A DNA stretch of 64,000 nt from Salinicola avicenniae. GTDB taxonomy: Bacteria > Pseudomonadota > Gammaproteobacteria > Pseudomonadales > Halomonadaceae. Where the stretch lies: NCBI RefSeq assembly GCF_023736115.1, contig NZ_JAKQZC010000007.1, positions 62,001 through 126,000 of the forward strand. The letters are read 5' to 3'. Below, piece after piece: positions 1-64,000 of the stretch. Each line of letters begins with the position of its first letter. Positions within the stretch are counted from its first letter, which is position 1. Position numbers and translations under genes: made by a program. Below the pieces are notes generated by a model. It worked only from the letters and a program-made list of their open reading frames with translations. It was not told the DNA's origin and did not search any database.

Positions 1-1229
1 CCGAGGGGGCCGATGTCATTGTCGTGTCGACGGCAGTGGACCCGACCAATCCCGAAATTCAGTGGGCGCGCGAACATCGCGTACCGGTCGTGCGGCGGGC
101 AGAGATGCTGGCCGAGCTGATGCGTTTTCGTCACGGCATCGCGGTTGCCGGGACACATGGCAAGACCACGACCACCAGCCTGTTGTCGACGCTGTTTGCC
201 GAGGCGGGGCTGGATCCGACCTTTGTCATCGGCGGCAAGTTGACCAGTGCGGGCACCAACGCACGGCTCGGGGCCGGAGACTTTCTGGTGGCCGAAGCCG
301 ATGAGTCCGATGCGTCCTTTCTGCATCTGCAGCCGATGACATCGATCGTGACCAATATCGATGCCGATCACATGGCGACCTACGACGGTGACTTTTCTCG
401 TCTGAAGACGACGTTCATCGAGTTCTTGCACAACCTGCCGTTCTATGGCCGGGCTGTTCTCTGCCTCGACGACGATAACGTGCGCGAGTTGCTGCCGCAG
501 GTTCAGCGGCAGTTCGTGACCTATGGATTCGATGCGGATGCGGATTATCGGGTCCGCGATTTCCACCAGCAGGGCGGCACGATACATTTCGTTGCCGAGC
601 GGCCAGCCGGTTTCGAGGCGCTGGAGATCACGCTGGGCATGCCCGGTGAACACAATGCACTTAACGCGCTGGCGGCGATCGCGGTGGCGACAGATGCGGG
701 CGTCGGTGACGCCGATATCGTGCGCGGCCTGGCGTCATTCGGTGGCGTGGGTCGTCGTTTTCAGGTGCACGGGGATTTCCCGCTGCGTGACGGCGGTGAA
801 GTGATGCTGGTGGACGATTACGGCCACCATCCGCGCGAAGTGGAGATGATCATTCGCGCGGTGCGCGCGGGATGGCCGGAGCGGCGTCTGGTCATGCTGT
901 ATCAGCCGCATCGCTACACCCGGACTCGGGATCTTTACGACGAGTTCGTGCGCGTGCTGTCCGGGGTCGATACGCTGCTGCTGCTTGATGTCTATAGCGC
1001 GGGCGAAGCGCCGATTCCTGGTGCCGAGGGGCGGATGCTCGCCGGCTCGATCCGCCAGCGGGGGCAGGTCGATCCGTTGTTCGTCGAGGAGAAGGCCGCG
1101 CTGCCAGGGATTCTGGCGCGAGTGCTGCGTCCGGGCGATATCCTGATCACGCAGGGAGCCGGCGATATCGGTGGCATCGCGCAGCGGCTGGCCAGCAGTG
1201 CGCTGGATCTCGACGAGGTGTCGCTTTGA
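1..1229 (+). CDS. murC: UDP-N-acetylmuramate--L-alanine ligase, 5'-truncated by window edge
   Basis: Cytoplasmic ATP-dependent ligase that adds L-alanine to UDP-MurNAc, the first amino acid of the peptidoglycan stem peptide. The reading frame is open from base 3, so the true start lies upstream; about 408 residues are visible against roughly 480-490 for the family. Seen directly: the Mur ligase ATP-binding loop GTHGKTTT, the central-domain ADESDASF segment, and the C-terminal [10 protein letters not shown] motif. It ends TCG CTT TGA, 13 bases before the ftsQ start, so the two are probably co-transcribed. No murB or ddlB separates murC from ftsQ, unlike in E. coli, where ddlB lies between. An internal GTG at base 24 is not a credible start because conserved sequence continues upstream of it. 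Confidence 0.96.
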
Positions 1230-1242
1230 GGGGAGAGCGGGC

Positions 1243-1962
1243 ATGACCACCAGCGCTCGAGGCACACTGCTTGGCGTGTTGATGATCGTCGTGCTCGTCG
1301 GTGCGGGGGGGCGTGCGCTCTGGCTCTGGCTCGACAAGCCGATCGCGCGGGTCTCGATCAGTGGCGATCTGCGTCATGTCAGCGCCGGCTACCTGCAGCA
1401 GGAGCTGGCACCGCTGGTCCGTGGCCACACCTGGCTATCCATTTCGCTTGCGGACCTGCGCGAGGAAGCGCGAAACATTGGCTGGCTGCGCGAGGTTAGC
1501 GTCTCTCGTCAGTGGCCGAACGCCCTGCGTTTCGAGCTTTACGAGCAGGACCCGGTAGCGCGCTGGAATGATAGTTCGCTGCTCAACAGTCGGGGACAGC
1601 CTTTCCCCCCGGGGCCGGTGACCGATCTGGGACGGCGTCTGCCGGATCTCGGCGGGCCGCAGGATACCGGCAGAGAGGTGCTTTCCTACTATGACTCGCT
1701 GCGCCGGACGCTCGCCGATCTGGGGCTGACGATCACGCAGCTACGTCTGGAACCTCGAGGCGCCTGGCGCTTTCAGGTCGACGACGGTGTCTGGGTGATT
1801 CTGGGGCGGGCCGATCTCGATGCCCGACTCGCGCGTTTTATTGCCGCCTGGAAGCGACAGTTGGGTGAGCAGGCGTCGCGAATACGCTACATCGATTTGC
1901 GTTATCCCAACGGCGTTTCCGTTGCCTGGCACGGTGAAACCGCAACGACATCCTCGCAATAG
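1243..1962 (+). CDS. ftsQ: Cell division protein FtsQ
   Basis: Bitopic inner-membrane divisome protein that bridges early FtsZ/FtsA and the late FtsB/FtsL/FtsW/FtsI components. The 239-residue product has a short cytoplasmic tail, one transmembrane segment at about residues 8-27, a POTRA domain starting near KPIARVSISGDLRHV, and a C-terminal FtsQ beta domain. E. coli FtsQ is 276 residues. I chose the ATG at 1243 because GGGGAGAG precedes it and the membrane anchor follows at once; an in-frame start at 1171 would lie inside murC and has no ribosome-binding site. The downstream gap of 341 bases to ftsA is unusual for this cluster. Confidence 0.92.
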   Translation: MTTSARGTLLGVLMIVVLVGAGGRALWLWLDKPIARVSISGDLRHVSAGYLQQELAPLVRGHTWLSISLADLREEARNIGWLREVSVSRQWPNALRFELYEQDPVARWNDSSLLNSRGQPFPPGPVTDLGRRLPDLGGPQDTGREVLSYYDSLRRTLADLGLTITQLRLEPRGAWRFQVDDGVWVILGRADLDARLARFIAAWKRQLGEQASRIRYIDLRYPNGVSVAWHGETATTSSQ

Positions 1963-2303
1963 TCAGAGGATCAGGGCGACAGTAACATGCGTTCTAGCCT
2001 ACGGGTGGCGCGGGTTGGATGGATTGCATTGACGCTGATGTCGGCGTTTGATTGCGCGGCTAAATCGACACATGCCGGCTTTCATCGGTCGCCTGGCTTG
2101 CCACTTTCGTCGCCCGAGTCGCCCGGCGGCGACATGCCTAACTCCTTTCCGGTTTCCCTTTTAAAGAAAAAGGCCTTAATGTGGCGTTTGTTTCCCGCTT
2201 GGGGTGGTGAAACCACGTCGCTTGTTCCTATAATAAGCGTCATTCTTTATTAGCCCATTTTCGACGGGTTTTATCGGTGCAGTTTCAGGAGCGATCCCGA
2301 CCT
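1963..2303 (+). other. Long ftsQ-ftsA intergenic region with a possible short ORF
   Basis: In most gammaproteobacteria ftsQ and ftsA abut or overlap, but here 341 bases separate them. The stretch is AT-richer toward its 3' half and holds a good sigma-70 promoter (annotated separately). An ATG at 1987 opens an 88-codon frame ending at 2253 whose N-terminus resembles a signal sequence (WIALTLMSAFDCAAKS). The frame has no convincing ribosome-binding site, runs through the promoter and has mixed codon quality, so I do not call it a gene. Confidence 0.6.
2207..2234 (+). promoter_or_regulatory. Sigma-70 promoter for ftsA-ftsZ
   Basis: A perfect TATAAT at 2229-2234 is preceded by GTGAAA at 2207-2212 (4 of 6 to the -35 consensus) with a 16-base spacer. 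Transcription would begin near 2241, about 60 bases before the ftsA ATG. It would let ftsAZ be expressed independently of the upstream mur-ftsQ transcript. Confidence 0.6.
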
Positions 2304-3575
2304 ATGGCAGGACAATCCAACGCTTCCAATATGGTGGTCGGGCTGGATATCGGAACATCCAAGGTGGTCGCCATCGTGGGGCAACCCACTGACGATGGCG
2401 GGCTGGAGATTGCCGGCATCGGCTCCCATCCCTCTCGTGGCATGAAGAAAGGGGTGGTCATCAATATCGAATCGACCGTGCAGTCCATTCAGCGCGCCGT
2501 CGAGGAAGCCGAGCTGATGGCGGGTTGCGATATCCATTCGGTCTATGTCGGTATCGCCGGCAGCCACATCAGCTCGATGAATTCCGACGGCGTGGTGGCG
2601 ATCAAGGAGCGCGAAGTCGCGCAGACCGATATCGAACGGGTCATCGATTCGGCGCGAGCCCGAGCCATTTCCGAAGGGCAGCGTGTCTTGCACGTCATTC
2701 CTCAGGAGTTCGCGATCGATACCCAGGAGGGTATCCGCGAGCCGCTGGGCATGTCCGGGGTGCGTCTCGAGGCACGGGTCCATCTGGTGACCGCCGCGCT
2801 CAATGCGGTACAGAACATCGAGAAGTGTGTACGTCGTTGTGGACTGGAAGTCGACGACATCATTCTCGAACAGCTCGCTTCGAGTCATGCCGTTCTGACC
2901 GAGGACGAGCGCGAACTCGGCGTTTGCATGGTCGATATCGGTGGCGGTACCACCGATATCGCAGTCTTCACCGAAGGCGCGATTCGACATACGGCGGTCA
3001 TCCCCATCGCCGGCGACCAGGTGACCAACGACATCGCCATGGCGCTGCGCACACCGACGCAGTACGCCGAAGATATCAAGGTCAAGTACGCCTGTGCGTT
3101 GACGCAGATGGCCAGCAGTGACGAGATGATCAAGGTGCCCAGCGTCGGCGATCGCCCGGCGAGGGATCTGTCTCGACAGGCGCTGGCGGAAGTGGTCGAG
3201 CCGCGCTACGAGGAACTGTTTACGCTGGTCCGGGAAGAGCTTCGCCGGAGCGGCTACGAGGATCTGGTCGCAGCGGGTGTGGTCTTGACGGGGGGGACCG
3301 CCCGCATGGAAGGCGTAGTCGAGCTGGCGGAAGAGATATTCCACATGCCGGTTCGCATTGCCTGTCCGTACAACGTCCGGGGCTTGGCCGACGTGGTACG
3401 TAACCCGATTTATTCGACGGGGGTAGGTTTGCTACTCTACGGAATGCAAGACGCCAAGCACTCTCGCGCAGTATCAGCCCAGCCTCAACGGGAAGATTCA
3501 CTTCCCCGGCGCGGTACCAAGGATGAGGTCTCGTCGCTGGAGCGACTCAAAGGCTGGTTTAAAGGAAATTTCTGA
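2304..3575 (+). CDS. ftsA: Cell division protein FtsA
   Basis: Actin-fold ATPase that tethers FtsZ filaments to the inner membrane. The product is 423 residues. It shows the phosphate-1 region VVGLDIGTSKV, the phosphate-2 region VDIGGGTTDIAVF, and a C-terminal amphipathic membrane-targeting helix (SLERLKGWFKGNF). The ATG at 2304 is preferred over an upstream GTG at 2277 because AGGAG lies at 2287-2291 and alignment with E. coli FtsA begins at MAGQSNASNMVVGLD. ftsZ follows after 30 bases with its own ribosome-binding site, so the pair is an operon served by the promoter at 2207-2234. Confidence 0.96.
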   Translation: MAGQSNASNMVVGLDIGTSKVVAIVGQPTDDGGLEIAGIGSHPSRGMKKGVVINIESTVQSIQRAVEEAELMAGCDIHSVYVGIAGSHISSMNSDGVVAIKEREVAQTDIERVIDSARARAISEGQRVLHVIPQEFAIDTQEGIREPLGMSGVRLEARVHLVTAALNAVQNIEKCVRRCGLEVDDIILEQLASSHAVLTEDERELGVCMVDIGGGTTDIAVFTEGAIRHTAVIPIAGDQVTNDIAMALRTPTQYAEDIKVKYACALTQMASSDEMIKVPSVGDRPARDLSRQALAEVVEPRYEELFTLVREELRRSGYEDLVAAGVVLTGGTARMEGVVELAEEIFHMPVRIACPYNVRGLADVVRNPIYSTGVGLLLYGMQDAKHSRAVSAQPQREDSLPRRGTKDEVSSLERLKGWFKGNF

Positions 3576-3605
3576 CAGGCCGCAAGCGGTCTTGGAGACG
3601 GGGCA

Positions 3606-4775
3606 ATGTTCGAACTAGTAGATAATGCACCTTCCAGTAGTGCAGTCATCAAGGTCATCGGTGTCGGCGGCGGCGGCGGTAACGCCGTCAACCACATGGT
3701 CGAGAGCAATATCGAAGGCGTCGAGTTCATCTGCGCCAACACCGATGCCCAGGCCCTCAAGCGAGTGGCCGCCAAGACTGTCCTGCAGCTTGGTGGCGAG
3801 ATTACCAAGGGGCTAGGCGCCGGCGCCAACCCCGAGGTGGGGCGCCAGGCTGCGATGGAAGATCGCGAGCGCATTGCCGAGATGCTTCAGGGCGCCGATA
3901 TGGTTTTCATTACTGCCGGCATGGGCGGCGGTACTGGCACCGGTGGCGCCCCCGTCGTCGCCCAGGTCGCCAAAGAGCTGGGTATTCTGACCGTGGCGGT
4001 CGTCACGCGTCCGTTCCCGTTCGAGGGACCGAAGCGCATGCGTGCCGCCGAGGAAGGGATGAAGGCGCTGTCCGAATACGTCGACTCGCTGATCACCATC
4101 CCCAACGAGAAGTTGCTCTCCGTCCTGGGCAAGAATGCCAGTCTGCTGACCGCCTTCAGTGCAGCCAATGACGTGCTGCTGGGGGCCGTTCAGGGAATCG
4201 CCGAGCTGATCACCAGCCCGGGTATCATCAACGTCGACTTTGCTGACGTGCGCACCGTGATGTCCGAGATGGGCATGGCCATGATGGGCACCGGCGCGGC
4301 CACGGGTGAGAATCGTGCGCGTGAAGCGGCCGAAAAGGCGATCCGCAGCCCGCTGCTGGAAGATATCGACCTGCACGGTGCCCGCGGTATCCTGGTCAAT
4401 ATCACTGCTGGTCCCGATCTCTCCATCGGCGAATTCAACGACGTCGGCGCAACCGTTCAGGAGTTCGCTTCTCAGGACGCGACCATCGTGGTGGGGACGT
4501 CCATCGATATGGAAATGTCCGACGAGCTGCGCGTGACCGTTGTTGCCGCCGGGCTGGACGCGCAGCAGGAAAAAGCCATTCCGCGCGAGACGCCGGCTTC
4601 ACGCCCCGAGCCGACCGATTATCGCAAGCTGCAGCAGCCGGCCGTCATGCGTCAGCAGGCTGCGCGCGCCGAGCAGGAGGCCGCGGCGAAGAAGCCCCAG
4701 CCGGAGAAGCGCAAGGCGTCCGAGATGGACGACTACCTCGATATCCCGGCATTCTTGCGACGTCAGGCGGATTGA
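3606..4775 (+). CDS. ftsZ: Cell division protein FtsZ
   Basis: Tubulin homologue whose GTP-dependent polymerisation forms the Z-ring. The 389-residue protein has the tubulin signature [14 protein letters not shown], a T7 synergy loop around [11 protein letters not shown], a variable linker rich in Glu/Lys/Ala from about residue 325, and the conserved C-terminal peptide [13 protein letters not shown] that binds FtsA and ZipA. GGAGACGGGGC just upstream of the ATG is the ribosome-binding site. Length is close to E. coli FtsZ (383). Confidence 0.98.
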
Positions 4776-4820
4776 TGCGTCGGTGTTGATCGGCGTCATC
4801 ATTCTGTCACGTTGAACTGT

Positions 4821-4849
4821 TTGTCGGAGAGAGGTGTTGATGTTATAGT
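4821..4849 (+). promoter_or_regulatory. Sigma-70 promoter for lpxC
   Basis: TTGTCG (4821-4826) and TATAGT (4844-4849) are separated by exactly 17 bases, and a TG at 4841-4842 makes an extended -10. The predicted start near 4856 leaves a short leader before the lpxC ATG at 4890, allowing lpxC to be transcribed apart from ftsZ. Confidence 0.65.
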
Positions 4850-4889
4850 GAACACCGTTTCCAAACTATTTGACTGCCAGGTCGATGCC

Positions 4890-5801
4890 ATGATCAAACA
4901 ACGAACGTTGCAGAACACGATCCGCGCCACGGGCGTGGGGCTCCATTCCGGAGAAAAAGTGTATCTGACGCTGCGACCGGCGGCACCCAATACGGGTATC
5001 GTGTTCGTGCGTACCGATCTGGACCCCGTCGTTTACATTCCGGCCGACGCCCAGTGCGTGACTGATACCACCCTGTGCACGGCGCTGTCACAGGATGGGG
5101 TGAAAGTGGCGACGGTGGAACACCTGATGTCCGCGTTTGCGGGTTTGGGTATCGACAATGCCTACGTTGAATTGAGTGCTGCGGAAGTACCGATCATGGA
5201 CGGTAGCGCCGGCCCGTTCGTTTTCCTGATTCAGTCTGCCGGTATTGCCGAGCAGGCGGCGCCGAAGCAGTTCATTCGCATCAAGCGGGAAGTAACGGTG
5301 ACGGATGATGGCAAGCGGGCGACCTTCTTGCCGCATAGTGGCTTCAAGGTCAGTTTTGCCATCGACTTCGACCACCCCGTTTTCGAGCAGCAGAAGCAGA
5401 CGGCCAGCGTGGATTTTTCCACGACCTCTTTTGTCAAGGAGGTGTCGCGCGCGCGGACGTTCGGCTTCATGCGTGACCTTGAGTTCCTGCGTTCACAGAA
5501 TCTGGCATTGGGCGGAAGCTTGGACAACGCTATCGTAGTCGACGACTACCGCATCGTGAACCAGGATGGCCTGCGTTACGAAGATGAGTTCGTCAAGCAC
5601 AAGATGCTGGATGCCATCGGCGATCTTTACCAGCTGGGGCATAGCTTGATCGGCGAGTTCCGCGGCTACAAGTCTGGTCACGGCCTCAACAACCAGCTCT
5701 GCCGCGAACTGCTGGCACAGCCGGATGCCTACGAGATCGTGACGTTCGAAGAGGCCAGTCAGCCGGCCCCTATCTCCTACGCGGCACCTGCGATGGCGTA
5801 A
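4890..5801 (+). CDS. lpxC: UDP-3-O-acyl-N-acetylglucosamine deacetylase
   Basis: Zinc amidase that carries out the committed step of lipid A synthesis in the cytoplasm. The protein is 303 residues against 305 in E. coli. The zinc-site histidine segment [16 protein letters not shown], the catalytic region IPIMD-like MDGSAGPF, and the second metal motif [13 protein letters not shown] are all present. The start at [17 protein letters not shown] matches the family exactly; an in-frame start at 4812 would place the promoter inside the gene. A strong terminator follows at 5830. Confidence 0.97.
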
Positions 5802-5829
5802 TGTTCCCCTGCGGGTGTGATGTTGCTGA

Positions 5830-5860
5830 CGCCGCCGACGATTTTCGTCGGCGGCGTTTT
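5830..5860 (+). terminator. Rho-independent terminator after lpxC
   Basis: An 11-bp perfect stem (5830-5840 with 5846-5856, CGCCGCCGACG and its complement), loop ATTTT, then TTTT. It ends the fts-lpxC transcription unit, and convergent dciA lies just beyond it. Confidence 0.85.
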
Positions 5861-5945
5861 GCGTTAAGGCGGTTCGATCAGGGCGTTAGGCGCGTTCTCG
5901 CGAATTCGGAAGGACGGTATCGAGCGTCGCGGAACGAGTGTGCGC

Positions 5946-6425
5946 TTATGTGTCGGTGTCGGTGTCGGTGTCGGTGTCGCCGTGGGCGGCGAGCCGCGTC
6001 AGTGAGCGCTTGAGCGGGGAGTCTTCCAGCCCTTCAGCACAGTGTCTCAGGGCGTCGGCACCGGCGGGTGACAGTTGGCGATGTTGGCGGGTGGCGATCT
6101 TGACCGGTCGAACCGGACGCACCTTGAGTGACAGCTTCATCACGGCCTCGAATCCCGGCAGCTGATGCAGCAACTGCAGCAGGCGCGGTTGCTCGTAGCG
6201 CAACCAGGTCAGCCAGGCTGCGCGATCGGTAATCAGTGTCAGTACGCCTTGATGATAGCCGCCGACATGGATATGTGCCGCCACGTCCGGTGGCACATTG
6301 GCGCGCAGGTGGTGTTGAGCGCGTTCGATCATCGCGGCCATGCGCATGACGTCTCCCAGCCCGCCGGGCTGGTCGAGGAGTCGGGAAACGGGCTGGGCTC
6401 GAAAACGCTTAGCCTTTATACTCAT
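5946..6425 (-). CDS. dciA: DciA-family (DUF721) helicase-loading protein
   Basis: DciA is the ancestral bacterial partner that loads the replicative helicase DnaB where DnaC is absent. The 159-residue product aligns by eye with the Pseudomonas protein encoded next to lpxC: an N-terminal Arg-rich start, an alpha/beta KH-like core around GGYHQGVLTLITDRAAWLTW, then a basic region (LKVRPVRPVK). The C-terminus is a Thr-Asp repeat (TDTDTDTDT backwards from the stop) encoded by a hexanucleotide tandem repeat at about 5949-5978. The gene is convergent with lpxC and divergent from the SecM-like ORF. The ribosome-binding site before the ATG is weak, so the start could be a few codons off. Confidence 0.85.
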   Translation of the reverse strand: MSIKAKRFRAQPVSRLLDQPGGLGDVMRMAAMIERAQHHLRANVPPDVAAHIHVGGYHQGVLTLITDRAAWLTWLRYEQPRLLQLLHQLPGFEAVMKLSLKVRPVRPVKIATRQHRQLSPAGADALRHCAEGLEDSPLKRSLTRLAAHGDTDTDTDTDT

Positions 6426-6487
6426 CGGCTTGCACGCGGTGGGGAGTGACCCGCCTAACCTATCACGACGCGGAGTTCGTCGACAGC

Positions 6488-6832
6488 ATGACTTCGGTCC
6501 CAGCGCAGTCCGGTCAGCGCGGCGCCATCTGGCGCCCCCGGCAGCGAGCCCATTGGTGGCTGGCCAGTGTGCTGGTCGGCTGCCTGTTGCCCGCCGGCCT
6601 GGTGCATGCGGAGGCGATGCGGCTCGCCGAGCGCCTGACGCAGGTCTACCTGATGGCGCCGGAGGCGATTCGTGCCGAGTCCCGCCGGGCCGCCAAGTCG
6701 CCCATTCATCCGCGTCCCGTAATACGCTTCCGCTCGTCGTTGCAGTTCATCCTGCCCGGCCCACCGCCATGGCGCGTGCCGAGCGCGGCGCACGATGTGC
6801 TCTCCCGGCGTGGCCCGCCACGACCTGCCTGA
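6488..6832 (+). CDS. Putative SecM-type secretion monitor / arrest peptide upstream of secA
   Basis: A 114-residue ORF directly upstream of secA. Seen: a basic N-region (RPRQRAH), a hydrophobic core WWLASVLVGCLLPAGL and a signal-peptidase-like VHA/EA site near residue 40; then a polar body, and a Pro/Arg-rich end, LSRRGPPRPA-stop. E. coli SecM likewise has a signal sequence and ends IRAGPQRLT, stalling at Gly-Pro with four residues remaining; here four residues also follow the first Gly-Pro. The 3' codons base-pair with the secA ribosome-binding site (see separate entry). The ATG at 6488 has GGAG at 6472-6475; a GTG at 6446 has its purine tract too close. Position between lpxC and secA matches secM. 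Overall sequence is not otherwise similar to SecM, so the function is inference; it could be an unrelated small secreted protein. Confidence 0.6.
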   Translation: MTSVPAQSGQRGAIWRPRQRAHWWLASVLVGCLLPAGLVHAEAMRLAERLTQVYLMAPEAIRAESRRAAKSPIHPRPVIRFRSSLQFILPGPPPWRVPSAAHDVLSRRGPPRPA

Positions 6833-6903
6833 TTCAGGATTCGTCGTTTCATTGTTACCGGCAGGGGTGCCGCCTGGCATCGTTGCCTCTGAATCTCGCA
6901 GGA
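6824..6903 (+). promoter_or_regulatory. Stem that sequesters the secA Shine-Dalgarno sequence
   Basis: CCTGC at 6824-6828 is complementary to GCAGG at 6898-6902, and GATTCAG at 6831-6837 to CTGAATC at 6889-6895. The two helices stack across a 2x2 mismatch (6829-6830 with 6896-6897). The 3' arm contains AGGA (6900-6903), the secA Shine-Dalgarno, seven bases before its ATG at 6911. The enclosed segment can form two further hairpins (6859-6872 and 6876-6887). The 5' arm includes the final Pro and Ala codons and the stop of the upstream ORF, so a ribosome halted on RRGPP would cover it and free the secA start. Confidence 0.6.
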
Positions 6904-6910
6904 AAACATC

Positions 6911-9652
6911 ATGTTGAACGTATTGGTACGCAAACTGGTCGGTTCCAAGAACGACCGTGAAGTCAAACGGATGCACAAGCAGGTCGCCGCGATCAACGCG
7001 CTCGAGGCGTCGATTTCCTCGCTGGACGACCAGGCGCTTGCCGCCAAGACCGCCGAATTCCGTCAGCGTCTCGACGCCGGCGAGAAACACGACGCGCTAC
7101 TGGCCGAAGCCTTTGCCGTGGTGCGCGAGGCGAGCCAGCGCGTGCTCGGTATGCGCCATTTCGATGTGCAGATGGTCGGCGGCATGGCCCTGCACGAGGG
7201 GCGCATCGCCGAGATGAAGACCGGTGAGGGCAAGACGCTGGTCGGCACGCTGGCGGTCTACTTCAATGCCCTGCGCGGCAAAGGCGTGCACGTGGTCACG
7301 GTCAACGACTATCTCGCCAGTCGTGATGCGAACTGGATGCGTCCGCTCTACGAATTTCTGGGCCTGTCGGTCGGCGTGATCGCCTCCGGCCAGCCCAACG
7401 AGGAGAAGCGTCAGGCCTACGCCTGCGATATCACCTACGGTACCAACAACGAATACGGCTTCGACTATCTGCGCGACAACATGGCGTTCTCGATGCAGGA
7501 CAAGGTCCAGCGTCCGCTTCATTTCGCGATTATCGATGAGGTCGACTCGATTCTGATCGACGAGGCGCGGACACCGTTGATCATCTCCGGTCCCGTCGAG
7601 GAGGATGTCGAGCTCTACCGCACCATTCACGGTCTTTCGGGCCAGCTCGTACAGTGCACCGACGAGGAGGATCCGAGCAGCGGCGACTTCCTCGTCGACG
7701 AGAAGCAAAAGCAGGTCGAGCTCACCGAGGAGGGGCACCAGAAGGTCGAGCAATTGATGCGCGACGCCGGTCTTCTGAAGACGGATGACTCGCTCTACGC
7801 GGCGCAGAATCTGGGGCTGCTGCAGCATATTCACTCTGCCCTGCGAGCCCGCTGTCTCTATCAGCGCGATGTCGACTATATCGTCTCGAACAACCAGGTC
7901 GTGATCGTCGATGAGCACACCGGCCGCACGATGCCGGGACGGCGCTGGTCGGAAGGTCTGCACCAGGCCGTCGAGGCGAAGGAGAACGTACCGATCCAGC
8001 GCGAAAGCCAGACGCTGGCCTCGACCACGTTCCAGAACTACTTCCGCCTTTACGACAAGCTGGCCGGCATGACCGGGACGGCCGACACCGAAGCGTTCGA
8101 GTTCAACCATATCTACGGTCTCGACGTCCTGATCATCCCGACCAACCGGCCGTTGGCGCGTCAGGACCTGAACGATCTGGTCTATATGAGCGCCGAAGAG
8201 AAGTTCGAGGCGATCATCGAGGACGTCAAGACGCAGCGCGAGGCCGAACGCCCGGTGCTGGTGGGGACGGCATCGATCGAAACGTCCGAATACCTTGCCA
8301 AGCTGATGCGGGACCAGAAGATCCCTCACAATGTTCTCAACGCCAAGCAGCACGACAGCGAGGCGGAGATCATCGCGCAGGCCGGTCGGCCGGGGGCGGT
8401 CACGATCGCCACCAACATGGCCGGACGTGGCACCGACATCGTGCTCGGCGGTAACTGGGAAGCCGAGGTGGCCAAGCTCGAATCGCCGAGCGACGCACAG
8501 ATCGCCGAGCTCAAGGCCGAATGGCAGCAGCGCCACGACGCGGTGCTGGAAGCTGGCGGTCTGCACGTGATCGGCTCCGAGCGTCACGAGTCGCGGCGTA
8601 TCGACAACCAGCTGCGTGGCCGTTCGGGACGCCAGGGCGATCCAGGGTCGACCCGTTTCTTCCTGTCACTGGAAGACAATCTGATGCGCCTGTTCGGGTC
8701 CGATCGCGTGCAGCGTCTCATGGGGGCGCTGGGCCTCGAGCGCGGCGAGGCGATCGAGCACAAGATGGTTTCCAATGCCGTCGAGCGGGCACAGAAGAAG
8801 GTCGAAGGTCGCAACTTCGACATCCGCAAGCAGCTGCTCGAGTACGATGATGTCGCCAACGATCAGCGCCGGGTCATCTACGATCAGCGCGACGAAATCC
8901 TCGCGGCCGATGATATCTCCGATAACGTGGCCAGCATCCGCGACGAGGTGCTAGTGCAGACTATCGCCGAGTACGTGCCGCCGCAGAGCCTGCCGGAGCA
9001 GTGGGAGCTGGCCGGTCTCCAGGATCAGCTCAAGCAGGCGTTCAACCTCGATTTGCCGCTGGAGCAGTGGGCCGAGGAAGATCCGCATTTCAACGAGGAA
9101 CTGCTGCGCCAGCGCTTGCTCGATCAGCATCGCGGCCAATATGCAGCCAAGGTCGAGGCGATCGGCGAAGAGATGATGCGCCGCTTCGAGAAGCAGGTGA
9201 TGCTGCAGGTGCTCGACACGCGCTGGAAGGAGCATCTGCAGTCGATGGATCACCTGCGTCGCGGTATTCACCTGCGCGGCTACGCCCAGAAGAATCCCAA
9301 GCAGGAGTACAAGCGCGAGGCCTTCGAGCTGTTCCAGTCGCTGCTCTACAACATCAAGCATGACGTCACGCGCATCCTCAGCCATGTTCAGGTCCGCCGT
9401 CAGGAAGAGGTCGAAGATCTCGAACGTCAGCGGCGTGAGGCGCTGGAGCGCGAGAAGGCGGCCAGCCAGTCGGTGCACGAAGAAGCCATCGCCGCCGCTC
9501 AGGAGACCGCCGAAGGCGCGGAGCCCGCGTCGGCCGAAGGTGACGAGAACGCGCAGCCGGTGCGTCGCGAGGGGCCCAAGGTGGGGCGTAACGATCCTTG
9601 CCCGTGCGGGTCCGGCAAGAAATACAAGCAGTGTCACGGCAAGCTGAACTGA
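6911..9652 (+). CDS. secA: Preprotein translocase ATPase SecA
   Basis: Motor ATPase that drives unfolded preproteins through SecYEG. The 913-residue protein (E. coli 901) shows the Walker A motif TGEGKTLVG, the DEAD-like [16 protein letters not shown], helicase motifs around [17 protein letters not shown] and [10 protein letters not shown], a charged linker from about residue 830, and a complete C-terminal zinc motif [14 protein letters not shown] that binds SecB. AGGA seven bases before the ATG is the ribosome-binding site and is predicted to be masked in an RNA stem. argJ follows 45 bases downstream. Confidence 0.99.
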
Positions 9653-9697
9653 GACAGTCACGGCACGCCGCTGGCGTGCCCGCGAGGAGAGGACGAC

Positions 9698-10906
9698 ATG
9701 GCAGTAGGCGAGGCGATATTCCCCGAGATGCCGGTGATCGAGGGTGTTCGGCTGGGCTCGGCGATGGCCGGTATCAAGAAACCGGATCGTCGCGATCTCG
9801 TGGTTATCGAGATTCCCGACGGGGCGGCGGTGGCGGCAACCTTCACGCGCAACGCCTTCTGTGCCGCACCGGTTCACGTGGCACGCGATCATCTGGGGCA
9901 GGCGGCGCCCCGCTATCTGCTCGTCAATACCGGCAATGCCAATGCCGGTACCGGCGCGCGCGGGCAACAGGATGCCGAGCGCTGCTGTCAGGCCCTGGCC
10001 GAACTGGCTGGCGTGAGTGGACAGCAGGTGCTGCCGTTTTCCACCGGGGTCATCGGTGAACCGCTGCCGGTCGAGCGTATCGCCGCGGGTCTGCCACAAG
10101 CTTTCGCGGCACTCGACGAACGGCACTGGGCCAGTGCGGCGGAAGGCATTCTGACCACCGATACTCGCCCCAAGGGGGCCACGACGCAGGTCGAACTCAG
10201 CGGTGGTACGGTCACGATCAACGGGATCAGCAAGGGCTCGGGCATGATCCAGCCCAACATGGCGACGATGCTCGGCTTCGTGGCCTGTGACGCGACGGTC
10301 GAGCCGGCCAAGCTGCAGGCGTGGCTGCGCGATGCCGTGAAGGTATCGTTCAATTCGATCACCGTGGATTCCGATACCTCGACCAACGACGCCTGCACGT
10401 TGATCGCCACCGGGCGTGGTGCCTCCGTGACAACGGCGGACGACGAGGCCCGCTTCCGCGAGGCGCTGACGCGGGTGCTGACCGAGCTGGCCCAGGCGAT
10501 TATTCGGGATGCCGAAGGGGCGACCAAGTTCGTTACGCTCGCGGTCGAAGAGGCCGGTAGTGTGGAAGAGGCGCGTGCCGTGGCCTTTACGGTGGCGCAC
10601 TCGCCACTGGTGAAGACGGCGATCTACGCTTCCGACGCCAACTGGGGGCGAATCCTGGCAGCGGTCGGGCGCGCGCCCGTGGCGAACCTGGACGTCGAGC
10701 GGATCGTGATCGACCTGGGCGATGTGCGTCTGGTCGAACATGGCGGTCGCGCCGAGAGTTATACCGAGGACGCGGGCAGTCGAGTGATGGCTCAGGAAGA
10801 GATCATCATCCGCATTCGGCTAGGCCGTGGCGAGGAAGCCGCCACGGTATGGACATCGGATCTGTCCCACGACTACGTATCGATCAATGCGGATTACCGC
10901 AGCTGA
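9698..10906 (+). CDS. argJ: Glutamate N-acetyltransferase / ornithine acetyltransferase ArgJ
   Basis: Recycles the acetyl group from N-acetylornithine to glutamate in arginine synthesis; bifunctional members also use acetyl-CoA. The 402-residue precursor self-cleaves before a nucleophilic threonine. That site is visible as NMATMLGF with the Thr at about residue 190, preceded by ISKGSGMIQP. The C-terminus NADYRS is typical of the family. GAGGAGAGG precedes the ATG. The order secA-argJ-mutT is shared with Pseudomonas relatives; there is no obvious promoter of its own, so it is probably read from secA. Confidence 0.96.
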   Translation: MAVGEAIFPEMPVIEGVRLGSAMAGIKKPDRRDLVVIEIPDGAAVAATFTRNAFCAAPVHVARDHLGQAAPRYLLVNTGNANAGTGARGQQDAERCCQALAELAGVSGQQVLPFSTGVIGEPLPVERIAAGLPQAFAALDERHWASAAEGILTTDTRPKGATTQVELSGGTVTINGISKGSGMIQPNMATMLGFVACDATVEPAKLQAWLRDAVKVSFNSITVDSDTSTNDACTLIATGRGASVTTADDEARFREALTRVLTELAQAIIRDAEGATKFVTLAVEEAGSVEEARAVAFTVAHSPLVKTAIYASDANWGRILAAVGRAPVANLDVERIVIDLGDVRLVEHGGRAESYTEDAGSRVMAQEEIIIRIRLGRGEEAATVWTSDLSHDYVSINADYRS

Positions 10907-10951
10907 TCCTTTCCATCCAACCCAGTTCAGTGGTTCGAGAGACTTAGCAAG

Positions 10952-11905
10952 ATGATCAAGAGACGGGTCCATGTAGCGGCCGCCGCCATCGTCCGTGGCG
11001 ATGGCCGGGTACTGATCGCCAGACGGCCGGCAACCGTCGATCAAGGCGGTCTTTGGGAGTTCCCGGGGGGCAAGTTGGCGCCCTACGAGACCGGCTTCGA
11101 GGCGCTCAAGCGGGAGTTGAGCGAGGAGCTCGGTATCGAGATTCAGCGCGCACAGCCGCTGATCCGTGTGCATCACGAGTATGCCGACAAGCATATTCTG
11201 CTCGATGTCTGGCAGGTGCGTGAATACGAGGGTGAGCCCTACGGCCGCGAAGGCCAGCCGGTGCGCTGGGTCGATGTCGATGAACTGCCGAACTACCCTT
11301 TTCCGGCGGCCAACCTACCGATTCTGCGCGCCGTCGCGCTGCCGCAGGAGTACCTCATCACCGCCGAGGAGGTGAGCGACGAGGTCTTTCTGCAGCGGCT
11401 GGAGCGGGCACTGAAGGAAGATGGCATTCGCCTGGTTCAGCTGCGCGCCAAGGGTCTCGACGACGAGGCTTACCAGGTGCGGGCAGAGAAGACGCTGGCG
11501 TTGTGCCGAGAGCATGGTGCCAAGCTGTTGCTGAACGCCGACCCGGCGTGGCTCGAGCGTGTCGACGCCGACGGCATCCATCTGACCAGCGCACGGCTGA
11601 TGGCGCTCAAGGGGCGCCCGATTCCGGCGCATAAATGGCTGGGCGCCTCGACCCATGACGACGAACAACTGACTCAAGCCGGTCGCCTCGACTGTGATTT
11701 CGTCACGCTATCGCCACTGGCGCCGACGCCTTCGCATCCGGGTGTGATCACGCTGGGCTGGCACGACTTCCAGCAGATGGTGGAAACCGCGGCGATGCCG
11801 GTCTTTGCGCTGGGTGGCATGACACGCCACCACGCCAATCAGGCGCGCGGCGTGGGCGCGCAGGGGATCGCCTCGATTCGCGACTTCTGGCGCGACGACG
11901 CCTAA
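10952..11905 (+). CDS. mutT: Nudix hydrolase (MutT type) fused to a ThiE/TenI-like domain
   Basis: The N-terminal domain (residues 1 to about 130) is a MutT Nudix hydrolase with a complete Nudix box at 40-62 (Gly40, Glu46, Arg54, Glu55, Glu58, Glu59, Gly61); the family sanitises 8-oxo-dGTP. Residues from about 132 to 315 resemble thiamine-phosphate synthase (IRLVQLRAKGLDDEAY, GLHL-like DGIHLTSARL, LGASTHDDEQL, FALGGMTRHH). This fusion is known in pseudomonads and relatives. The second domain is usually thought not to make thiamine phosphate, and its role is unknown. The gene lies 45 bases after argJ and is closed by a strong bidirectional terminator. Confidence 0.93.
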   Translation: MIKRRVHVAAAAIVRGDGRVLIARRPATVDQGGLWEFPGGKLAPYETGFEALKRELSEELGIEIQRAQPLIRVHHEYADKHILLDVWQVREYEGEPYGREGQPVRWVDVDELPNYPFPAANLPILRAVALPQEYLITAEEVSDEVFLQRLERALKEDGIRLVQLRAKGLDDEAYQVRAEKTLALCREHGAKLLLNADPAWLERVDADGIHLTSARLMALKGRPIPAHKWLGASTHDDEQLTQAGRLDCDFVTLSPLAPTPSHPGVITLGWHDFQQMVETAAMPVFALGGMTRHHANQARGVGAQGIASIRDFWRDDA

Positions 11906-11949
11906 GCTTGGTTGTCGGTGAGCCGGCCGGGTGACTGGCCATCCTGATG

Positions 11950-11987
11950 ACGACAACGCCGCACCCAAGGGTGCGGCGTTGTCGTTT
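11950..11987. terminator. Bidirectional terminator between mutT and yacG
   Basis: A near-perfect 17-bp inverted repeat (11950-11966 with 11969-11985) with a 2-base centre, flanked by TTT on the plus strand. It lies between convergent mutT (+) and yacG (-), so it probably stops transcription from both sides. Confidence 0.8.
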
Positions 11988-12055
11988 AGGCTGCCTTGTT
12001 TGGACTGCCTCGCTCGGATTCTCTCGTCTGGTTGATCGAAACGCGGGTGTGACGG

Positions 12056-12292
12056 CTACTCGCCGCGCTCCAGCTTGTCGATCAGGGTATCGAGCTCGGT
12101 TTCGTCCATGTGCGGTTCGCCGGGGATGCGGTGCGAACCGTCGGCCCAGGCGCCGAGATCAATCAGGCGGCAGCGTTTAGAGCAGAAAGGCCGGTAGGGG
12201 TTGTCGGTGGACCAGGCCACGGCGGTCTGGCACTGCGGGCAACGCACGGTCAGCACGTCGCGATCATCGGAGTGATCGTTGCGTTGGTTCAT
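12056..12292 (-). CDS. yacG: DNA gyrase inhibitor YacG, zinc-binding
   Basis: Small protein that in E. coli binds GyrB and blocks DNA binding by gyrase. The 78-residue product carries the zinc knuckle CPQC (Cys18, Cys21) and FCSKRC (Cys37, Cys41), followed by the conserved [19 protein letters not shown]. The C-terminus is acidic. Its start overlaps the coaE stop by four bases, so it is translated from the pilD-coaE-yacG transcript. Confidence 0.95.
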
Positions 12293-12942
12293 GGCTGATG
12301 AATTCTCGAGAATGACGACGCCAGCTGGCGATAATATGCGTCCAACCGGTCGACTTGAGTCTGCAGGGATTGTCGATCACCGCTATTGTCGATGACGTCA
12401 TCGGCCGCTGCAAGGCGGGTGTCGCGCGAGCTCTGCGCGGCCATGATCGCCTCGATCTGTCGGTGTTCCACGCCGTCGCGTGTGGCGGTACGCGCCAGTT
12501 GGGTCGCCTCCGGCACATCCACGACCAATATCCGGTCGACTATCTGTCGCTGATCGGTCTCGATCAGCAGCGGCGAGACCAGCAGGCAGTAGGGCGAACC
12601 GCTCTCGCGCAGGCGCTGTAGATGGTCGTGTAGGCGCTGGCGAATACGCGGATGCGTGGTCTGCTCGAGCCAGCGCCGCTCTACCGGGTCCTCGAAGACG
12701 CGGTTGCGCAGGGCTCGACGGTCGAGCTGGCCGTCAGCCTGCAGAATCGCCGGTCCGTGACGCGAGACGATCTCGGCAAGCGCCGGTTCTCCCGGCATCA
12801 CGATCTCGCGGGCCACATCGTCGGCGTCGACCCAGCCAACGCCATGCTCGCCGAAGCAGCGTGCCACCGCGCTCTTGCCCGCGCCGATACCGCCGGTCAG
12901 CCCGATGACCGGGACGTGTCGCGAGGGTGTCGGTATGGGCAT
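12289..12942 (-). CDS. coaE: Dephospho-CoA kinase
   Basis: Phosphorylates the 3'-hydroxyl of dephospho-CoA, the last step of coenzyme A synthesis. The 217-residue product has the P-loop [15 protein letters not shown] near residue 13, the [10 protein letters not shown] segment and the lid region [11 protein letters not shown]. The true start is the ATG at 12942, which shares one base with the pilD stop (TGATG). The frame stays open a long way upstream but that part is only the antiparallel-frame shadow of pilD. Confidence 0.95.
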
Positions 12943-13814
12943 CAGATGCCTCCCAGCAGCAGCGCACGATAGCCGTGTAGCAGTGGCTCGCCGACCAGTA
13001 GCGCAATCCAGCCGGCCAGTGCGATGAACGGGCCGAAGGGGAGCGGTTGGTCGCGCTGTTGGCGACGAGTCGCTATCAACGTCATGCCTACCAGCGCTCC
13101 GACGCCGGCCGACAGCAGCAGCAGCAGGGGCAGCGCCTGCCAGCCGAGCCAGGCCCCCAGGGCGGCCATCAGCTTGAAGTCTCCGTAGCCCATTCCTTCT
13201 TTTCCGGTGGCGAACTTGAACAGCCAGTAGACCAGCCAGAGCGACAGATAGCCGGAGACGGCACCTAAAACGGCGCCTTCCAGCTGCCACGGCGCGAACA
13301 GCCACTGATAGAGCAACCCGGCCCACAGGAGCGGCAGCGTGATCGCATCGGGCAGCAGCTGCGTGCGCCAGTCGATGACCGCCAGGGCCAGCAGCGCCAG
13401 GCAGGCACCGAGCAGCCACAGGCTGGCCCAGCTCACCCCGTGTCCGGCGACGATGGCCAAGGCCAGCGTCGCGGCGATCAGTTCGATCATCGGATACTGG
13501 ATGCTGATGCGCGTGCCGCAGGCCGCGCAGCGCCCGCGGCGCTTGAGCCAGCCAATCACCGGCAGGTTGTCGTGCCAGGCGATGAAGTGGCCGCAGCCCG
13601 GGCAGTGGGAGCGGGGCGTCGCCAGATTGTAGGTCGGCATGCTGTCCGGTTCTAGCGCCAGGGCTTCTTGGGCCTCGGTGCGCCAGCGGCGCATCAGCAT
13701 CACCGGCAAGCGCACGATGACCACGTTGAGAAAGCTGCCGAGCACGGCGCCGAGCACGAAGGCCAGCGGCCAGGTCAGCAGAGGAGACAATGGGAACAAC
13801 GGAAACTCCAGCAA
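12942..13814 (-). CDS. pilD: Type IV prepilin peptidase / N-methyltransferase
   Basis: Inner-membrane aspartic protease that cleaves the prepilin leader after Gly and N-methylates the new Phe1. The 290-residue protein has the GSFLNVVIVRLP motif, the cytoplasmic zinc-binding loop with CPGCGH and CAACGT pairs, the catalytic aspartates (one in YGDFKLMAALG), and about seven to eight hydrophobic segments. The start appears to be TTG at 13814, since an in-frame TGA lies four codons upstream; no strong ribosome-binding site is visible, so a slightly later start is possible. It processes the pilA product encoded at 17368. Confidence 0.94.
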   Translation of the reverse strand: MLEFPLFPLSPLLTWPLAFVLGAVLGSFLNVVIVRLPVMLMRRWRTEAQEALALEPDSMPTYNLATPRSHCPGCGHFIAWHDNLPVIGWLKRRGRCAACGTRISIQYPMIELIAATLALAIVAGHGVSWASLWLLGACLALLALAVIDWRTQLLPDAITLPLLWAGLLYQWLFAPWQLEGAVLGAVSGYLSLWLVYWLFKFATGKEGMGYGDFKLMAALGAWLGWQALPLLLLLSAGVGALVGMTLIATRRQQRDQPLPFGPFIALAGWIALLVGEPLLHGYRALLLGGI

Positions 13815-14041
13815 GACGGATCAATAGAGGGGCTTAGGGTAACGCATCGCGATGGTCAAGCGTGCCCCACGACCCTGAACCGGATGCCAGACAGGCCGTG
13901 GTTACCGAAAAAACGACGCGACGACTTGTCCTTGTGGCCGGATGGGGAGTCCTCGGCTGGGCTTTGGTTGCGGGTTCTTCTCCCTTGCCGTTCCCCGGCG
14001 TTTCTGGGCAGGCAACCGGTCGAGCGAGCGCCGTTCAGTTG

Positions 14042-15268
14042 CTAGATGGCGGAGCCCATCTGGAAAATGGGTAGATACATGGAGGTCACCAGTCCGCCCA
14101 CCAGCACGCCGAGCACCACGATAATCAAGGGTTCCAGCAGGGAGGTCAGGGCATCGACCTGGTTGTCGACCTCCTCCTCGTAGAACTCCGCAACCTTGTC
14201 GAGCATGGTCTCCAGTTCGCCGGCCTCTTCGCCGATACTGACCATCTGTACTGCCATGATCGGAAACACGCGCGTGCGGCGCATGGCGAAGTTAAGCTGC
14301 TGACCGTTGCCGACGTCTTCGCGAATGTTGGTCAGTGCACGTTGATGGACCCGGTTGCCGGTGGCGCCGGTGGCGGTCTCGAGCGCCTCGACCAGCGGGA
14401 TGCCGGCGCTGAAGGTCGTTGCCAAGGTGCGCGAGAAACGGGCGATCGATCCCTTGTCGACGATATTGCCCAGCACCGGCAGGCGCAGCAGCAGCGCGTG
14501 CAGCCGGTAAGCGAAGGTGTCCGAGCGGCTGGCGAGATGCTTGAGCAGGAACCCGGCGGCTATCATCGCCAGAATGGCCTGCCACCAGTAAGCCTGCGCC
14601 AGTTCGGAGAGGTGGATCGTCATCCGCGTGAAGGCGGGCAGGTCAGCGCCGAAGCTGGCAAACAGACTCTCGAACTGCGGTACCACTTTAATCAACAAGA
14701 GGGCGGTGACGCCGATACCCACGGCGATGACGGCGGTGGGGTAGTAGAGTGCCTTGCGAATCCGTCCCTTCAGTGTCTCGATCTTCTCGCGGTAGCTGGC
14801 GATGCGCTCGAGCATGCGGTCGAGTGCACCGGCCTGTTCGCCGGCGGCCACCATGGCGATGAACATTCGATCAAAGCGCGCTGGATGCCGCGATAGCGCC
14901 TCCGAAAAGCTGGCACCGGCACTGATATCGTTGGCCAGGTTTTCGACCAGATTGCGCATGGCCGGATTCTTCAGGGTTTCCGCGACCACGCGACAGGCCT
15001 GCAGCAAGGGGATGCCGGCGCGAATCATGGTCGCCATCTGGCGTGCGAACAGGGTGACGTCGCGGGAACGAATGCGGCCAAGGCCGAACAGTCCCGTTTT
15101 GCGCGTGACCCGCTTGACGATAATCTTTTGACGCGCCAGTTCCTTGCGCACCTCTGTCGCGTCGGCAGCCACCAGCTCGCCGCTGACGGTCTCGCCGCGC
15201 AGGTTCTTGCCCCGCCAGTGCCAGCGGTGCATGACGACCCGTTTGGGTGTCTTGTGCAAAGTAGCCAT
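14042..15268 (-). CDS. pilC: Type IV pilus inner-membrane platform protein PilC
   Basis: GspF-family platform protein that couples the PilB motor to pilin assembly. The 408-residue protein has two copies of the T2SSF domain (about residues 70-195 and 275-397), each followed by hydrophobic segments, with the family signature LARQMATMIRAGIPLLQA and its repeat FSRTLATTFSAGIPLVEAL. pilB is 137 bases upstream and pilD 227 bases downstream, so the operon is looser than in Pseudomonas but in the same order. Confidence 0.95.
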   Translation of the reverse strand: MATLHKTPKRVVMHRWHWRGKNLRGETVSGELVAADATEVRKELARQKIIVKRVTRKTGLFGLGRIRSRDVTLFARQMATMIRAGIPLLQACRVVAETLKNPAMRNLVENLANDISAGASFSEALSRHPARFDRMFIAMVAAGEQAGALDRMLERIASYREKIETLKGRIRKALYYPTAVIAVGIGVTALLLIKVVPQFESLFASFGADLPAFTRMTIHLSELAQAYWWQAILAMIAAGFLLKHLASRSDTFAYRLHALLLRLPVLGNIVDKGSIARFSRTLATTFSAGIPLVEALETATGATGNRVHQRALTNIREDVGNGQQLNFAMRRTRVFPIMAVQMVSIGEEAGELETMLDKVAEFYEEEVDNQVDALTSLLEPLIIVVLGVLVGGLVTSMYLPIFQMGSAI

Positions 15269-15405
15269 GTGCTGGTGTCCCCATTGCCATCGTCACGTCG
15301 GCGTGAACAACGTCGCGTTGGCGTCAAAATCGAAACGACCGATCCGCTCATGCGGCCTGCAGTATCAGGCGCTCGGCGGTATCGGGAGCGAGCTTGCGGC
15401 CCTTG

Positions 15406-17130
15406 TCAGCCGGTCGTTACGCGACTGATCTCTTCCAGCGTGGTCATGCCCTCGAGCACCCTGTCGATACCGCTCTGGCGCAGGCTCGGACAGCCCGCTT
15501 CTCGGGCGAGGCCTGCGAGCTCTGCCGCGTGGGCCTCGCTCATGATCATCTGGCGCATGTCATGATCGACGGGTACCACTTCATACAGGCCGATACGCCC
15601 CTTGTAGCCCAGCGTGCAGTGGTCGCAGCCGACGGCGCGGTAGGGCGTGGCGTCGGCAAGCCGTGCGGCGTCGACACCTTCGCGGCGCCATACCTCCGCC
15701 GGTATCTCTGCCGGCTGCCGGCAGCGAGGGCAGAGGCGGCGAGCCAGACGCTGGGCGATGATCAGCGACACGGAGCTGGCAATGTTGAAACTTTCCACGC
15801 CCATGTTTCGCAGGCGCGTCAGAGTTTCCGCGGCGGAGTTGGTGTGTAGCGTGGAGAGAACCAGGTGACCGGTCTGCGCCGCTTTGACAGCGATCTCTGC
15901 GGTTTCCAGATCGCGAATCTCGCCGACCATGACGACATCCGGGTCCTGACGCAGAAAGGCTCGCAGCGCGCTGGCGAAATCCAGGCCGATACGCGGCTGC
16001 ACATTGACCTGGTTGACGCCCGGCACCTTGAGTTCGACCGGGTCCTCAGCCGTGGAGATATTGCGTGCTTCGGTATTAAGGACGTTGAGACCGGTATAGA
16101 GCGTGACGGTCTTGCCGCTACCGGTCGGCCCGGTCACGAGGATCATCCCCTGGGGCGCCGCCAGGGCGGTTTCGAAGAGCGTCCGTTGTTCGGCGCTGAA
16201 ACCGAGGGCGTCGATGCCCCAGTCGGCGGAGCGGGCATCGAGCAGGCGCATGACGACTTTTTCGCCGAACACCGTCGGCAGCGTGTTGACGCGGAAGTCG
16301 ATGGCGTGGCTGGCATCGACGCGCAGCTTCATCGAGCCGTCCTGTGGCAGACGCCGTTCGGAGATGTCCAAGCGTGCCATCACCTTGAGTCGCGCGGCCA
16401 GCCGGGTGCGCAGCGAGAGCGGGGGGCGCGCGATCTCCAGCAGCATGCCGTCGACGCGAAAGCGGATACGGTAGCTCGATTCGTAGGGTTCGAAGTGAAT
16501 GTCCGAGGCCCCGCGCTGGATCGCGTCGTGCAGGATGCGGTTGACGAAGCGCACGACCGGCTCGTCGCCGTCGCTATCGCCGAGTGCGGCCGCCTCTCGC
16601 TCGAGGTCGACCTCGCTGTTGTCGAGCGTCAGCGATTCGCTGGCTTCGTCGAGCGCCTCTAGCATGCCCGAGTGTTCCTGGTGTCGATGCTGTCGCGTGA
16701 GCGCGCGTTCGAGTTGATCGAAGGCGACCAGAACGCCTTCGATCGCCAGTCCGGTGGTGAACTGCAGTTCGTCAAGCTTGGCCAGCATGGAAGGAAAGGC
16801 GACGGCCACGGTCAGGCGACGCTCGTTGCGCGCCAATGGCAGCACGCCATAGCGTTGGGCGACTTTGTCCGCGACCGGCTCGACGAACGGCAGGCGCTGC
16901 CAGTCGACGTGGGTCAGATCCAGAAACGGCATGCCATATTCATGGGCGGCCAGGACGCCGGCCTCATGCGGATCGATGCGCCCGTTGCGCACCAGAAATT
17001 CCATCAGGGTCTGCTGGGCCTCGGCGGCCTCGTCGAAGGCGCGCTCGCAGCTGGCGGTATCGATCAGGCCGCGGTCGATAAACCGCTTGGCGAGACCGCG
17101 GTGGGTCCTGGAGGAGGAAGCTTCCTGCAT
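15406..17130 (-). CDS. pilB: Type IV pilus assembly ATPase PilB
   Basis: Hexameric cytoplasmic ATPase that powers pilus extension. The 574-residue protein has an N-terminal MshEN-type domain, then the secretion ATPase core with Walker A GPTGSGKTVTLY, the Asp box, Walker B DPDVVMVGEIRDLETAEIA, the His box TLHTNSAAETLTRL, and a tetracysteine zinc site (CPRC and CDHC). I place the start at the ATG at 17130 (MQEASSSRTHRGLAK) from family length; the frame is open further upstream into the intergenic region but that part has no similarity. AAGG is a weak ribosome-binding site. Confidence 0.95.
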   Translation of the reverse strand: MQEASSSRTHRGLAKRFIDRGLIDTASCERAFDEAAEAQQTLMEFLVRNGRIDPHEAGVLAAHEYGMPFLDLTHVDWQRLPFVEPVADKVAQRYGVLPLARNERRLTVAVAFPSMLAKLDELQFTTGLAIEGVLVAFDQLERALTRQHRHQEHSGMLEALDEASESLTLDNSEVDLEREAAALGDSDGDEPVVRFVNRILHDAIQRGASDIHFEPYESSYRIRFRVDGMLLEIARPPLSLRTRLAARLKVMARLDISERRLPQDGSMKLRVDASHAIDFRVNTLPTVFGEKVVMRLLDARSADWGIDALGFSAEQRTLFETALAAPQGMILVTGPTGSGKTVTLYTGLNVLNTEARNISTAEDPVELKVPGVNQVNVQPRIGLDFASALRAFLRQDPDVVMVGEIRDLETAEIAVKAAQTGHLVLSTLHTNSAAETLTRLRNMGVESFNIASSVSLIIAQRLARRLCPRCRQPAEIPAEVWRREGVDAARLADATPYRAVGCDHCTLGYKGRIGLYEVVPVDHDMRQMIMSEAHAAELAGLAREAGCPSLRQSGIDRVLEGMTTLEEISRVTTG

Positions 17131-17367
17131 GGAGAGGCGCCTTGATCGGGAAGGCCGTGAATCCGGCTTAACGGCCGTCCTATCGGCTAGCTTGGCGTTT
17201 TCTTTAAGGATTTTGACCGAGGCGCCGATAAGTGGTGTTGATACGTGATTGAGTGTAATTTTATGTATCAACCGGATGGCCGTTTGGATGGGCGTTGTCC
17301 TGTCGTGATGAGGCTTCCATCGGCAAATCCGGGCTCCAGACCACCGAATCAGGACAGGGAACCTCAT
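17131..17367. promoter_or_regulatory. Divergent pilB/pilA control region with an 8-bp inverted repeat
   Basis: The 237-base divergent region is AT-rich in its middle. GTTGATAC at 17237-17244 and its exact complement GTATCAAC at 17265-17272 flank a 20-base AT-rich spacer, a layout suited to a dimeric regulator. I looked for a -24/-12 sigma-54 promoter, used for pilA in Pseudomonas, and did not find one with correct GG-GC spacing. Confidence 0.45.
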
Positions 17368-17880
17368 ATGCAGCAAGCCAAACAGGGGCAGCAGGGACAT
17401 CGGCAGAGCGGCTTTACGCTGATCGAGCTGTTAATTGTTGTCGCAATCATCGGTGTTCTAGCGGCGATCGCGATTCCGCAATACCAGAACTACATTGCTC
17501 GATCTCAGGCTACCGCAGCTTACGCCACGTTACGTGGAATTGTGACCCAAGCAGAAATTGGGGTACAGCAAGGGGAGATACTTCAATTTTCCAGCGATGC
17601 CTCAGATGGAGAAGAGGCGGTAGATGGCAACTTGGGGGTTGCTAGTCAACAAGCGTACGGAGAAATCAGCGTAGAGCAGCCGGCGTCCACAACGCCTTCG
17701 TTGGTTTACAGTTTTGGAGGAGGGAGCGCGCTGAACGGAGATGGAGCGCCAACGTATTCCACTGCTTTGCAAGACGGCGGTGCGCCTTCTATTCGGCTAA
17801 CTAGGGATGAAAACGAGGGTTGGCAGTGTACCACCGAGAACATGGATTCGGATTTCGCACCGGATGGCTGCTCGGCATAA
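17368..17880 (+). CDS. pilA: Type IV major pilin precursor
   Basis: Structural pilin, 170 residues. The leader is 15 residues (ending HRQSG) before the cleavage site, followed by the canonical helix [22 protein letters not shown] with Glu5 present. The C-terminal domain ends in a disulfide loop bounded by two cysteines (CTTEN to DGCSA), as in type IVa pilins. It is divergent from pilBCD, the usual arrangement in Pseudomonas-like genomes. The mature part has visibly lower GC and more A/T-ending codons than its neighbours, which fits a diversifying or laterally exchanged pilin. A terminator follows after 10 bases. Confidence 0.95.
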
Positions 17881-17890
17881 GCGTCTTTTA

Positions 17891-17916
17891 AAGGCCGGCT
17901 TTCGCCGGCCTTCTTT
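17891..17916 (+). terminator. Rho-independent terminator after pilA
   Basis: Nine-bp stem AAGGCCGGC (17891-17899) with its complement at 17904-17912, loop TTTC, followed by CTTT. It ends the single-gene pilA transcript. Confidence 0.75.
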
Positions 17917-17943
17917 AAGCGTAAGCTTAAAAAAATCCGCGCT

Positions 17944-18228
17944 TCAATAAAGCGCCTTCTCCTCTCCGACCACTTCCCGTAGCACTTCGAGAAACAGCTT
18001 GTCGGCATCCGAGTGTTCCGTCGGGTCTTCCGGGATATGCACGCTGGTGGTGGCGGAGATCTCATTGGCGATGGCGGCCCACGCCTTGGGATCATTGCTG
18101 CCGTCAGAGTGCCGTTTGGCGATCTCGAGCGAGGACTCCAGAATACCCGGCTCCTGCAGCAGTTTCTTGATGAAGGCGCGCAGTTCGTGAATGATGCGCA
18201 CCTTCTGCATTTCCGATGCCGAACTCAT
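17944..18228 (-). CDS. Uncharacterised small helical protein
   Basis: Predicted 94-residue soluble protein. I do not recognise the family. It is rich in alpha-helix-forming residues (KVRIIHELRAFIKKLLQ at the N-terminus), has no signal peptide or membrane segment and no cysteine, and ends in an acidic stretch. A strong ribosome-binding site GGGAGAGAG precedes the ATG at 18228, which supports translation; the frame extends further upstream but without support. It is convergent with pilA and divergent from trkH. No function can be inferred from context. Confidence 0.6.
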   Translation of the reverse strand: MSSASEMQKVRIIHELRAFIKKLLQEPGILESSLEIAKRHSDGSNDPKAWAAIANEISATTSVHIPEDPTEHSDADKLFLEVLREVVGEEKALY

Positions 18229-18479
18229 GCTCTCTCTCCCGCGGGGATTCGTGGTCGACGGACGCAGTCTCGCGCGCCCGTGAAGGTTGTCGTTGGCGAC
18301 ACGATAGCACACCGCGCCAAGGCGTTGATGAGCTTGTCCCTCGTATCGAAGGGCGTTCTGCCCGTGTGTTCCGTTGCGGCTTTGGCTATGATCGCTTCCC
18401 GCGTGAGCCGTCAGGCAAATGGTTACCTTGCGTGGCGGGTCGGCAAATCAGGGAAGGCCGTGCGGCAGGGGAGAGAACG

Positions 18480-19931
18480 TTGCGAGACGCCAAACCGATT
18501 TTCAAGATTCTGGCTCTGCTGTTACTGGTGTTGGCGCTGTTCATGCTGCCGCCGATTGTTCTGCTGGGGATGGAGAATGACCCCGATCTGTGGGCCTTTC
18601 TGCAATCGATGGGGTTGGTCGCGCTGGTCTCGGTGACGCTGCTGATCTGGACGTGGCGTGCGCCGGTGGAGTTGAAGACTCGCCACATGTTTATCCTGAC
18701 GACGCTGAGCTGGGTGCTGATCAGTGCCTTCGCCAGCCTGCCGCTGGTGCTGGGGGCGCCGCAGCTCTCGTTCAGCGATGCGGTCTTCGAGTCGGTCTCG
18801 GCGATCACCACGACCGGTTCGACGGTGCTTTCCGGCATCGAGCACCTTTCGGATGGCCTGAAGCTTTGGCGCGGCCTGATGCAGTGGTTCGGCGGCATCG
18901 GCATTATTGTCATGGCAATCGCCATTCTGCCGTTTCTGAAAGTCGGCGGTATGCGGCTGTTTCAGACCGAATCTTCGGACTGGTCGGACAAGGTGCTGCC
19001 CCGTGCCGGTGGCATCGCCAAGGCGTCGACGATCATCTATCTCGGCTTTACTCTGGTTGCCTTCCTGAGCTATCGCTGGGCCGGCATGGGCATGCTGGAT
19101 GCCATCGTGCATGCCATGAGCTCGGTCTCCACCGGTGGTTTTGCCAACTACGATGCTTCCTTCGGCATCTATCACGACCGCCCACTGATTCTTTGGCTGG
19201 GCTGCCTGTTCATGCTCGCCGGGGCGCTGCCGTTCGTGCTCTACATTCGGCTGCTGCGCGACAGTCGCGGCGCGCTGTGGCGGGATCAGCAGGTGCGCGG
19301 CCTGCTGGTACTGCTGGCACTGGTCATCGCCGCGCTGACGCTCTATCGCACGCTGGCATTCACCGAGTCGCCTTTTGAAGCCTTGACGGAGGTCGCGTTC
19401 AACGTGATTTCGGTGGTGACCACCACCGGCTATGCCAGCGACGACTATACGCAGTGGGGGCCGCTAGCGGTCACCACCTTCTTCTTCATTACCTTCGTCG
19501 GCGGTTGTAGCGGATCGACCAGTGGCGGCATCAAGATATTCCGTTTCCAGATTGGCGTGTTGATGCTGGTCAATCAGTTGCGCTATCTGGTTCATCCCAG
19601 TGGTGTCTTTGCCCAGCGCTACAATGGTCGTCCGCTCAATGACGAGGTCGTGCGAGCGGTCATTGCCTTCTCGTTCTTCTTTTTCCTGACGGTGGCGGTG
19701 CTGTCGCTGGCGCTGGCCGCGCTCGGCCTGGACATGGTGACGGCGATCACAGGCGCCTCCACGGCGCTGACCAACGTCGGCCCCGGTCTTGGCGAGGTCA
19801 TCGGCCCGTCGGGTAATTTCGCCAGCTTGCCGGATGCCGCCAAGTGGCTGCTCTGCGTGGGCATGCTGATGGGGCGCCTGGAGATCCTGACGGTGCTGGT
19901 GCTGCTGATGCCGTTCTTCTGGCGCAAATAG
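18480..19931 (+). CDS. trkH: Trk-type potassium uptake channel protein TrkH
   Basis: Membrane subunit of the Trk K+ uptake system, important for osmotic balance in halophiles. The product is 483 residues, the same length as E. coli TrkH. Four selectivity-filter loops are visible: SAITTTGSTVL, SSVSTGGFAN, SVVTTTGYAS and TALTNVGPGLG. I use a TTG start at 18480 because GGGGAGAGAAC is placed correctly before it and the first membrane helix follows; the frame is open upstream but without coding character. The regulatory subunit TrkA is not in the window, as is common. TrkI is an alternative name in Halomonas. Confidence 0.93.
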   Translation: MRDAKPIFKILALLLLVLALFMLPPIVLLGMENDPDLWAFLQSMGLVALVSVTLLIWTWRAPVELKTRHMFILTTLSWVLISAFASLPLVLGAPQLSFSDAVFESVSAITTTGSTVLSGIEHLSDGLKLWRGLMQWFGGIGIIVMAIAILPFLKVGGMRLFQTESSDWSDKVLPRAGGIAKASTIIYLGFTLVAFLSYRWAGMGMLDAIVHAMSSVSTGGFANYDASFGIYHDRPLILWLGCLFMLAGALPFVLYIRLLRDSRGALWRDQQVRGLLVLLALVIAALTLYRTLAFTESPFEALTEVAFNVISVVTTTGYASDDYTQWGPLAVTTFFFITFVGGCSGSTSGGIKIFRFQIGVLMLVNQLRYLVHPSGVFAQRYNGRPLNDEVVRAVIAFSFFFFLTVAVLSLALAALGLDMVTAITGASTALTNVGPGLGEVIGPSGNFASLPDAAKWLLCVGMLMGRLEILTVLVLLMPFFWRK

Positions 19932-19966
19932 GATCGGTCGGATGGTTTCTGCTATGACCGCGGCCT

Positions 19967-19990
19967 GGCACGCCGACGCCGGAGCGTGCC
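19967..19990. terminator. Inverted repeat between trkH and the kinase-like gene
   Basis: GGCACGC (19967-19973) pairs with GCGTGCC (19984-19990) around a 10-base loop. It sits between convergent genes, but no T-run follows, so termination is only plausible. Confidence 0.35.
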
Positions 19991-20011
19991 TGTATCCGAG
20001 ATAGGCTGGCG

Positions 20012-20728
20012 TTACCGCCGGCGGTTCGGCCCGGCAAAACGCGACTTCAGGTACGGCAGCAGGCGCTTCTTCCACACGCGCTGCAGGGTACGGATCCACT
20101 CCGGCTTGCGACCGAGTCGCTTCTCCTCTTCGGTCAAGGCTTCGCCGGTGAGGCGCGCCTTGAACTTCAGCACGCTGGAAATATCGCTACGTCGCATGGG
20201 CTTCAGCAGAAAGCGCACCAGTCTGCCACCGGGCAGGTAGAGCGCCGAGGCGAAGTCGATCAATACCAGTCGGCCGCGATGAACGATCACGTTGGAGCCG
20301 CGAACATCGTTATGCACAATCGACGTGGCATGCAGCGATGTCAGTGCGGTCATCAGCTGAGCAAAGTAAAGCGGGTTGGCCGGATCCAGCGACTCGCTGA
20401 GCATTTCGCCCGGCACGTACTCGAGCAGCATCGCCAGCTTGCCGAGATGGCCCACCACATTGGGTGAATGCGGCCAATCGCGCAGTCGTTCCAGCATGCG
20501 CGTTTCATGGCGGATCAGCAGGCGGGCGGGCAGTGCCATCCAGGTGCCGGCGTAGCGACGGTAGTCCTTCAGCACGACCGGGGCGCCATCATGGGCCGTC
20601 AGCACGACATCGGCCTTGAGCAATCCTTCACCGCGTTGCAGCAGGATGGGGGTGTCCGGTGGTGGCGTGAGCGGAGAGTCGCCGGGCAGTGTTCGGGGAA
20701 AAGAGTCAATATCGGGTAGAGAGCCCAT
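20012..20728 (-). CDS. Kinase-fold protein related to InaA/RIO-type lipopolysaccharide kinases
   Basis: A 238-residue protein with a minimal protein-kinase fold. Seen: a Lys in the N-lobe (VVLKDYRR), catalytic-loop motif HNDVRGSNVIV (His-x-Asp with downstream Asn), and LIDFASAL as the metal-binding DFG equivalent. A basic tail (RVWKKRLLPYLKSRF and RRR at the end) suggests membrane or polyanion contact. Such proteins phosphorylate sugars of lipopolysaccharide core or other small targets; the true substrate is unknown. It is convergent with trkH. An 18-bp operator-like inverted repeat lies 52 bases upstream. Confidence 0.75.
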   Translation of the reverse strand: MGSLPDIDSFPRTLPGDSPLTPPPDTPILLQRGEGLLKADVVLTAHDGAPVVLKDYRRYAGTWMALPARLLIRHETRMLERLRDWPHSPNVVGHLGKLAMLLEYVPGEMLSESLDPANPLYFAQLMTALTSLHATSIVHNDVRGSNVIVHRGRLVLIDFASALYLPGGRLVRFLLKPMRRSDISSVLKFKARLTGEALTEEEKRLGRKPEWIRTLQRVWKKRLLPYLKSRFAGPNRRR

Positions 20729-21003
20729 GAGACTGGCCTGAAACGTTAAACAAGCTAATTAGACGGCTAAACTTAATGTCATTGTAAGAAAACAATGTTC
20801 GCGATGCCAGGGCGGAGTGTCTAAGGAATGTCGCAGGGGTGTCGCAGGGAGGCTATTGCTGAGATGGGGGGAGGGCACGTTATCCAGTCGGGCGAGAAGG
20901 GAGGTAAGAGGGTAGCTTGGCCCTGATGGACGGGCAGATCATGCCGGCTGATGACGAAGGGTATCGCCGACCGTGGCCGGCGATACAGGTGAGACGAGAG
21001 GGT
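20729..21003 (-). promoter_or_regulatory. AT-rich region upstream of the kinase-like gene with an inverted repeat
   Basis: CATTGT (20780-20785) and ACAATG (20792-20797) form a perfect 6-6-6 inverted repeat inside an AT-rich pocket at about 20740-20800. This is the likely promoter/operator for the kinase-like gene on the minus strand. The rest of the 275-base gap shows nothing recognisable. Confidence 0.35.
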
Positions 21004-22209
21004 TCAGCTATCCGGCGAGGAGGCGCGGCCGGCGCGATTGAGAATCGGATTGGCATACTGCCGTAGCCACTGCTGGCGCAGCGGGGCAGGCACCGATGCC
21101 AGGCGTGCCTGAAACCGTTCGCGATCTTCCGGCGTGACGTCGGAGAGATCGACGAGATCCGGGGCGAGCCCGGTCTCCGCCAGTGCGAGCTGATGACTGG
21201 CAAACAGCGGGTAGGTTTCCAGTACCTGGCGATCGATCTCCGCGGCCACGTCGTCGGGCGTCGACAGGTCCGCCGTCAGTGGCGTGCCGAAGACGAGCTT
21301 GACCCGTCCCTTGTCGCCAGTGATTCCGGCCACGATCGAGCGGATATCCTCGAATTCGACTTTCTGGTAGCGGCCATCGGTCTCCTTGGCGTGAAGCTCG
21401 CGTGCCTTGTGAATATCGCACGGATCATATTCGTAGCCGATCGAGACGGGCACGATCTTGAGTTCACGCACGGCATTACCGATGTCGTTGTCGCCCTCTT
21501 CCAGGCGGCGCGCCATGCACAGCATCTTGACGATCGCGCTGTCGGTGCGGTCGATGCCGTCCTTGGCGCGGCCTTCACGCTGCGCCAGCCAGACCGAGTG
21601 GTTGTCATCGGTGATCGAGTGGCGAATATAGCCGGAGAGCGACTGATAGGCTGCCAGCATGGCGCGTTTGCCCTTGACCGAGCGCGGCACGATGAAGCTT
21701 TTGTTGAGCCGCATCAGGTCGGTCACAAAGGGTTTCTGCAGCAGGTTGTCGCCGATCGCGATGCGCACGGTGTCGTGGCCCTTGACGTGCAGGGCGTAGT
21801 TGACGAACGCCGGGTCAAGAGCGATGTCGCGATGGTTGCCGATGAACAGGTAGCCTTCGTCCTTCGACAGCTTGTCGAGTCCCTCGACGTGGAAGCCGCG
21901 GGTGGTGTTGGCGATCATGCGCGCCATGTAGTTGGCGATGCGTAGCTGGAAATCGCGAATCGTCGTCACGTTGCGCATCTCTCGCTGCAGGCGAAAGCTG
22001 GCAAGCGCCCGCGCCAGGCGTGGTGCGAAGCGGCTCATGCGCGGCAGTCGGTAGTGCGTGATCGCGCTGAGCAACTCACTGTCGTGAGCGAGCCGCGCCA
22101 GAACGGTCGCGACTTCGTCGTCGTGATAGGGGCGAATGTCGGCGAAGCGGTCGAGGTCGATGGCGGCCTCGGCGCTATTGGGTTTGTCGATGATGGCGTT
22201 CTGCGTCAT
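21004..22209 (-). CDS. 1-acyl-glycerol-3-phosphate-type acyltransferase
   Basis: A 401-residue member of the PlsC-like glycerolipid acyltransferase superfamily. The catalytic HX4D motif is visible as NHRDIALD, followed by an FIVPRS block and a WLAQREGRAKDG block that corresponds to the family's phosphate-binding FPEG-like region. There is no obvious transmembrane helix, which suggests peripheral membrane association. The donor and acceptor are unknown. Its ATG overlaps the rdgC stop (ATGA), so both come from one transcript. Confidence 0.82.
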   Translation of the reverse strand: MTQNAIIDKPNSAEAAIDLDRFADIRPYHDDEVATVLARLAHDSELLSAITHYRLPRMSRFAPRLARALASFRLQREMRNVTTIRDFQLRIANYMARMIANTTRGFHVEGLDKLSKDEGYLFIGNHRDIALDPAFVNYALHVKGHDTVRIAIGDNLLQKPFVTDLMRLNKSFIVPRSVKGKRAMLAAYQSLSGYIRHSITDDNHSVWLAQREGRAKDGIDRTDSAIVKMLCMARRLEEGDNDIGNAVRELKIVPVSIGYEYDPCDIHKARELHAKETDGRYQKVEFEDIRSIVAGITGDKGRVKLVFGTPLTADLSTPDDVAAEIDRQVLETYPLFASHQLALAETGLAPDLVDLSDVTPEDRERFQARLASVPAPLRQQWLRQYANPILNRAGRASSPDS

Positions 22210-23132
22210 GGGTTCGGGGCTGATGGGTCGGCCTCGCCGCCCAGCCAGTCGATCAATTGTTCGATAAAGGTGGCCAGGGCCTGTGACATGAGCGCGAAAT
22301 CCGTTTCCAGACGCACGACCGGGTCGTCGCCGTCTTCACTCTGGCTGGCTTCGTCCAGCAGGGCGTCGTCGAATTGCAGGGATTTGAGTGCCAGGTCGTC
22401 GTGCAGCACGGTGCGCAGCTGTCCTTCGCTGCCCAGCGCCAGCCGGCTGGCCTGGCGCCCGTTCTCCAGTAGCGACTGAATCTCCTCGCTGTCGAGATCG
22501 ACCTGGCGCGCGCGCAGCACGCCGTCGTCCTCGGCGGCACGCAGCTCGACCTGGTCGCCCAGGAGCAGGCCGTCCGGACGGCTGCTGACGTCGCTCAGCC
22601 ACTGGGTCATGCCACGAGCCGGCGGCGTCTTGGTTGCCAGTGGCGTGACCTTGAGCGAACCGAGCGTCTGGCGCAGCAGATCGAGAACTTCCTCGGCGCG
22701 TTTGCGGCTGGAAGCGTTGATGCCGATCAGCTGGCGCCGGGTGTCCCACCACAGCTCGACGCGCTGCGTCCGCGTGAAGGCCTGCGGCAGCAGCTCGTCC
22801 ATCACCTGCTCCTTGAGGAGCTGGCGCTCGCGGCGCGTCAGAGGCTGGCCCTCGGCCTGTTCGCGCGCCTCGCGACGCTCGTTGACCTCTTCGTTGACGA
22901 CGGCCGCCGGCAGCAGGCGCTCCTGGCGCAGCATCGACAGAAGACGATGTCCCTGGATTTCGTGCGCGCGTTGTTCGCTCTGGCGGCCGGCAGGGGCACT
23001 CCAGCCGACGCGCCGTGCCTCGCGAGGGGAGACGGGGCGAAACGCGAACTCTGCCAGTGCGCTCTCCAGGTTCTCCAACGAGAGAACCTCGACGTCATGG
23101 CAGCGATAAAGATGACAATGCTTGAACCACAT
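22206..23132 (-). CDS. rdgC: Recombination-associated protein RdgC
   Basis: DNA-binding ring-forming protein that modulates RecA activity. The 308-residue product (E. coli 303) starts MWFKHCHLYR and keeps the family blocks LPAAVVNEEV, LKEQVMDELLPQAFTR, the KRAEEVLDLLRQTLGSL segment and the acidic C-terminal portion ending near LIDWLGGEAD. The frame is open 53 codons further upstream, but E. coli RdgC begins at MLWFKN, so the ATG at 23132 is used. The gene upstream is divergent. Confidence 0.94.
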   Translation of the reverse strand: MWFKHCHLYRCHDVEVLSLENLESALAEFAFRPVSPREARRVGWSAPAGRQSEQRAHEIQGHRLLSMLRQERLLPAAVVNEEVNERREAREQAEGQPLTRRERQLLKEQVMDELLPQAFTRTQRVELWWDTRRQLIGINASSRKRAEEVLDLLRQTLGSLKVTPLATKTPPARGMTQWLSDVSSRPDGLLLGDQVELRAAEDDGVLRARQVDLDSEEIQSLLENGRQASRLALGSEGQLRTVLHDDLALKSLQFDDALLDEASQSEDGDDPVVRLETDFALMSQALATFIEQLIDWLGGEADPSAPNP

Positions 23133-23304
23133 ACGCCCGTTCCGTTTGAAAGGACGCACATTATGGCGAAACGGCCTTGCCGTTACCACCGAGGTCGACT
23201 TTCGGAAGCTGTCGCGTTGTTTCAAACGGGCGTATGGTTTAGCAGTGGTCGCCGCGCGACGGGCAGCGCCGGCGGGCGTGGGATACGACAACAGGAGTCA
23301 GAGC

Positions 23305-23736
23305 ATGGATTCTCGCATCACGGTCACTCAGGTTCGCGTACGGGGCTTTCACCTCGACGGTTATGGGCATGTCAATCACGCGCGGTATCTGGAGTTTCTG
23401 GAAGAGGGGCGCTGGGCCTTCGTCGATAATCATCCTGACTTCGCAGCGTCTCTGGCGGCCGGCGTCGCGCTGGTGGCAGTCAACCTCAATATCGACTACC
23501 GCCGAGCGGCAGTGATGAGCGACGATCTTCAGGTCGAAACCTGGCTGTCGCATCTCGGGGGGCGCAGCGGTCGCGTCGGTCATCGTATCGTGCACGGCGC
23601 CACCGGCGAGGTCGTGGTCGCGGCAACGTTGACTTTCGTGCTGCTCGATCAGGCCAACGGTCGCCCCATTCCGATGGAGGGTTTGTGGCACGAGCGCCTG
23701 TCACCGCTGCTGGTGACCCCGCCGCCCTCTGCCTAG
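23305..23736 (+). CDS. Acyl-CoA thioesterase, 4HBT hot-dog fold
   Basis: A 143-residue hot-dog-fold thioesterase of the YbgC/FadM group. The active-site region YGHVNHARYLEFLEEGRWAF is present with the conserved catalytic Asp replaced in the usual Asp position by DGYGHVNH, and VALVAVNLNIDYRRAAVMSD matches the central hot-dog helix-strand. AGGAG eight bases before the ATG supports the start. It probably hydrolyses medium or long acyl-CoA. It stands alone between rdgC (divergent) and gyrA. Confidence 0.85.
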   Translation: MDSRITVTQVRVRGFHLDGYGHVNHARYLEFLEEGRWAFVDNHPDFAASLAAGVALVAVNLNIDYRRAAVMSDDLQVETWLSHLGGRSGRVGHRIVHGATGEVVVAATLTFVLLDQANGRPIPMEGLWHERLSPLLVTPPPSA

Positions 23737-23759
23737 AAAACCCTTTCGAGGCGCGTCAA

Positions 23760-23789
23760 TGCCTGCCTTTGGAAGTCCTGAAATGGTAT
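23760..23789 (+). promoter_or_regulatory. Sigma-70 promoter for gyrA
   Basis: TTGCCT (23760-23765), 18-base spacer, then TATGAT (23784-23789) with an extended TG at 23781-23782. It lies 109 bases before the gyrA ATG. Confidence 0.55.
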
Positions 23790-23897
23790 GATCCGAGGAT
23801 TGCGCGGCTGCAACAGGCAGTCGCGGTGTCGGGGCTTCATTAACGCTGCCACGGTCGCCGGACGATCGTGGCAGCGGCGCAAAGGATTTGACGACCC

Positions 23898-26624
<2,727 letters not shown>

Positions 26625-26778
26625 GCGTCGGCGTACCGGGGTGCCGGTCTATGAGAGAGGCCGGCCTACGCTGAAGATGAAAGACGCGCTGACGCAGCGG
26701 GACCGGTTTGGTCGGTGCCTCTGCGATCGGCGCGGTTTTGACAAGTTCTAACGAGAGAAGTCCACAGGAATCCTGGTC

Positions 26779-27876
26779 ATGACACGTCTGCACAATTTCT
26801 GTGCTGGTCCGGCGGCAATGCCGGCCGCTGTTCTGGAACGCGCTCGCGAGGAGCTCCTCGACTATCAGGGGCAGGGGCTTTCGGTGATGGAGATGAGTCA
26901 CCGCAGCCCGACCTTCGAGGCGATTGCGGCCCGCGCCGAGCAGGACCTGCGTGATCTGCTGGCGATTCCGGACAACTACCGGGTGCTGTTCATGCAGGGC
27001 GGTGCCACCATGCAGTTCGCCTGTGTGCCGCTGAACCTGCTCGGCGGCGGTGGCACGCCCAACTATCTGGATACCGGGATCTGGTCGACCAAGGCGATCA
27101 AGGAAGCCAGCCATCTGGGCGGGGCGCATGTTGCCGGCTCGAGCCGGGAAGCCGGTTACGCCCAGGTGCCGCGCCCGGATGAGCTCGCGCTCTCCGGCGA
27201 CGCGGCCTATCTGCACTACTGCCATAACGAGACCATTGGTGGCCTCGCCTATGACTACGTGCCCGAGGCCCGTTCGGCGCAGGGCGACATTCCGCTGGTC
27301 TGCGACATGTCCTCGTCGATCCTGTCGACGCCGATCGATGTCAGCCAGTATGGCGTGATCTATGCCGGTGCCCAGAAGAATATCGGGCCGGCTGGGATCA
27401 CCGTGGTCATCGTGCGCGAAGACCTGCTCGAACGTGCGATGCCGCACACGCCGTCTCTGCTCGGCTGGAAGGTCTACGCGGACAATGCCTCGATGATCAA
27501 CACACCGCCGACCTACGCCTGGTACCTCGCGGGGCTGGTGTTCCAGTGGCTCAAGCAGGATATCGGCGGTCTGGCCGAGATGGAGGCGATCAATCGGCGC
27601 AAGAGCGAGTCGCTCTACGCCGCGATCGATGCGAGCGATTTTTATGCCAACCCGATCATGCCGGCCAACCGCTCGATCATGAACGTGCCGTTCACGCTGG
27701 CCGATGAGTCACTCAATGCCACCTTCCTCGAAGAGGCCGAGTCGGCGGGGTTGCTCAACTTGAAAGGGCATCGCAGCGTGGGGGGCATGCGGGCAAGCCT
27801 CTATAACGCGGTCAGCGAGGCCGACGTTCGCGCGCTGATCACTTTCATGCAGGATTTCGAGCGTCGACGCGGTTGA
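26779..27876 (+). CDS. serC: Phosphoserine aminotransferase
   Basis: PLP enzyme of the serine pathway; it also makes 4-phosphohydroxy-threonine for vitamin B6. The 365-residue product shows NFCAGPAAMP at the N-terminus, FMQGGATMQF, and the PLP-binding lysine in YAGAQKNIGPAG. It is the first gene of the serC-pheA-tyrA/aroA-cmk-rpsA run, an order shared with Pseudomonas, where hisC lies between pheA and tyrA/aroA; hisC is absent here. Confidence 0.97.
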   Translation: MTRLHNFCAGPAAMPAAVLERAREELLDYQGQGLSVMEMSHRSPTFEAIAARAEQDLRDLLAIPDNYRVLFMQGGATMQFACVPLNLLGGGGTPNYLDTGIWSTKAIKEASHLGGAHVAGSSREAGYAQVPRPDELALSGDAAYLHYCHNETIGGLAYDYVPEARSAQGDIPLVCDMSSSILSTPIDVSQYGVIYAGAQKNIGPAGITVVIVREDLLERAMPHTPSLLGWKVYADNASMINTPPTYAWYLAGLVFQWLKQDIGGLAEMEAINRRKSESLYAAIDASDFYANPIMPANRSIMNVPFTLADESLNATFLEEAESAGLLNLKGHRSVGGMRASLYNAVSEADVRALITFMQDFERRRG

Positions 27877-27949
27877 GCGCGGCGGCACCGACGACAGACA
27901 GCAAGGCTCCGGATCGGCATCGGCGATGCGAGAGTCGCAGGAAACACTC

Positions 27950-29053
27950 ATGAGCGATATTTCCAACACATTGCCGCAGGACCTGACTGTGCTGCGGCAG
28001 CGCATCGACACGATCGACAGCGAGCTGCTGCGGTTGATCAGCGAGCGAGCCGACTGTGCCCAGCAGGTGGCCAACGTCAAGCTGGCCGGCGATCCCGCGG
28101 CGGTATTCTACCGCCCGGAGCGCGAGGCACAGGTGCTGCGGCGGGTGATGGCCGACAATCCCGGTCCCCTGCACAGCGAAGAAATGGCGCGTCTGTTCCG
28201 CGAGATCATGTCTGCCTGCCTGGCACTGGAGCAACCGGTCAAGGTGGCCTACCTGGGGCCGGAAGGTACCTTCACCCAGCAGGCGGCGCTCAAGCACTTC
28301 GGCCATAGTGCAGTCAGTCTGCCGATGGCCGCGATCGACGAGGTGTTTCGCGAGGTCGAAGCCGGTGCGGTCAATTACGGCGTCGTGCCGGTCGAGAACT
28401 CGACCGAGGGCGTGGTCAACAATACGCTCGATTCATTCATGGATTCGGGGCTGCATATCAGCGGCGAGGTGGTGCTGCGAATTCACCATCATCTGCTGAT
28501 CTCGAGCATTACTCGTCAGGACAAGATTTCGCGCATCTACTCGCACCCGCAATCCTTCGCGCAGTGCCGCAAGTGGCTGGATGCCCACTACCCGCATGCC
28601 GAGCGTGTGGCGGTCTCCTCCAATGCCGAGGCGGCGCGTCTGGTCAAGAGTGAGTGGCACAGCGCGGCGATCGCCGGGGATATGGCGGCGAAGCTCTACG
28701 AGCTGGATCACGTGGCGGAGAAAATCGAGGATCGCCCGGACAACTCCACGCGGTTTCTGATCATCGGCAACGAATCCGTGCCGCCGTCCGGCAACGACAA
28801 GACCTCGATGGTCGTCGCAATGCGTAACGAGCCGGGCGTGCTGCACGATCTTCTCGAGCCGTTTCATCGCCATCGCATCGATCTGACCCGTCTCGAGACG
28901 CGTCCTTCGCGCACCGGTGCCTGGAACTATGTCTTCTTCATTGACTTCAAGGGCCATATCGAGCAGCCGGATGTCGGAGAGGTGATCGAGGAAGTACGTC
29001 GCCGTGCGTCCGATATGAAGGTGTTGGGCTCCTACCCGGTGGGCGTGCTGTAG
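27950..29053 (+). CDS. pheA: Chorismate mutase / prephenate dehydratase (P-protein)
   Basis: Bifunctional enzyme converting chorismate to phenylpyruvate. Domains in order: chorismate mutase (about residues 8-95, LRQRIDTIDSELLRLISERA), prephenate dehydratase (from VAYLGPEGTFTQQAA, with the catalytic Thr in NSTRFLI), and a C-terminal ACT domain (VVAMRNEPGVLHDLLEPF and ETRPSRTGAWNYVF) for phenylalanine feedback. The ATG at 27950 is chosen over one 24 bases upstream because GCAGGAAAC is correctly spaced. The stop abuts the ATG of the next gene. Confidence 0.96.
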   Translation: MSDISNTLPQDLTVLRQRIDTIDSELLRLISERADCAQQVANVKLAGDPAAVFYRPEREAQVLRRVMADNPGPLHSEEMARLFREIMSACLALEQPVKVAYLGPEGTFTQQAALKHFGHSAVSLPMAAIDEVFREVEAGAVNYGVVPVENSTEGVVNNTLDSFMDSGLHISGEVVLRIHHHLLISSITRQDKISRIYSHPQSFAQCRKWLDAHYPHAERVAVSSNAEAARLVKSEWHSAAIAGDMAAKLYELDHVAEKIEDRPDNSTRFLIIGNESVPPSGNDKTSMVVAMRNEPGVLHDLLEPFHRHRIDLTRLETRPSRTGAWNYVFFIDFKGHIEQPDVGEVIEEVRRRASDMKVLGSYPVGVL

Positions 29054-31291
29054 ATGCGTCTGGACGAGTCGCAAGCGCGGGAGCCGACGCTGCTGATTGT
29101 CGGTCTGGGCATGATTGGCGGCTCGCTGGCTGCGGCCTTGAAGGCCGACGGGTATCGAGGCCGGATTCTGGCCTGTGACCGAAACCCGGCGGAGATCACC
29201 GCAGGGCTCGAGCTTGGCGTGATCGACGACGGTGGCACCGCGCTGGCACCGCTGGTCGAGGCCAGCGACATCGTGCTGCTGGCGGTGCCGGTGCTGGCGA
29301 TGGAAAGCGTGTTTCGTGCGCTGGCACCGCTTTTGGGGAATCGTATCCTGACCGACGTCGGCAGTACCAAGCAGGCGGTCTGCGAGGCGGCGTGTCGTGC
29401 CTTTGGCGAGATGCCACCGCGGCTGGTGCCGGGACACCCGATCGCCGGTTCCGAGAAAAGCGGGGTGGCGGCCGCCAATCCTGCGCTCTATCGTCAGCAC
29501 AAGGTCATCCTTACGCCCGGGCCGACGACCGACCGCGGGGCGCTGGCAACCATTCGAACGCTATGGCAGCGCTGCGGCGCCGAGGTCCTGGAAATGCCGG
29601 TAGCGCGTCACGATCAGGTGCTGGCGCGCACCAGTCATCTGCCGCATCTGCTGGCGTTTTCGCTGGTCGATACCTTGGCGCGGCAGGACGAGCGGTTGGA
29701 AATCTTTCGCTATGCCGCCGGCGGTTTTCGCGACTTTACCCGGATAGCCGGTAGCGATCCGGTCATGTGGCGGGATATCTTCACTGCCAACCGAGGGGCC
29801 CTGCTGGCTGCGCTGGACGAGTTCGAGGCGGGGCTCGGGCGTCTGCGGGCGGCGGTGGAGCAGGGCGATGGGGATGCCATGCTGGGCACCTTCGATCGCG
29901 CCAGCCATGCGCGACACTATTTCGAAACGCTGTTGAATCAGACGAGTTATCAAACCATGGAAGCACGACAGGTTCAGTACCGGGCGGCGCCCGGTGGCGC
30001 GGTCAGCGGGCGCATTCGCGTACCGGGTGACAAGTCCATCTCGCACCGCTCGATCATGCTGGGCGCGCTCGCCGACGGCGTCACGGAAGTGGATGGATTT
30101 CTCGAGGGTGAGGACAGCTTGGCCACGCTGCAGGCGTTCCGCGACATGGGCGTGGCGATCGAGGGGCCGCACCAGGGGCGAGTCACCATCCATGGTGTCG
30201 GTCTGCACGGCCTTCAGAAGCCCGCGGGCCCGCTCTATGTCGGCAATTCCGGCACCGCGATGCGGCTGTTCGCCGGTCTGCTGGCCGGCCAGGCATTCGA
30301 CAGTGAGTTGACCGGCGATGCCTCCCTGACCAAGCGTCCGATGGCGCGCGTGGCCGATCCGCTACGGCTGATGGGTGCCAAGATCGATACGGCCGAGGGT
30401 GGGCGTCCACCGCTCAGGATTCACGGCGGTCAGCCGCTCAAGGGTATCGATTACGACATGCCGATGGCGAGCGCTCAGGTAAAGTCTTGCCTCCTGTTGG
30501 CAGGCCTCTATGCCGAAGGTGAAACACGCGTGCGGGAGCCGGCTCCCACCCGCGACCACACCGAGCGCATGCTCAACGGCTTCGGCTACAGCGTCGAGCG
30601 CGAAGGCGACGTAGCGCGTCTGCAGGGCGGTGGTCGGCTGGTCAGCGCGCCGATCGATGTGCCCTCCGATATCTCGTCGGCGACTTTCTTCCTGGTAGCC
30701 GCGGCGATCACGCCAGGCTCCGATCTGGTGCTCGAGCACGTGGGCGTCAACCCGACGCGCATTGGCGTGATCAATATCCTCAAGCAGATGGGGGCCGATC
30801 TACGCCTGGAGAATCCGCGCGAGGTCGGCGGCGAGCCGGTGGCAGACCTGCATATCCGCTATGCGCCGCTCAAGGGAATCGACATCCCGGTCGAGCAGGT
30901 GCCGCTGGCGATTGACGAGTTCCCGGCGCTGTTCGTGGCGGCCGCCAATGCCGCGGGCACGACCCGGCTACGCGGAGCCGAAGAGCTGCGCGTGAAGGAG
31001 TCCGACCGGATTCAGGCGATGGCCGATGGGCTCGAGGTGCTGGGTGTCGAAGCCACCGTCTACGAGGACGGTATCGATATCGTCGGCGCCGACGGCGAGG
31101 CGGCCAATTATGGCGGCGGCCAGGTCGATAGCCTCGGCGATCATCGCATCGCCATGGCGTTTACCATCGCCGCATTGCGTGCGGCTGACCCGATCGTGAT
31201 CGACGACTGCGCCAACGTCGCCACCTCTTTCCCCGGCTTCGTGGCGCTGGCCAACGGCGTCGGGCTGTCGCTCGAGGAGATCGCGGGATGA
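29054..31291 (+). CDS. Prephenate dehydrogenase fused to EPSP synthase
   Basis: A natural TyrA-AroA fusion of 745 residues. The N-terminal half has the dinucleotide motif [15 protein letters not shown] and [11 protein letters not shown] of prephenate dehydrogenase. From about residue 302 onward it is 3-phosphoshikimate 1-carboxyvinyltransferase: [50 protein letters not shown] and DHRIAMAF. It thus carries both the step before chorismate and the tyrosine branch step. The fusion occurs in Pseudomonas, Acinetobacter and Halomonadaceae. Its stop overlaps the cmk start (ATGA), implying coupled translation. Confidence 0.97.
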
Positions 31292-31974
31292 GTGAACTGG
31301 CACCGATCGTCACGATCGATGGCCCGGGTGGTGCCGGCAAGGGCACCATCAGCCGCATGATTGCCGAGCGTCTCGGCTGGCACCTGCTCGACTCCGGGGC
31401 GCTCTACCGGCTTACCGCGCTGGCCGCGCTGCGCAAGGGCGTGGCAGTCGACGACGCCGAGGCACTGGCGGCCCAGGCGCGGGCGCTGGATGTGGTGTTC
31501 GCGGTCGAGGCCGGCACTGCGCGTATCCTGCTCGAGGGTGACGACGTCACCACGGCGATCCGCAGCGAGGGCGTCGGCGGTGCCGCATCCCAGGTCGCGG
31601 CCCTGCCGCCGGTTCGCGAAGCGCTGTTGCAGCGTCAGCGCGACTTCTGTCAGGCGCCGGGGCTGGTCGCCGACGGCCGCGACATGGGCACGGTGGTGTT
31701 TCCGGCAGCACCGCTCAAGATCTATCTCACCGCGTCGGCCGAGGAGCGGGCGCGCCGTCGGCAGCTTCAATTGCAGCAGGCGGGGGAAGATGCTAGACTC
31801 TCGACCCTTTTGGAAGAAATCCAAGCGCGCGACGCGCGTGATATGCAGCGTGAAGTGGCCCCGCTCAAACCGGCAGACGATGCTATAGAGCTGGACACGA
31901 CGCAGCTGGATATACCGGAAGTCGTGGAGCGTATCGAGACGCTGCTCGCCGAGCGCAACCTGTCCGATCAGTGA
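31288..31974 (+). CDS. cmk: Cytidylate kinase
   Basis: Phosphorylates CMP and dCMP to the diphosphates. The 228-residue protein has the P-loop [14 protein letters not shown], the LDSGALYRL substrate segment, and [12 protein letters not shown]. It overlaps the preceding fusion gene by four bases and is followed by rpsA after 220 bases, the widespread cmk-rpsA pairing. The stop codon lies within a 24-bp perfect palindrome. Confidence 0.97.
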
Positions 31975-31989
31975 CCGCGGTCACTGATC
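31966..31989. repeat. 24-bp perfect palindrome across the cmk stop
   Basis: Each half is GATCAGTGACCG and its complement, with no spacer. The cmk TGA (31972-31974) is inside it. As RNA it would fold into a 10-bp hairpin with a tetraloop. No T-run follows, so it is more likely a processing, partial-termination or protein-binding site than a classical terminator. Confidence 0.7.
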
Positions 31990-32127
31990 CTGGGTTCGCG
32001 GCATTAGCCGACGACACACTTCCGCTCCCGGGGCCCCTGGCAAGATGTCATGACGTGCAGTGACCCGATTGATTAGTCGCTGCAGGTCGAACCAGCGCCA
32101 ACATCCCCAGGGATATGTCGATAAGGC

Positions 32128-32194
32128 CCGCACTCGCTGGTGGTGCGGAGGAAGGCGGCCCGACCGCCATCAACGTTGATCACGTAGGAATCAC
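32128..32194 (+). promoter_or_regulatory. Structured rpsA leader, possible S1 autoregulatory element
   Basis: Three consecutive potential stems precede the rpsA ATG: CCGCAC/GTGCGG (32128-32133 with 32143-32148), GGCGG/CCGCC (32154-32158 with 32164-32168) and the palindrome ATCAACGTTGAT (32169-32180). Only then comes AGGA and the start. E. coli rpsA has a similar row of hairpins used for autogenous control by S1; equivalence here is inferred from layout only. Confidence 0.4.
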
Positions 32195-33871
32195 ATGAGC
32201 GAAAGCTTTGCTGAGTTATTCGAACAGTCTCTCCAGGACATCAACATGGAACCCGGTGCCATCGTCATGGCAACCGTGGTGGACATCGAGGGTGACTGGA
32301 TTACCGTCAACGCCGGTCTGAAGTCCGAGGGGCAGATCCCCGCGGCTCAGTTCCGCGATGACAATGGCGAAATGACCATCGCTGTCGGCGATGAAGTCAA
32401 GGTCGCGCTGGAAGCCGTGGAAGACGGTTTCGGCGAAACCCGCCTGTCCCGCGAGAAGGCCAAGCGCGCCGAAGCTTGGAAAGAGCTGGAAGCGGCCTTC
32501 GAGAAGGACGAGATCGTCAAGGGCGTGATCAACGGCAAGGTCAAGGGCGGCTTCACTGTCGACGTGGCTTCTATCCGTGCGTTCCTGCCGGGCTCCCTGG
32601 TCGACGTGCGTCCGGTTCGCGATACCGCGCACCTGGAGCACAAAGAGCTGGACTTCAAGGTCATCAAGCTCGATCCGAAGCGCAACAACGTTGTGGTTTC
32701 CCGCCGTGCCGTTCTCGAAGCTGAGAACAGTGCCGAGCGTGAAGCGCTGCTCGCCACGCTGCAGGAAGGCCAGCAGATCAACGGTATCGTCAAGAACCTC
32801 ACCGACTACGGCGCCTTCGTCGACCTCGGTGGCGTCGACGGCCTGCTCCACATCACCGACATGGCGTGGAAGCGCATCAAGCATCCGAGCGAAATCGTGG
32901 CCGTTGGCGACGAGATCAACGTCAAGGTGCTGAAGTTCGACCGCGAGCGCAACCGTGTATCGCTGGGTCTGAAGCAGCTGGGCGAAGATCCCTGGGTCAA
33001 CATCGTGGATCGCTATCCGGAAGGTACCAAGGTCAACGCCAAGGTTACCAACCTCACCGACTACGGCTGCTTTGCCGAGCTGGAAGAGGGTGTCGAAGGT
33101 CTGGTTCACGTCTCCGAAATGGACTGGACCAACAAGAACATCCATCCGTCCAAAGTCGTTCAGGTCGGTGACGAAGTCGAAGTCATGGTTCTCGACATCG
33201 ACGAAGAGCGCCGTCGTATCTCCCTGGGTATCAAGCAGTGCACCACCAACCCGTGGGAAGACTTCAACGGCCGCTACAACAAGGGCGATCGCGTTGCCGG
33301 TACCATCAAGTCGATCACCGACTTCGGTATCTTCATCGGTCTGGAAGGCGGCATCGACGGTCTGGTTCACCTCTCCGACATCTCCTGGAGCGAAACGGGC
33401 GAAGAAGCGGTTCGTCAGTTCAAGAAGGGCGACGAAGCGGAAGCGGTCATCCTCTCCATCGATCCGGAGCGTGAGCGCATTTCTCTGGGCATCAAGCAGC
33501 TCGAAACCGATCCGGTTTCCGAGTTCCTGGCTGTCAATGACAAGGGCGCCGTGGTTACCGGTCGTATCGTCGAAGTCGATGCCAAGGAAGCGCATGTCGA
33601 GCTAGCGACCGATGTCATCGGCGTGCTCAAGGCCTCCGAGATCAGCGCCGACCGCGTCGAAGATGCACGCAACGTGCTGAACGAAGGCGACAGCGTCGAA
33701 GCGAAGATCGTCAACGTCGATCGCAAGAGTCGCGCCATCAACCTGTCCATCAAGGCGAAGGACCAGGTCGATACGCGTCGCAGCATGACCAAGCTGCGTG
33801 ACCAGGATGTCGAGCCCAACGGTCCGACCACCATCGGTGACCTGATCAAGCAGCAGATGAGCCAGGACTGA
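32195..33871 (+). CDS. rpsA: 30S ribosomal protein S1
   Basis: Binds mRNA on the 30S subunit and is essential for translating structured or leaderless-weak messages. The 558-residue protein (E. coli 557) contains six S1 OB-fold repeats; repeats three to six carry the recurring motif [29 protein letters not shown] and [19 protein letters not shown]. The start follows AGGA by seven bases. Codon use is strongly biased (AAC, AAG, GGT), as expected of a highly expressed gene. Unusually, ihfB does not follow it. Confidence 0.99.
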
Positions 33872-33897
33872 TCCTTCGGGATTGACCGGCCATTGCG

Positions 33898-33927
33898 AAA
33901 AACAGCGCCTTCGGGCGCTGTTTTTTT
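33898..33927 (+). terminator. Rho-independent terminator after rpsA
   Basis: CAGCGCC (33903-33909), TTCG tetraloop, GGCGCTG (33914-33920), then seven T residues; flanking A and T runs extend the stem. Confidence 0.9.
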
Positions 33928-34069
33928 ATGTCTGTCCGATGACCGCTGGCTGACGAGTGCCGTTCAGCGCATGTTCGAGGCGGAGGGGATGTCGTTGGGT
34001 CGGAATCGCACCGGGAAGCCATCTGCGAGAGCGGTCGCGGAGGCGAGCTGGGACCTTCAGGAAGCCGGC

Positions 34070-34471
34070 TCAGCGCCGTAGCCAGTTGCGCAGCCGCTGG
34101 CCGGCGGGCACGCCTTGCTGGGACGCCGTCAGCGAGTGGCCCGAGAGTCGCGTTACCGCTTCTCGCAGCGGCAGCGTAATCGCTTCCAGATGGTAGAGAC
34201 AAAGTTGCTGATCCAATGCGCCGGGACACTGCGCCATCAGTAATCCGCAATGATAGGTCGCGGTATTCAGTGCGGTATGAACGTCCGCAAAGGGGGAGGC
34301 GCTCTCGCGACAACGCTTGAGCTCCCGCAGCAGCATCTTGAGCATCTCGGCGTCCAGCCAGCAGGGCGTGTTGTCCTCACGGCTGCCCTGTCCGACCGAG
34401 TTCTGCACGGCCTGAAAGGAGACCTGCAGGAAGACGCAGGTGTAGTAGAGCTGAGAGCGTTCCGCGGGCAT
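34070..34471 (-). CDS. Uncharacterised protein with six cysteines, possibly Fur-regulated
   Basis: A 133-residue soluble protein I cannot assign to a family. It is mostly helical and contains six cysteines scattered through the chain (for example YYTCVF, TPCWLD, KRCRES, YHCGLL, AQCPGA, QLCLY), and ends with a basic RNWLRR. A very good ribosome-binding site AGGAGGG lies 6-12 bases before the ATG. A Fur-box-like sequence lies 18 bases upstream of the start. It is downstream of trmJ on the same strand but has its own AT-rich promoter-like region. Confidence 0.65.
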   Translation of the reverse strand: MPAERSQLYYTCVFLQVSFQAVQNSVGQGSREDNTPCWLDAEMLKMLLRELKRCRESASPFADVHTALNTATYHCGLLMAQCPGALDQQLCLYHLEAITLPLREAVTRLSGHSLTASQQGVPAGQRLRNWLRR

Positions 34472-34488
34472 CGTTGCGCCCTCCTATA

Positions 34489-34507
34489 AATGAGATTGAT
34501 TTACATT
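34489..34507 (-). promoter_or_regulatory. Fur-box-like sequence
   Basis: AATGAGATTGATTTACATT on the plus strand resembles common Fur sites of the form AATGAGAATNATTTNCATT, with about three differences from typical examples. It would overlap the -10/start region of the 34070-34471 gene, a repressor position. The call is a visual motif match only. Confidence 0.4.
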
Positions 34508-34541
34508 CTCTATTTAGGCGCCGGCAATGTCAAAATGCGGC

Positions 34542-35300
34542 TCAGTCGGTTGAGCGCTCGATATCGTCGCCTCCGCCAGCGGGGCCGGTGCGCTCGAGGG
34601 CGCTGAGTACACCGCGAAGAATGGAAATTTCCTTGCGATTGGGTTCGGCCCGGGCAAACAGTGCTCTCAGGTGCGCTTCCGTCTTGGCATGCGGTTGGGT
34701 CAAAAAACCAGCAATGTCCAGCGCGCGGTGCAGATGGGCATGGAAGTGCTCGAGCTGTTCGGCGCTTGGATAGGGCCCTCTGGCGGCTTTCGGTGCGGGG
34801 GCGAGGGATTGGCGACTGGCTTGGCGGAACGCCTCGTAGGCGACGATCTGGACGGCCTGTGACAGATTCAGCACGCCATACGCCGGATTGGCGGGGATAT
34901 TGACTTGGTGGGTGCAGTGGCCGATTTCCTCATTGGTCAGGCCGTAGCGCTCGCGGCCGAAGACAATAGCCACGGGGCCGTCAGGCAGGCGCTGCCAGGC
35001 ATCGACCATCATCCGCTCGGGATCGTGATAGCAGGGTAGCGGTAGGCTTCTGAGGCGGGCGCTCGCCCCGATGACCTGAACGCAGTCTTCGATCGCCTCC
35101 GGCAGGGTGGGGACGACGCGGCAGTCGTCGATGACATCGGTGGCGCCGGCTGCCAGTCGCGTGGCGTCCTCGTCCGGGAACTGTCGCGGATTGACCAGCA
35201 CGAGGTCGTTCAGCCCCATCGTCTTCATGGCGCGGGCGGTGGCACCGATATTGCCGGGGTGGTAGGTCTGGACGAGGACGATGCGAATGCGGTCCAGCAT
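34542..35300 (-). CDS. trmJ: tRNA (cytidine/uridine-2'-O-)-methyltransferase TrmJ
   Basis: SPOUT methyltransferase that modifies position 32 of several tRNAs. The 252-residue protein has the N-terminal block RIVLVQTYHPGNIGATARAMK and LVNPRQFPDEDA, the SAM-binding knot (VAIVFGRERYGLTNEE) and NIPANPAYGVLNLSQAVQIV. A helical C-terminal dimerisation extension follows. E. coli often has it next to iscR; here it is downstream of the groEL terminator and read in the same direction. Confidence 0.95.
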   Translation of the reverse strand: MLDRIRIVLVQTYHPGNIGATARAMKTMGLNDLVLVNPRQFPDEDATRLAAGATDVIDDCRVVPTLPEAIEDCVQVIGASARLRSLPLPCYHDPERMMVDAWQRLPDGPVAIVFGRERYGLTNEEIGHCTHQVNIPANPAYGVLNLSQAVQIVAYEAFRQASRQSLAPAPKAARGPYPSAEQLEHFHAHLHRALDIAGFLTQPHAKTEAHLRALFARAEPNRKEISILRGVLSALERTGPAGGGDDIERSTD

Positions 35301-35367
35301 GCGTCAGAAACTCCTGCTAGCGGTTGGGGTGATACATCAAGCCTGAGGTGAGGCTTAGGCGAGGCAT

Positions 35368-35397
35368 AAAAAAAGGCCCCGCCGAAGCGGGGCCTTT
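35368..35397 (-). terminator. Rho-independent terminator of groESL
   Basis: Eleven-bp stem AAAGGCCCCGC (35372-35382) with its complement at 35387-35397 and a 4-base loop. Read on the minus strand it is followed by a run of T residues (A-run from 35368). Confidence 0.9.
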
Positions 35398-35447
35398 CCA
35401 TCATACCGGATCTGTCGGAACCGAGAGAGCCGGTGAGGGCGGGAAGC

Positions 35448-37103
<1,656 letters not shown>

Positions 37104-37151
37104 CTAATATGAAACGTGAAATGGTGATGAAGTCGTTAAGCGTTGCGACAA

Positions 37152-37445
37152 TTAGCCTTCGACGACGGCCAGAATGTCGCCTTCACTCATGATCAGCACT
37201 TCTTCGCCGTCGACTTTCTGTTTCTCGACGCCGAAGCCTTCTTTAAAGATGACGGTGTCGCCGACTTTCACGTCCAGAGCCCGCACCTCGCCGTTATCGA
37301 GGATGCGGCCATTGCCTACGGCCAGGACTTCACCCCGAGTCGGCTTTTCCTGGGCGCTGCCCGGAAGCACGATGCCGCCAGCAGTTTTCTGCTCTTCTTC
37401 TTTGCGACGTACGATGACGCGATCGTGCAAGGGACGGATTTTCAT
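37152..37445 (-). CDS. groES: 10 kDa co-chaperonin GroES
   Basis: Heptameric lid of GroEL. The 97-residue product has [25 protein letters not shown] N-terminus, the mobile loop around [15 protein letters not shown] that contacts GroEL, and the C-terminal ILAVVEG. The ribosome-binding site AGGAGAACG is seven bases or so before the ATG. It is the first gene of the groESL operon. Confidence 0.98.
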
Positions 37446-37571
37446 TGCTCACGTTCTCCTGATGGTTGCATGTTGCAAATGCACGTTCCCACTAGAGCGA
37501 GGCTCAAGGGGTGAAGGCTTTCGCCTTCCGGTTAATGGGCCTCATGGCCTAAATCTGTCGCTGCTGCCTTG

Positions 37572-37597
37572 ATGGGGTCGGGCTCATGGCTTTCAAG
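37572..37597 (-). promoter_or_regulatory. Sigma-32 heat-shock promoter of groESL
   Basis: On the minus strand CTTGAA (37597-37592) and CCCCAT (37577-37572) match the sigma-32 -35 and -10 consensus exactly, with a 14-base spacer. It is about 127 bases upstream of the groES start. Confidence 0.85.
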
Positions 37598-37641
37598 GGG
37601 CTGGCGAAAAAAATTTGCCCGACAAGGGAGCATATTCCCGA

Positions 37642-38115
37642 TCAGGGGCGGTCCTTGCCGAGATAGTCGCCTTCGAGGGGGTCGCCGTCCACGCGACGAC
37701 GCTCGCCGGTATCGAAATCGTCCCTTGGCGGCGTCTGCCAGTCATCCGCTCCATGGTGGGATTGGCGAGAGGTCGGACGCTTGCCGAACCAGCGCGAAGC
37801 CAGGCTGCCGCTACCGGGCAACAGGGCAAGAACGCCGAAAAGGTCCGAGAGAAAGCCGGGTGCCAGGAGCAGAAGGCCGGCAAGGACGAACGAGGCGCCG
37901 GCCAGCAGCTCGTTCGAAGGCATCTGGCCGAGGTTCATCCGCTCGCGAGCGCGCTGTAGTGTCAACAGGCTTTCACGGCGGATCAGGTGCAGGCCGAAAG
38001 CGGCCGAGCCGACAATCCAGGCGAGACTCAGCAGCCAGCCAAGCTTCGCGCCGAACGTGAACAGCGTGATGAAGTCCACGATCGCGAATAGGGTGAGCAG
38101 AAAAAGCAGGGGCAT
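37642..38115 (-). CDS. fxsA: FxsA-family membrane protein
   Basis: Cytoplasmic membrane protein whose E. coli counterpart suppresses F exclusion of phage T7 when overproduced. The 157-residue product has hydrophobic segments at about residues 3-20, 25-42 and 70-100, including LLAGASFVLAGLLLLAPGFLSD, and a polar Asp/Arg-rich tail. Its position immediately before groES is widespread in gammaproteobacteria. GGAG precedes the ATG. Confidence 0.92.
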   Translation of the reverse strand: MPLLFLLTLFAIVDFITLFTFGAKLGWLLSLAWIVGSAAFGLHLIRRESLLTLQRARERMNLGQMPSNELLAGASFVLAGLLLLAPGFLSDLFGVLALLPGSGSLASRWFGKRPTSRQSHHGADDWQTPPRDDFDTGERRRVDGDPLEGDYLGKDRP

Positions 38116-38222
38116 GATGTCTCCAGGTTGAGTTCTGCCTGATTAGGCAACATGGAGACGATTGGCAAAATTGCAAGCAGAATTGGCCCCGGGGGTGAGC
38201 GACGCTGGCCGGGGCCTCAGCA

Positions 38223-38483
38223 CTACAGTGTGGCGTTGTCTGACAGGTTGGCGACCGTCGTCTCGCCGATGCCGCTGACCCGGGTCAGCTCTTCCAGGCT
38301 CGCGTAGTCACCGTTGGCATCGCGATCCTCAACGATCGCTTCGGCTTTCACTTCGCCGATGCCCGGCAACGTTGCCAGCTCTTCCGCGGTTGCCGTATTG
38401 ATATTGACCGGCTGCTGGGCGAAAACTGGTAGCGCGGACAGGAGTACCAGCGATAACAGAAGGATCCTAAAGCCGTTTTTCAT
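38223..38483 (-). CDS. ComEA-like secreted helix-hairpin-helix protein
   Basis: An 86-residue protein with a signal peptide (KNGFRILLLSLVLLSALPVFA) followed directly by a helix-hairpin-helix DNA-binding domain: VNINTATAEELATLPGIGEVKAEAIV then a second hairpin VSGIGETTVANL. Such ComEA-type proteins bind incoming DNA in the periplasm during natural transformation. GAGGGAA before the ATG at 38483 fixes the start over an earlier in-frame codon. With the type IV pilus genes in this window it is compatible with competence, which is inference. Confidence 0.88.
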   Translation of the reverse strand: MKNGFRILLLSLVLLSALPVFAQQPVNINTATAEELATLPGIGEVKAEAIVEDRDANGDYASLEELTRVSGIGETTVANLSDNATL

Positions 38484-38672
38484 GTCTGCATTCCCTCTCG
38501 TAGTTGGACTTGTTGGTTGGGGCGCCAAGGATTGCACGACCTCCAAGAGTCCTATCGGCGAGTCATGTCTCGCTTGAATAGGAAATCTTCGTCAGGTGTT
38601 GTAAGTGATGGCGGAATCGTTGTGCGAGATATCGACAGATGGCCCTATGGCCCGACAGCGGCGCAAGTCCGG

Positions 38673-38678
38673 TATACT
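38673..38678 (+). promoter_or_regulatory. Possible -10 element upstream of pyrF
   Basis: TATACT, 5 of 6 to consensus, 34 bases before the pyrF ATG. No good -35 is visible at 16-18 bases, so this is tentative. Confidence 0.35.
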
Positions 38679-38712
38679 GCGGCGCGACTCATTCCTGTCG
38701 GAGATTCATTTC

Positions 38713-39420
38713 ATGGCGGCCACCGATTCCCCGCTGATCATCGCGCTCGATTACCCGGCGTTGGCGCCAGCGCTGCAGCTGGCCGATGCCCTGGACCCCG
38801 CACGTTGTCGCGTCAAAATCGGCAAGGAGCTGTTCACCCGCGTCGGACCCGCGGCCATTGAGGCTATGCATGCTCGCGGATTCGAGGTCTTTCTCGACCT
38901 CAAGTTTCACGACATTCCCAACACCGTGGCCGGGGCGGTCGAAGCGGCTGCGGATCAGGGGGTATGGATGGTCAATGTGCATGCGGCGGGCGGTCGTCGC
39001 ATGATGGAGGCCAGTGCCGCGCGTCTCGCGCAGCACAATCTGCGCACGCACCTGATCGCGGTCACCGTATTGACCAGCATGACCGACGACGAGCTCGAAG
39101 AAGTGGGCGTGGCGAGCGGCGCACTGGCGCAGGTCGAGCGGCTGGCCACGCTGACGCGGGATGCCGGGCTGGATGGTGTCGTCTGCTCGGCTCGGGAGAG
39201 CGCGCGTTTGCGCGAGCTTTGCGGTAATGACTTCCTCAAGGTGACACCGGGTATCCGGCCGGCGACTGCCGAGGCGGGGGACCAGCGACGCGTCATGACA
39301 CCGGAGGCTGCCATGGCCGCCGGCAGCACGCACCTTGTCATCGGGCGCGCGGTAACCCAGGCCGAGAAGCCGATGGAGGCGCTGGCAGCGATCGAGCGTT
39401 CGCTTACCCTGTCGTCTTAG
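38713..39420 (+). CDS. pyrF: Orotidine 5'-phosphate decarboxylase
   Basis: Last step of UMP synthesis. The 235-residue TIM-barrel protein has the catalytic [11 protein letters not shown] motif, [12 protein letters not shown] and TPGIRPA. The ATG at 38713 is used because ALDYPAL follows at the family's usual distance; the frame is open 36 codons upstream through the promoter region. Its stop directly abuts the stop of convergent lapB with no intergenic base. Confidence 0.96.
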
Positions 39421-40608
39421 TCACTCGCCCTCGAGGCCGGTGACTGGCTTGCTGGTGCCCCAGCTGCGGCAGCGGGGGCACTGCCAGTTGAGCTGTTCGG
39501 CGCCAAAGCCGCAGCGCTGACAGCGGTGACGCGGACGAATGCTCAAGAGCTGTGTGGTGTGCTGCTTGAGCAGCTCGAGGCGGTCGCGTTCGCCGGGATC
39601 GCTGTCCCACAGATAGAGATCCATCAGGTAGTCGATCCCGCGCAGGCTGGGATGGTCGCGCAGTTGGTCGCTGACGAAGGCGCAGGCAAGGTCGCTGCCC
39701 TGGCGTGCCCGCAGTGTATTGGCGGCCATGATGACCACGCTGGTCTGCGGTGTCTGCTGTAGCTGACGTTCGAGAAACTGCCACCAGCCGTCATCGTCGC
39801 CGAGCATTCGGTAAGCTTCCTGGAGCGGCTCCAGCACGATCGCGGTGAAGCTTTCATCCTGCTCGGGGACGCGCTGCCAATAGCGGGCGGCGTCACGGTA
39901 CTGACCGATGTCCCACTCCAGCTGGCCGAGTAACCAGTTGGCGCGGACGCAGCGTTCGTCGATCTGCAGCGCTTGCCGAAGGGCCTTGCGGGCCAGTGAG
40001 GGGCTACTGTTGGCGCGATGTTCGAGCGCGAGCTCGCACTGCCAGTGCGCCGCGGCCCGGCGGATATCGCTATCCTCGCGCACCAGCTGCGGCTGGGCCG
40101 CTTCCAGCGCTTGGCTCCATTCCTTCTCACGCTCGAAAAGGTCGACCAGCAGGCGTCGCGCAGACAGCTTCTGGGTGTCGTCGACGTTGCTTTTTTGCAG
40201 CGACAGTAATAGCCGTTCGGCCCGGTCGAGCAGGCCGAGGTGTAGGAAGTCGCGGGAGAGCTCCAGTTGAACCTGGCCGCTCTGCGAGGCTGTCAGGCTG
40301 GGGCGGGCGAGCAGGTTCTGATGAATGCGTACGGCGCGGTCGGCTTCGCCGCGGGATCGGTAGAGGTTACCTAGCGCAATGTGGGTCTCGATGGTGTCGC
40401 TATTGACCTCGAGTGCTTGCGTGAAGGTCTCGATGGCGCGGTCGGGCTGTTCGTTGAGCAGGTAGTTGAGGCCGACGAAATAGTCGCGGGGCAGGGCGCC
40501 GCGAGGGGCATCACGGCGCCCTCGCTGTCGTCCACTTTCCCAGCGTCCCAGCCACCAGCCGATGGCGATGGCTGCCACCAGCAAGGCCAGCAGCAGAACA
40601 TCGCTCAT
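39421..40608 (-). CDS. lapB: Lipopolysaccharide assembly protein LapB (YciM)
   Basis: Inner-membrane TPR protein that controls LpxC degradation by FtsH and coordinates LPS supply. The 395-residue protein has one N-terminal transmembrane helix (residues 3-20), an array of TPR repeats (FVGLNYLLNEQPDRAIETF onward) and a C-terminal rubredoxin-type metal site with two CxxC pairs (RCQRCGF and CPRCRSW). Its target LpxC is encoded at 4890-5801. lapA is immediately upstream with abutting codons. Confidence 0.95.
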   Translation of the reverse strand: MSDVLLLALLVAAIAIGWWLGRWESGRQRGRRDAPRGALPRDYFVGLNYLLNEQPDRAIETFTQALEVNSDTIETHIALGNLYRSRGEADRAVRIHQNLLARPSLTASQSGQVQLELSRDFLHLGLLDRAERLLLSLQKSNVDDTQKLSARRLLVDLFEREKEWSQALEAAQPQLVREDSDIRRAAAHWQCELALEHRANSSPSLARKALRQALQIDERCVRANWLLGQLEWDIGQYRDAARYWQRVPEQDESFTAIVLEPLQEAYRMLGDDDGWWQFLERQLQQTPQTSVVIMAANTLRARQGSDLACAFVSDQLRDHPSLRGIDYLMDLYLWDSDPGERDRLELLKQHTTQLLSIRPRHRCQRCGFGAEQLNWQCPRCRSWGTSKPVTGLEGE

Positions 40609-40914
40609 TCAGGTGCTTTCCTTGAACTCCTGCGTCCGCAGACGATCGAGTTCCTTGCGTTGTTGCTGGTTATGACGCTGCGCCCGGGTCAGCAGGGTGC
40701 GCAGCCGCAGATACATGCCGGTCATGGCGAGCATGCCGAGAATTACGCCGCAGGCCAGAGCGACCAGCAACCAGAGGGATAGCGACGCCGGTGGCAACTG
40801 CACCCAGATCAGATCCAGTGGAAGCGGCTGCTGATTGTTGACCGCGAACAGAATGCCCAGCAGCAGAACGACGATTAGAAGGATGGCGAGGATGACGCCT
40901 TTGAGCCAGCGCAT
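40609..40914 (-). CDS. lapA: Lipopolysaccharide assembly protein LapA
   Basis: Small inner-membrane protein of 101 residues with two transmembrane segments (about 5-25 and 42-65) and a basic coiled C-terminus (LLTRAQRHNQQQRKELDRL). The AVNNQQPLPLDLIW stretch between the helices is typical of the family. AGGA before the ATG at 40914 selects this start over one six codons upstream. It works with LapB in LPS assembly. Confidence 0.92.
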   Translation of the reverse strand: MRWLKGVILAILLIVVLLLGILFAVNNQQPLPLDLIWVQLPPASLSLWLLVALACGVILGMLAMTGMYLRLRTLLTRAQRHNQQQRKELDRLRTQEFKEST

Positions 40915-41010
40915 AGCGATTCCTGAAGACATACCGCAGCGGCGACGGTCATCACGGCCGGCTGCGGAGAGACCCGCCGAGTCGGACGGCGAGCACGGTG
41001 ACTGTTGAGA

Positions 41011-41307
41011 TCAATAACCCAGCGCCCGGCTGGCATTGACCTGCTCGCGCAACTCCTTGCCCGGCTTGAAATGCGGTACGAACTTGCCGTCCAGGTCGAC
41101 CGGGTCGCCGGTCTTGGGGTTGCGTCCTGTACGCGGCTCGCGAAAATGCAGCGAAAAACTGCCGAAGCCACGAATTTCAACGCGTCCGCCATCGGCCAAT
41201 GCGTTGGTGATATCGTCGAGAATGACGCGCACTGCAGACTCGACTTCTTTTGCCGACAGCTCGGGCCGTCGGGCGGCAATCTGCTCGATCAGTTCAGACT
41301 TGGTCAT
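41011..41307 (-). CDS. ihfB: Integration host factor beta subunit
   Basis: Half of the IHF heterodimer that bends DNA sharply. The 98-residue protein has the N-terminal [11 protein letters not shown] and the DNA-contact arm with [21 protein letters not shown], including the conserved Pro that intercalates. GGAG before the ATG at 41307 favours this start. ihfB usually follows rpsA directly; here it is 7 kb away on the opposite strand, next to lapAB. Confidence 0.96.
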
Positions 41308-41562
41308 CGACACTCTCCGTGCGGCATCTGCCTGGCGGCGAACGGCGGCAGCCGGGTCCGACATTCACCTGGGCCCGAACTCTACCCGGCCCTGAATCCT
41401 TCCGGGCCTGAAACACGTAGATCCGGCATCTGTTGTTGTCGTTTCAGCATACTTCGCAACTTTCGAGAAAACAACGCATTAGCCGTAGACGGTGCGATCA
41501 TCGATAGTGGGGCGAGCCAGGCCGGTTTATAATGGCGCGACACTCCCGACCGAGGAAGTCCC

Positions 41563-41847
41563 GTGTCCGACATCGAAGATATCTCGCGCAAACGACTTTA
41601 CTGGCATTCGCGCCGCGGGATGTGGGAACTGGATCTACTCCTGGTGCCGTTTCTGGAGGCTCGCTACGACGCTCTGGACGTGGCCGACCAGGAGCGCTAT
41701 CGCGTCCTGCTGGCTAACGAGGATCAGGATCTCTTTACCTGGTTGATGCGCCGAGACTGGCCGGCGGACAACGACCTGCGCCGTATTGTCATGATGATCG
41801 TAGAGCATGCCGAAACCACTGATCGCGATCGCCATAAGGCGCTCTAG
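41563..41847 (+). CDS. sdhE: Succinate dehydrogenase assembly factor SdhE
   Basis: Promotes covalent attachment of FAD to SdhA. The 94-residue protein has the signature RRGMWELDLLLVPFLE, in which the RGxxE motif contacts the flavoprotein, and DQDLFTWLMRRDWP. The start is GTG with GAGGAAG upstream. It overlaps ygfX by 41 bases, the usual sdhE-ygfX pairing. Confidence 0.94.
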   Translation: MSDIEDISRKRLYWHSRRGMWELDLLLVPFLEARYDALDVADQERYRVLLANEDQDLFTWLMRRDWPADNDLRRIVMMIVEHAETTDRDRHKAL

Positions 41848-42208
41848 GCTCGCTACCGGTGCCGAGGCGATACTCGGCGTGTCGCTGGTGGCTTATGCCG
41901 CCATCTGGAGTTCCACCGGGTGGAGCGTGATTATCGCCCTGGCGGTGCTTCTGCGTCTGATCGGTTGTCTGCGGGCGACCTCGCGAGTTGACTATCTACG
42001 CTGCCGCCTGGAAGGCGAGCTGGCGGTCTGGGAGCGCTCCCACGATGGGAGGCACTGGACTCCGACGGCGTGTCGTGCCCGCCGGCTCGGCCCCTGGGTC
42101 ACGGCCGTTGCCCTTTCGGGGCAGGTTCTCTGGCTGTGGCCGGACAGTAGCGAGAACGACAGCTTGCGCCATTTGCGCGAGGCGCTGCTCGATCAGGCCG
42201 CAGCGTGA
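41807..42208 (+). CDS. ygfX: YgfX (CptA)-like membrane protein
   Basis: A 133-residue protein with two transmembrane segments (about residues 18-55) and a soluble C-terminal part ending LRHLREALLDQ. E. coli YgfX/CptA was reported as a cell-morphology toxin paired with SdhE, though that role is disputed. The start lies inside sdhE, giving translational coupling. The sequence is only weakly conserved, so identification rests mainly on size, topology and position. Confidence 0.75.
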   Translation: MPKPLIAIAIRRSRLATGAEAILGVSLVAYAAIWSSTGWSVIIALAVLLRLIGCLRATSRVDYLRCRLEGELAVWERSHDGRHWTPTACRARRLGPWVTAVALSGQVLWLWPDSSENDSLRHLREALLDQAAA

Positions 42209-42232
42209 TCGAGCCGTTTTCATTCCGCCCAG

Positions 42233-42270
42233 CAGGTACGACATCAACAGGTACAACATCAACAGATACC
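42233..42270 (+). repeat. 15-bp tandem repeat between ygfX and the tautomerase
   Basis: CAGGTACRACATCAA occurs at 42233-42247 and 42248-42262, followed by a partial third copy CAGATACC. It lies in the 80-base gap before the tautomerase start. Confidence 0.7.
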
Positions 42271-42288
42271 ACAGAAGAGGGTTCACCG

Positions 42289-42483
42289 TTGCCTATCGTG
42301 ACGATTCAACAGTTTCCCCGTGATGCCGAGCAGAAGCGTCAGCTGGCCGAGAAAGTGACACAGTCGTTTGTCGAGATCTATGGGGCATCGCCGGAGTCGG
42401 TACAGATTTTCTTTCAGGAGACCGATCGGCAGGACTGGGCGAAAGGCGGAAAGCTGGGCGGGAACGTGCCGAGCGCTGACTGA
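42289..42483 (+). CDS. 4-oxalocrotonate tautomerase family protein
   Basis: A 64-residue member of the tautomerase superfamily. After removal of the initiator the chain begins Pro-Ile-Val-Thr, and Pro1 is the catalytic base. SVQIFFQETDRQDWAKGG follows the family pattern. The start must be the TTG at 42289, because an upstream in-frame GTG would bury Pro1 behind a Thr/Ser-rich extension encoded by the tandem repeat. AGAGGG is the ribosome-binding site. The substrate is unknown. Confidence 0.82.
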   Translation: MPIVTIQQFPRDAEQKRQLAEKVTQSFVEIYGASPESVQIFFQETDRQDWAKGGKLGGNVPSAD

Positions 42484-42544
42484 CTCGTGTGCCTCGAGTG
42501 GTCAAAGAGGGCGCCGACGAGTTTTTGGCCCACATCCTGATGAT

Positions 42545-42569
42545 AGCGCCCGCCCGATTGGCGGGCGCT
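42545..42569. terminator. Inverted repeat between convergent genes
   Basis: AGCGCCCGCC (42545-42554) with a perfect complement at 42560-42569 and a 5-base loop. It is a stable stem in the correct place for a bidirectional terminator but lacks a T-run. Confidence 0.45.
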
Positions 42570-42603
42570 GTCGTGGGAGAGGAAAGTGTCTGGCGCGAGC
42601 GGG

Positions 42604-42840
42604 TTAGCGGCGGCCCGTGAAGAAGCCCAGGGCAAAACCGGCGAGCGCGGCTACGCCGATGCTGCTCCAGGCGTTACGACGCACGTAGTTGTCGGTTTCC
42701 CGCCAGGCTTCCTCTGCGTGTTCTGCCAGTTCATGGCTCATATCGTCGGCGCGGTGGCGTGCGCGCTCGAGATCGCGGCTGCCGCGGCGCTTGATGTCGC
42801 GGTAAGTCTGGCGGGCTTCATCTCGATAGTGTCGGCTCAT
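42604..42840 (-). CDS. DUF883-family tail-anchored membrane protein
   Basis: A 78-residue protein of the YqjD/ElaB family. The N-terminal half is a charged amphipathic helix (SRDLERARHRADDMSHELAEHAEEAW) and the C-terminus is a single membrane segment ending in the hallmark Gly-Arg-Arg (SIGVAALAGFALGFFTGRR). E. coli family members associate with inactive ribosomes at the membrane in stationary phase. One of three such genes in this window. Confidence 0.88.
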   Translation of the reverse strand: MSRHYRDEARQTYRDIKRRGSRDLERARHRADDMSHELAEHAEEAWRETDNYVRRNAWSSIGVAALAGFALGFFTGRR

Positions 42841-42878
42841 GGATCTTCCTTAATCATGAAGGGGAGGAAAAAGAGGAG

Positions 42879-43211
42879 TTAACGGCGGCTCAGCAGCATC
42901 GCCAAGAAGGCGCCACCCAGTATGGCAATGCCCACGCTCTTCCAAGGCTGCTGCTGGACAAAGGCATCGCAGCTGTCGCGGGTATCCTGAATTTGCGCAT
43001 CCAGGCGCCGACGAGAGCGTGCCGCCCACGTATCGTCTACTGACAGGTAGCGGGAGGCATAGGGTGCAGGCTCGTCGATGCTGTCTTCCAGCGGTTCGCT
43101 CGCAGCGCGTTCATCTCCCGCGGGCGCGTCGTCCAGCCGACTGCCGACCTCGGCGGCAGCCGCCATCTCCTCGTCGATGGATGTCTTGTCGTCGCGATGA
43201 AACAGGCTCAC
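42879..43211 (-). CDS. DUF883-like tail-anchored protein, divergent
   Basis: A 110-residue protein whose last 30 residues copy the DUF883 anchor pattern (PWKSVGIAILGGAFLAMLLSRR). The N-terminal part is acidic, with several Glu/Asp/Ala-rich segments, and differs from the YqjD helix. I place the start at GTG 43211 with GAGAGGTG upstream; the frame extends 13 codons further without support. It lies 38 bases upstream of the other DUF883 gene on the same strand, so they form a pair. Confidence 0.72.
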   Translation of the reverse strand: MSLFHRDDKTSIDEEMAAAAEVGSRLDDAPAGDERAASEPLEDSIDEPAPYASRYLSVDDTWAARSRRRLDAQIQDTRDSCDAFVQQQPWKSVGIAILGGAFLAMLLSRR

Positions 43212-43273
43212 GTCACTGCACCTCTCGACTTGATGAAGACACCTCCTCATTGTAGCCGTGATTTGGCGGCTCG

Positions 43274-46200
43274 CTACTCGGGCTTGTCAGCGGGCGCTGC
43301 ATCGTCGAGCTCGCGGCGCAGGCGGCGGCCGATGTCGCCGGGTGAGCCGGTGCGCCGAGCGAGCAGGTCGTAGGCGACCGGCACCACGTAGAGTGTCAGT
43401 AGCGTGGCCGTCGCCACGCCGCAGAAAATGACCGTGCCGATCACGGCGCGCGACTCGGCGCCCGGGCCGAAGGCGAGAATCAGCGGCATGGCGCCGGCCA
43501 TGGTGGTTACCGTCGTCATCAGGATGGGGCGCAGTCGCGTGGTGGCGGCGTCGATCAAGGCCTCGCGGAATGGTGCGCCGGCGTCGCGCAGTTGGTTGGC
43601 AAACTCCACGATCAGAATGCCATTCTTGGTTGCCAGCCCCACCAGCATGACCAGGCCTACCTGGCTATAGATGTTGAGTGACTGCCCGCTGACCCAGAGT
43701 CCGAGCAGCGCGCCGCTGACGGCTAGCGGCACGGTCAGCATGATGATCAGCGGGTGCACGAAGCTTTCGAACTGGGCGGCTAGGACCAAGAAGACTACGA
43801 CACCGCCCAGAATCAGCAGGAACGTGGTGGCGCCGCTGGATGCCTGATAGTCCCGCGATGGTCCCTTGTAGTCGATTACAGCCTCATCCGGGAGCGTCTC
43901 CTCGGCCAGTGTGCGCAGTGCGGCAAGGGCGTCGCCCAGAGCCATGCCATCGACAAGATTGGCTTCCAGCGTGATTGCGCACATGCGGTTGAACCGGTTC
44001 AGCTCACTGGCACCGGCGAATTCCGACACCGAAACCAGGCTGGCGAGCGGAATCAGTGCGCCGCTGATGGCTGAGCGTACCTGCACGTTGTCGAGTGCTG
44101 CCGGTGAGCGTTGGCGCGCCCGTTGCCCCTCCAGGATGACGTCGTACTCCTCGCCATCGTCGACGTAGGTGGTCACGTTGCGGCCACCGAACAGGGTCTC
44201 CAGCGTATAGCCGATAGTGCTGACCGTTACACCGAGTGTGGCGGCGCGATCGTAGTCGATCTCGATACGCAGTTGCGGCTGGGTCTCCTTGTAGTCGCTG
44301 TCCAAGGCTTCCAGCCCCAGGCTGTCCTCGCGCAGCCGCGTCAGCAACCGGTCGCGCCAGTCGACCAGTTGTTCATAGGTGGGGCCGCCGATCACGAACT
44401 GCACCGGCTTTTCTACGCGGCCGCCGAAACCCTGGCGCATCACCGGTATCGCCGTGACGCCGGGTAGGTCGGCGAGTCGCGTGCGTATGTCGCTCATGAT
44501 CTCCCAGGCCGAGCGGCGGGCGCCCCAGTCCGCTAGCGACACAATCGCGAGGCCGTCGTTGAAGTTTTCCACGCCGCCGAAACCGCGAGGGCCCCTGACG
44601 GAAAGCTGGGTAACGTCACCGGAATCGACCAGCGCCATCAGGCGTGCCTCGATCTCATCATAGTAGTCCTGCATATAGCGGAAGGTGGCGCCCGGCGGCC
44701 CCTCGATCAGTACGAAGAAGGCACCTCGATCTTCACGCGGCGTGTATTCATTGGGCAACTGCTGCGCCAGCCAGCCGGTCAGCATCAACAGCAGACCGAA
44801 CAGGATGACTATGCCGAGGCGCCACCGCAGCGCGAATCGAAGGCTGCGCCGATAGCCGTGCTGGCAGCGTTCGACCAGCCGGTGAATGGCTTGGCTTACG
44901 CGGTTCTCGTGTAGAGACGGGATCAAAAGCTTGGCGCAGAGCATGGGCGCGAGCGAGAGGGCAATCAGGCAGGAGAGGCCGACCGCCGCGGCGAGTGTCA
45001 ACGCGAACTCCGAGAAGAGTCGCCCCACATCGCCCTGAAGCAGGCTAAGCGGCACGAAGACCGCGACCAGCACAAGCGTCGTGGCGATAACGGCGAAGCC
45101 GATCTCGCGGCTGCCACGAAATGCGGCGACCAGTGGCGTTTCACCGTAGGTCAGCATGCGCCGGTGGACATTTTCGATCACCACGATCGCATCGTCGACG
45201 ACCAGGCCGATGGCCAGCACCAGTGCCAGCAGGGTCAGGAGATTGAGCGAGAATCCGAAGGGCACCAGAAACAACGCGGTGCCGATCAGTGAAATCGGGA
45301 CCGTCACTGCCGGGACCAGCGTGGTGCGTAGATTGCCGAGGAAGAGAAAGATCACGATGACGACCAGGAGCATCGCAATCACCAGCGTCGAGATGACCTC
45401 ACGCAGCGCGCCGGCCACGAAGACCGACGAGTCATAGTTGAGCGCCAGCTGCATGCCCTCGGGCAGGCTGGCTTGCAGGGACACCATCTCTGCCTTGGCG
45501 CTCTCGGCGACCGCCAGCATGCTGGCGGTGGACTGTTTGACCACGCCGAGACCGACCATCGGTATCTCGTTGCCGCGATAGAGCGAGCGTTCCTCCACAG
45601 AACCGACTTCGACATCTGCCACGTCCGCCAGGCGAACCAGGTAACCGTCTTCGCCACGGGCGATCGCCAAACTGCGAAAATCGTCGGCGGTCACGAAGCT
45701 GCGAGGGATGCGTAGCGTGAACTGGCGATCGCGAGACTCCAGAAAGCCGGCCGGCAGTTCGACGTTCTCGTCACGCAGGGCCTGCGCGACATCGTCCGCA
45801 GTCAGGCGTCTCGCCGCGAGCGCGTTGCGATCGAGCCAGACGCGCATGGCATACTCCTTGCCGCCACTGAGGCGAACACGGGCGACGCCATCGCGGGTCG
45901 AGAAACGGTCGACCAGATAGCGGTTGGCGTAGTCGGTGAGCTCGGGGATGGTGTAGCCCTCGCCGGAGAGCGAGAACCAGACAATGACGTCGTCACTACT
46001 GTCGCTCTTCTCGATCTGGGGCGGGTCGGCCTGGTCGGGCAAGTTGTCTGCCACTGCAGCGATGCGATCGCGGATATCGTTGGCGGCGCCATCGATGTCT
46101 CGATCGAGTGAGAATTCCACGTCGATCTCCGATTCGCCGTCGGCGCTGCTCGATTCGATCGAGACGATCCCTTCGATACCGGCGATGCGGTCCTCCAGCA

Positions 46201-46396
46201 GCTGGGTGACGCGCGTCTCGACGACGCTGGCCGAGGCGCCTGGATAGCGGGTCTCGATGCCGATGACCGGTGGGTCGATGGCAGGATATTCCTGCAGTGG
46301 CAGGCGCTCCAGCGCGAGCAGGCCAAAAGCCACGACCAGTAGGGACCCAACGGTCGCCAGGACCGGGCGGCGGATCGAAAGATCGGATAGTCGCAT
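43274..46396 (-). CDS. RND-family multidrug efflux permease
   Basis: Proton-driven inner-membrane pump of 1040 residues with the HAE1 layout: N-terminal TM helix, large periplasmic loop, TM2-6, second loop, TM8-12. The proton-relay aspartate pair is visible in LAIGLVVDDAIVVIENVHRR of TM4. The adaptor gene precedes it with a one-base overlap. No outer-membrane TolC-type gene is nearby, so it presumably borrows a shared TolC. The substrate cannot be deduced. Confidence 0.94.
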   Translation of the reverse strand: MRLSDLSIRRPVLATVGSLLVVAFGLLALERLPLQEYPAIDPPVIGIETRYPGASASVVETRVTQLLEDRIAGIEGIVSIESSSADGESEIDVEFSLDRDIDGAANDIRDRIAAVADNLPDQADPPQIEKSDSSDDVIVWFSLSGEGYTIPELTDYANRYLVDRFSTRDGVARVRLSGGKEYAMRVWLDRNALAARRLTADDVAQALRDENVELPAGFLESRDRQFTLRIPRSFVTADDFRSLAIARGEDGYLVRLADVADVEVGSVEERSLYRGNEIPMVGLGVVKQSTASMLAVAESAKAEMVSLQASLPEGMQLALNYDSSVFVAGALREVISTLVIAMLLVVIVIFLFLGNLRTTLVPAVTVPISLIGTALFLVPFGFSLNLLTLLALVLAIGLVVDDAIVVIENVHRRMLTYGETPLVAAFRGSREIGFAVIATTLVLVAVFVPLSLLQGDVGRLFSEFALTLAAAVGLSCLIALSLAPMLCAKLLIPSLHENRVSQAIHRLVERCQHGYRRSLRFALRWRLGIVILFGLLLMLTGWLAQQLPNEYTPREDRGAFFVLIEGPPGATFRYMQDYYDEIEARLMALVDSGDVTQLSVRGPRGFGGVENFNDGLAIVSLADWGARRSAWEIMSDIRTRLADLPGVTAIPVMRQGFGGRVEKPVQFVIGGPTYEQLVDWRDRLLTRLREDSLGLEALDSDYKETQPQLRIEIDYDRAATLGVTVSTIGYTLETLFGGRNVTTYVDDGEEYDVILEGQRARQRSPAALDNVQVRSAISGALIPLASLVSVSEFAGASELNRFNRMCAITLEANLVDGMALGDALAALRTLAEETLPDEAVIDYKGPSRDYQASSGATTFLLILGGVVVFLVLAAQFESFVHPLIIMLTVPLAVSGALLGLWVSGQSLNIYSQVGLVMLVGLATKNGILIVEFANQLRDAGAPFREALIDAATTRLRPILMTTVTTMAGAMPLILAFGPGAESRAVIGTVIFCGVATATLLTLYVVPVAYDLLARRTGSPGDIGRRLRRELDDAAPADKPE

Positions 46397-47532
46397 CAGT
46401 TCGACTGCCGCGATTGCGTCGCTCGGCGCTGGCGCTCGAGAATGCCTTCGATATCGCCGCTGGCCGGATCCTCGGCGATCAGTTCGACCACATCGCCCTC
46501 GCGCACCTTGAGGGTGCCATGGCTAACGACGCGCTCGCCGGCACTCAGCCCTGTCAGAATTTCGACCTCGCCGTGGCGGCGTTCGCCGATCGTCACTTCG
46601 CGGCGGGTGACGCGCGGCGGTTCACCATTGTCGATCAACCATACCGCCTGGCGCTCGCCGTTGGGCACCAGGGCATTTTCAGGGATCTTCAAGGTGTCGC
46701 GGGGTGCCCGCGCCAGGTCGATCTCCATCAGCATGCCGGGTAGCAGGCGTCGCTCGGGATTTGGCAGATTGGCTCGTACCACGAGACTGCGTGAGATCGG
46801 GTCGATACGTGTGCCAAGCGTGGCGATTTCCGCTTTGAAACGTTGGTCGGGATAGCTCGGCGTGGTGGCGTCCAATGTCAGTCCCGGCTGCAACGACGCG
46901 ATTAGGGTGGCGGGGACGGTGAAATCGAGCTTCATGGTCTGCAGGCGGTCGAGGGTCACCAGCTGGGTGTTCGGGGTGACCAGCGCGCCGACGCTGATCG
47001 CGCGCAGGCCGACCGTGCCGTCGAACGGTGCCACCAGGCGATGATCGGCGAGGTGTGCGCGAATCGCGTCGATCTCGGCTTCGCTCTGCTGTACGAGCGC
47101 CTCGTTGTCTTCGAGCGTGGCACGCACGCCCAGGTTGCGTGCCTGCAGTTGCCGAGTGCGGTCAAGCGCGCTGCGGCGCTGACCCAGCAGTGCCTGTGCC
47201 GCCCGTAGCTCTGCCTGTGCCTGATCATCATCGAGCTGTACCAGCCACTGGCCGGCGACGACGGTATCGCCATCGTCGAAATTCAGTGCCTCGATGGTAC
47301 CGGTCAGTATCGAAGAGAGGATGACGCTCTCCTCGGCACGCAGCGTTCCTAGTGCCTCGACCGTGTCCTGCCAGCGAACGGAGGTGGCGGTGGCCGCGAT
47401 AATGGCTACCGGAGTCTGGGCCTGCGCACTGCCGATGACCAGAATCAGCAGCCAACCGCAAAGATGCCGGAGATCGAGACGCCGCGACCGTGTCCCGTGG
47501 GCTTGCGAACGTGTCGGCGAAGGACTGAGCAT
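46396..47532 (-). CDS. RND efflux periplasmic adaptor (membrane fusion protein)
   Basis: The 378-residue product has an N-terminal hydrophobic signal (HLCGWLLILVIGSAQA), a lipoyl half-motif with an alpha-helical hairpin (ALLGQRRSALDRTRQLQARNLG), the second lipoyl half LVAPFDGTVGLRAISVGALV, and a beta-barrel region. No lipobox cysteine is seen, so it is probably not a lipoprotein. I place the start at ATG 47532; the frame is open 24 codons further upstream. It is cotranscribed with the permease. Confidence 0.92.
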   Translation of the reverse strand: MLSPSPTRSQAHGTRSRRLDLRHLCGWLLILVIGSAQAQTPVAIIAATATSVRWQDTVEALGTLRAEESVILSSILTGTIEALNFDDGDTVVAGQWLVQLDDDQAQAELRAAQALLGQRRSALDRTRQLQARNLGVRATLEDNEALVQQSEAEIDAIRAHLADHRLVAPFDGTVGLRAISVGALVTPNTQLVTLDRLQTMKLDFTVPATLIASLQPGLTLDATTPSYPDQRFKAEIATLGTRIDPISRSLVVRANLPNPERRLLPGMLMEIDLARAPRDTLKIPENALVPNGERQAVWLIDNGEPPRVTRREVTIGERRHGEVEILTGLSAGERVVSHGTLKVREGDVVELIAEDPASGDIEGILERQRRATQSRQSN

Positions 47533-47877
47533 GATGGGCGGGCTCTCTTGTCGGTGTAATCGTGCTCGCGGGGATGGTTGGCGCTCTGGAGAATCGTCGA
47601 GCACGGCGAGTGAGCCGATCCTGTCACTGTCACGCCGAGCAGCGCCAAGGTTACGCTAATCGTTGGTACCTGAACGGCTGATGAATGGAAAGCCTTGGGC
47701 TTTCAACGCTTGTATCCTGCAAGGCCTTTCGCTTGCCATGGCCTTTTGCGCAGCTTTGCACGAATCCTGATTTCCACGCCTCCTCATGGTCGTCGCGACC
47801 GCCGCTGAGCGTGCGGCCCGAGGCCTATCGACTCTGATAGAATGCCCGGCCACACGACAGCGGGAGCGGTGCGAGAG
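47533..47877. other. Intergenic region between the RND adaptor and the YhiN-like gene
   Basis: This 345-base divergent region contains TAGAAT at 47838-47843, a plausible -10 for the plus-strand flavoprotein gene 35 bases before its ATG, though without a clear -35. I saw no strong operator for the efflux genes and no nearby regulator gene. Confidence 0.4.
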
Positions 47878-49059
47878 ATGAAAGCCTACGATGTCATCGT
47901 CATCGGCGCGGGGGCCGCGGGCCTGATGTGCGCGTTGACCGCAGGCTCCGGTGGGCGCCGCGTGCGGGTTATCGATCATGCCAATAAGGCTGGCAAGAAG
48001 ATCCTGATGTCCGGCGGCGGGCGCTGCAATTTCACCAATCTGGCGACGACACCGGGGCATTTTTTCTCGGCCAACCCGCATTTCGCGATTTCTGCGTTGA
48101 AACGTTACACCCCGCAGCACTTCGTCGACCTGGTGGAGCGCCACGGCATCGAGTATGTGGAAAAGGCGCCCGGTCAGCTCTTCTGCGCCGACTCCGCCAA
48201 GGAAATCGTGGGCATGCTGCTGACGGAGTGCGAGTGGGCCGGTGTCGAGGTCTCGCTATCGACGCCGGTGACACGGATCGAGCGACGGGGTGAGGGGATG
48301 CGCTTGCGCGCCGGCGGTGAGACACTCGATGCCGGTGCGGTGGTGGTGGCGACCGGCGGGCTCTCGATCCCCACGCTGGGGGCCAGCGGCTTCGGCTATG
48401 ATATCGCTCGTCAGTTCGGGCTGGCGGTTACGGAGACGCGTGCTGCGCTGGTGCCGTTCACGGTGACCGCGCCATGGAAAGCATCACTCAAGGCGCTTTC
48501 GGGAATCTCCTGCCCCGTCGAGGCGCGCTGCGGCGAGGGGCGGTACCGCGAGCCGCTGCTGTTCACGCATCGTGGATTGTCCGGTCCTGCCATGCTGCAG
48601 GCCTCGAGCCACTGGCAGCCCGGAGAGACGGTGACGATTGATTGGCTGCCGGGCACGCCCGTTGCCGAGACGCTCGCGGCGCTCAGACGCGAGACGCCGC
48701 GCCGGCAAGTGGGAAGCTGGCTTGGCGGGCGTCTGCCGCGGCGTCTGGCCCAGGCTTTGATGCAGTGGCATGGTTGGCCTGAGGAGACGCTGGCGTCGCT
48801 ATCCAATGCGCGGCTGGAAGCGATCGAGCAGGTCTTGAAAAGCTGGCAGTTCAAACCAGCCGGAACCGAAGGCTGGCGGACGGCGGAGGTGACGCTCGGC
48901 GGCGTGGATACCGCGGCCATCTCTTCAAAGACTTTCGCGGTCGACGACCTGCCACAGCTGCGTTTTATCGGCGAGGTGCTGGATGTCACCGGGCAGCTGG
49001 GCGGTTTCAATTTTCAGTGGGCTTGGGCATCGGGCGTGGCCTGCGGCCAGTCACTCTAG
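47878..49059 (+). CDS. HI0933/YhiN-family flavoprotein
   Basis: A 393-residue FAD-binding oxidoreductase of unknown reaction. The Rossmann dinucleotide motif VIVIGAGAAGLMCAL begins at residue 4, followed by the family marker KILMSGGGRCNFTN, GGLSIPTLGASGFGY and, at the C-terminus, GEVLDVTGQLGGFNFQWAWASG. The ATG at 47878 has GAGAG before it and places the Rossmann motif at the very N-terminus. It is convergent with yqjK, with only 14 bases between. Confidence 0.9.
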   Translation: MKAYDVIVIGAGAAGLMCALTAGSGGRRVRVIDHANKAGKKILMSGGGRCNFTNLATTPGHFFSANPHFAISALKRYTPQHFVDLVERHGIEYVEKAPGQLFCADSAKEIVGMLLTECEWAGVEVSLSTPVTRIERRGEGMRLRAGGETLDAGAVVVATGGLSIPTLGASGFGYDIARQFGLAVTETRAALVPFTVTAPWKASLKALSGISCPVEARCGEGRYREPLLFTHRGLSGPAMLQASSHWQPGETVTIDWLPGTPVAETLAALRRETPRRQVGSWLGGRLPRRLAQALMQWHGWPEETLASLSNARLEAIEQVLKSWQFKPAGTEGWRTAEVTLGGVDTAAISSKTFAVDDLPQLRFIGEVLDVTGQLGGFNFQWAWASGVACGQSL

Positions 49060-49073
49060 CCGCGCGGGAAGTC

Positions 49074-49373
49074 TCAGCGATTGCGGCCCCGCGTTGCGCG
49101 ATAGAGTGCCTTGCCACGGTTGTACATCATCAGGCCGGTCAGCGTGCGTCTCAACAGACGTCCGGTCGAGCGCGGGCGGCGGGCGCCACGCATCGCAAAG
49201 AGCCCGCCGACAGCCATCAGCGGCACTCGCCACTGGGTCAGCTTGTGCCAGGCGTTGTCGATTGGCGCCGTGGCGTCGTGCCACTCGCGCATGGCGGCCG
49301 TCATCTCGAGCCGCTGCTGCAGGATCTCGGTTTCGAGATCCTCGATCTGTTGTTGCCGGCTGCGTTCACTCAT
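49074..49373 (-). CDS. yqjK: YqjK-like protein
   Basis: A 99-residue protein resembling E. coli YqjK: an N-terminal Gln/Glu-rich helix (IEDLETEILQQRLEMTAAMREW), a conserved aspartate-tryptophan pair (PIDNAWHKLTQW), a short hydrophobic stretch and a basic tail. It is the last gene of a yqjD-yqjE-yqjK operon and overlaps yqjE by eight bases. Function unknown. Confidence 0.75.
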   Translation of the reverse strand: MSERSRQQQIEDLETEILQQRLEMTAAMREWHDATAPIDNAWHKLTQWRVPLMAVGGLFAMRGARRPRSTGRLLRRTLTGLMMYNRGKALYRATRGRNR

Positions 49374-49746
49374 GCGACGGCTCCAGCGCCTGACGGTCAC
49401 GGTCGAGGTGGCGCAACGTCGCTGCCATCAGCTTGCGCTGCTTCGCTACGCGCCGGGCCGAGAGCATCAGTACCGCAGCAATCACGAAGAGTACACCCGA
49501 GCAGATCGCGATCGCCTGCAGACGGTTGTCTTCCCAGTACATCACCACGATCAGCAAGAGCAGCATGCCGATCGCGAACGACAGCATGATCAGCCCTGCG
49601 CCGGCCAGCAGCAGCAGCGAGAGCAGACGTTCACGCTCGGCTTCCCACTCGACCACGGCGAGACGCAGACGCGTCTCGCCGCTGGTGATCAGGTTGGCAA
49701 TCAGGCGCCGGGCGGCACTGATCACGCTTTCCGCCGGACCCGCCAT
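49366..49746 (-). CDS. yqjE: YqjE-like phage-holin-family membrane protein
   Basis: A 126-residue inner-membrane protein with an amphipathic N-terminal segment and two transmembrane helices (LLSLLLLAGAGLIMLSFAIG and LQAIAICSGVLFVIAAVLML). Its start overlaps the yqjD stop by one base. The frame is open further upstream but the ATG at 49746 fits the family. In E. coli it is thought to act with YqjD. Confidence 0.83.
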   Translation of the reverse strand: MAGPAESVISAARRLIANLITSGETRLRLAVVEWEAERERLLSLLLLAGAGLIMLSFAIGMLLLLIVVMYWEDNRLQAIAICSGVLFVIAAVLMLSARRVAKQRKLMAATLRHLDRDRQALEPSHE

Positions 49747-50087
49747 CAACGACGCCCCAGCAGGAGCCCGAGAACGACGCCGGCCGCGGCACCGATGCCG
49801 ATGCTGGTCCACGGGTTCTCGTGCACGTAGCGATCGGTGGCATCCGCCTGTTCCCGGGCGCTGGCGTAGAGCTTTTCGCCACGCGCTTCGAGGCGTGCCC
49901 GCGTCTCGTGCAGTCGCTGTTGCGCCCGCTCACGCAGTTCGGCGACATTGCCGCGAGAGTCTTCCGCGGTGGCGTGAATCAGCTCTTCCACGGTGTGGGA
50001 GAGATTGCGCAGGTCTTCCTTCAGCTGATCGGTCGAGGCTTCACGCTCGCGATCGCTACCGTTGTCACCGATGGGTTGCATGGTCAT
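49746..50087 (-). CDS. yqjD: YqjD-like DUF883 ribosome-associated membrane protein
   Basis: A 113-residue protein with a long charged amphipathic helix (residues 20-85) and the canonical DUF883 anchor NPWTSIGIGAAAGVVLGLLLGRR at the C-terminus. E. coli YqjD anchors hibernating ribosomes to the inner membrane in stationary phase. It leads the yqjDEK operon. It is the best match of the three DUF883-type proteins in the window. Confidence 0.9.
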   Translation of the reverse strand: MTMQPIGDNGSDREREASTDQLKEDLRNLSHTVEELIHATAEDSRGNVAELRERAQQRLHETRARLEARGEKLYASAREQADATDRYVHENPWTSIGIGAAAGVVLGLLLGRR

Positions 50088-50164
50088 GGTCGTCTTCCTC
50101 TGACAGTCGAATGGCGTTGAACAGCATAGACAGGCTCTCTGTCCGCATCAACGCACCGAATGCC

Positions 50165-51100
50165 CTAGCGGGTTCCCGGGATGCCCGCCAGGAAGGTGTT
50201 GAGGCTGAAGCCGAGACCGAAACGCTCGATATCGTTGTCGTAGTCGATCAGGCTCTCGCCGTAGCCCTTGTAGTACTGCACGTAGCCGCGCACCTTGCCA
50301 AACAGGGGGAAAGAGTAGTCGAGCTGGCCACCGTAGTGAGCCTTGCCCGGGTTGCCGCGCATCGTCAGCGAAAGCTCCTGATCGCCAATGGCGCGCACAA
50401 CGGTAATATCGCCGTAGCCGATATAGTTCTCCAGGTCCGGATTGTCGTCGTTGTCGTCGTTCTCCGGGACACGCCAGTGAGGCGCGACGCTGAAAGCCCA
50501 GTCGCCGCGCTGGAAGATCGATTCGGCGTAGAAGCGGTTCCAGCTGCGCGACAGCGGATCGGATCGGCCGTTGGATTGGTGCGCGAAGCCGACCCGGTTG
50601 ATGGTGTTGGTCCAGCCCCAGAGCGTCCAGCTGTTGTCGAAGCTGATGAAACCCTCGGGTTCGTAGTTGGTCTCGCGGAAAGGGGAAGACGCGTCGGAGT
50701 TGTAGGCCTGCCACCAACTCCGCTGGGTATACGCGAAGTAGAGATCACCGTTGCGCCCTAACATGTCGTCCAGCAGCTTGATCTTGAAGCTGAGCTGAAA
50801 CTTGATTTCGGTGTGGTCGATGTCGCCCTCGTCCGTGATCTCGCGGAAGTCCGCTTCGTCCGGATTCGTGTTGTAGGTCCAGGGCATGATGTAGTTGCGG
50901 CGATAGGCCGTGATCGCCAGCGGATTCTCCGCGCTCTCGTCTTCCAGGTCCCGACGCACCTCCGCCTGCTGCGTGGCCTGCTGGACGGGGTCGGTGGTCT
51001 GTTCGTCCGCGGAAGCGGCGGGTTGGGCGAGTGCGGCGGCGCTCGATGACATGCCGGCCAGCAGAAGGCACAGGGGGCGCAGGGAGCGAGTGTGCGTCAT
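50165..51100 (-). CDS. pldA: Outer-membrane phospholipase A (OMPLA)
   Basis: Calcium-dependent outer-membrane lipase that removes mislocalised phospholipids. The 311-residue precursor has a signal peptide (residues 1 to about 26), an acidic linker, and then a 12-stranded barrel. The catalytic His and Ser and the conserved Asn are visible in AHQSNGRSDPLSRSWNRFY. Also conserved are the NYEPEGFISF strand and TQRSWWQ. I use the ATG at 51100; the frame is open 22 codons further. Confidence 0.94.
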   Translation of the reverse strand: MTHTRSLRPLCLLLAGMSSSAAALAQPAASADEQTTDPVQQATQQAEVRRDLEDESAENPLAITAYRRNYIMPWTYNTNPDEADFREITDEGDIDHTEIKFQLSFKIKLLDDMLGRNGDLYFAYTQRSWWQAYNSDASSPFRETNYEPEGFISFDNSWTLWGWTNTINRVGFAHQSNGRSDPLSRSWNRFYAESIFQRGDWAFSVAPHWRVPENDDNDDNPDLENYIGYGDITVVRAIGDQELSLTMRGNPGKAHYGGQLDYSFPLFGKVRGYVQYYKGYGESLIDYDNDIERFGLGFSLNTFLAGIPGTR

Positions 51101-51300
51101 AAGACTTTCCTGTCGAGAGCGTCCAGTGTTGTGGGGCTGTAGCTGAGTAGTGACGTTTTCTAGCATGTTGCGAGACTAATTAACATTAGTGCTCGCCGGC
51201 TTGTCGCTCGGAATCCGTGTCGGCTGCCTGTAAACTCGGCGCGTCGGCATGCCGCGTCCCCGTGTCGGTGCACGCGGAAGGGAAGCGACAAGGAGTGTAT

Positions 51301-54300
51301 ATGCGGGGTTCTGGTACCAGGGGCGTTCGCCGCCGGTCTCGAGGTCAACACGTCGGCGAGCTGTCATGCGGCGCTCATTCAATCTGCTGTCGTCCAACCC
51401 GGCTCGAAAGACTGCAGCGTATCACGATCCATGCGCTCATATTGTGCACATTCCTCGTGAGTGGGCTTGTCTTCGCACAGTCGGAGGACGAGCTGCCGAC
51501 GCGAGCGACTTTGCAGACCGAACAGGCCCAACTTGAGCAGGTCGAGTCACCTGATGAACAGCAGCAACAGGCGCTGGAGGATCTCCGGGCCGCGCAGGAA
51601 ACGCGTGATACGCTGGACGACACGCGCGAGGAGCTGCAGGCGCTAGAGCAGCATGCCGAGGCGGCGCCTCAGCGCATTCGGGAGCTCGAGCGACAGCTGG
51701 CCGCGCTGGCCGATCAATCGCCGTCGCCGGACGGGGCCCTCGACGACCTGTCCGCGGAGGAGCTGGGTGAACGTACCTCCGATTCGCTCGACAGGCTCGA
51801 GTCCCTGCAGAACCAGTTGGCCAGCGTCAATGCGCGCCTGATCAGTGCCGAAACCCTGCCCGAGCGAGCGCGTGCCGCGATCGCCGATGCCATGGCGCGT
51901 GCCGAGGAGGCGCGCGCGCATCTCCGGCCCGCCGGAGAAAGCGATCTCCAAAGCTTCGATCCGGCGCATGCACGTCATCGTCTGGCGTTGGCGCTGGCCG
52001 AGCTCCAGGTCGACTATCACCGCCGCGAACTGGCCACCAATACCCAGCTGCGCGAGCTGGACGTGCATCGGCGCGACCTGCTGGAGCGTCAGGTCGAGCT
52101 GGAGGAGGCTCGGCTGGACGCGCTGCAGGCGGCGCTGGACCGCCAGCGCCGTGTCGAGTCCGAGCAGGCGGTCGCCAGCATCAGCGAAGAGGATGGGCGG
52201 GCGATCGCCGAGCATCCGGTGCTGCGCGATATTCAGCAGACGAACCGAACGTATAGTGATCGGCTGCTCGGCGTGACGGATCGCACCAACGAACTGATTC
52301 GCCGAGCGATCGACGTGCGCTCGCAATTGGATCGCGTGCGTCAGGTCAAGCGCACCCTCAACGAACAGATCGAAGCCGTGCGCGGCAGCCCGCTGCTGTC
52401 ACGCATTCTCAACGAGCAGCGCCGTGCGCTGCCGGCGCTCGATACGCTCGACGGCCTGCAGGAAGAGATCGCCGAAACCCGGCTGAGCCAGTTCGACCTG
52501 GTCGAGCAGCGCGATGCCTTGCGCCATCCCCGGGCGCTGGCACGCGATAGCCTGGCGGATACCGATATCGAGATAACGCCGTCGTTGACTCAGGCGCTGG
52601 TCCGGCTGTTCGAGTCTCGCAGCGAAATTCTCGAACAGCTGGATCGGGAGTACGGCAACCTGCTGACGGTAGCGATCGACCTGCAGCTCAATCAGGAGCA
52701 GCTGGCGAGAATTACCACGGGCCTACGCGGCAGCATCGAGGAGCAGCTGTTCTGGGTCGCCAGCGCCCGTCCGCTGACGCTGAGCTGGTGGCGCGATTCG
52801 CCGGGCAATCTGGCGCGGCAGGTGAGCAGTGGCGAATGGCAGGGCGCCATGATGAGTCTGTGGCAGGTGCCGGATCTGCGTGCACTGGCGGTGCTGCCGT
52901 TGTTGGTGCTTGCCGTCGCGCTGCTGGCGCTGCGCCGACGTATCAAGCAGCGTCTGCTCAACCTGCACGAGCAGATCGGCCGGCTGAAGCGGGACACGCA
53001 GATGCATACCCCGCGAGCCATTCTTTTCAATCTGCTGCTGGCCGCCCACGGTCCGCTGTTGCTGGCGGCGCTTGGTGGTCTGCTGCGCCTTGGCGGCGAT
53101 GATTTCGCCGAGCGACTGGGTGGCGCGGTGCTGCAGTTGGCGATGGCCTGGGGCATTCTGGGGTGGGCGCGGCGGCTGCTCGTCTCCGATGGTGTCGCGA
53201 CGCGCCACTTTCATTGGTCGACCGGTTATGTCGTACGTCTGCGTCGGCTGATCTTCTGGCTTGGGGTGTCGCTGATCCCCGTCATTCTGATCAGCGGTAT
53301 CTCGCCGGGCAGCCAGGCCGAACTCTCCAGTCGACCGTTGTCGCTTTTGCTGCTGCTGGCAGGACTGCTGGCGATGAGCGCCATTCTGGTGCGCCTGATT
53401 CTTGCCCACGTTCCCTATTTCGGACTCAAGCTGTTCCGGTTGCTGCTGGGGCTCGCCCTGGCGATGGTGCCGCTGGTTCTCGCCGGGCTGATCGCATTGG
53501 GCTATGAGTATGCGTCGCTGCGTCTTATCGGGCGCTTCATCAATTCGCTCTACCTCTTCGGACTGTGGATTCTGGTCGAGGCAACGGTCGTGCGCGGGCT
53601 GGCCGTGGCCCAGCGGCGGTTGGCCTATCGCCGTGCCGTGGCTCGCCGGCGGGCGCAGATTCAGGAAGGCGCGGAGGGTGGCCTCGAGGTCGTCGAGGAG
53701 CCGCCGCTCGATATGGAACAGGTCAACCAGCAGTCGCTACGCCTCTCCAAGCTGATTCTGTTCATCGGCTTTACCTTCGCCTTCTATCTGATCTGGTCGG
53801 ATCTGCTGGAGGTGTTCTCCTACCTCGATCACGTTCAGGTCTGGGAGATCCAGCACGGGCAGGGTGAAGCGATGACGCTCGATCCGATCACCATCGCCGA
53901 TGTGGTCATCGCGCTGATCACGGTGGCCCTGACGATGATGCTGGCGCGCAACCTGCCGGGGTTGCTCGAGGTGATGGTGCTGTCGCGGCTCAGCCTCAAG
54001 CAGGGCAGTGCCTATGCCATCTCGTCACTGCTCTCCTATACCATCGTCGGCACCGGGGTCGTGGTCTCGCTGGGCACGCTCGGCGTGTCGTGGGATAAGC
54101 TGCAATGGCTGGTCGCCGCGTTGGGTGTGGGGCTCGGTTTTGGTCTGCAGGAGATCTTCGCCAACTTCATTTCGGGGTTGATCATTCTGTTCGAGCGGCC
54201 GATGCGCATCGGCGACACCATTACCCTGGGGCAGCTCCACGGTTCGGTCAGTCGTATCCGAATTCGCGCCACGACGGTGACCGACTTCGATCGCAAGGAG

Positions 54301-54822
54301 ATCATCATCCCCAACAAGACCTTCGTCACTGATCAGCTCATCAACTGGTCGCTGTCGGACAATATCACGCGCGTAGTGCTGACCTACGGTGTGGCACACG
54401 GCTCGGATCTGGATACGGTTCACCGTCTGCTGCGTCAGGCCGCCGACGAGAACCGGCGCGTACTCAAGGACCCCGAGCCGCAGGTCTTCTGTCTGAGCTA
54501 CGGGCCGACCGCGTTCAACTTCGAGTTGCGCATCTTCGTCAACGATCTGCTGGATCGCCTCTACGCCAGCGACGAGATCAATCGGCGGCTGGATCAGCTG
54601 TTCAAGGCGCATGATATTCGCGTCGCCTTCGACCAGATGGATGTCTGGCTGCACAACGCCAGCGGCCAGTCGGCGCGAGTGCAGAGCGAGAGCGGTGACG
54701 GCGAGACGTTAGGCGTCGGCTCGCGCCAGGCACGCAGTGGTGACGACGACCATCTCGATGATGGCGACGTGGGCGGGGCCGGTGGCGAAGGGCCGGGTGA
54801 GGGCGGCGACGGCGGTCGCTGA
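51301..54822 (+). CDS. mscK: MscK/KefA-type large mechanosensitive channel
   Basis: Large osmotic safety-valve channel, about 1173 residues. Order: signal-like segment (ALILCTFLVSGLVFA, near residues 45-60), a long coiled-coil periplasmic domain rich in Glu/Gln/Arg to about residue 520, roughly ten transmembrane segments, then the MscS core (GVGLGFGLQEIFANFISGLI, ERPMRIGDTI and the beta domain). The tail is Asp/Gly-rich (DDDHLDDGD to GEGPGEGGDGG). AAGGAG lies five bases before the ATG at 51301, but the first 40 codons are poor in quality and precede the signal peptide unusually, so the true start may be later. MscM-type assignment is also possible. Confidence 0.88.
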   Translation: MRGSGTRGVRRRSRGQHVGELSCGAHSICCRPTRLERLQRITIHALILCTFLVSGLVFAQSEDELPTRATLQTEQAQLEQVESPDEQQQQALEDLRAAQETRDTLDDTREELQALEQHAEAAPQRIRELERQLAALADQSPSPDGALDDLSAEELGERTSDSLDRLESLQNQLASVNARLISAETLPERARAAIADAMARAEEARAHLRPAGESDLQSFDPAHARHRLALALAELQVDYHRRELATNTQLRELDVHRRDLLERQVELEEARLDALQAALDRQRRVESEQAVASISEEDGRAIAEHPVLRDIQQTNRTYSDRLLGVTDRTNELIRRAIDVRSQLDRVRQVKRTLNEQIEAVRGSPLLSRILNEQRRALPALDTLDGLQEEIAETRLSQFDLVEQRDALRHPRALARDSLADTDIEITPSLTQALVRLFESRSEILEQLDREYGNLLTVAIDLQLNQEQLARITTGLRGSIEEQLFWVASARPLTLSWWRDSPGNLARQVSSGEWQGAMMSLWQVPDLRALAVLPLLVLAVALLALRRRIKQRLLNLHEQIGRLKRDTQMHTPRAILFNLLLAAHGPLLLAALGGLLRLGGDDFAERLGGAVLQLAMAWGILGWARRLLVSDGVATRHFHWSTGYVVRLRRLIFWLGVSLIPVILISGISPGSQAELSSRPLSLLLLLAGLLAMSAILVRLILAHVPYFGLKLFRLLLGLALAMVPLVLAGLIALGYEYASLRLIGRFINSLYLFGLWILVEATVVRGLAVAQRRLAYRRAVARRRAQIQEGAEGGLEVVEEPPLDMEQVNQQSLRLSKLILFIGFTFAFYLIWSDLLEVFSYLDHVQVWEIQHGQGEAMTLDPITIADVVIALITVALTMMLARNLPGLLEVMVLSRLSLKQGSAYAISSLLSYTIVGTGVVVSLGTLGVSWDKLQWLVAALGVGLGFGLQEIFANFISGLIILFERPMRIGDTITLGQLHGSVSRIRIRATTVTDFDRKEIIIPNKTFVTDQLINWSLSDNITRVVLTYGVAHGSDLDTVHRLLRQAADENRRVLKDPEPQVFCLSYGPTAFNFELRIFVNDLLDRLYASDEINRRLDQLFKAHDIRVAFDQMDVWLHNASGQSARVQSESGDGETLGVGSRQARSGDDDHLDDGDVGGAGGEGPGEGGDGGR

Positions 54823-54897
54823 CCGCCACCCGTTGCGCCCCTGGCTCTGGCGCGGCGGTTCGATGGTGTGTTGACGAGGCGAGCGCGAGGCGACGTG

Positions 54898-55647
54898 TCA
54901 GCGGCGTTCCGCGTGAAGGAGAAATTCGCGGTTGCCGTCACCGCCCTGGATCGGGCTCTCCTGCCAGTGGTGGACCGTGAGGCCCAGGGCTTCGCAGGCG
55001 GTTCGCAACGTCGCCGCCACGCCATCGTAGAGCGCGGCATCGCGGACGATGCCGCGATCGTCGACCTTGCCCGGCCCGACTTCGAACTGCGGCTTGACCA
55101 GCGAATAGAGTCGTCCACCCGGGCGCAGTAGCGTGGCGATTTCCGGCAAGATCAGCGTCTGCGAAATGAACGAGACGTCCATGATGACGGCATCGATACC
55201 ATTCGGTGCCAGTGATGCCAACCGCTCGTGTGGCAAGTGACGCGCATTGACCCCTTCCAGACAGATGACTCGTGCGTCCTCACGCAGCGTGGCGTCCAGT
55301 TGGGCGTGCCCCACCTCGATACCGATCACCTGGCTGGCGCCGAAACGCAGGGCGCAGTCCGTGAACCCTCCGGTGGATTGCCCGATATCGAGGATGCACT
55401 GCTCGTCGAGTCGTTGGGCGAGCGTGTCCAGCAGCGCTTCCAGCTTGAGACCGGCGCGCGAGACGTAGCGCTCTTCGGGGGCCTCGGCAATGCGCAAGGG
55501 GGTGCTCTCGGGCAGTTTTTCGCCGGGACGGGTGGCGAGGCGCCAGTCGCGACCATCGTGCAGGGTGACGAAGCCCTGGCGAATCAGGCGCTGGGCACGT
55601 GTTCGCGAGCGGACATGGGCGGTGACCAGTTGATCGAGCCGTTTCAT
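54898..55647 (-). CDS. tlyA: TlyA-family rRNA methyltransferase (FtsJ/hemolysin-like)
   Basis: The 249-residue protein has an N-terminal S4 RNA-binding domain (MKRLDQLVTAHVRSRTRAQRLI), then a Rossmann methyltransferase domain with the SAM motif CILDIGQSTGGFTDCAL and a conserved VKPQFEVG. Members methylate 16S and 23S rRNA ribose. The start overlaps the preceding binding-protein stop (ATGA), which ties it to the tctDE operon in translation despite having no related function. Confidence 0.9.
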   Translation of the reverse strand: MKRLDQLVTAHVRSRTRAQRLIRQGFVTLHDGRDWRLATRPGEKLPESTPLRIAEAPEERYVSRAGLKLEALLDTLAQRLDEQCILDIGQSTGGFTDCALRFGASQVIGIEVGHAQLDATLREDARVICLEGVNARHLPHERLASLAPNGIDAVIMDVSFISQTLILPEIATLLRPGGRLYSLVKPQFEVGPGKVDDRGIVRDAALYDGVAATLRTACEALGLTVHHWQESPIQGGDGNREFLLHAERR

Positions 55648-56807
55648 GGCGCCGCAGTCTCCTCGGAGTTGTCGAGTGGGAAGGGTTCCGCCGCCGGGGT
55701 GACCGGGGGCGCCGCGTCGCCGGCGAAGGCCTGACGCCACTGCTGGAGCAAGGTACGGCGCTTGAGCCGATCCAGCGTTGCCAGCAGGCCGGGGCCGATC
55801 TCGACCGGGCGGATGGCATCACCCAGTCGTTCGCGCAGCGCGGCGGCGGTGCCGGTCCCCTCGATTGCCGGATGCACGGCGCCGAGCGGGGTTGCCGTGG
55901 CCAATAGCCGCTGCGCCGGCTCGCTCAGCAGATAGTCGAGAAAGCGTCTGGCGGCCGCGGGATGCGGTGCGTCTCGCATCACCATCGCCAGCCGTTGCAG
56001 GACCAGGGCGTAGTCCCGTGGCACGACCATGACGAGTTCGGGATGCTCGGCGACATAGGCCTGGGCGTAGGAGCCGATGAGGTTGTAGCCGATCCAGTAG
56101 CGGCCGTCACTCAGTCCTTCGAGCATCGCGGAGGTGGTGGTTTCCAGCTTGCTGCGGCTGTTGCCCAGCGCTTCGACCAGCTCCCAGTAGCGGGCCGAGA
56201 TGCCGGCGTCCTCGATCGCGTAGGTGTAGCCGGCGCCGCTGCGACGCGGGTCATAGGTGGTGATACGTCCGCGCAGCGCCTGCGGATACCGGCTAAGCAG
56301 CTCGAGCAGGTCCGCATGACTCTCCGGCGGTCTCATGTGGGTGGCCAGATCACGACGGTAGACCATCACGACAGGCTCGAAGGTGATGCCGAAGAGCTCC
56401 TGGCGCCAGCGTGCCCAGCGCGGCCACGCGGCAGCAACAGGGCTATCGACCGGCGCGGAGAGGCCGGCGTTGGCGAGCTGATACTGCCACGGCATGGCTG
56501 GGGACATGATCACGTCGGCGCGCGGGGCCGCCCGCTCGTCGAGCACGCGTTCGTGCAGTGCCATGGTGTCCAGATTGTGGTACTCGATCGTCAGATCCGG
56601 TGCCTGGCGGTGAAACGCTTCCAGCAGGGGCCGCATCTGCGGCGCATCGAGCACGCCGTAGATCACCAGTGGCTGAGGCGAGCCGCCTTCGGCGGCGAAA
56701 TCCAGGCGGTCGGCTTGCGCGGCGAGCGGCCACAGACAGGCGATCAGGCATGCCAGCCAGACCACGCGTCGCACTGGCCTTGACGGTCGCGAGGCGGTCG
56801 ATTTCAC
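55644..56807 (-). CDS. Periplasmic solute-binding protein coupled to TctDE, possibly a PgtC-like co-sensor
   Basis: A 387-residue exported protein with a signal peptide (VVWLACLIACLWPLAAQA) and a class-II iron/polyamine-type binding fold (LVIYGVLDAPQMRPLLEAFH, ADVIMSPAMPWQYQLANAGL, YDPRRSGAGYTYAIEDAG). No ABC permease or ATPase accompanies it. The start is GTG at 56807, overlapping the sensor kinase stop (GTGA); an upstream ATG at 56837 would lie inside the kinase gene. In Salmonella, PgtC is a binding-protein homologue that signals to the PgtB kinase, so this may be a periplasmic sensor subunit. That function is inferred from context. Confidence 0.8.
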   Translation of the reverse strand: MKSTASRPSRPVRRVVWLACLIACLWPLAAQADRLDFAAEGGSPQPLVIYGVLDAPQMRPLLEAFHRQAPDLTIEYHNLDTMALHERVLDERAAPRADVIMSPAMPWQYQLANAGLSAPVDSPVAAAWPRWARWRQELFGITFEPVVMVYRRDLATHMRPPESHADLLELLSRYPQALRGRITTYDPRRSGAGYTYAIEDAGISARYWELVEALGNSRSKLETTTSAMLEGLSDGRYWIGYNLIGSYAQAYVAEHPELVMVVPRDYALVLQRLAMVMRDAPHPAAARRFLDYLLSEPAQRLLATATPLGAVHPAIEGTGTAAALRERLGDAIRPVEIGPGLLATLDRLKRRTLLQQWRQAFAGDAAPPVTPAAEPFPLDNSEETAAP

Positions 56808-58198
56808 GTGGCGTCCGGAAAGGTGAGCACGATACATAGGCCGGGTCGCTGTGTCGGTGAAGGGAACGCGTCCTGCAGGGTCAGGCGGATATCGTGGGCG
56901 CGCGCGATGCTATCGACGATGGCCAGCCCGAGGCCGGTCCCGGCGCCGGTCTCCTGCCCACGATGGAACGGTCGCAGCATCAGCAGGCGGTGGGATTCGG
57001 GGATGCCGGGGCCGTCGTCCTCGACCATCAAGCGCGTGGGCGCCTCGGCGACGCGCACCGTGACCTGCCCGGCGCCATACAGGGAGGCATTCTCGATCAG
57101 GTTGTTGAGCGCTTCCTCGAGCTGCCAGTCGGTCGCTGAGACGATGACCGGATGCTCGACGACCTCGGCCCCCAGGTCGACGCCGCGACGATGATAACGA
57201 GTATAGGCCTGGCGTACGCAGCGCTGGGCCAGGTCGACCAGATCCACGGGCTGGCGTGCTGGCGTGGCTTCCGGATTGTTAAGGCGAGTCAGCGAGAGCA
57301 ATTGACCGGCGAGACGGGCGGTCTGGGTCGCGGTGTCATGCATGGTGACGAGTGCGCCGCGCCAGATCTCGGGGTCGCTCTGACGCAGGGCGAGCTCGGC
57401 CCGCGCCGACAGTCCGGCCAGCGGGGTTCGCAGCTGGTGCGAGGCATCGCCGATGAAACGCTCCTGGTTGGCGCGCACGCGGCGCATGCGTGCCAGCAGT
57501 TCGTTGAGTGCCTGACGCAGTTCCGCTAGCTCCAGCGGCAACGAGAGTTCCAGCGGCGCCAGGGTGCGCGGGTTGCGTTGTCGAATGGCGCGGCGCAGGC
57601 GCGTCAGCGGCTCCAGCGCGAAGCGCGCCGACAGCAGCACCACGCTGACGGCCAAGCCGGCGATCAGCAGGATGTTGGCGAGGCTGTCCACGAACAGCTG
57701 GTTGGCGAGTGCGGTGCGCCCTTCACGCGTCTGCGCGACCCGGACCTCGAAACGATCGCTGCGGTCCCAGCCCTCGAGTCGTGAGCGCAGGATGCCCAGA
57801 CGCAGTGCCATGCCCTGCGAGCCGACATCGCCGTAGCGCATGCGTTTGTCATCTTCGGACGGTAGCTCGGGCAGCAAACGGTTGCCGGTCACGTAGTGGC
57901 CTTCGGCGTCGTAGAGCGCATAGAAGACGCGCTCCTGGGCATCCGTCGCGAGCATCTCCAGTGCCGAGGCGGGCAGGTCCATCCATAGCCGGCTCTGTTG
58001 CCAGCGCACCTGCTCGGCGATCGACAGCGAGGCGGCATCGAGCAGGCGGTCGAAAGCGCGATCGGCGGCTTCGCGCGAGGCGATCCAGGCTTGCACCAGC
58101 ATGATCGCGACCAGCACGGCGAGCGGGCAGAGCAGCCAGACCATCAGCCGTCGATAGAGGCTGAGATGCGCAAGTTGCCAGGGTGGCACTCGGCTCAC
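56804..58198 (-). CDS. tctE: Sensor histidine kinase of the TctE type
   Basis: A 464-residue membrane kinase with two transmembrane segments (about residues 17-37 and 172-192) enclosing a periplasmic sensor domain, a HAMP-like linker, the phospho-acceptor H-box DASHQLRTPLAG, the N-box ALNNLIENASLYG, and G-boxes VEDDGPGIP and GTGLGLAIV. The start is GTG, overlapping the response regulator stop by four bases. It likely senses a tricarboxylate for control of the divergent tctCBA. Confidence 0.9.
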   Translation of the reverse strand: MSRVPPWQLAHLSLYRRLMVWLLCPLAVLVAIMLVQAWIASREAADRAFDRLLDAASLSIAEQVRWQQSRLWMDLPASALEMLATDAQERVFYALYDAEGHYVTGNRLLPELPSEDDKRMRYGDVGSQGMALRLGILRSRLEGWDRSDRFEVRVAQTREGRTALANQLFVDSLANILLIAGLAVSVVLLSARFALEPLTRLRRAIRQRNPRTLAPLELSLPLELAELRQALNELLARMRRVRANQERFIGDASHQLRTPLAGLSARAELALRQSDPEIWRGALVTMHDTATQTARLAGQLLSLTRLNNPEATPARQPVDLVDLAQRCVRQAYTRYHRRGVDLGAEVVEHPVIVSATDWQLEEALNNLIENASLYGAGQVTVRVAEAPTRLMVEDDGPGIPESHRLLMLRPFHRGQETGAGTGLGLAIVDSIARAHDIRLTLQDAFPSPTQRPGLCIVLTFPDAT

Positions 58199-58866
58199 GC
58201 CGACTCCAGTAGATAGCCGATGCCGCGCACCGTCCGCAGGCGGACGTCCGAGTCGGCGAGGCGGCGTCGCAGGCGGTGGACATAGACTTCGATCGCATTG
58301 TCGCCAACGCTCTCGCCAGCGAAGGCCTCATCCAGCAGACGGGCCTTGTCGACCGGCTCCCCGGCGTAGCGGATGAGACAGGCGAGCAGGCGGTGTTCGC
58401 GCGGCGGGAGTGACAGCGAGACCTCGTCGAGCGTGAAGAGTTGACGCTGGCGATCCAGGCGCAGTGAACCGAGCGTCAACGGATCGTCCTGGCTGCTTTG
58501 GCGTCGGCGCAGCAAGGCACGGACCCGCGCTTCGAGTTCGTCGAGCGCGAAGGGCTTGGCGAGATAGTCGTCGGCGCCGAGATCGAGCCCCTTGACCCGA
58601 TCCTCGATCGCGGCGCGTGCCGTCAGGATCAGCACCGGCGTGACGTGGTCATGGGCGCGCAGGGTGGCGAGAACGTCGAGTCCGCTGCGGGTCGGCAGGT
58701 TGAGATCGAGCAGAATCAGATCGTAGCCGTGCTCGCGGGACAGGCGGGTCTCGGCCGCACCGCCGTCGCCGATGCAGTCGACCTGTTGATGATCGATCGA
58801 CAACGTTTCGGTAAGCGTGCTGGCCAGCAGGGGATCGTCCTCCACCAGCAGTAGCTTGGGGGGCAT
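58195..58866 (-). CDS. tctD: OmpR-family response regulator of the TctD type
   Basis: The 223-residue regulator has a receiver domain (acidic pocket VEDD, phospho-acceptor Asp in LILLDLNLPTRSG, Lys in DYLAKPF) and a winged-helix DNA-binding domain (LPPREHRLLACLI and NAIEVYVHRLRRRL). GGAGT before the ATG. It heads a minus-strand operon of regulator, kinase, binding protein and tlyA, and is divergent from tctC. Confidence 0.92.
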   Translation of the reverse strand: MPPKLLLVEDDPLLASTLTETLSIDHQQVDCIGDGGAAETRLSREHGYDLILLDLNLPTRSGLDVLATLRAHDHVTPVLILTARAAIEDRVKGLDLGADDYLAKPFALDELEARVRALLRRRQSSQDDPLTLGSLRLDRQRQLFTLDEVSLSLPPREHRLLACLIRYAGEPVDKARLLDEAFAGESVGDNAIEVYVHRLRRRLADSDVRLRTVRGIGYLLESA

Positions 58867-59180
58867 GATGTGACTCCAGTAGGCGGTCGGCGTAAACGAG
58901 AGGGCAAGCCGCGCGCCGTGTCATTCCGTCCGGCGATGCCCGTCGTCGGTAGGCGGGCAAGCGCCTCGTGAGGCGCGATTGTAAACGAAACGAACGCCAC
59001 TCGCGGCAGCCAATCGCATTCCCGGCGTCGCCGATTGAACTTTAGTCGGCTTTTGCACGCGCGCCGTTGACCGCCGCACAGCCTCACCCTAATTTCCGCA
59101 CGTGGGAACAAAGTTCTGCCTTACGAAACTGTAAGGTTGGCGTCAGCTCAAGAAAAACTCCGCCTTCGAGGAGAACAGCC
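58867..59180. promoter_or_regulatory. tctD/tctC divergent control region
   Basis: The 314-base region holds two notable structures. CCTTAC (59119-59124) and GTAAGG (59131-59136) form a perfect inverted repeat with a 6-base spacer, 45 bases before the tctC ATG, a candidate TctD operator. GCCGATT/AGTCGGC (59031-59037 with 59045-59051) is a 7-bp hairpin followed by TTTT, terminator-like on the plus strand. No strong sigma-70 promoter stands out. Confidence 0.5.
59031..59055 (+). terminator. Terminator-like hairpin upstream of tctC
   Basis: Seven-bp stem, 7-base loop GAACTTT and TTTT. No plus-strand gene ends here, so if active it would act as an attenuator of a tctC transcript starting further upstream. 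Confidence 0.35.
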
Positions 59181-60167
59181 ATGTTGGTAACCAAGACAAT
59201 CAAATGGGTCGCCGCAGCGGCCCTGGTCGCGACCGCCGGCAGTGCGATGGCCTTCGAGCCAGCGGGCAAGGTCGAGTGCATCGCGCCTTCCGATCCGGGC
59301 GGCGGCTGGGATTTCACCTGCCGTAGCGTGGGCAACGTGCTGGAGTCGCTGGATCTGGTGCCGGCCAGTGTGCAGACCATCAACATGGCGGGTGCCGGCG
59401 GTGGCGTGGCCTTTGCGCACACGGTGAGCAAGCGCAGCGGTGACGACCAAGTGCTGGTGGCGGCATCGACGGCGACCACGACTCGTCTGGCCCAGAACCA
59501 GTTTCCTGGCATGGATGCGGATATGGTCAACTGGATCGGCGCCGTTGGGGCCGACTACGGCGTGATCGCTGTGTCAGCGGACTCCGAGTATCAAAATCTC
59601 AACGACCTGATGGCTGCCATGCAGGAAGATCCGCGCTCGGTGAAGTTTGCCGGGGGGAGCGCCAATGGCGGTTGGGATCATCTCAAGGTCTTGATCGCGG
59701 CGAAGGCTGCCGGTGTCGAGAACCTGCCGCGCATCCCGTATCTCTCCTACAACAACGGTGGCGAGGCGATGACGCAGGTGATCGGCGGCCATGTCGATGC
59801 GTTTACCGGCGACATCTCCGAGACTCAGGGCTTTCTCGAATCCGGTGACCTGCGCATTCTGGCGGTGCTCTCCGACGAGCGTCTGCCGGGCGAGTTCGCC
59901 GACATCCCGACGGCGAAAGAGCAAGGGATCGATGCGGTCGGCCCCAACTGGCGCGGCTTCTACATGCCCGCTGATATCGACGACGACGCCAAGCAGTACT
60001 GGGTCGATGCGGTCGATGAACTCTATGCCAGTGACGAATGGAAGGAGGTCATGCGCAGCAACGGCCTGATGCCGTTCCATCCGGAGGCCGGCGAGTTCGA
60101 CAGTTTTGTCCAGCAGCAGATTGAGGACATTCACGCACTGTCCCAGGAAATCGGGTTGATTCAATGA
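59181..60167 (+). CDS. tctC: Tripartite tricarboxylate transporter binding protein TctC
   Basis: Periplasmic binding protein of a TTT-family secondary transporter, probably for citrate or a related acid. The 328-residue precursor has a signal peptide (IKWVAAAALVATAGSAMA) and the family signature IAPSDPGGGWDFTCR, followed by NMAGAGGGVAFAH and WRGFYMP near the C-terminus. GAGGAG precedes the ATG. Its stop overlaps the tctB start (ATGA). Confidence 0.94.
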   Translation: MLVTKTIKWVAAAALVATAGSAMAFEPAGKVECIAPSDPGGGWDFTCRSVGNVLESLDLVPASVQTINMAGAGGGVAFAHTVSKRSGDDQVLVAASTATTTRLAQNQFPGMDADMVNWIGAVGADYGVIAVSADSEYQNLNDLMAAMQEDPRSVKFAGGSANGGWDHLKVLIAAKAAGVENLPRIPYLSYNNGGEAMTQVIGGHVDAFTGDISETQGFLESGDLRILAVLSDERLPGEFADIPTAKEQGIDAVGPNWRGFYMPADIDDDAKQYWVDAVDELYASDEWKEVMRSNGLMPFHPEAGEFDSFVQQQIEDIHALSQEIGLIQ

Positions 60168-60610
60168 GCAAGTTCAATGACCGCATCTTCGGACTGGTCA
60201 TGCTGGTGGTCGCCATTGCCTACTACTATGGCGCCACCCAGTTTCCGGCCCCCTTCGGGGGGGCGGAAGCGGTGGGTCCGGAGACCTTTCCCAAACTGCT
60301 GGCCATCGTGCTCGGCATCTGCAGCCTTTACATGATGGTCAAGCCGGATCCGGACAATGCCTGGCCGGTCGCGCGCACGTTCGCCGAGCTCGGCATCGCC
60401 ATCGTGGCCCTGATTGTCTATGCGTTGTTGATGGAGCCCCTCGGTTTCATCCTGTCGACCACGCTGGCGGTCGGCACCCTGTGCTGGCGTATGGGCGCCA
60501 AGCCGTTGCGCGGCTATCTGACCGGATTGGTTAGCGGCGTCGTGGTATTTCTGCTGTTTACGTACGGACTGGAATTGCCGCTGCCGCTCGGCCTGATGGA
60601 GATGCATTGA
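60164..60610 (+). CDS. tctB: Tripartite tricarboxylate transporter small subunit TctB
   Basis: A 148-residue inner-membrane subunit with four transmembrane segments (about 8-27, 43-58, 75-92 and 114-135). The GPETFPKLLAIVLGICSLYMM block is typical. It overlaps tctC by four bases and tctA by one (TGATG), so the three subunits are translated together. Confidence 0.93.
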   Translation: MSKFNDRIFGLVMLVVAIAYYYGATQFPAPFGGAEAVGPETFPKLLAIVLGICSLYMMVKPDPDNAWPVARTFAELGIAIVALIVYALLMEPLGFILSTTLAVGTLCWRMGAKPLRGYLTGLVSGVVVFLLFTYGLELPLPLGLMEMH

Positions 60611-62127
60611 TGGATACTCTGCACTACCTCTCTCTCGGCTTCGGTGTTGCGCTGCAGCCCGAGAACCTGATGTTCGCGCTGATCGGCTGTTTCATCGGCA
60701 CACTGATCGGGGCGCTGCCCGGATTGGGACCAGCCAACGGCGTCGCGATTCTCATCCCCCTGGCGTTCACGCTTGGACTGCGACCCGAGACGGCCCTGAT
60801 CATGCTCACGGCGGTCTATGCCGGTGCGATGTACGGTGGGCGCATTTCGTCGATCCTGCTCAATATTCCCGGTGACGAGCCGGCGATGATGACCTGCCTC
60901 GATGGTTACCCGATGGCGCGGCAGGGCAAGGCGGCAGAAGCGCTGGCCGTGTCGGCCATCGCCTCCTTCATGGGGAGCTTGATCGCGACCGTCGGTCTGA
61001 TTTTGCTGGCTCCGCTGCTGGCGCGCTTCGCCCTGACCTTCGGGCCGGCGGAATATTTCGCGCTGTTTGTGCTGGCCTTTGCCACGCTCGGCGGCATTAC
61101 CGGCAAGAATCCAATGAAGACGCTGATGGCGGCGGCGATCGGCCTGATCATTGCAACTGTCGGCATCGATCTCTCCACCGGCACCCAGCGCTACACCTTC
61201 GGCGTGCTGGAGCTTTACGAGGGTGTCGATTTCATTATTGCGATCGTCGGTCTGTTCGCGATCTCGGAACTGCTTTTCTTCATCGAGGAAAAGGCCGGGG
61301 CCGGGCGTGAGATGATCAAGGTCAATCCGCTCAAGCTGAAATGGCGGGAGATCGCATCCATCTTCCCGACCACCCTGCGAGGTGGGGTGTTGGGCTTTAT
61401 CGCCGGCGTGCTGCCTGGCGCCGGCGCGTCGCTCGGTAGCTTCATCACCTACACCCTCGAGAAGAAGATCCTGGGCAAGCGGGGCGATTTCGGTAACGGT
61501 GACCCGCGTGGTGTGGCAGCCCCGGAAGCCGGCAACAACGGGGCTTCCAGCGGGGCGTTGGTGCCCATGCTGACCCTTGGCGTACCCGGTAGCGGGACGA
61601 CGGCGGTGCTGCTGGCGATGCTGGTGTCGCTCAATATCACGCCCGGGCCGCTGATGTTTACCCAGAACGCGGAGCTGGTTTGGGGGGTGATCGCGGCGCT
61701 GCTGGTCGGCAACCTGATCCTGCTGCTGTTGAATATTCCCCTGGTCGGCGTGTTCGTGAAGATCCTCTCGGTGCCGCCGATGTACCTGCTGCCGGTTGTC
61801 ACCATGGTGGCGTTCGTCGGCATCTACTCGATCAGCCACTCGACCTTCGATCTCTATTTCATGATCGCCTTCGGCGTGGCCGGCTATATTCTGCGCAAGC
61901 TGGAGATCCCGCTGGTGCCGGTCATTCTCGGTCTGCTGTTGGGGCCGGAAATGGAGAAGAACCTGCGTCATGCGATGCAGATCTCCGATGGCGACTGGTC
62001 GATCCTCTGGAGCAGCGGTCTCTCGATCGGCCTCTGGCTGGTGGCGATCATCGGTCTGTTGCTGCCGGTGGTCGTTGGTCCGATCCTGCGCCGTCGCATG
62101 CAGGCAGCCAAGGAAAAGGTCGGCTGA
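60610..62127 (+). CDS. tctA: Tripartite tricarboxylate transporter large subunit TctA
   Basis: The main transport subunit, 505 residues with 11-12 transmembrane helices. Family markers: GALPGLGPANGVAILIPLAF near the N-terminus, GAMYGGRISSILLNIPGDEPA, and the repeat-related GVAAPEAGNNGASSGALVPMLTLGVPGSGTTA segments. Cation-coupled uptake of tricarboxylates is expected. The ATG at 60610 is used; a TTG three bases earlier is unlikely. Expression is presumably controlled by the TctDE pair encoded divergently. Confidence 0.96.
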   Translation: MDTLHYLSLGFGVALQPENLMFALIGCFIGTLIGALPGLGPANGVAILIPLAFTLGLRPETALIMLTAVYAGAMYGGRISSILLNIPGDEPAMMTCLDGYPMARQGKAAEALAVSAIASFMGSLIATVGLILLAPLLARFALTFGPAEYFALFVLAFATLGGITGKNPMKTLMAAAIGLIIATVGIDLSTGTQRYTFGVLELYEGVDFIIAIVGLFAISELLFFIEEKAGAGREMIKVNPLKLKWREIASIFPTTLRGGVLGFIAGVLPGAGASLGSFITYTLEKKILGKRGDFGNGDPRGVAAPEAGNNGASSGALVPMLTLGVPGSGTTAVLLAMLVSLNITPGPLMFTQNAELVWGVIAALLVGNLILLLLNIPLVGVFVKILSVPPMYLLPVVTMVAFVGIYSISHSTFDLYFMIAFGVAGYILRKLEIPLVPVILGLLLGPEMEKNLRHAMQISDGDWSILWSSGLSIGLWLVAIIGLLLPVVVGPILRRRMQAAKEKVG

Positions 62128-62144
62128 GTCGTCCTTTCGAGCGC

Positions 62145-62179
62145 GCGGGCCCTGTCGGATCCTTTCCGGCGGGGCCCGC
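62145..62179 (+). terminator. Probable terminator after tctA
   Basis: GCGGGCCC (62145-62152) pairs with GGGCCCGC (62172-62179); the loop contains a smaller CGGA/TCCG stem. The T content after it is low, so efficiency is uncertain. Confidence 0.5.
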
Positions 62180-62244
62180 TTGCTGTCGATGGGGGCAACC
62201 GCAGCGGAGAAGAACGGATTTTTCGGGTGCGCCGGTACTGTCGG

Positions 62245-62273
62245 TTGCCCTGGCCCGATCGTACTGTTATAGT
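62245..62273 (+). promoter_or_regulatory. Sigma-70 promoter for 4.5S RNA
   Basis: TTGCCC (62245-62250), 17-base spacer, TATAGT (62268-62273) with an extended TG at 62265-62266. Predicted start is near 62280, about 76 bases before the mature RNA 5' end. Confidence 0.65.
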
Positions 62274-62355
62274 GCCGCTCGCTCGACAAAGCCTTGATGG
62301 AGCGGGCTTTGTTGTTCGATCGACAGCTCGGTGCATGCCGAGATGTCGCGTTTAT

Positions 62356-62467
62356 GGTGGCCCTTGCCGGTCCTCCCGCAACGCTAAACCGCAAACCCCG
62401 CCAGGCCCGGAAGGGAGCAACGGTAGTGGTGGTCGCGTGTGCCGGGATGTGGCTGGTAGGGGCCGCC
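62356..62467 (+). ncRNA. ffs: 4.5S RNA, signal recognition particle RNA
   Basis: RNA of the SRP that binds Ffh and targets nascent membrane proteins. The conserved apical domain is visible: CCAGGCCCGGAAGGGAGCA (GGAA-type tetraloop region), then GTGTGCCGGGATGTGGCTGG, and CTCCCGCAACGCT on the 5' side, all matching E. coli 4.5S RNA. The ends pair over 15 positions (GGTGGCCCTTGCCGG with the 3' CTGGTAGGGGCCGCC, including G-U pairs). Length about 112 nt against 114 in E. coli. The ends were placed by pairing and may be off by a few bases. Confidence 0.95.
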
Positions 62468-62492
62468 TCCATTTCTGCCCCAGGAAATGGAG
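62467..62492 (+). terminator. Hairpin directly after 4.5S RNA
   Basis: CTCCATTTC (62467-62475) pairs perfectly with GAAATGGAG (62484-62492) around an 8-base loop. There is no T-run, so it may be a processing or weak termination signal. Confidence 0.4.
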
Positions 62493-62651
62493 CGAGCCCA
62501 CTGGTTCGCGCCTCGTCACCTCTCTCCCGACCCTGCTAGAATAACGCGACTATCGTGTCTTCACGTCTGCGTCGGTCGCCGTGCCTTCGTGTGTAGAAAC
62601 CCCGTCGATTCGCGCCCGTCGCAAGTCCAGCCGAGAGGAATGTCGCGCCGC

Positions 62652-64000
62652 ATGAGTTATCAGGTTCTGGCCCGCAAGTGGCGCCCACGTACCTTCCACG
62701 AACTGGTCGGACAGGAGCATGTCAGCCGGGCGCTGGTCAATGCGCTCGACCAGGGGCGGCTGCATCACGCCTACCTGTTCACCGGTACCCGGGGCGTCGG
62801 CAAGACGACGCTGGCTCGTATCCTCGCCAAGTGTCTCAACTGCGAGCAGGGCGTGACCTCGGTCCCCTGCGGCCAGTGCGAGACCTGCCGCGATATCGAC
62901 AACGGCCGCTTCGTCGATCTGATCGAAGTCGATGCGGCCTCGCGCACCAAGGTCGAGGATACGCGTGAGCTGCTCGACAACGTGCAGTACGCCCCGACGC
63001 AGGGGCGCTTCAAGGTGTACCTGATCGATGAGGTGCACATGCTGTCGACGCACAGCTTCAATGCGCTGTTGAAGACGCTCGAAGAGCCGCCGCCCCACGT
63101 CAAGTTCCTGCTCGCGACGACGGATCCTCAGAAGCTGCCGGTCACGGTGCTGTCGCGCTGCCTGCAGTTCACGCTCAAGAACATGCCGCCGGAAAGGGTG
63201 GTGGAGCATCTGACTCGGGTGCTCGAGGCGGAAAGCGTGAATTTCGAGCCGCAGGCGCTGTGGCTGCTCGGCAAAGCGGCTGACGGCTCCATGCGCGACG
63301 CCATGAGCCTGACCGACCAGGCGATCGCCTTCGGTCATGGCGAAGTTCGTCGTGAAGATGTCGCGGCGATGCTGGGTACGCTCGATCACGCACACCTGAT
63401 TTCGCTCGCCGAGGCGCTGGCGGATATCGATGCCGAGCGTTTGCTTGCCGAAGTGGCGGCGCTGGCAGAGCAGGGCCCCGATTTCGCCGGCGTGCTCGAC
63501 GAGATTGCCGGCCTGATGCACCGGCTGGCGATCGCTCAGATGGTGCCCAACGCGCTGGACAACGGCCATGGCGATCGCGAACAGCTGTTGGCCCTGGCAG
63601 GGCGCTTCACTGCCGAGGATGTGCAGCTCTACTATCAGATCGCGCTGCAGGGGCGCGGCGATATCGACAGCGCGCCGGATACACGGACCGCGCTGGAGAT
63701 GACGCTGCTGCGCATGCTTGCCTTCCGCCCGCAGGGCGTACCGACCCCGCCGCAGACTGATCTGCCGCTGCGGGGGCATCAGGCGACCGCGGGGTCGGGC
63801 GCTGCGCCGAGTGCCACGACGTCGACGGCTAACGCTGCCGGCGCAGACCGCTCATCGTCAGCGCCGGCGGTTAGCGAGACGCCATCGCCAACCGGTCAGT
63901 CAGCCCCGCCGCCCGCCGAGTCGCAGGCGCCTCCCCGCCAGCCAGCCCCGTCGCCCTCGGTCGAACCCCCGGTCGAAAATGATCCGCCGCCTTGGGCGAC
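62652..64000 (+). CDS. dnaX: DNA polymerase III subunits tau/gamma, 3'-truncated by window edge
   Basis: Clamp-loader ATPase. The frame is open from the ATG at 62652 to the window end (449 codons). Seen: LARKWRPRTFHELVGQEHV, P-loop GTRGVGKTTLARILAKCLNC, the zinc-binding cysteines (CEQG, CGQCETC), Walker B YLIDEVHMLS, and the SRC motif in VLSRCLQFTL. From about residue 370 it enters a Pro/Ala/Ser-rich linker. The site that produces gamma by frameshifting in E. coli, an A6G slippery heptamer, has not appeared by base 64000. GAGAGGAA is the ribosome-binding site. Following ffs, as in Pseudomonas. Confidence 0.97.
   Translation, partial: MSYQVLARKWRPRTFHELVGQEHVSRALVNALDQGRLHHAYLFTGTRGVGKTTLARILAKCLNCEQGVTSVPCGQCETCRDIDNGRFVDLIEVDAASRTKVEDTRELLDNVQYAPTQGRFKVYLIDEVHMLSTHSFNALLKTLEEPPPHVKFLLATTDPQKLPVTVLSRCLQFTLKNMPPERVVEHLTRVLEAESVNFEPQALWLLGKAADGSMRDAMSLTDQAIAFGHGEVRREDVAAMLGTLDHAHLISLAEALADIDAERLLAEVAALAEQGPDFAGVLDEIAGLMHRLAIAQMVPNALDNGHGDREQLLALAGRFTAEDVQLYYQIALQGRGDIDSAPDTRTALEMTLLRMLAFRPQGVPTPPQTDLPLRGHQATAGSGAAPSATTSTANAAGADRSSSAPAVSETPSPTGQSAPPPAESQAPPRQPAPSPSVEPPVENDPPPWA

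What the first reader, a model, noticed from the sequence alone, without database searches (positions are those of the whole stretch)
6488..6832. Candidate SecM-type translational arrest peptide upstream of secA
The ORF sits between lpxC and secA, where E. coli has secM, and has a signal-sequence-like N-terminus. It ends LSRRGPPRPA-stop. E. coli SecM ends GIRAGPQRLT and stalls at Gly165-Pro166; both have Arg two residues before Gly, then Pro, then four residues. RGPP also resembles the RAPP-type arrest motifs of other Sec-related arrest peptides. The body of the protein does not look like SecM, and the spacing of the upstream Trp and Phe differs, so this may be an independently evolved or highly diverged monitor. 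This is the best candidate in the window for an undescribed system.
Basis: partly seen in the sequence, partly recalled or inferred. Interest (0 to 1): 0.85.

Follow-up and report, generated by a model that had tools for sequence, protein, structure and literature searches.

The report
RGPP translation-arrest leader peptide of secA
Just before the gene for the export motor SecA, salt-loving bacteria of the Halomonas family carry a small secreted-type protein with Arg-Gly-Pro-Pro near its end that likely jams its own ribosome when export is slow and so would switch SecA on; it is a new member of a published kind of switch, with a nearly constant distance between export signal and motif and with RNA pairing that is predicted to hide the secA start.

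Summary
The ORF is real (6488-6832, 114 aa, ATG, ends SRRGPPRPA-stop) and not a chance motif. A homologue was found in 235 of 250 sampled genomes of its family (one hit judged spurious). R-[GA]-P-P near the C-terminus is kept in 97 of 97 aligned loci (95 distinct) and in 30 of 30 further genomes, although the linker before it has drifted to near-random identity (14% against 11% expected). Its claim of an undescribed system is not: Fujiwara et al. 2024 (PMC10987492) describe RAPP/RGPP upstream ORFs, name a secA-associated Pseudomonadales group, and show that an R109GPP representative stalls E. coli and B. subtilis ribosomes. No SecM homology was found, and the predicted stall is at Pro110/Pro111, not Gly-Pro. 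Added here: an M23-peptidase gene occupies this slot in relatives; the distance from an invariant signal-peptide Cys to the stall residue is 77-84 residues; RNA just after the arrest codons co-varies with the secA ribosome-binding site (0 of 20,000 partner shuffles). Arrest itself was not tested.

The parts
6488..6832 (+). arrest-peptide ORF, 114 aa, ATG to TGA
   Evidence: homologues
6554..6592 (+). conserved signal-peptide core WWLASVLVGCLLP, with the invariant Cys32 codon at 6581-6583
   Evidence: Cys, Leu at -3, Leu at +1 and Pro at +3 each 97 of 97 loci
6638..6688 (+). second, weaker conserved block QVYLMAPEAIRAESRR (within residues 51-67); by distance it would lie near the tunnel exit when stalled (inferred)
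6794..6820 (+). arrest motif D-V-L-S-R-R-G-P-P (residues 103-111)
6815..6820 (+). predicted stall: Pro110 codon (6815-6817) in the P site, Pro111 codon (6818-6820) in the A site
   Evidence: register from the invariant R108 and R-[GA]-P-P and published toeprints of the RQH family (PMC10987492); not tested here
6824..6836 (+). 5' arm CCTGCCTGATTCA, which begins 9 nt after the first base of the P-site codon
   Evidence: duplex with the 3' arm, -14.6 kcal/mol; co-variation
6890..6902 (+). 3' arm TGAATCTCGCAGG, overlapping the secA Shine-Dalgarno AGGA (6900-6903)
   Evidence: SD assigned from sequence
6911..9652 (+). secA, the regulated gene (regulation inferred)
   Evidence: Pfam SecA domains
5946..6425 (-). 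dciA, divergent neighbour upstream
   Evidence: PF05258

Best explanation
The ORF encodes an exported-type leader peptide, conserved across most Halomonadaceae genomes sampled, that likely stalls its own ribosome at the Pro110/Pro111 codons of its invariant R-[GA]-P-P motif and would thereby expose the secA ribosome-binding site whenever Sec export is too slow to pull the chain free. Shown by sequence: a secretion-type N-terminus, a near-constant-length but unconserved tether, an R-[GA]-P-P motif kept in every locus examined, and an RNA segment just 3' of the motif codons that co-varies with the secA RBS. [quoted passage not shown] the stalled ribosome would cover most of the 5' arm (6824-6836), so that this arm could not pair with the SD arm (6890-6902); SecA/SecYEG pulling on the exported chain would release the stall, the structure would re-form, and SecA output would fall.
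For: Conservation: R-[GA]-P-P in 97 of 97 loci (94 RGPP, 3 RAPP; two pairs are the same genome seen twice, so 95 distinct) and RGPP in 30 of 30 further genomes of genus g10 (29 by script; L185 by eye), beside a linker at 14% mean identity against 11% expected from composition. RGPP is replaced only by RAPP; [quoted passage not shown] Distribution: 235 of 250 family genomes match (G452 judged spurious, as its secA is preceded by an M23-type gene). Precedent: an R109GPP member of uA_RQH_Pseudomonadales arrests both ribosomes with fAP > 0.9; RQH toeprints have the third motif residue in the P site; a related RGPP upstream ORF induces its downstream gene through an SD-masking stem-loop. RNA: in 45 sequence-diverse loci, own-partner pairing between the 30 nt after the P-site codon and the 30 nt before the secA ATG is -14.81 against -12.55 kcal/mol for swapped partners, 0 of 20,000 permutations; four control windows elsewhere in the ORF and intergenic region do not differ, nor do other 3' windows, apart from a weaker signal (156 of 5,000) for the overlapping window -45..-15. 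RNAalifold pairs CCUGC after the motif with a GCAGG in 17 Salinicola-type loci; in 12 of them this is the secA SD, in the other five an upstream copy, of which four pair at the SD itself in the duplex scan. Predicted RBS accessibility rises from 0.41 to 0.50 when the stalled footprint is removed, against 0.46 to 0.47 in shuffles; 59 of 78 loci exceed their shuffle mean.
Against: No stall, toeprint or regulation was measured. The motif alone is not enough: of 23 RAPP-like sequences taken from E. coli and B. subtilis proteins, most did not arrest translation efficiently (PMC10987492), so the upstream residues matter and were not tested here. The accessibility measure barely moves for E. coli secM-secA itself (0.46 to 0.48), so it is a weak test, although the minimum-energy fold there shows a comparable duplex. 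With the strictest grouping (13 loci) the post-motif window alone gives 467 of 20,000 permutations, and own partners are rarely the single best partner (3 of 45). In the 22 Halomonas-type loci RNAalifold pairs the SD with codons upstream of the P site (GUCC of the D-V-L codons) rather than after it; that arm would lie only partly under a stalled ribosome. In 10 Billgrantia-type loci the consensus fold does not show the post-motif/SD helix. SecM-like release by Sec pulling is inferred. The species behind uA_RQH_Pseudomonadales was not found in the main text for the names that I searched, so identity of that group with this family is inferred.
Confidence: 0.87

Rival explanations
1. The ORF only couples secA translation to its own by passing ribosomes that open the RBS structure; there is no regulated arrest.
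For: The paired segment overlaps the ORF end, so any ribosome finishing the ORF would open it; in a published relative the authors assume that a ribosome passing without arrest still opens the stem-loop transiently.
Against: Coupling would not need R-[GA]-P-P in 97 of 97 loci, a signal peptide, or a near-constant signal-to-motif distance. RGPP is reported as the most avoided tetrapeptide in 10 major bacterial groups (PMC12992588), so keeping it calls for a use.
Confidence: 0.07
2. The ORF is a diverged SecM (a true orthologue) whose body has changed beyond recognition.
For: Same genomic slot between lpxC and secA, long basic n-region, signal peptide, C-terminal arrest-like motif.
Against: No SecM match among 19 members; PF06558 found in 0 of 38 relatives while the control rings in E. 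coli; comparison of the family profile with one E. coli SecM sequence gives probability 0.1; among 16 loci of other families with readable secA upstream DNA none has an RGPP/RAPP upstream ORF and 12 have an M23-type gene there.
Confidence: 0.03
3. The ORF encodes a small secreted protein with a function of its own in the periplasm, and RGPP serves that function.
For: The N-terminal blocks are well conserved, including an invariant Cys.
Against: The likely mature part is mostly an unconserved linker (14% identity); the most conserved residues are the signal core and the last motif; in every locus with a readable secA start the ORF lies just upstream of secA.
Confidence: 0.03

Closest known systems
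RQH family of Sec-related arrest peptides, group uA_RQH_Pseudomonadales (Fujiwara et al. 2024, PMC10987492)
   Same: Small unannotated ORF directly upstream of secA, N-terminal secretion signal, spacer over 30 residues, C-terminal RGPP, order Pseudomonadales as GTDB uses it (Halomonadaceae belong there: PMC7498684, passages). The published representative is R109GPP; 10 of 97 loci here have that Arg at residue 109, counting from the last ATG before the signal core.
   Different: The sections that I read give no species, alignment or RNA pairing for this group, and spacers only for all secA-linked RQH members together; supplements were not readable. The near-constant tether, invariant Cys, M23 slot and SD co-variation were found here.
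SecM of E. coli
   Same: Position upstream of secA, signal peptide, C-terminal stall, and an RNA arm just 3' of the stall codons that folds onto the region before secA (5' arm at about +4..+17 from the P-site codon in the E. coli fold, +9..+21 here).
   Different: No sequence similarity found; RGPP with Pro110/Pro111 instead of the F..W..GIRAGP pattern and Gly165/Pro166; a dciA gene lies between lpxC and the ORF here.
ApdA / ApdP (RAPP arrest peptides upstream of secDF)
   Same: R-A/G-P-P chemistry; published structures show Pro-tRNA held in the A site without bond formation (PMC10951233, passages).
   Different: Different downstream gene (secDF) and lineages; overall sequence similarity was not tested here.

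Membership tests
RQH family, group uA_RQH_Pseudomonadales | small ORF of unknown function directly upstream of secA | tested here: met
   best family hits among 19 members are single weak ones (Pfam E 0.016 in one member, NCBIfam E 0.046 in one member); nearly all source names among the 120 listed proteins of 238 are 'hypothetical' or 'uncharacterized'
RQH family, group uA_RQH_Pseudomonadales | N-terminal secretion signal or TM segment | tested here: met
   conserved hydrophobic core with basic n-region; signal-peptidase-I type site in 92 of 97 loci by a simple rule. No dedicated signal predictor was available.
RQH family, group uA_RQH_Pseudomonadales | C-terminal RAPP-like motif conserved among homologues | tested here: met
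   97 of 97 loci R-[GA]-P-P; 30 of 30 more RGPP
RQH family, group uA_RQH_Pseudomonadales | spacer over 30 residues between signal and arrest site | tested here: met
   Cys to P-site residue 77-84; about 69 residues from the likely cleavage site in the window
RQH family, group uA_RQH_Pseudomonadales | ribosome stalling in vitro with the third motif residue in the P site | not testable with these tools
   published for a group member only
RQH family, group uA_RQH_Pseudomonadales | found in the order Pseudomonadales as GTDB defines it | tested here: met
   named relatives are Salinicola, Halomonas, Chromohalobacter and allies; Halomonadaceae in Pseudomonadales
SecM (PF06558) | match to the SecM family profile | tested here: not met
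   (control positive in E. coli)
SecM (PF06558) | FxxxxWIxxxxGIRAGP arrest pattern | tested here: not met
   sequence; pattern as quoted in PMC10987492
SecM (PF06558) | ORF directly upstream of secA with signal peptide | tested here: met
lipoprotein (Lgt/LspA substrate) | PROSITE-type lipobox (pattern recalled) | tested here: inconclusive
   Cys 97 of 97 with Leu at -3 and G/S/T at -1, but the full pattern is met in only 27 of 97 and a hydrophobic stretch follows the Cys

The most novel reading that the evidence does not exclude
The Halomonadaceae peptide is a secretion monitor built as a molecular ruler: an invariant signal-peptide cysteine, a tether held at about 80 residues while its sequence is free to drift, and the RGPP stall. 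Release would depend on the exact geometry of an N-terminus captured at the membrane, with the cysteine itself taking part (by lipid attachment or a thiol contact), so the switch would read more than plain export.
Probability: 0.15. Interest if true: 0.7.

Novelty: new member of a known kind. Interest (0 to 1): 0.42.

Why it matters
It gives the RGPP class a deep natural experiment: one bacterial family in which mainly the signal core, a weaker second block and the arrest motif are held, with co-variation between arrest-proximal RNA and the secA start. It also shows a likely secA control element lying where relatives keep a peptidase gene, and a tether of near-constant length, unlike the wide spacer range reported for most Sec-related arrest peptides. 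Members occur in Salinicola, Halomonas and allied halophiles, some used in biotechnology (recalled), so the element could matter for tuning secretion.

Tried and rejected
Rejected: SecM homology; a chance long ORF in GC-rich DNA, and overlapping ORFs in other frames as the real gene; a known RNA family in 6300-7000 (none at E <= 1); a terminator-like or sigma-70-like site in 6300-7000 (none found, 0.2 and 0.1 expected by chance, so the scan is uninformative and no promoter was identified); a solved-structure relative (none). Lipoprotein reading of the invariant Cys: not excluded but not favoured. Structure prediction was not run, because a mostly unconserved exported leader would give an uninformative model.

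Rows left out or double: L091, L118, L120 and L024 gave no readable secA start and are absent from the RNA tests (94 loci; 78); L024 is also absent from the 97, but has RGPP. Two pairs among the 97 are the same genome (L123/L129, L022/L118). The script missed L185, which was read by eye and measured later. Of 21 other-family loci, 4 gave no readable secA start and L155 has only 93 nt upstream of it, leaving 16. G469 had no secA hit. Motif and position were checked only in the loci named, not in all 235 matches.

Full report
What is there. The ORF 6488-6832 (+) encodes 114 residues starting at ATG and ending SRRGPPRPA-TGA. Upstream are lpxC and, on the other strand, dciA; downstream, 78 nt after the stop, is secA. 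The window's protein has no Pfam match at E <= 1. Among 19 relatives the best hits are weak ones in one or two members (Pfam E 0.016, NCBIfam E 0.046). Of 238 homologous proteins found, 120 were listed, and nearly all names given there are hypothetical or uncharacterized protein.

Is it a gene, and how widespread? A single-sequence search of 58 genomes (own genome included) gave matches in 44 at E <= 1; the best 30 loci were fetched and all 30 keep RRGPP. With a 19-row profile (A1), 235 of 250 family genomes match at E <= 0.01. In an order-wide sample, 19 of 390 genomes match: 18 of the family, and one weak hit in a 406-residue open frame of another family. In named genomes, 178 relatives were found and the best 80 kept, among them Salinicola, Chromohalobacter, Halomonas, Billgrantia, Modicisalibacter, Onishia, Litchfieldella and Aidingimonas. 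The closest relatives of the window protein are Salinicola. The reading frame is open in 94 of 94 loci over the ORF body; the other frames are open in 7 to 49 of 94.

What is conserved. In 97 loci (95 distinct) the stall-proximal residues are R (97 of 97), G or A (94 and 3), P, P (97 of 97 each), preceded by D (90), V (82) and L/F/I (91); position -3 is R in 90 and C, P or Q in the rest. Thirty further genomes of genus g10 all have RGPP, often with Q or P at -3. The three RAPP members are Modicisalibacter tunisiensis, a MAG (Halomonadaceae bacterium T82-2) and G022. In the signal core, Cys, Leu(-3), Leu(+1) and Pro(+3) are invariant in 97 of 97. Between residue Cys+37 and the motif the sequence is nearly free: mean pairwise ungapped identity 14% among 37 representatives, against 11% expected from composition. 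Yet the Cys-to-P-site distance is 77-84 residues (sd 2.0 in 36 representatives), while the n-region, counted from the last Met before the core (sd 6.6), and the tail after RGPP (sd 3.9) vary widely. The further genomes are also within 77-84. The published trend for secA and secDF peptides is a wide spacer range; the short class of SecM has a median of 71 (PMC10987492). The window value, about 69 from the likely cleavage site, is close to that. The near-constant distance is direct; reading it as a ruler is inference, and shared ancestry within one family could contribute.

RNA. In the window, CCTGCCTGATTCA (6824-6836), starting 9 nt downstream of the first base of the P-site codon, pairs with TGAATCTCGCAGG (6890-6902), which overlaps the secA SD; -14.6 kcal/mol. 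To test for co-evolution I swapped partners between loci. In 45 loci below 70% intergenic identity, own partners pair at -14.81 and swapped at -12.55 kcal/mol (z -4.7, 0 of 20,000 permutations). Three ORF windows further upstream and the intergenic window +33..+60 show nothing (2298, 4288, 13856 and 9880 of 20,000). The motif-codon window -30..0 is weak (625 of 20,000) and the combined window -30..+33 strong (0 of 20,000). With 13 loci below 60% identity the post-motif window gives 467 and the combined window 0 of 20,000; a first run with 7 groups gave p 0.0014 and 0.0003. Moving the 3' window off the RBS removes the signal, apart from a weaker one for the overlapping window -45..-15 (156 of 5,000). 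RNAalifold on MAFFT alignments finds CCUGC/GCAGG in 17 Salinicola-type loci (in 12 the GCAGG is the SD; in five an upstream copy), GUCC of the D-V-L codons with the SD GGAC plus two local hairpins with compensatory changes in 22 Halomonas-type loci, and no post-motif/SD helix in 10 Billgrantia-type loci, although the single-sequence duplex scan pairs these regions in several of those loci. Val at -6 is GTC in 34 of 48 non-redundant loci with Val against 164 of 466 Val codons elsewhere in the ORFs, as expected if those codons also pair with the SD. The thermodynamic test of exposure is supportive but weak: 0.41 to 0.50 against 0.46 to 0.47 in shuffles, 59 of 78 above the shuffle mean, and the known E. 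coli case scores only 0.46 to 0.48.

What stands in this slot elsewhere. Of 16 family genomes without a credible homologue (15 without a hit, and G452), 15 gave a readable secA locus and 14 of these have an M23-type peptidase ORF directly upstream of secA (recognised by sequence, Pfam PF01551 confirmed on two of them and on one from another family). Of 21 loci of other families of the order, 16 had readable DNA upstream of secA: 12 have the M23-type ORF and none has an ORF of 60 codons or more with RGPP or RAPP near its end. The simplest reading, which is inference, is that the M23 gene left this slot and the arrest leader arose within Halomonadaceae.

Comparison with what is known. Fujiwara et al. 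2024 (PMC10987492; abstract, sections 6, 7, 9, 11-14 and 25, and passages) define the RQH family by these features, name uA_RQH_Pseudomonadales, and show that its R109GPP representative arrests E. coli and B. subtilis ribosomes; toeprints put the third motif residue in the P site. The same paper reports that most of 23 RAPP-like sequences from ordinary E. coli and B. subtilis proteins do not arrest efficiently, so motif alone does not prove arrest. Fujiwara et al. 2025 (PMC12992588; abstract, sections 8, 12, 13 and passages) report RAPP and RGPP as versatile arrest cores and RGPP as the most avoided tetrapeptide in 10 major groups. [quoted passage not shown] Halomonadaceae fall in Pseudomonadales in the GTDB sense (PMC7498684, PMC12903922; passages). 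In my sample of the order the RGPP leader occurs only in this family, so the published group is most likely this one; I could not open the supplement to check. Searches for Halomonas with arrest peptide and secA (no paper), and for RGPP with arrest peptide and Pseudomonadales (the two Fujiwara papers), returned no other paper on it.

Verdict. A real and very probably functional secA arrest leader, of a kind already described. The additions here are its family-wide extent, the register, the RNA co-variation, the near-constant tether, the invariant Cys and the M23 slot. Arrest, secA induction and export-dependent release remain untested for this protein.

Noticed in passing
window 6581-6583 (Cys32): A cysteine in the middle of the signal-peptide core is invariant in 97 of 97 loci, coded by TGC in 61 and TGT in 33 of 94, so the constraint is on the protein. 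Its role is unexplained; a full lipobox pattern (recalled) is met in only 27 of 97.
   Followed up: partly
window 6818-6820 (A-site Pro codon): The A-site proline is rarely CCG (9 of 58 non-redundant loci) although CCG is the commonest Pro codon elsewhere in the ORFs (249 of 599) and at the P-site proline (26 of 58). It could reflect tRNA choice at the stall or RNA pairing.
   Followed up: partly
window 6638-6688 (residues 51-67): A second conserved block, QICLxAPxxIRAxSRR in the consensus, some 43-59 residues before the stall residue in the window, where the chain would leave the ribosome tunnel.
   Followed up: no
linker between residue Cys+37 and the motif, representatives: The unconserved tether is rich in Arg, Ala and Pro overall; an Arg-rich chain in the tunnel might itself slow translation.
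   Followed up: no
window about 5949-5980: The 3' end of dciA carries a hexanucleotide run (gtgtcg repeats) that codes for a DTDTDTDT tail, a possible length-variable site.
   Followed up: no
L203 (G517): One member keeps RGPP but has 44 further residues after it, so the motif need not be at the very C-terminus.
   Followed up: no
L148 (G418): A family genome with neither the arrest leader nor an M23-type gene seen directly upstream of secA.
   Followed up: no
intergenic regions of Halomonas-type loci (alignment A3, columns 73-101): Two local hairpins between the leader stop and the secA SD, both with compensatory changes.
   Followed up: no
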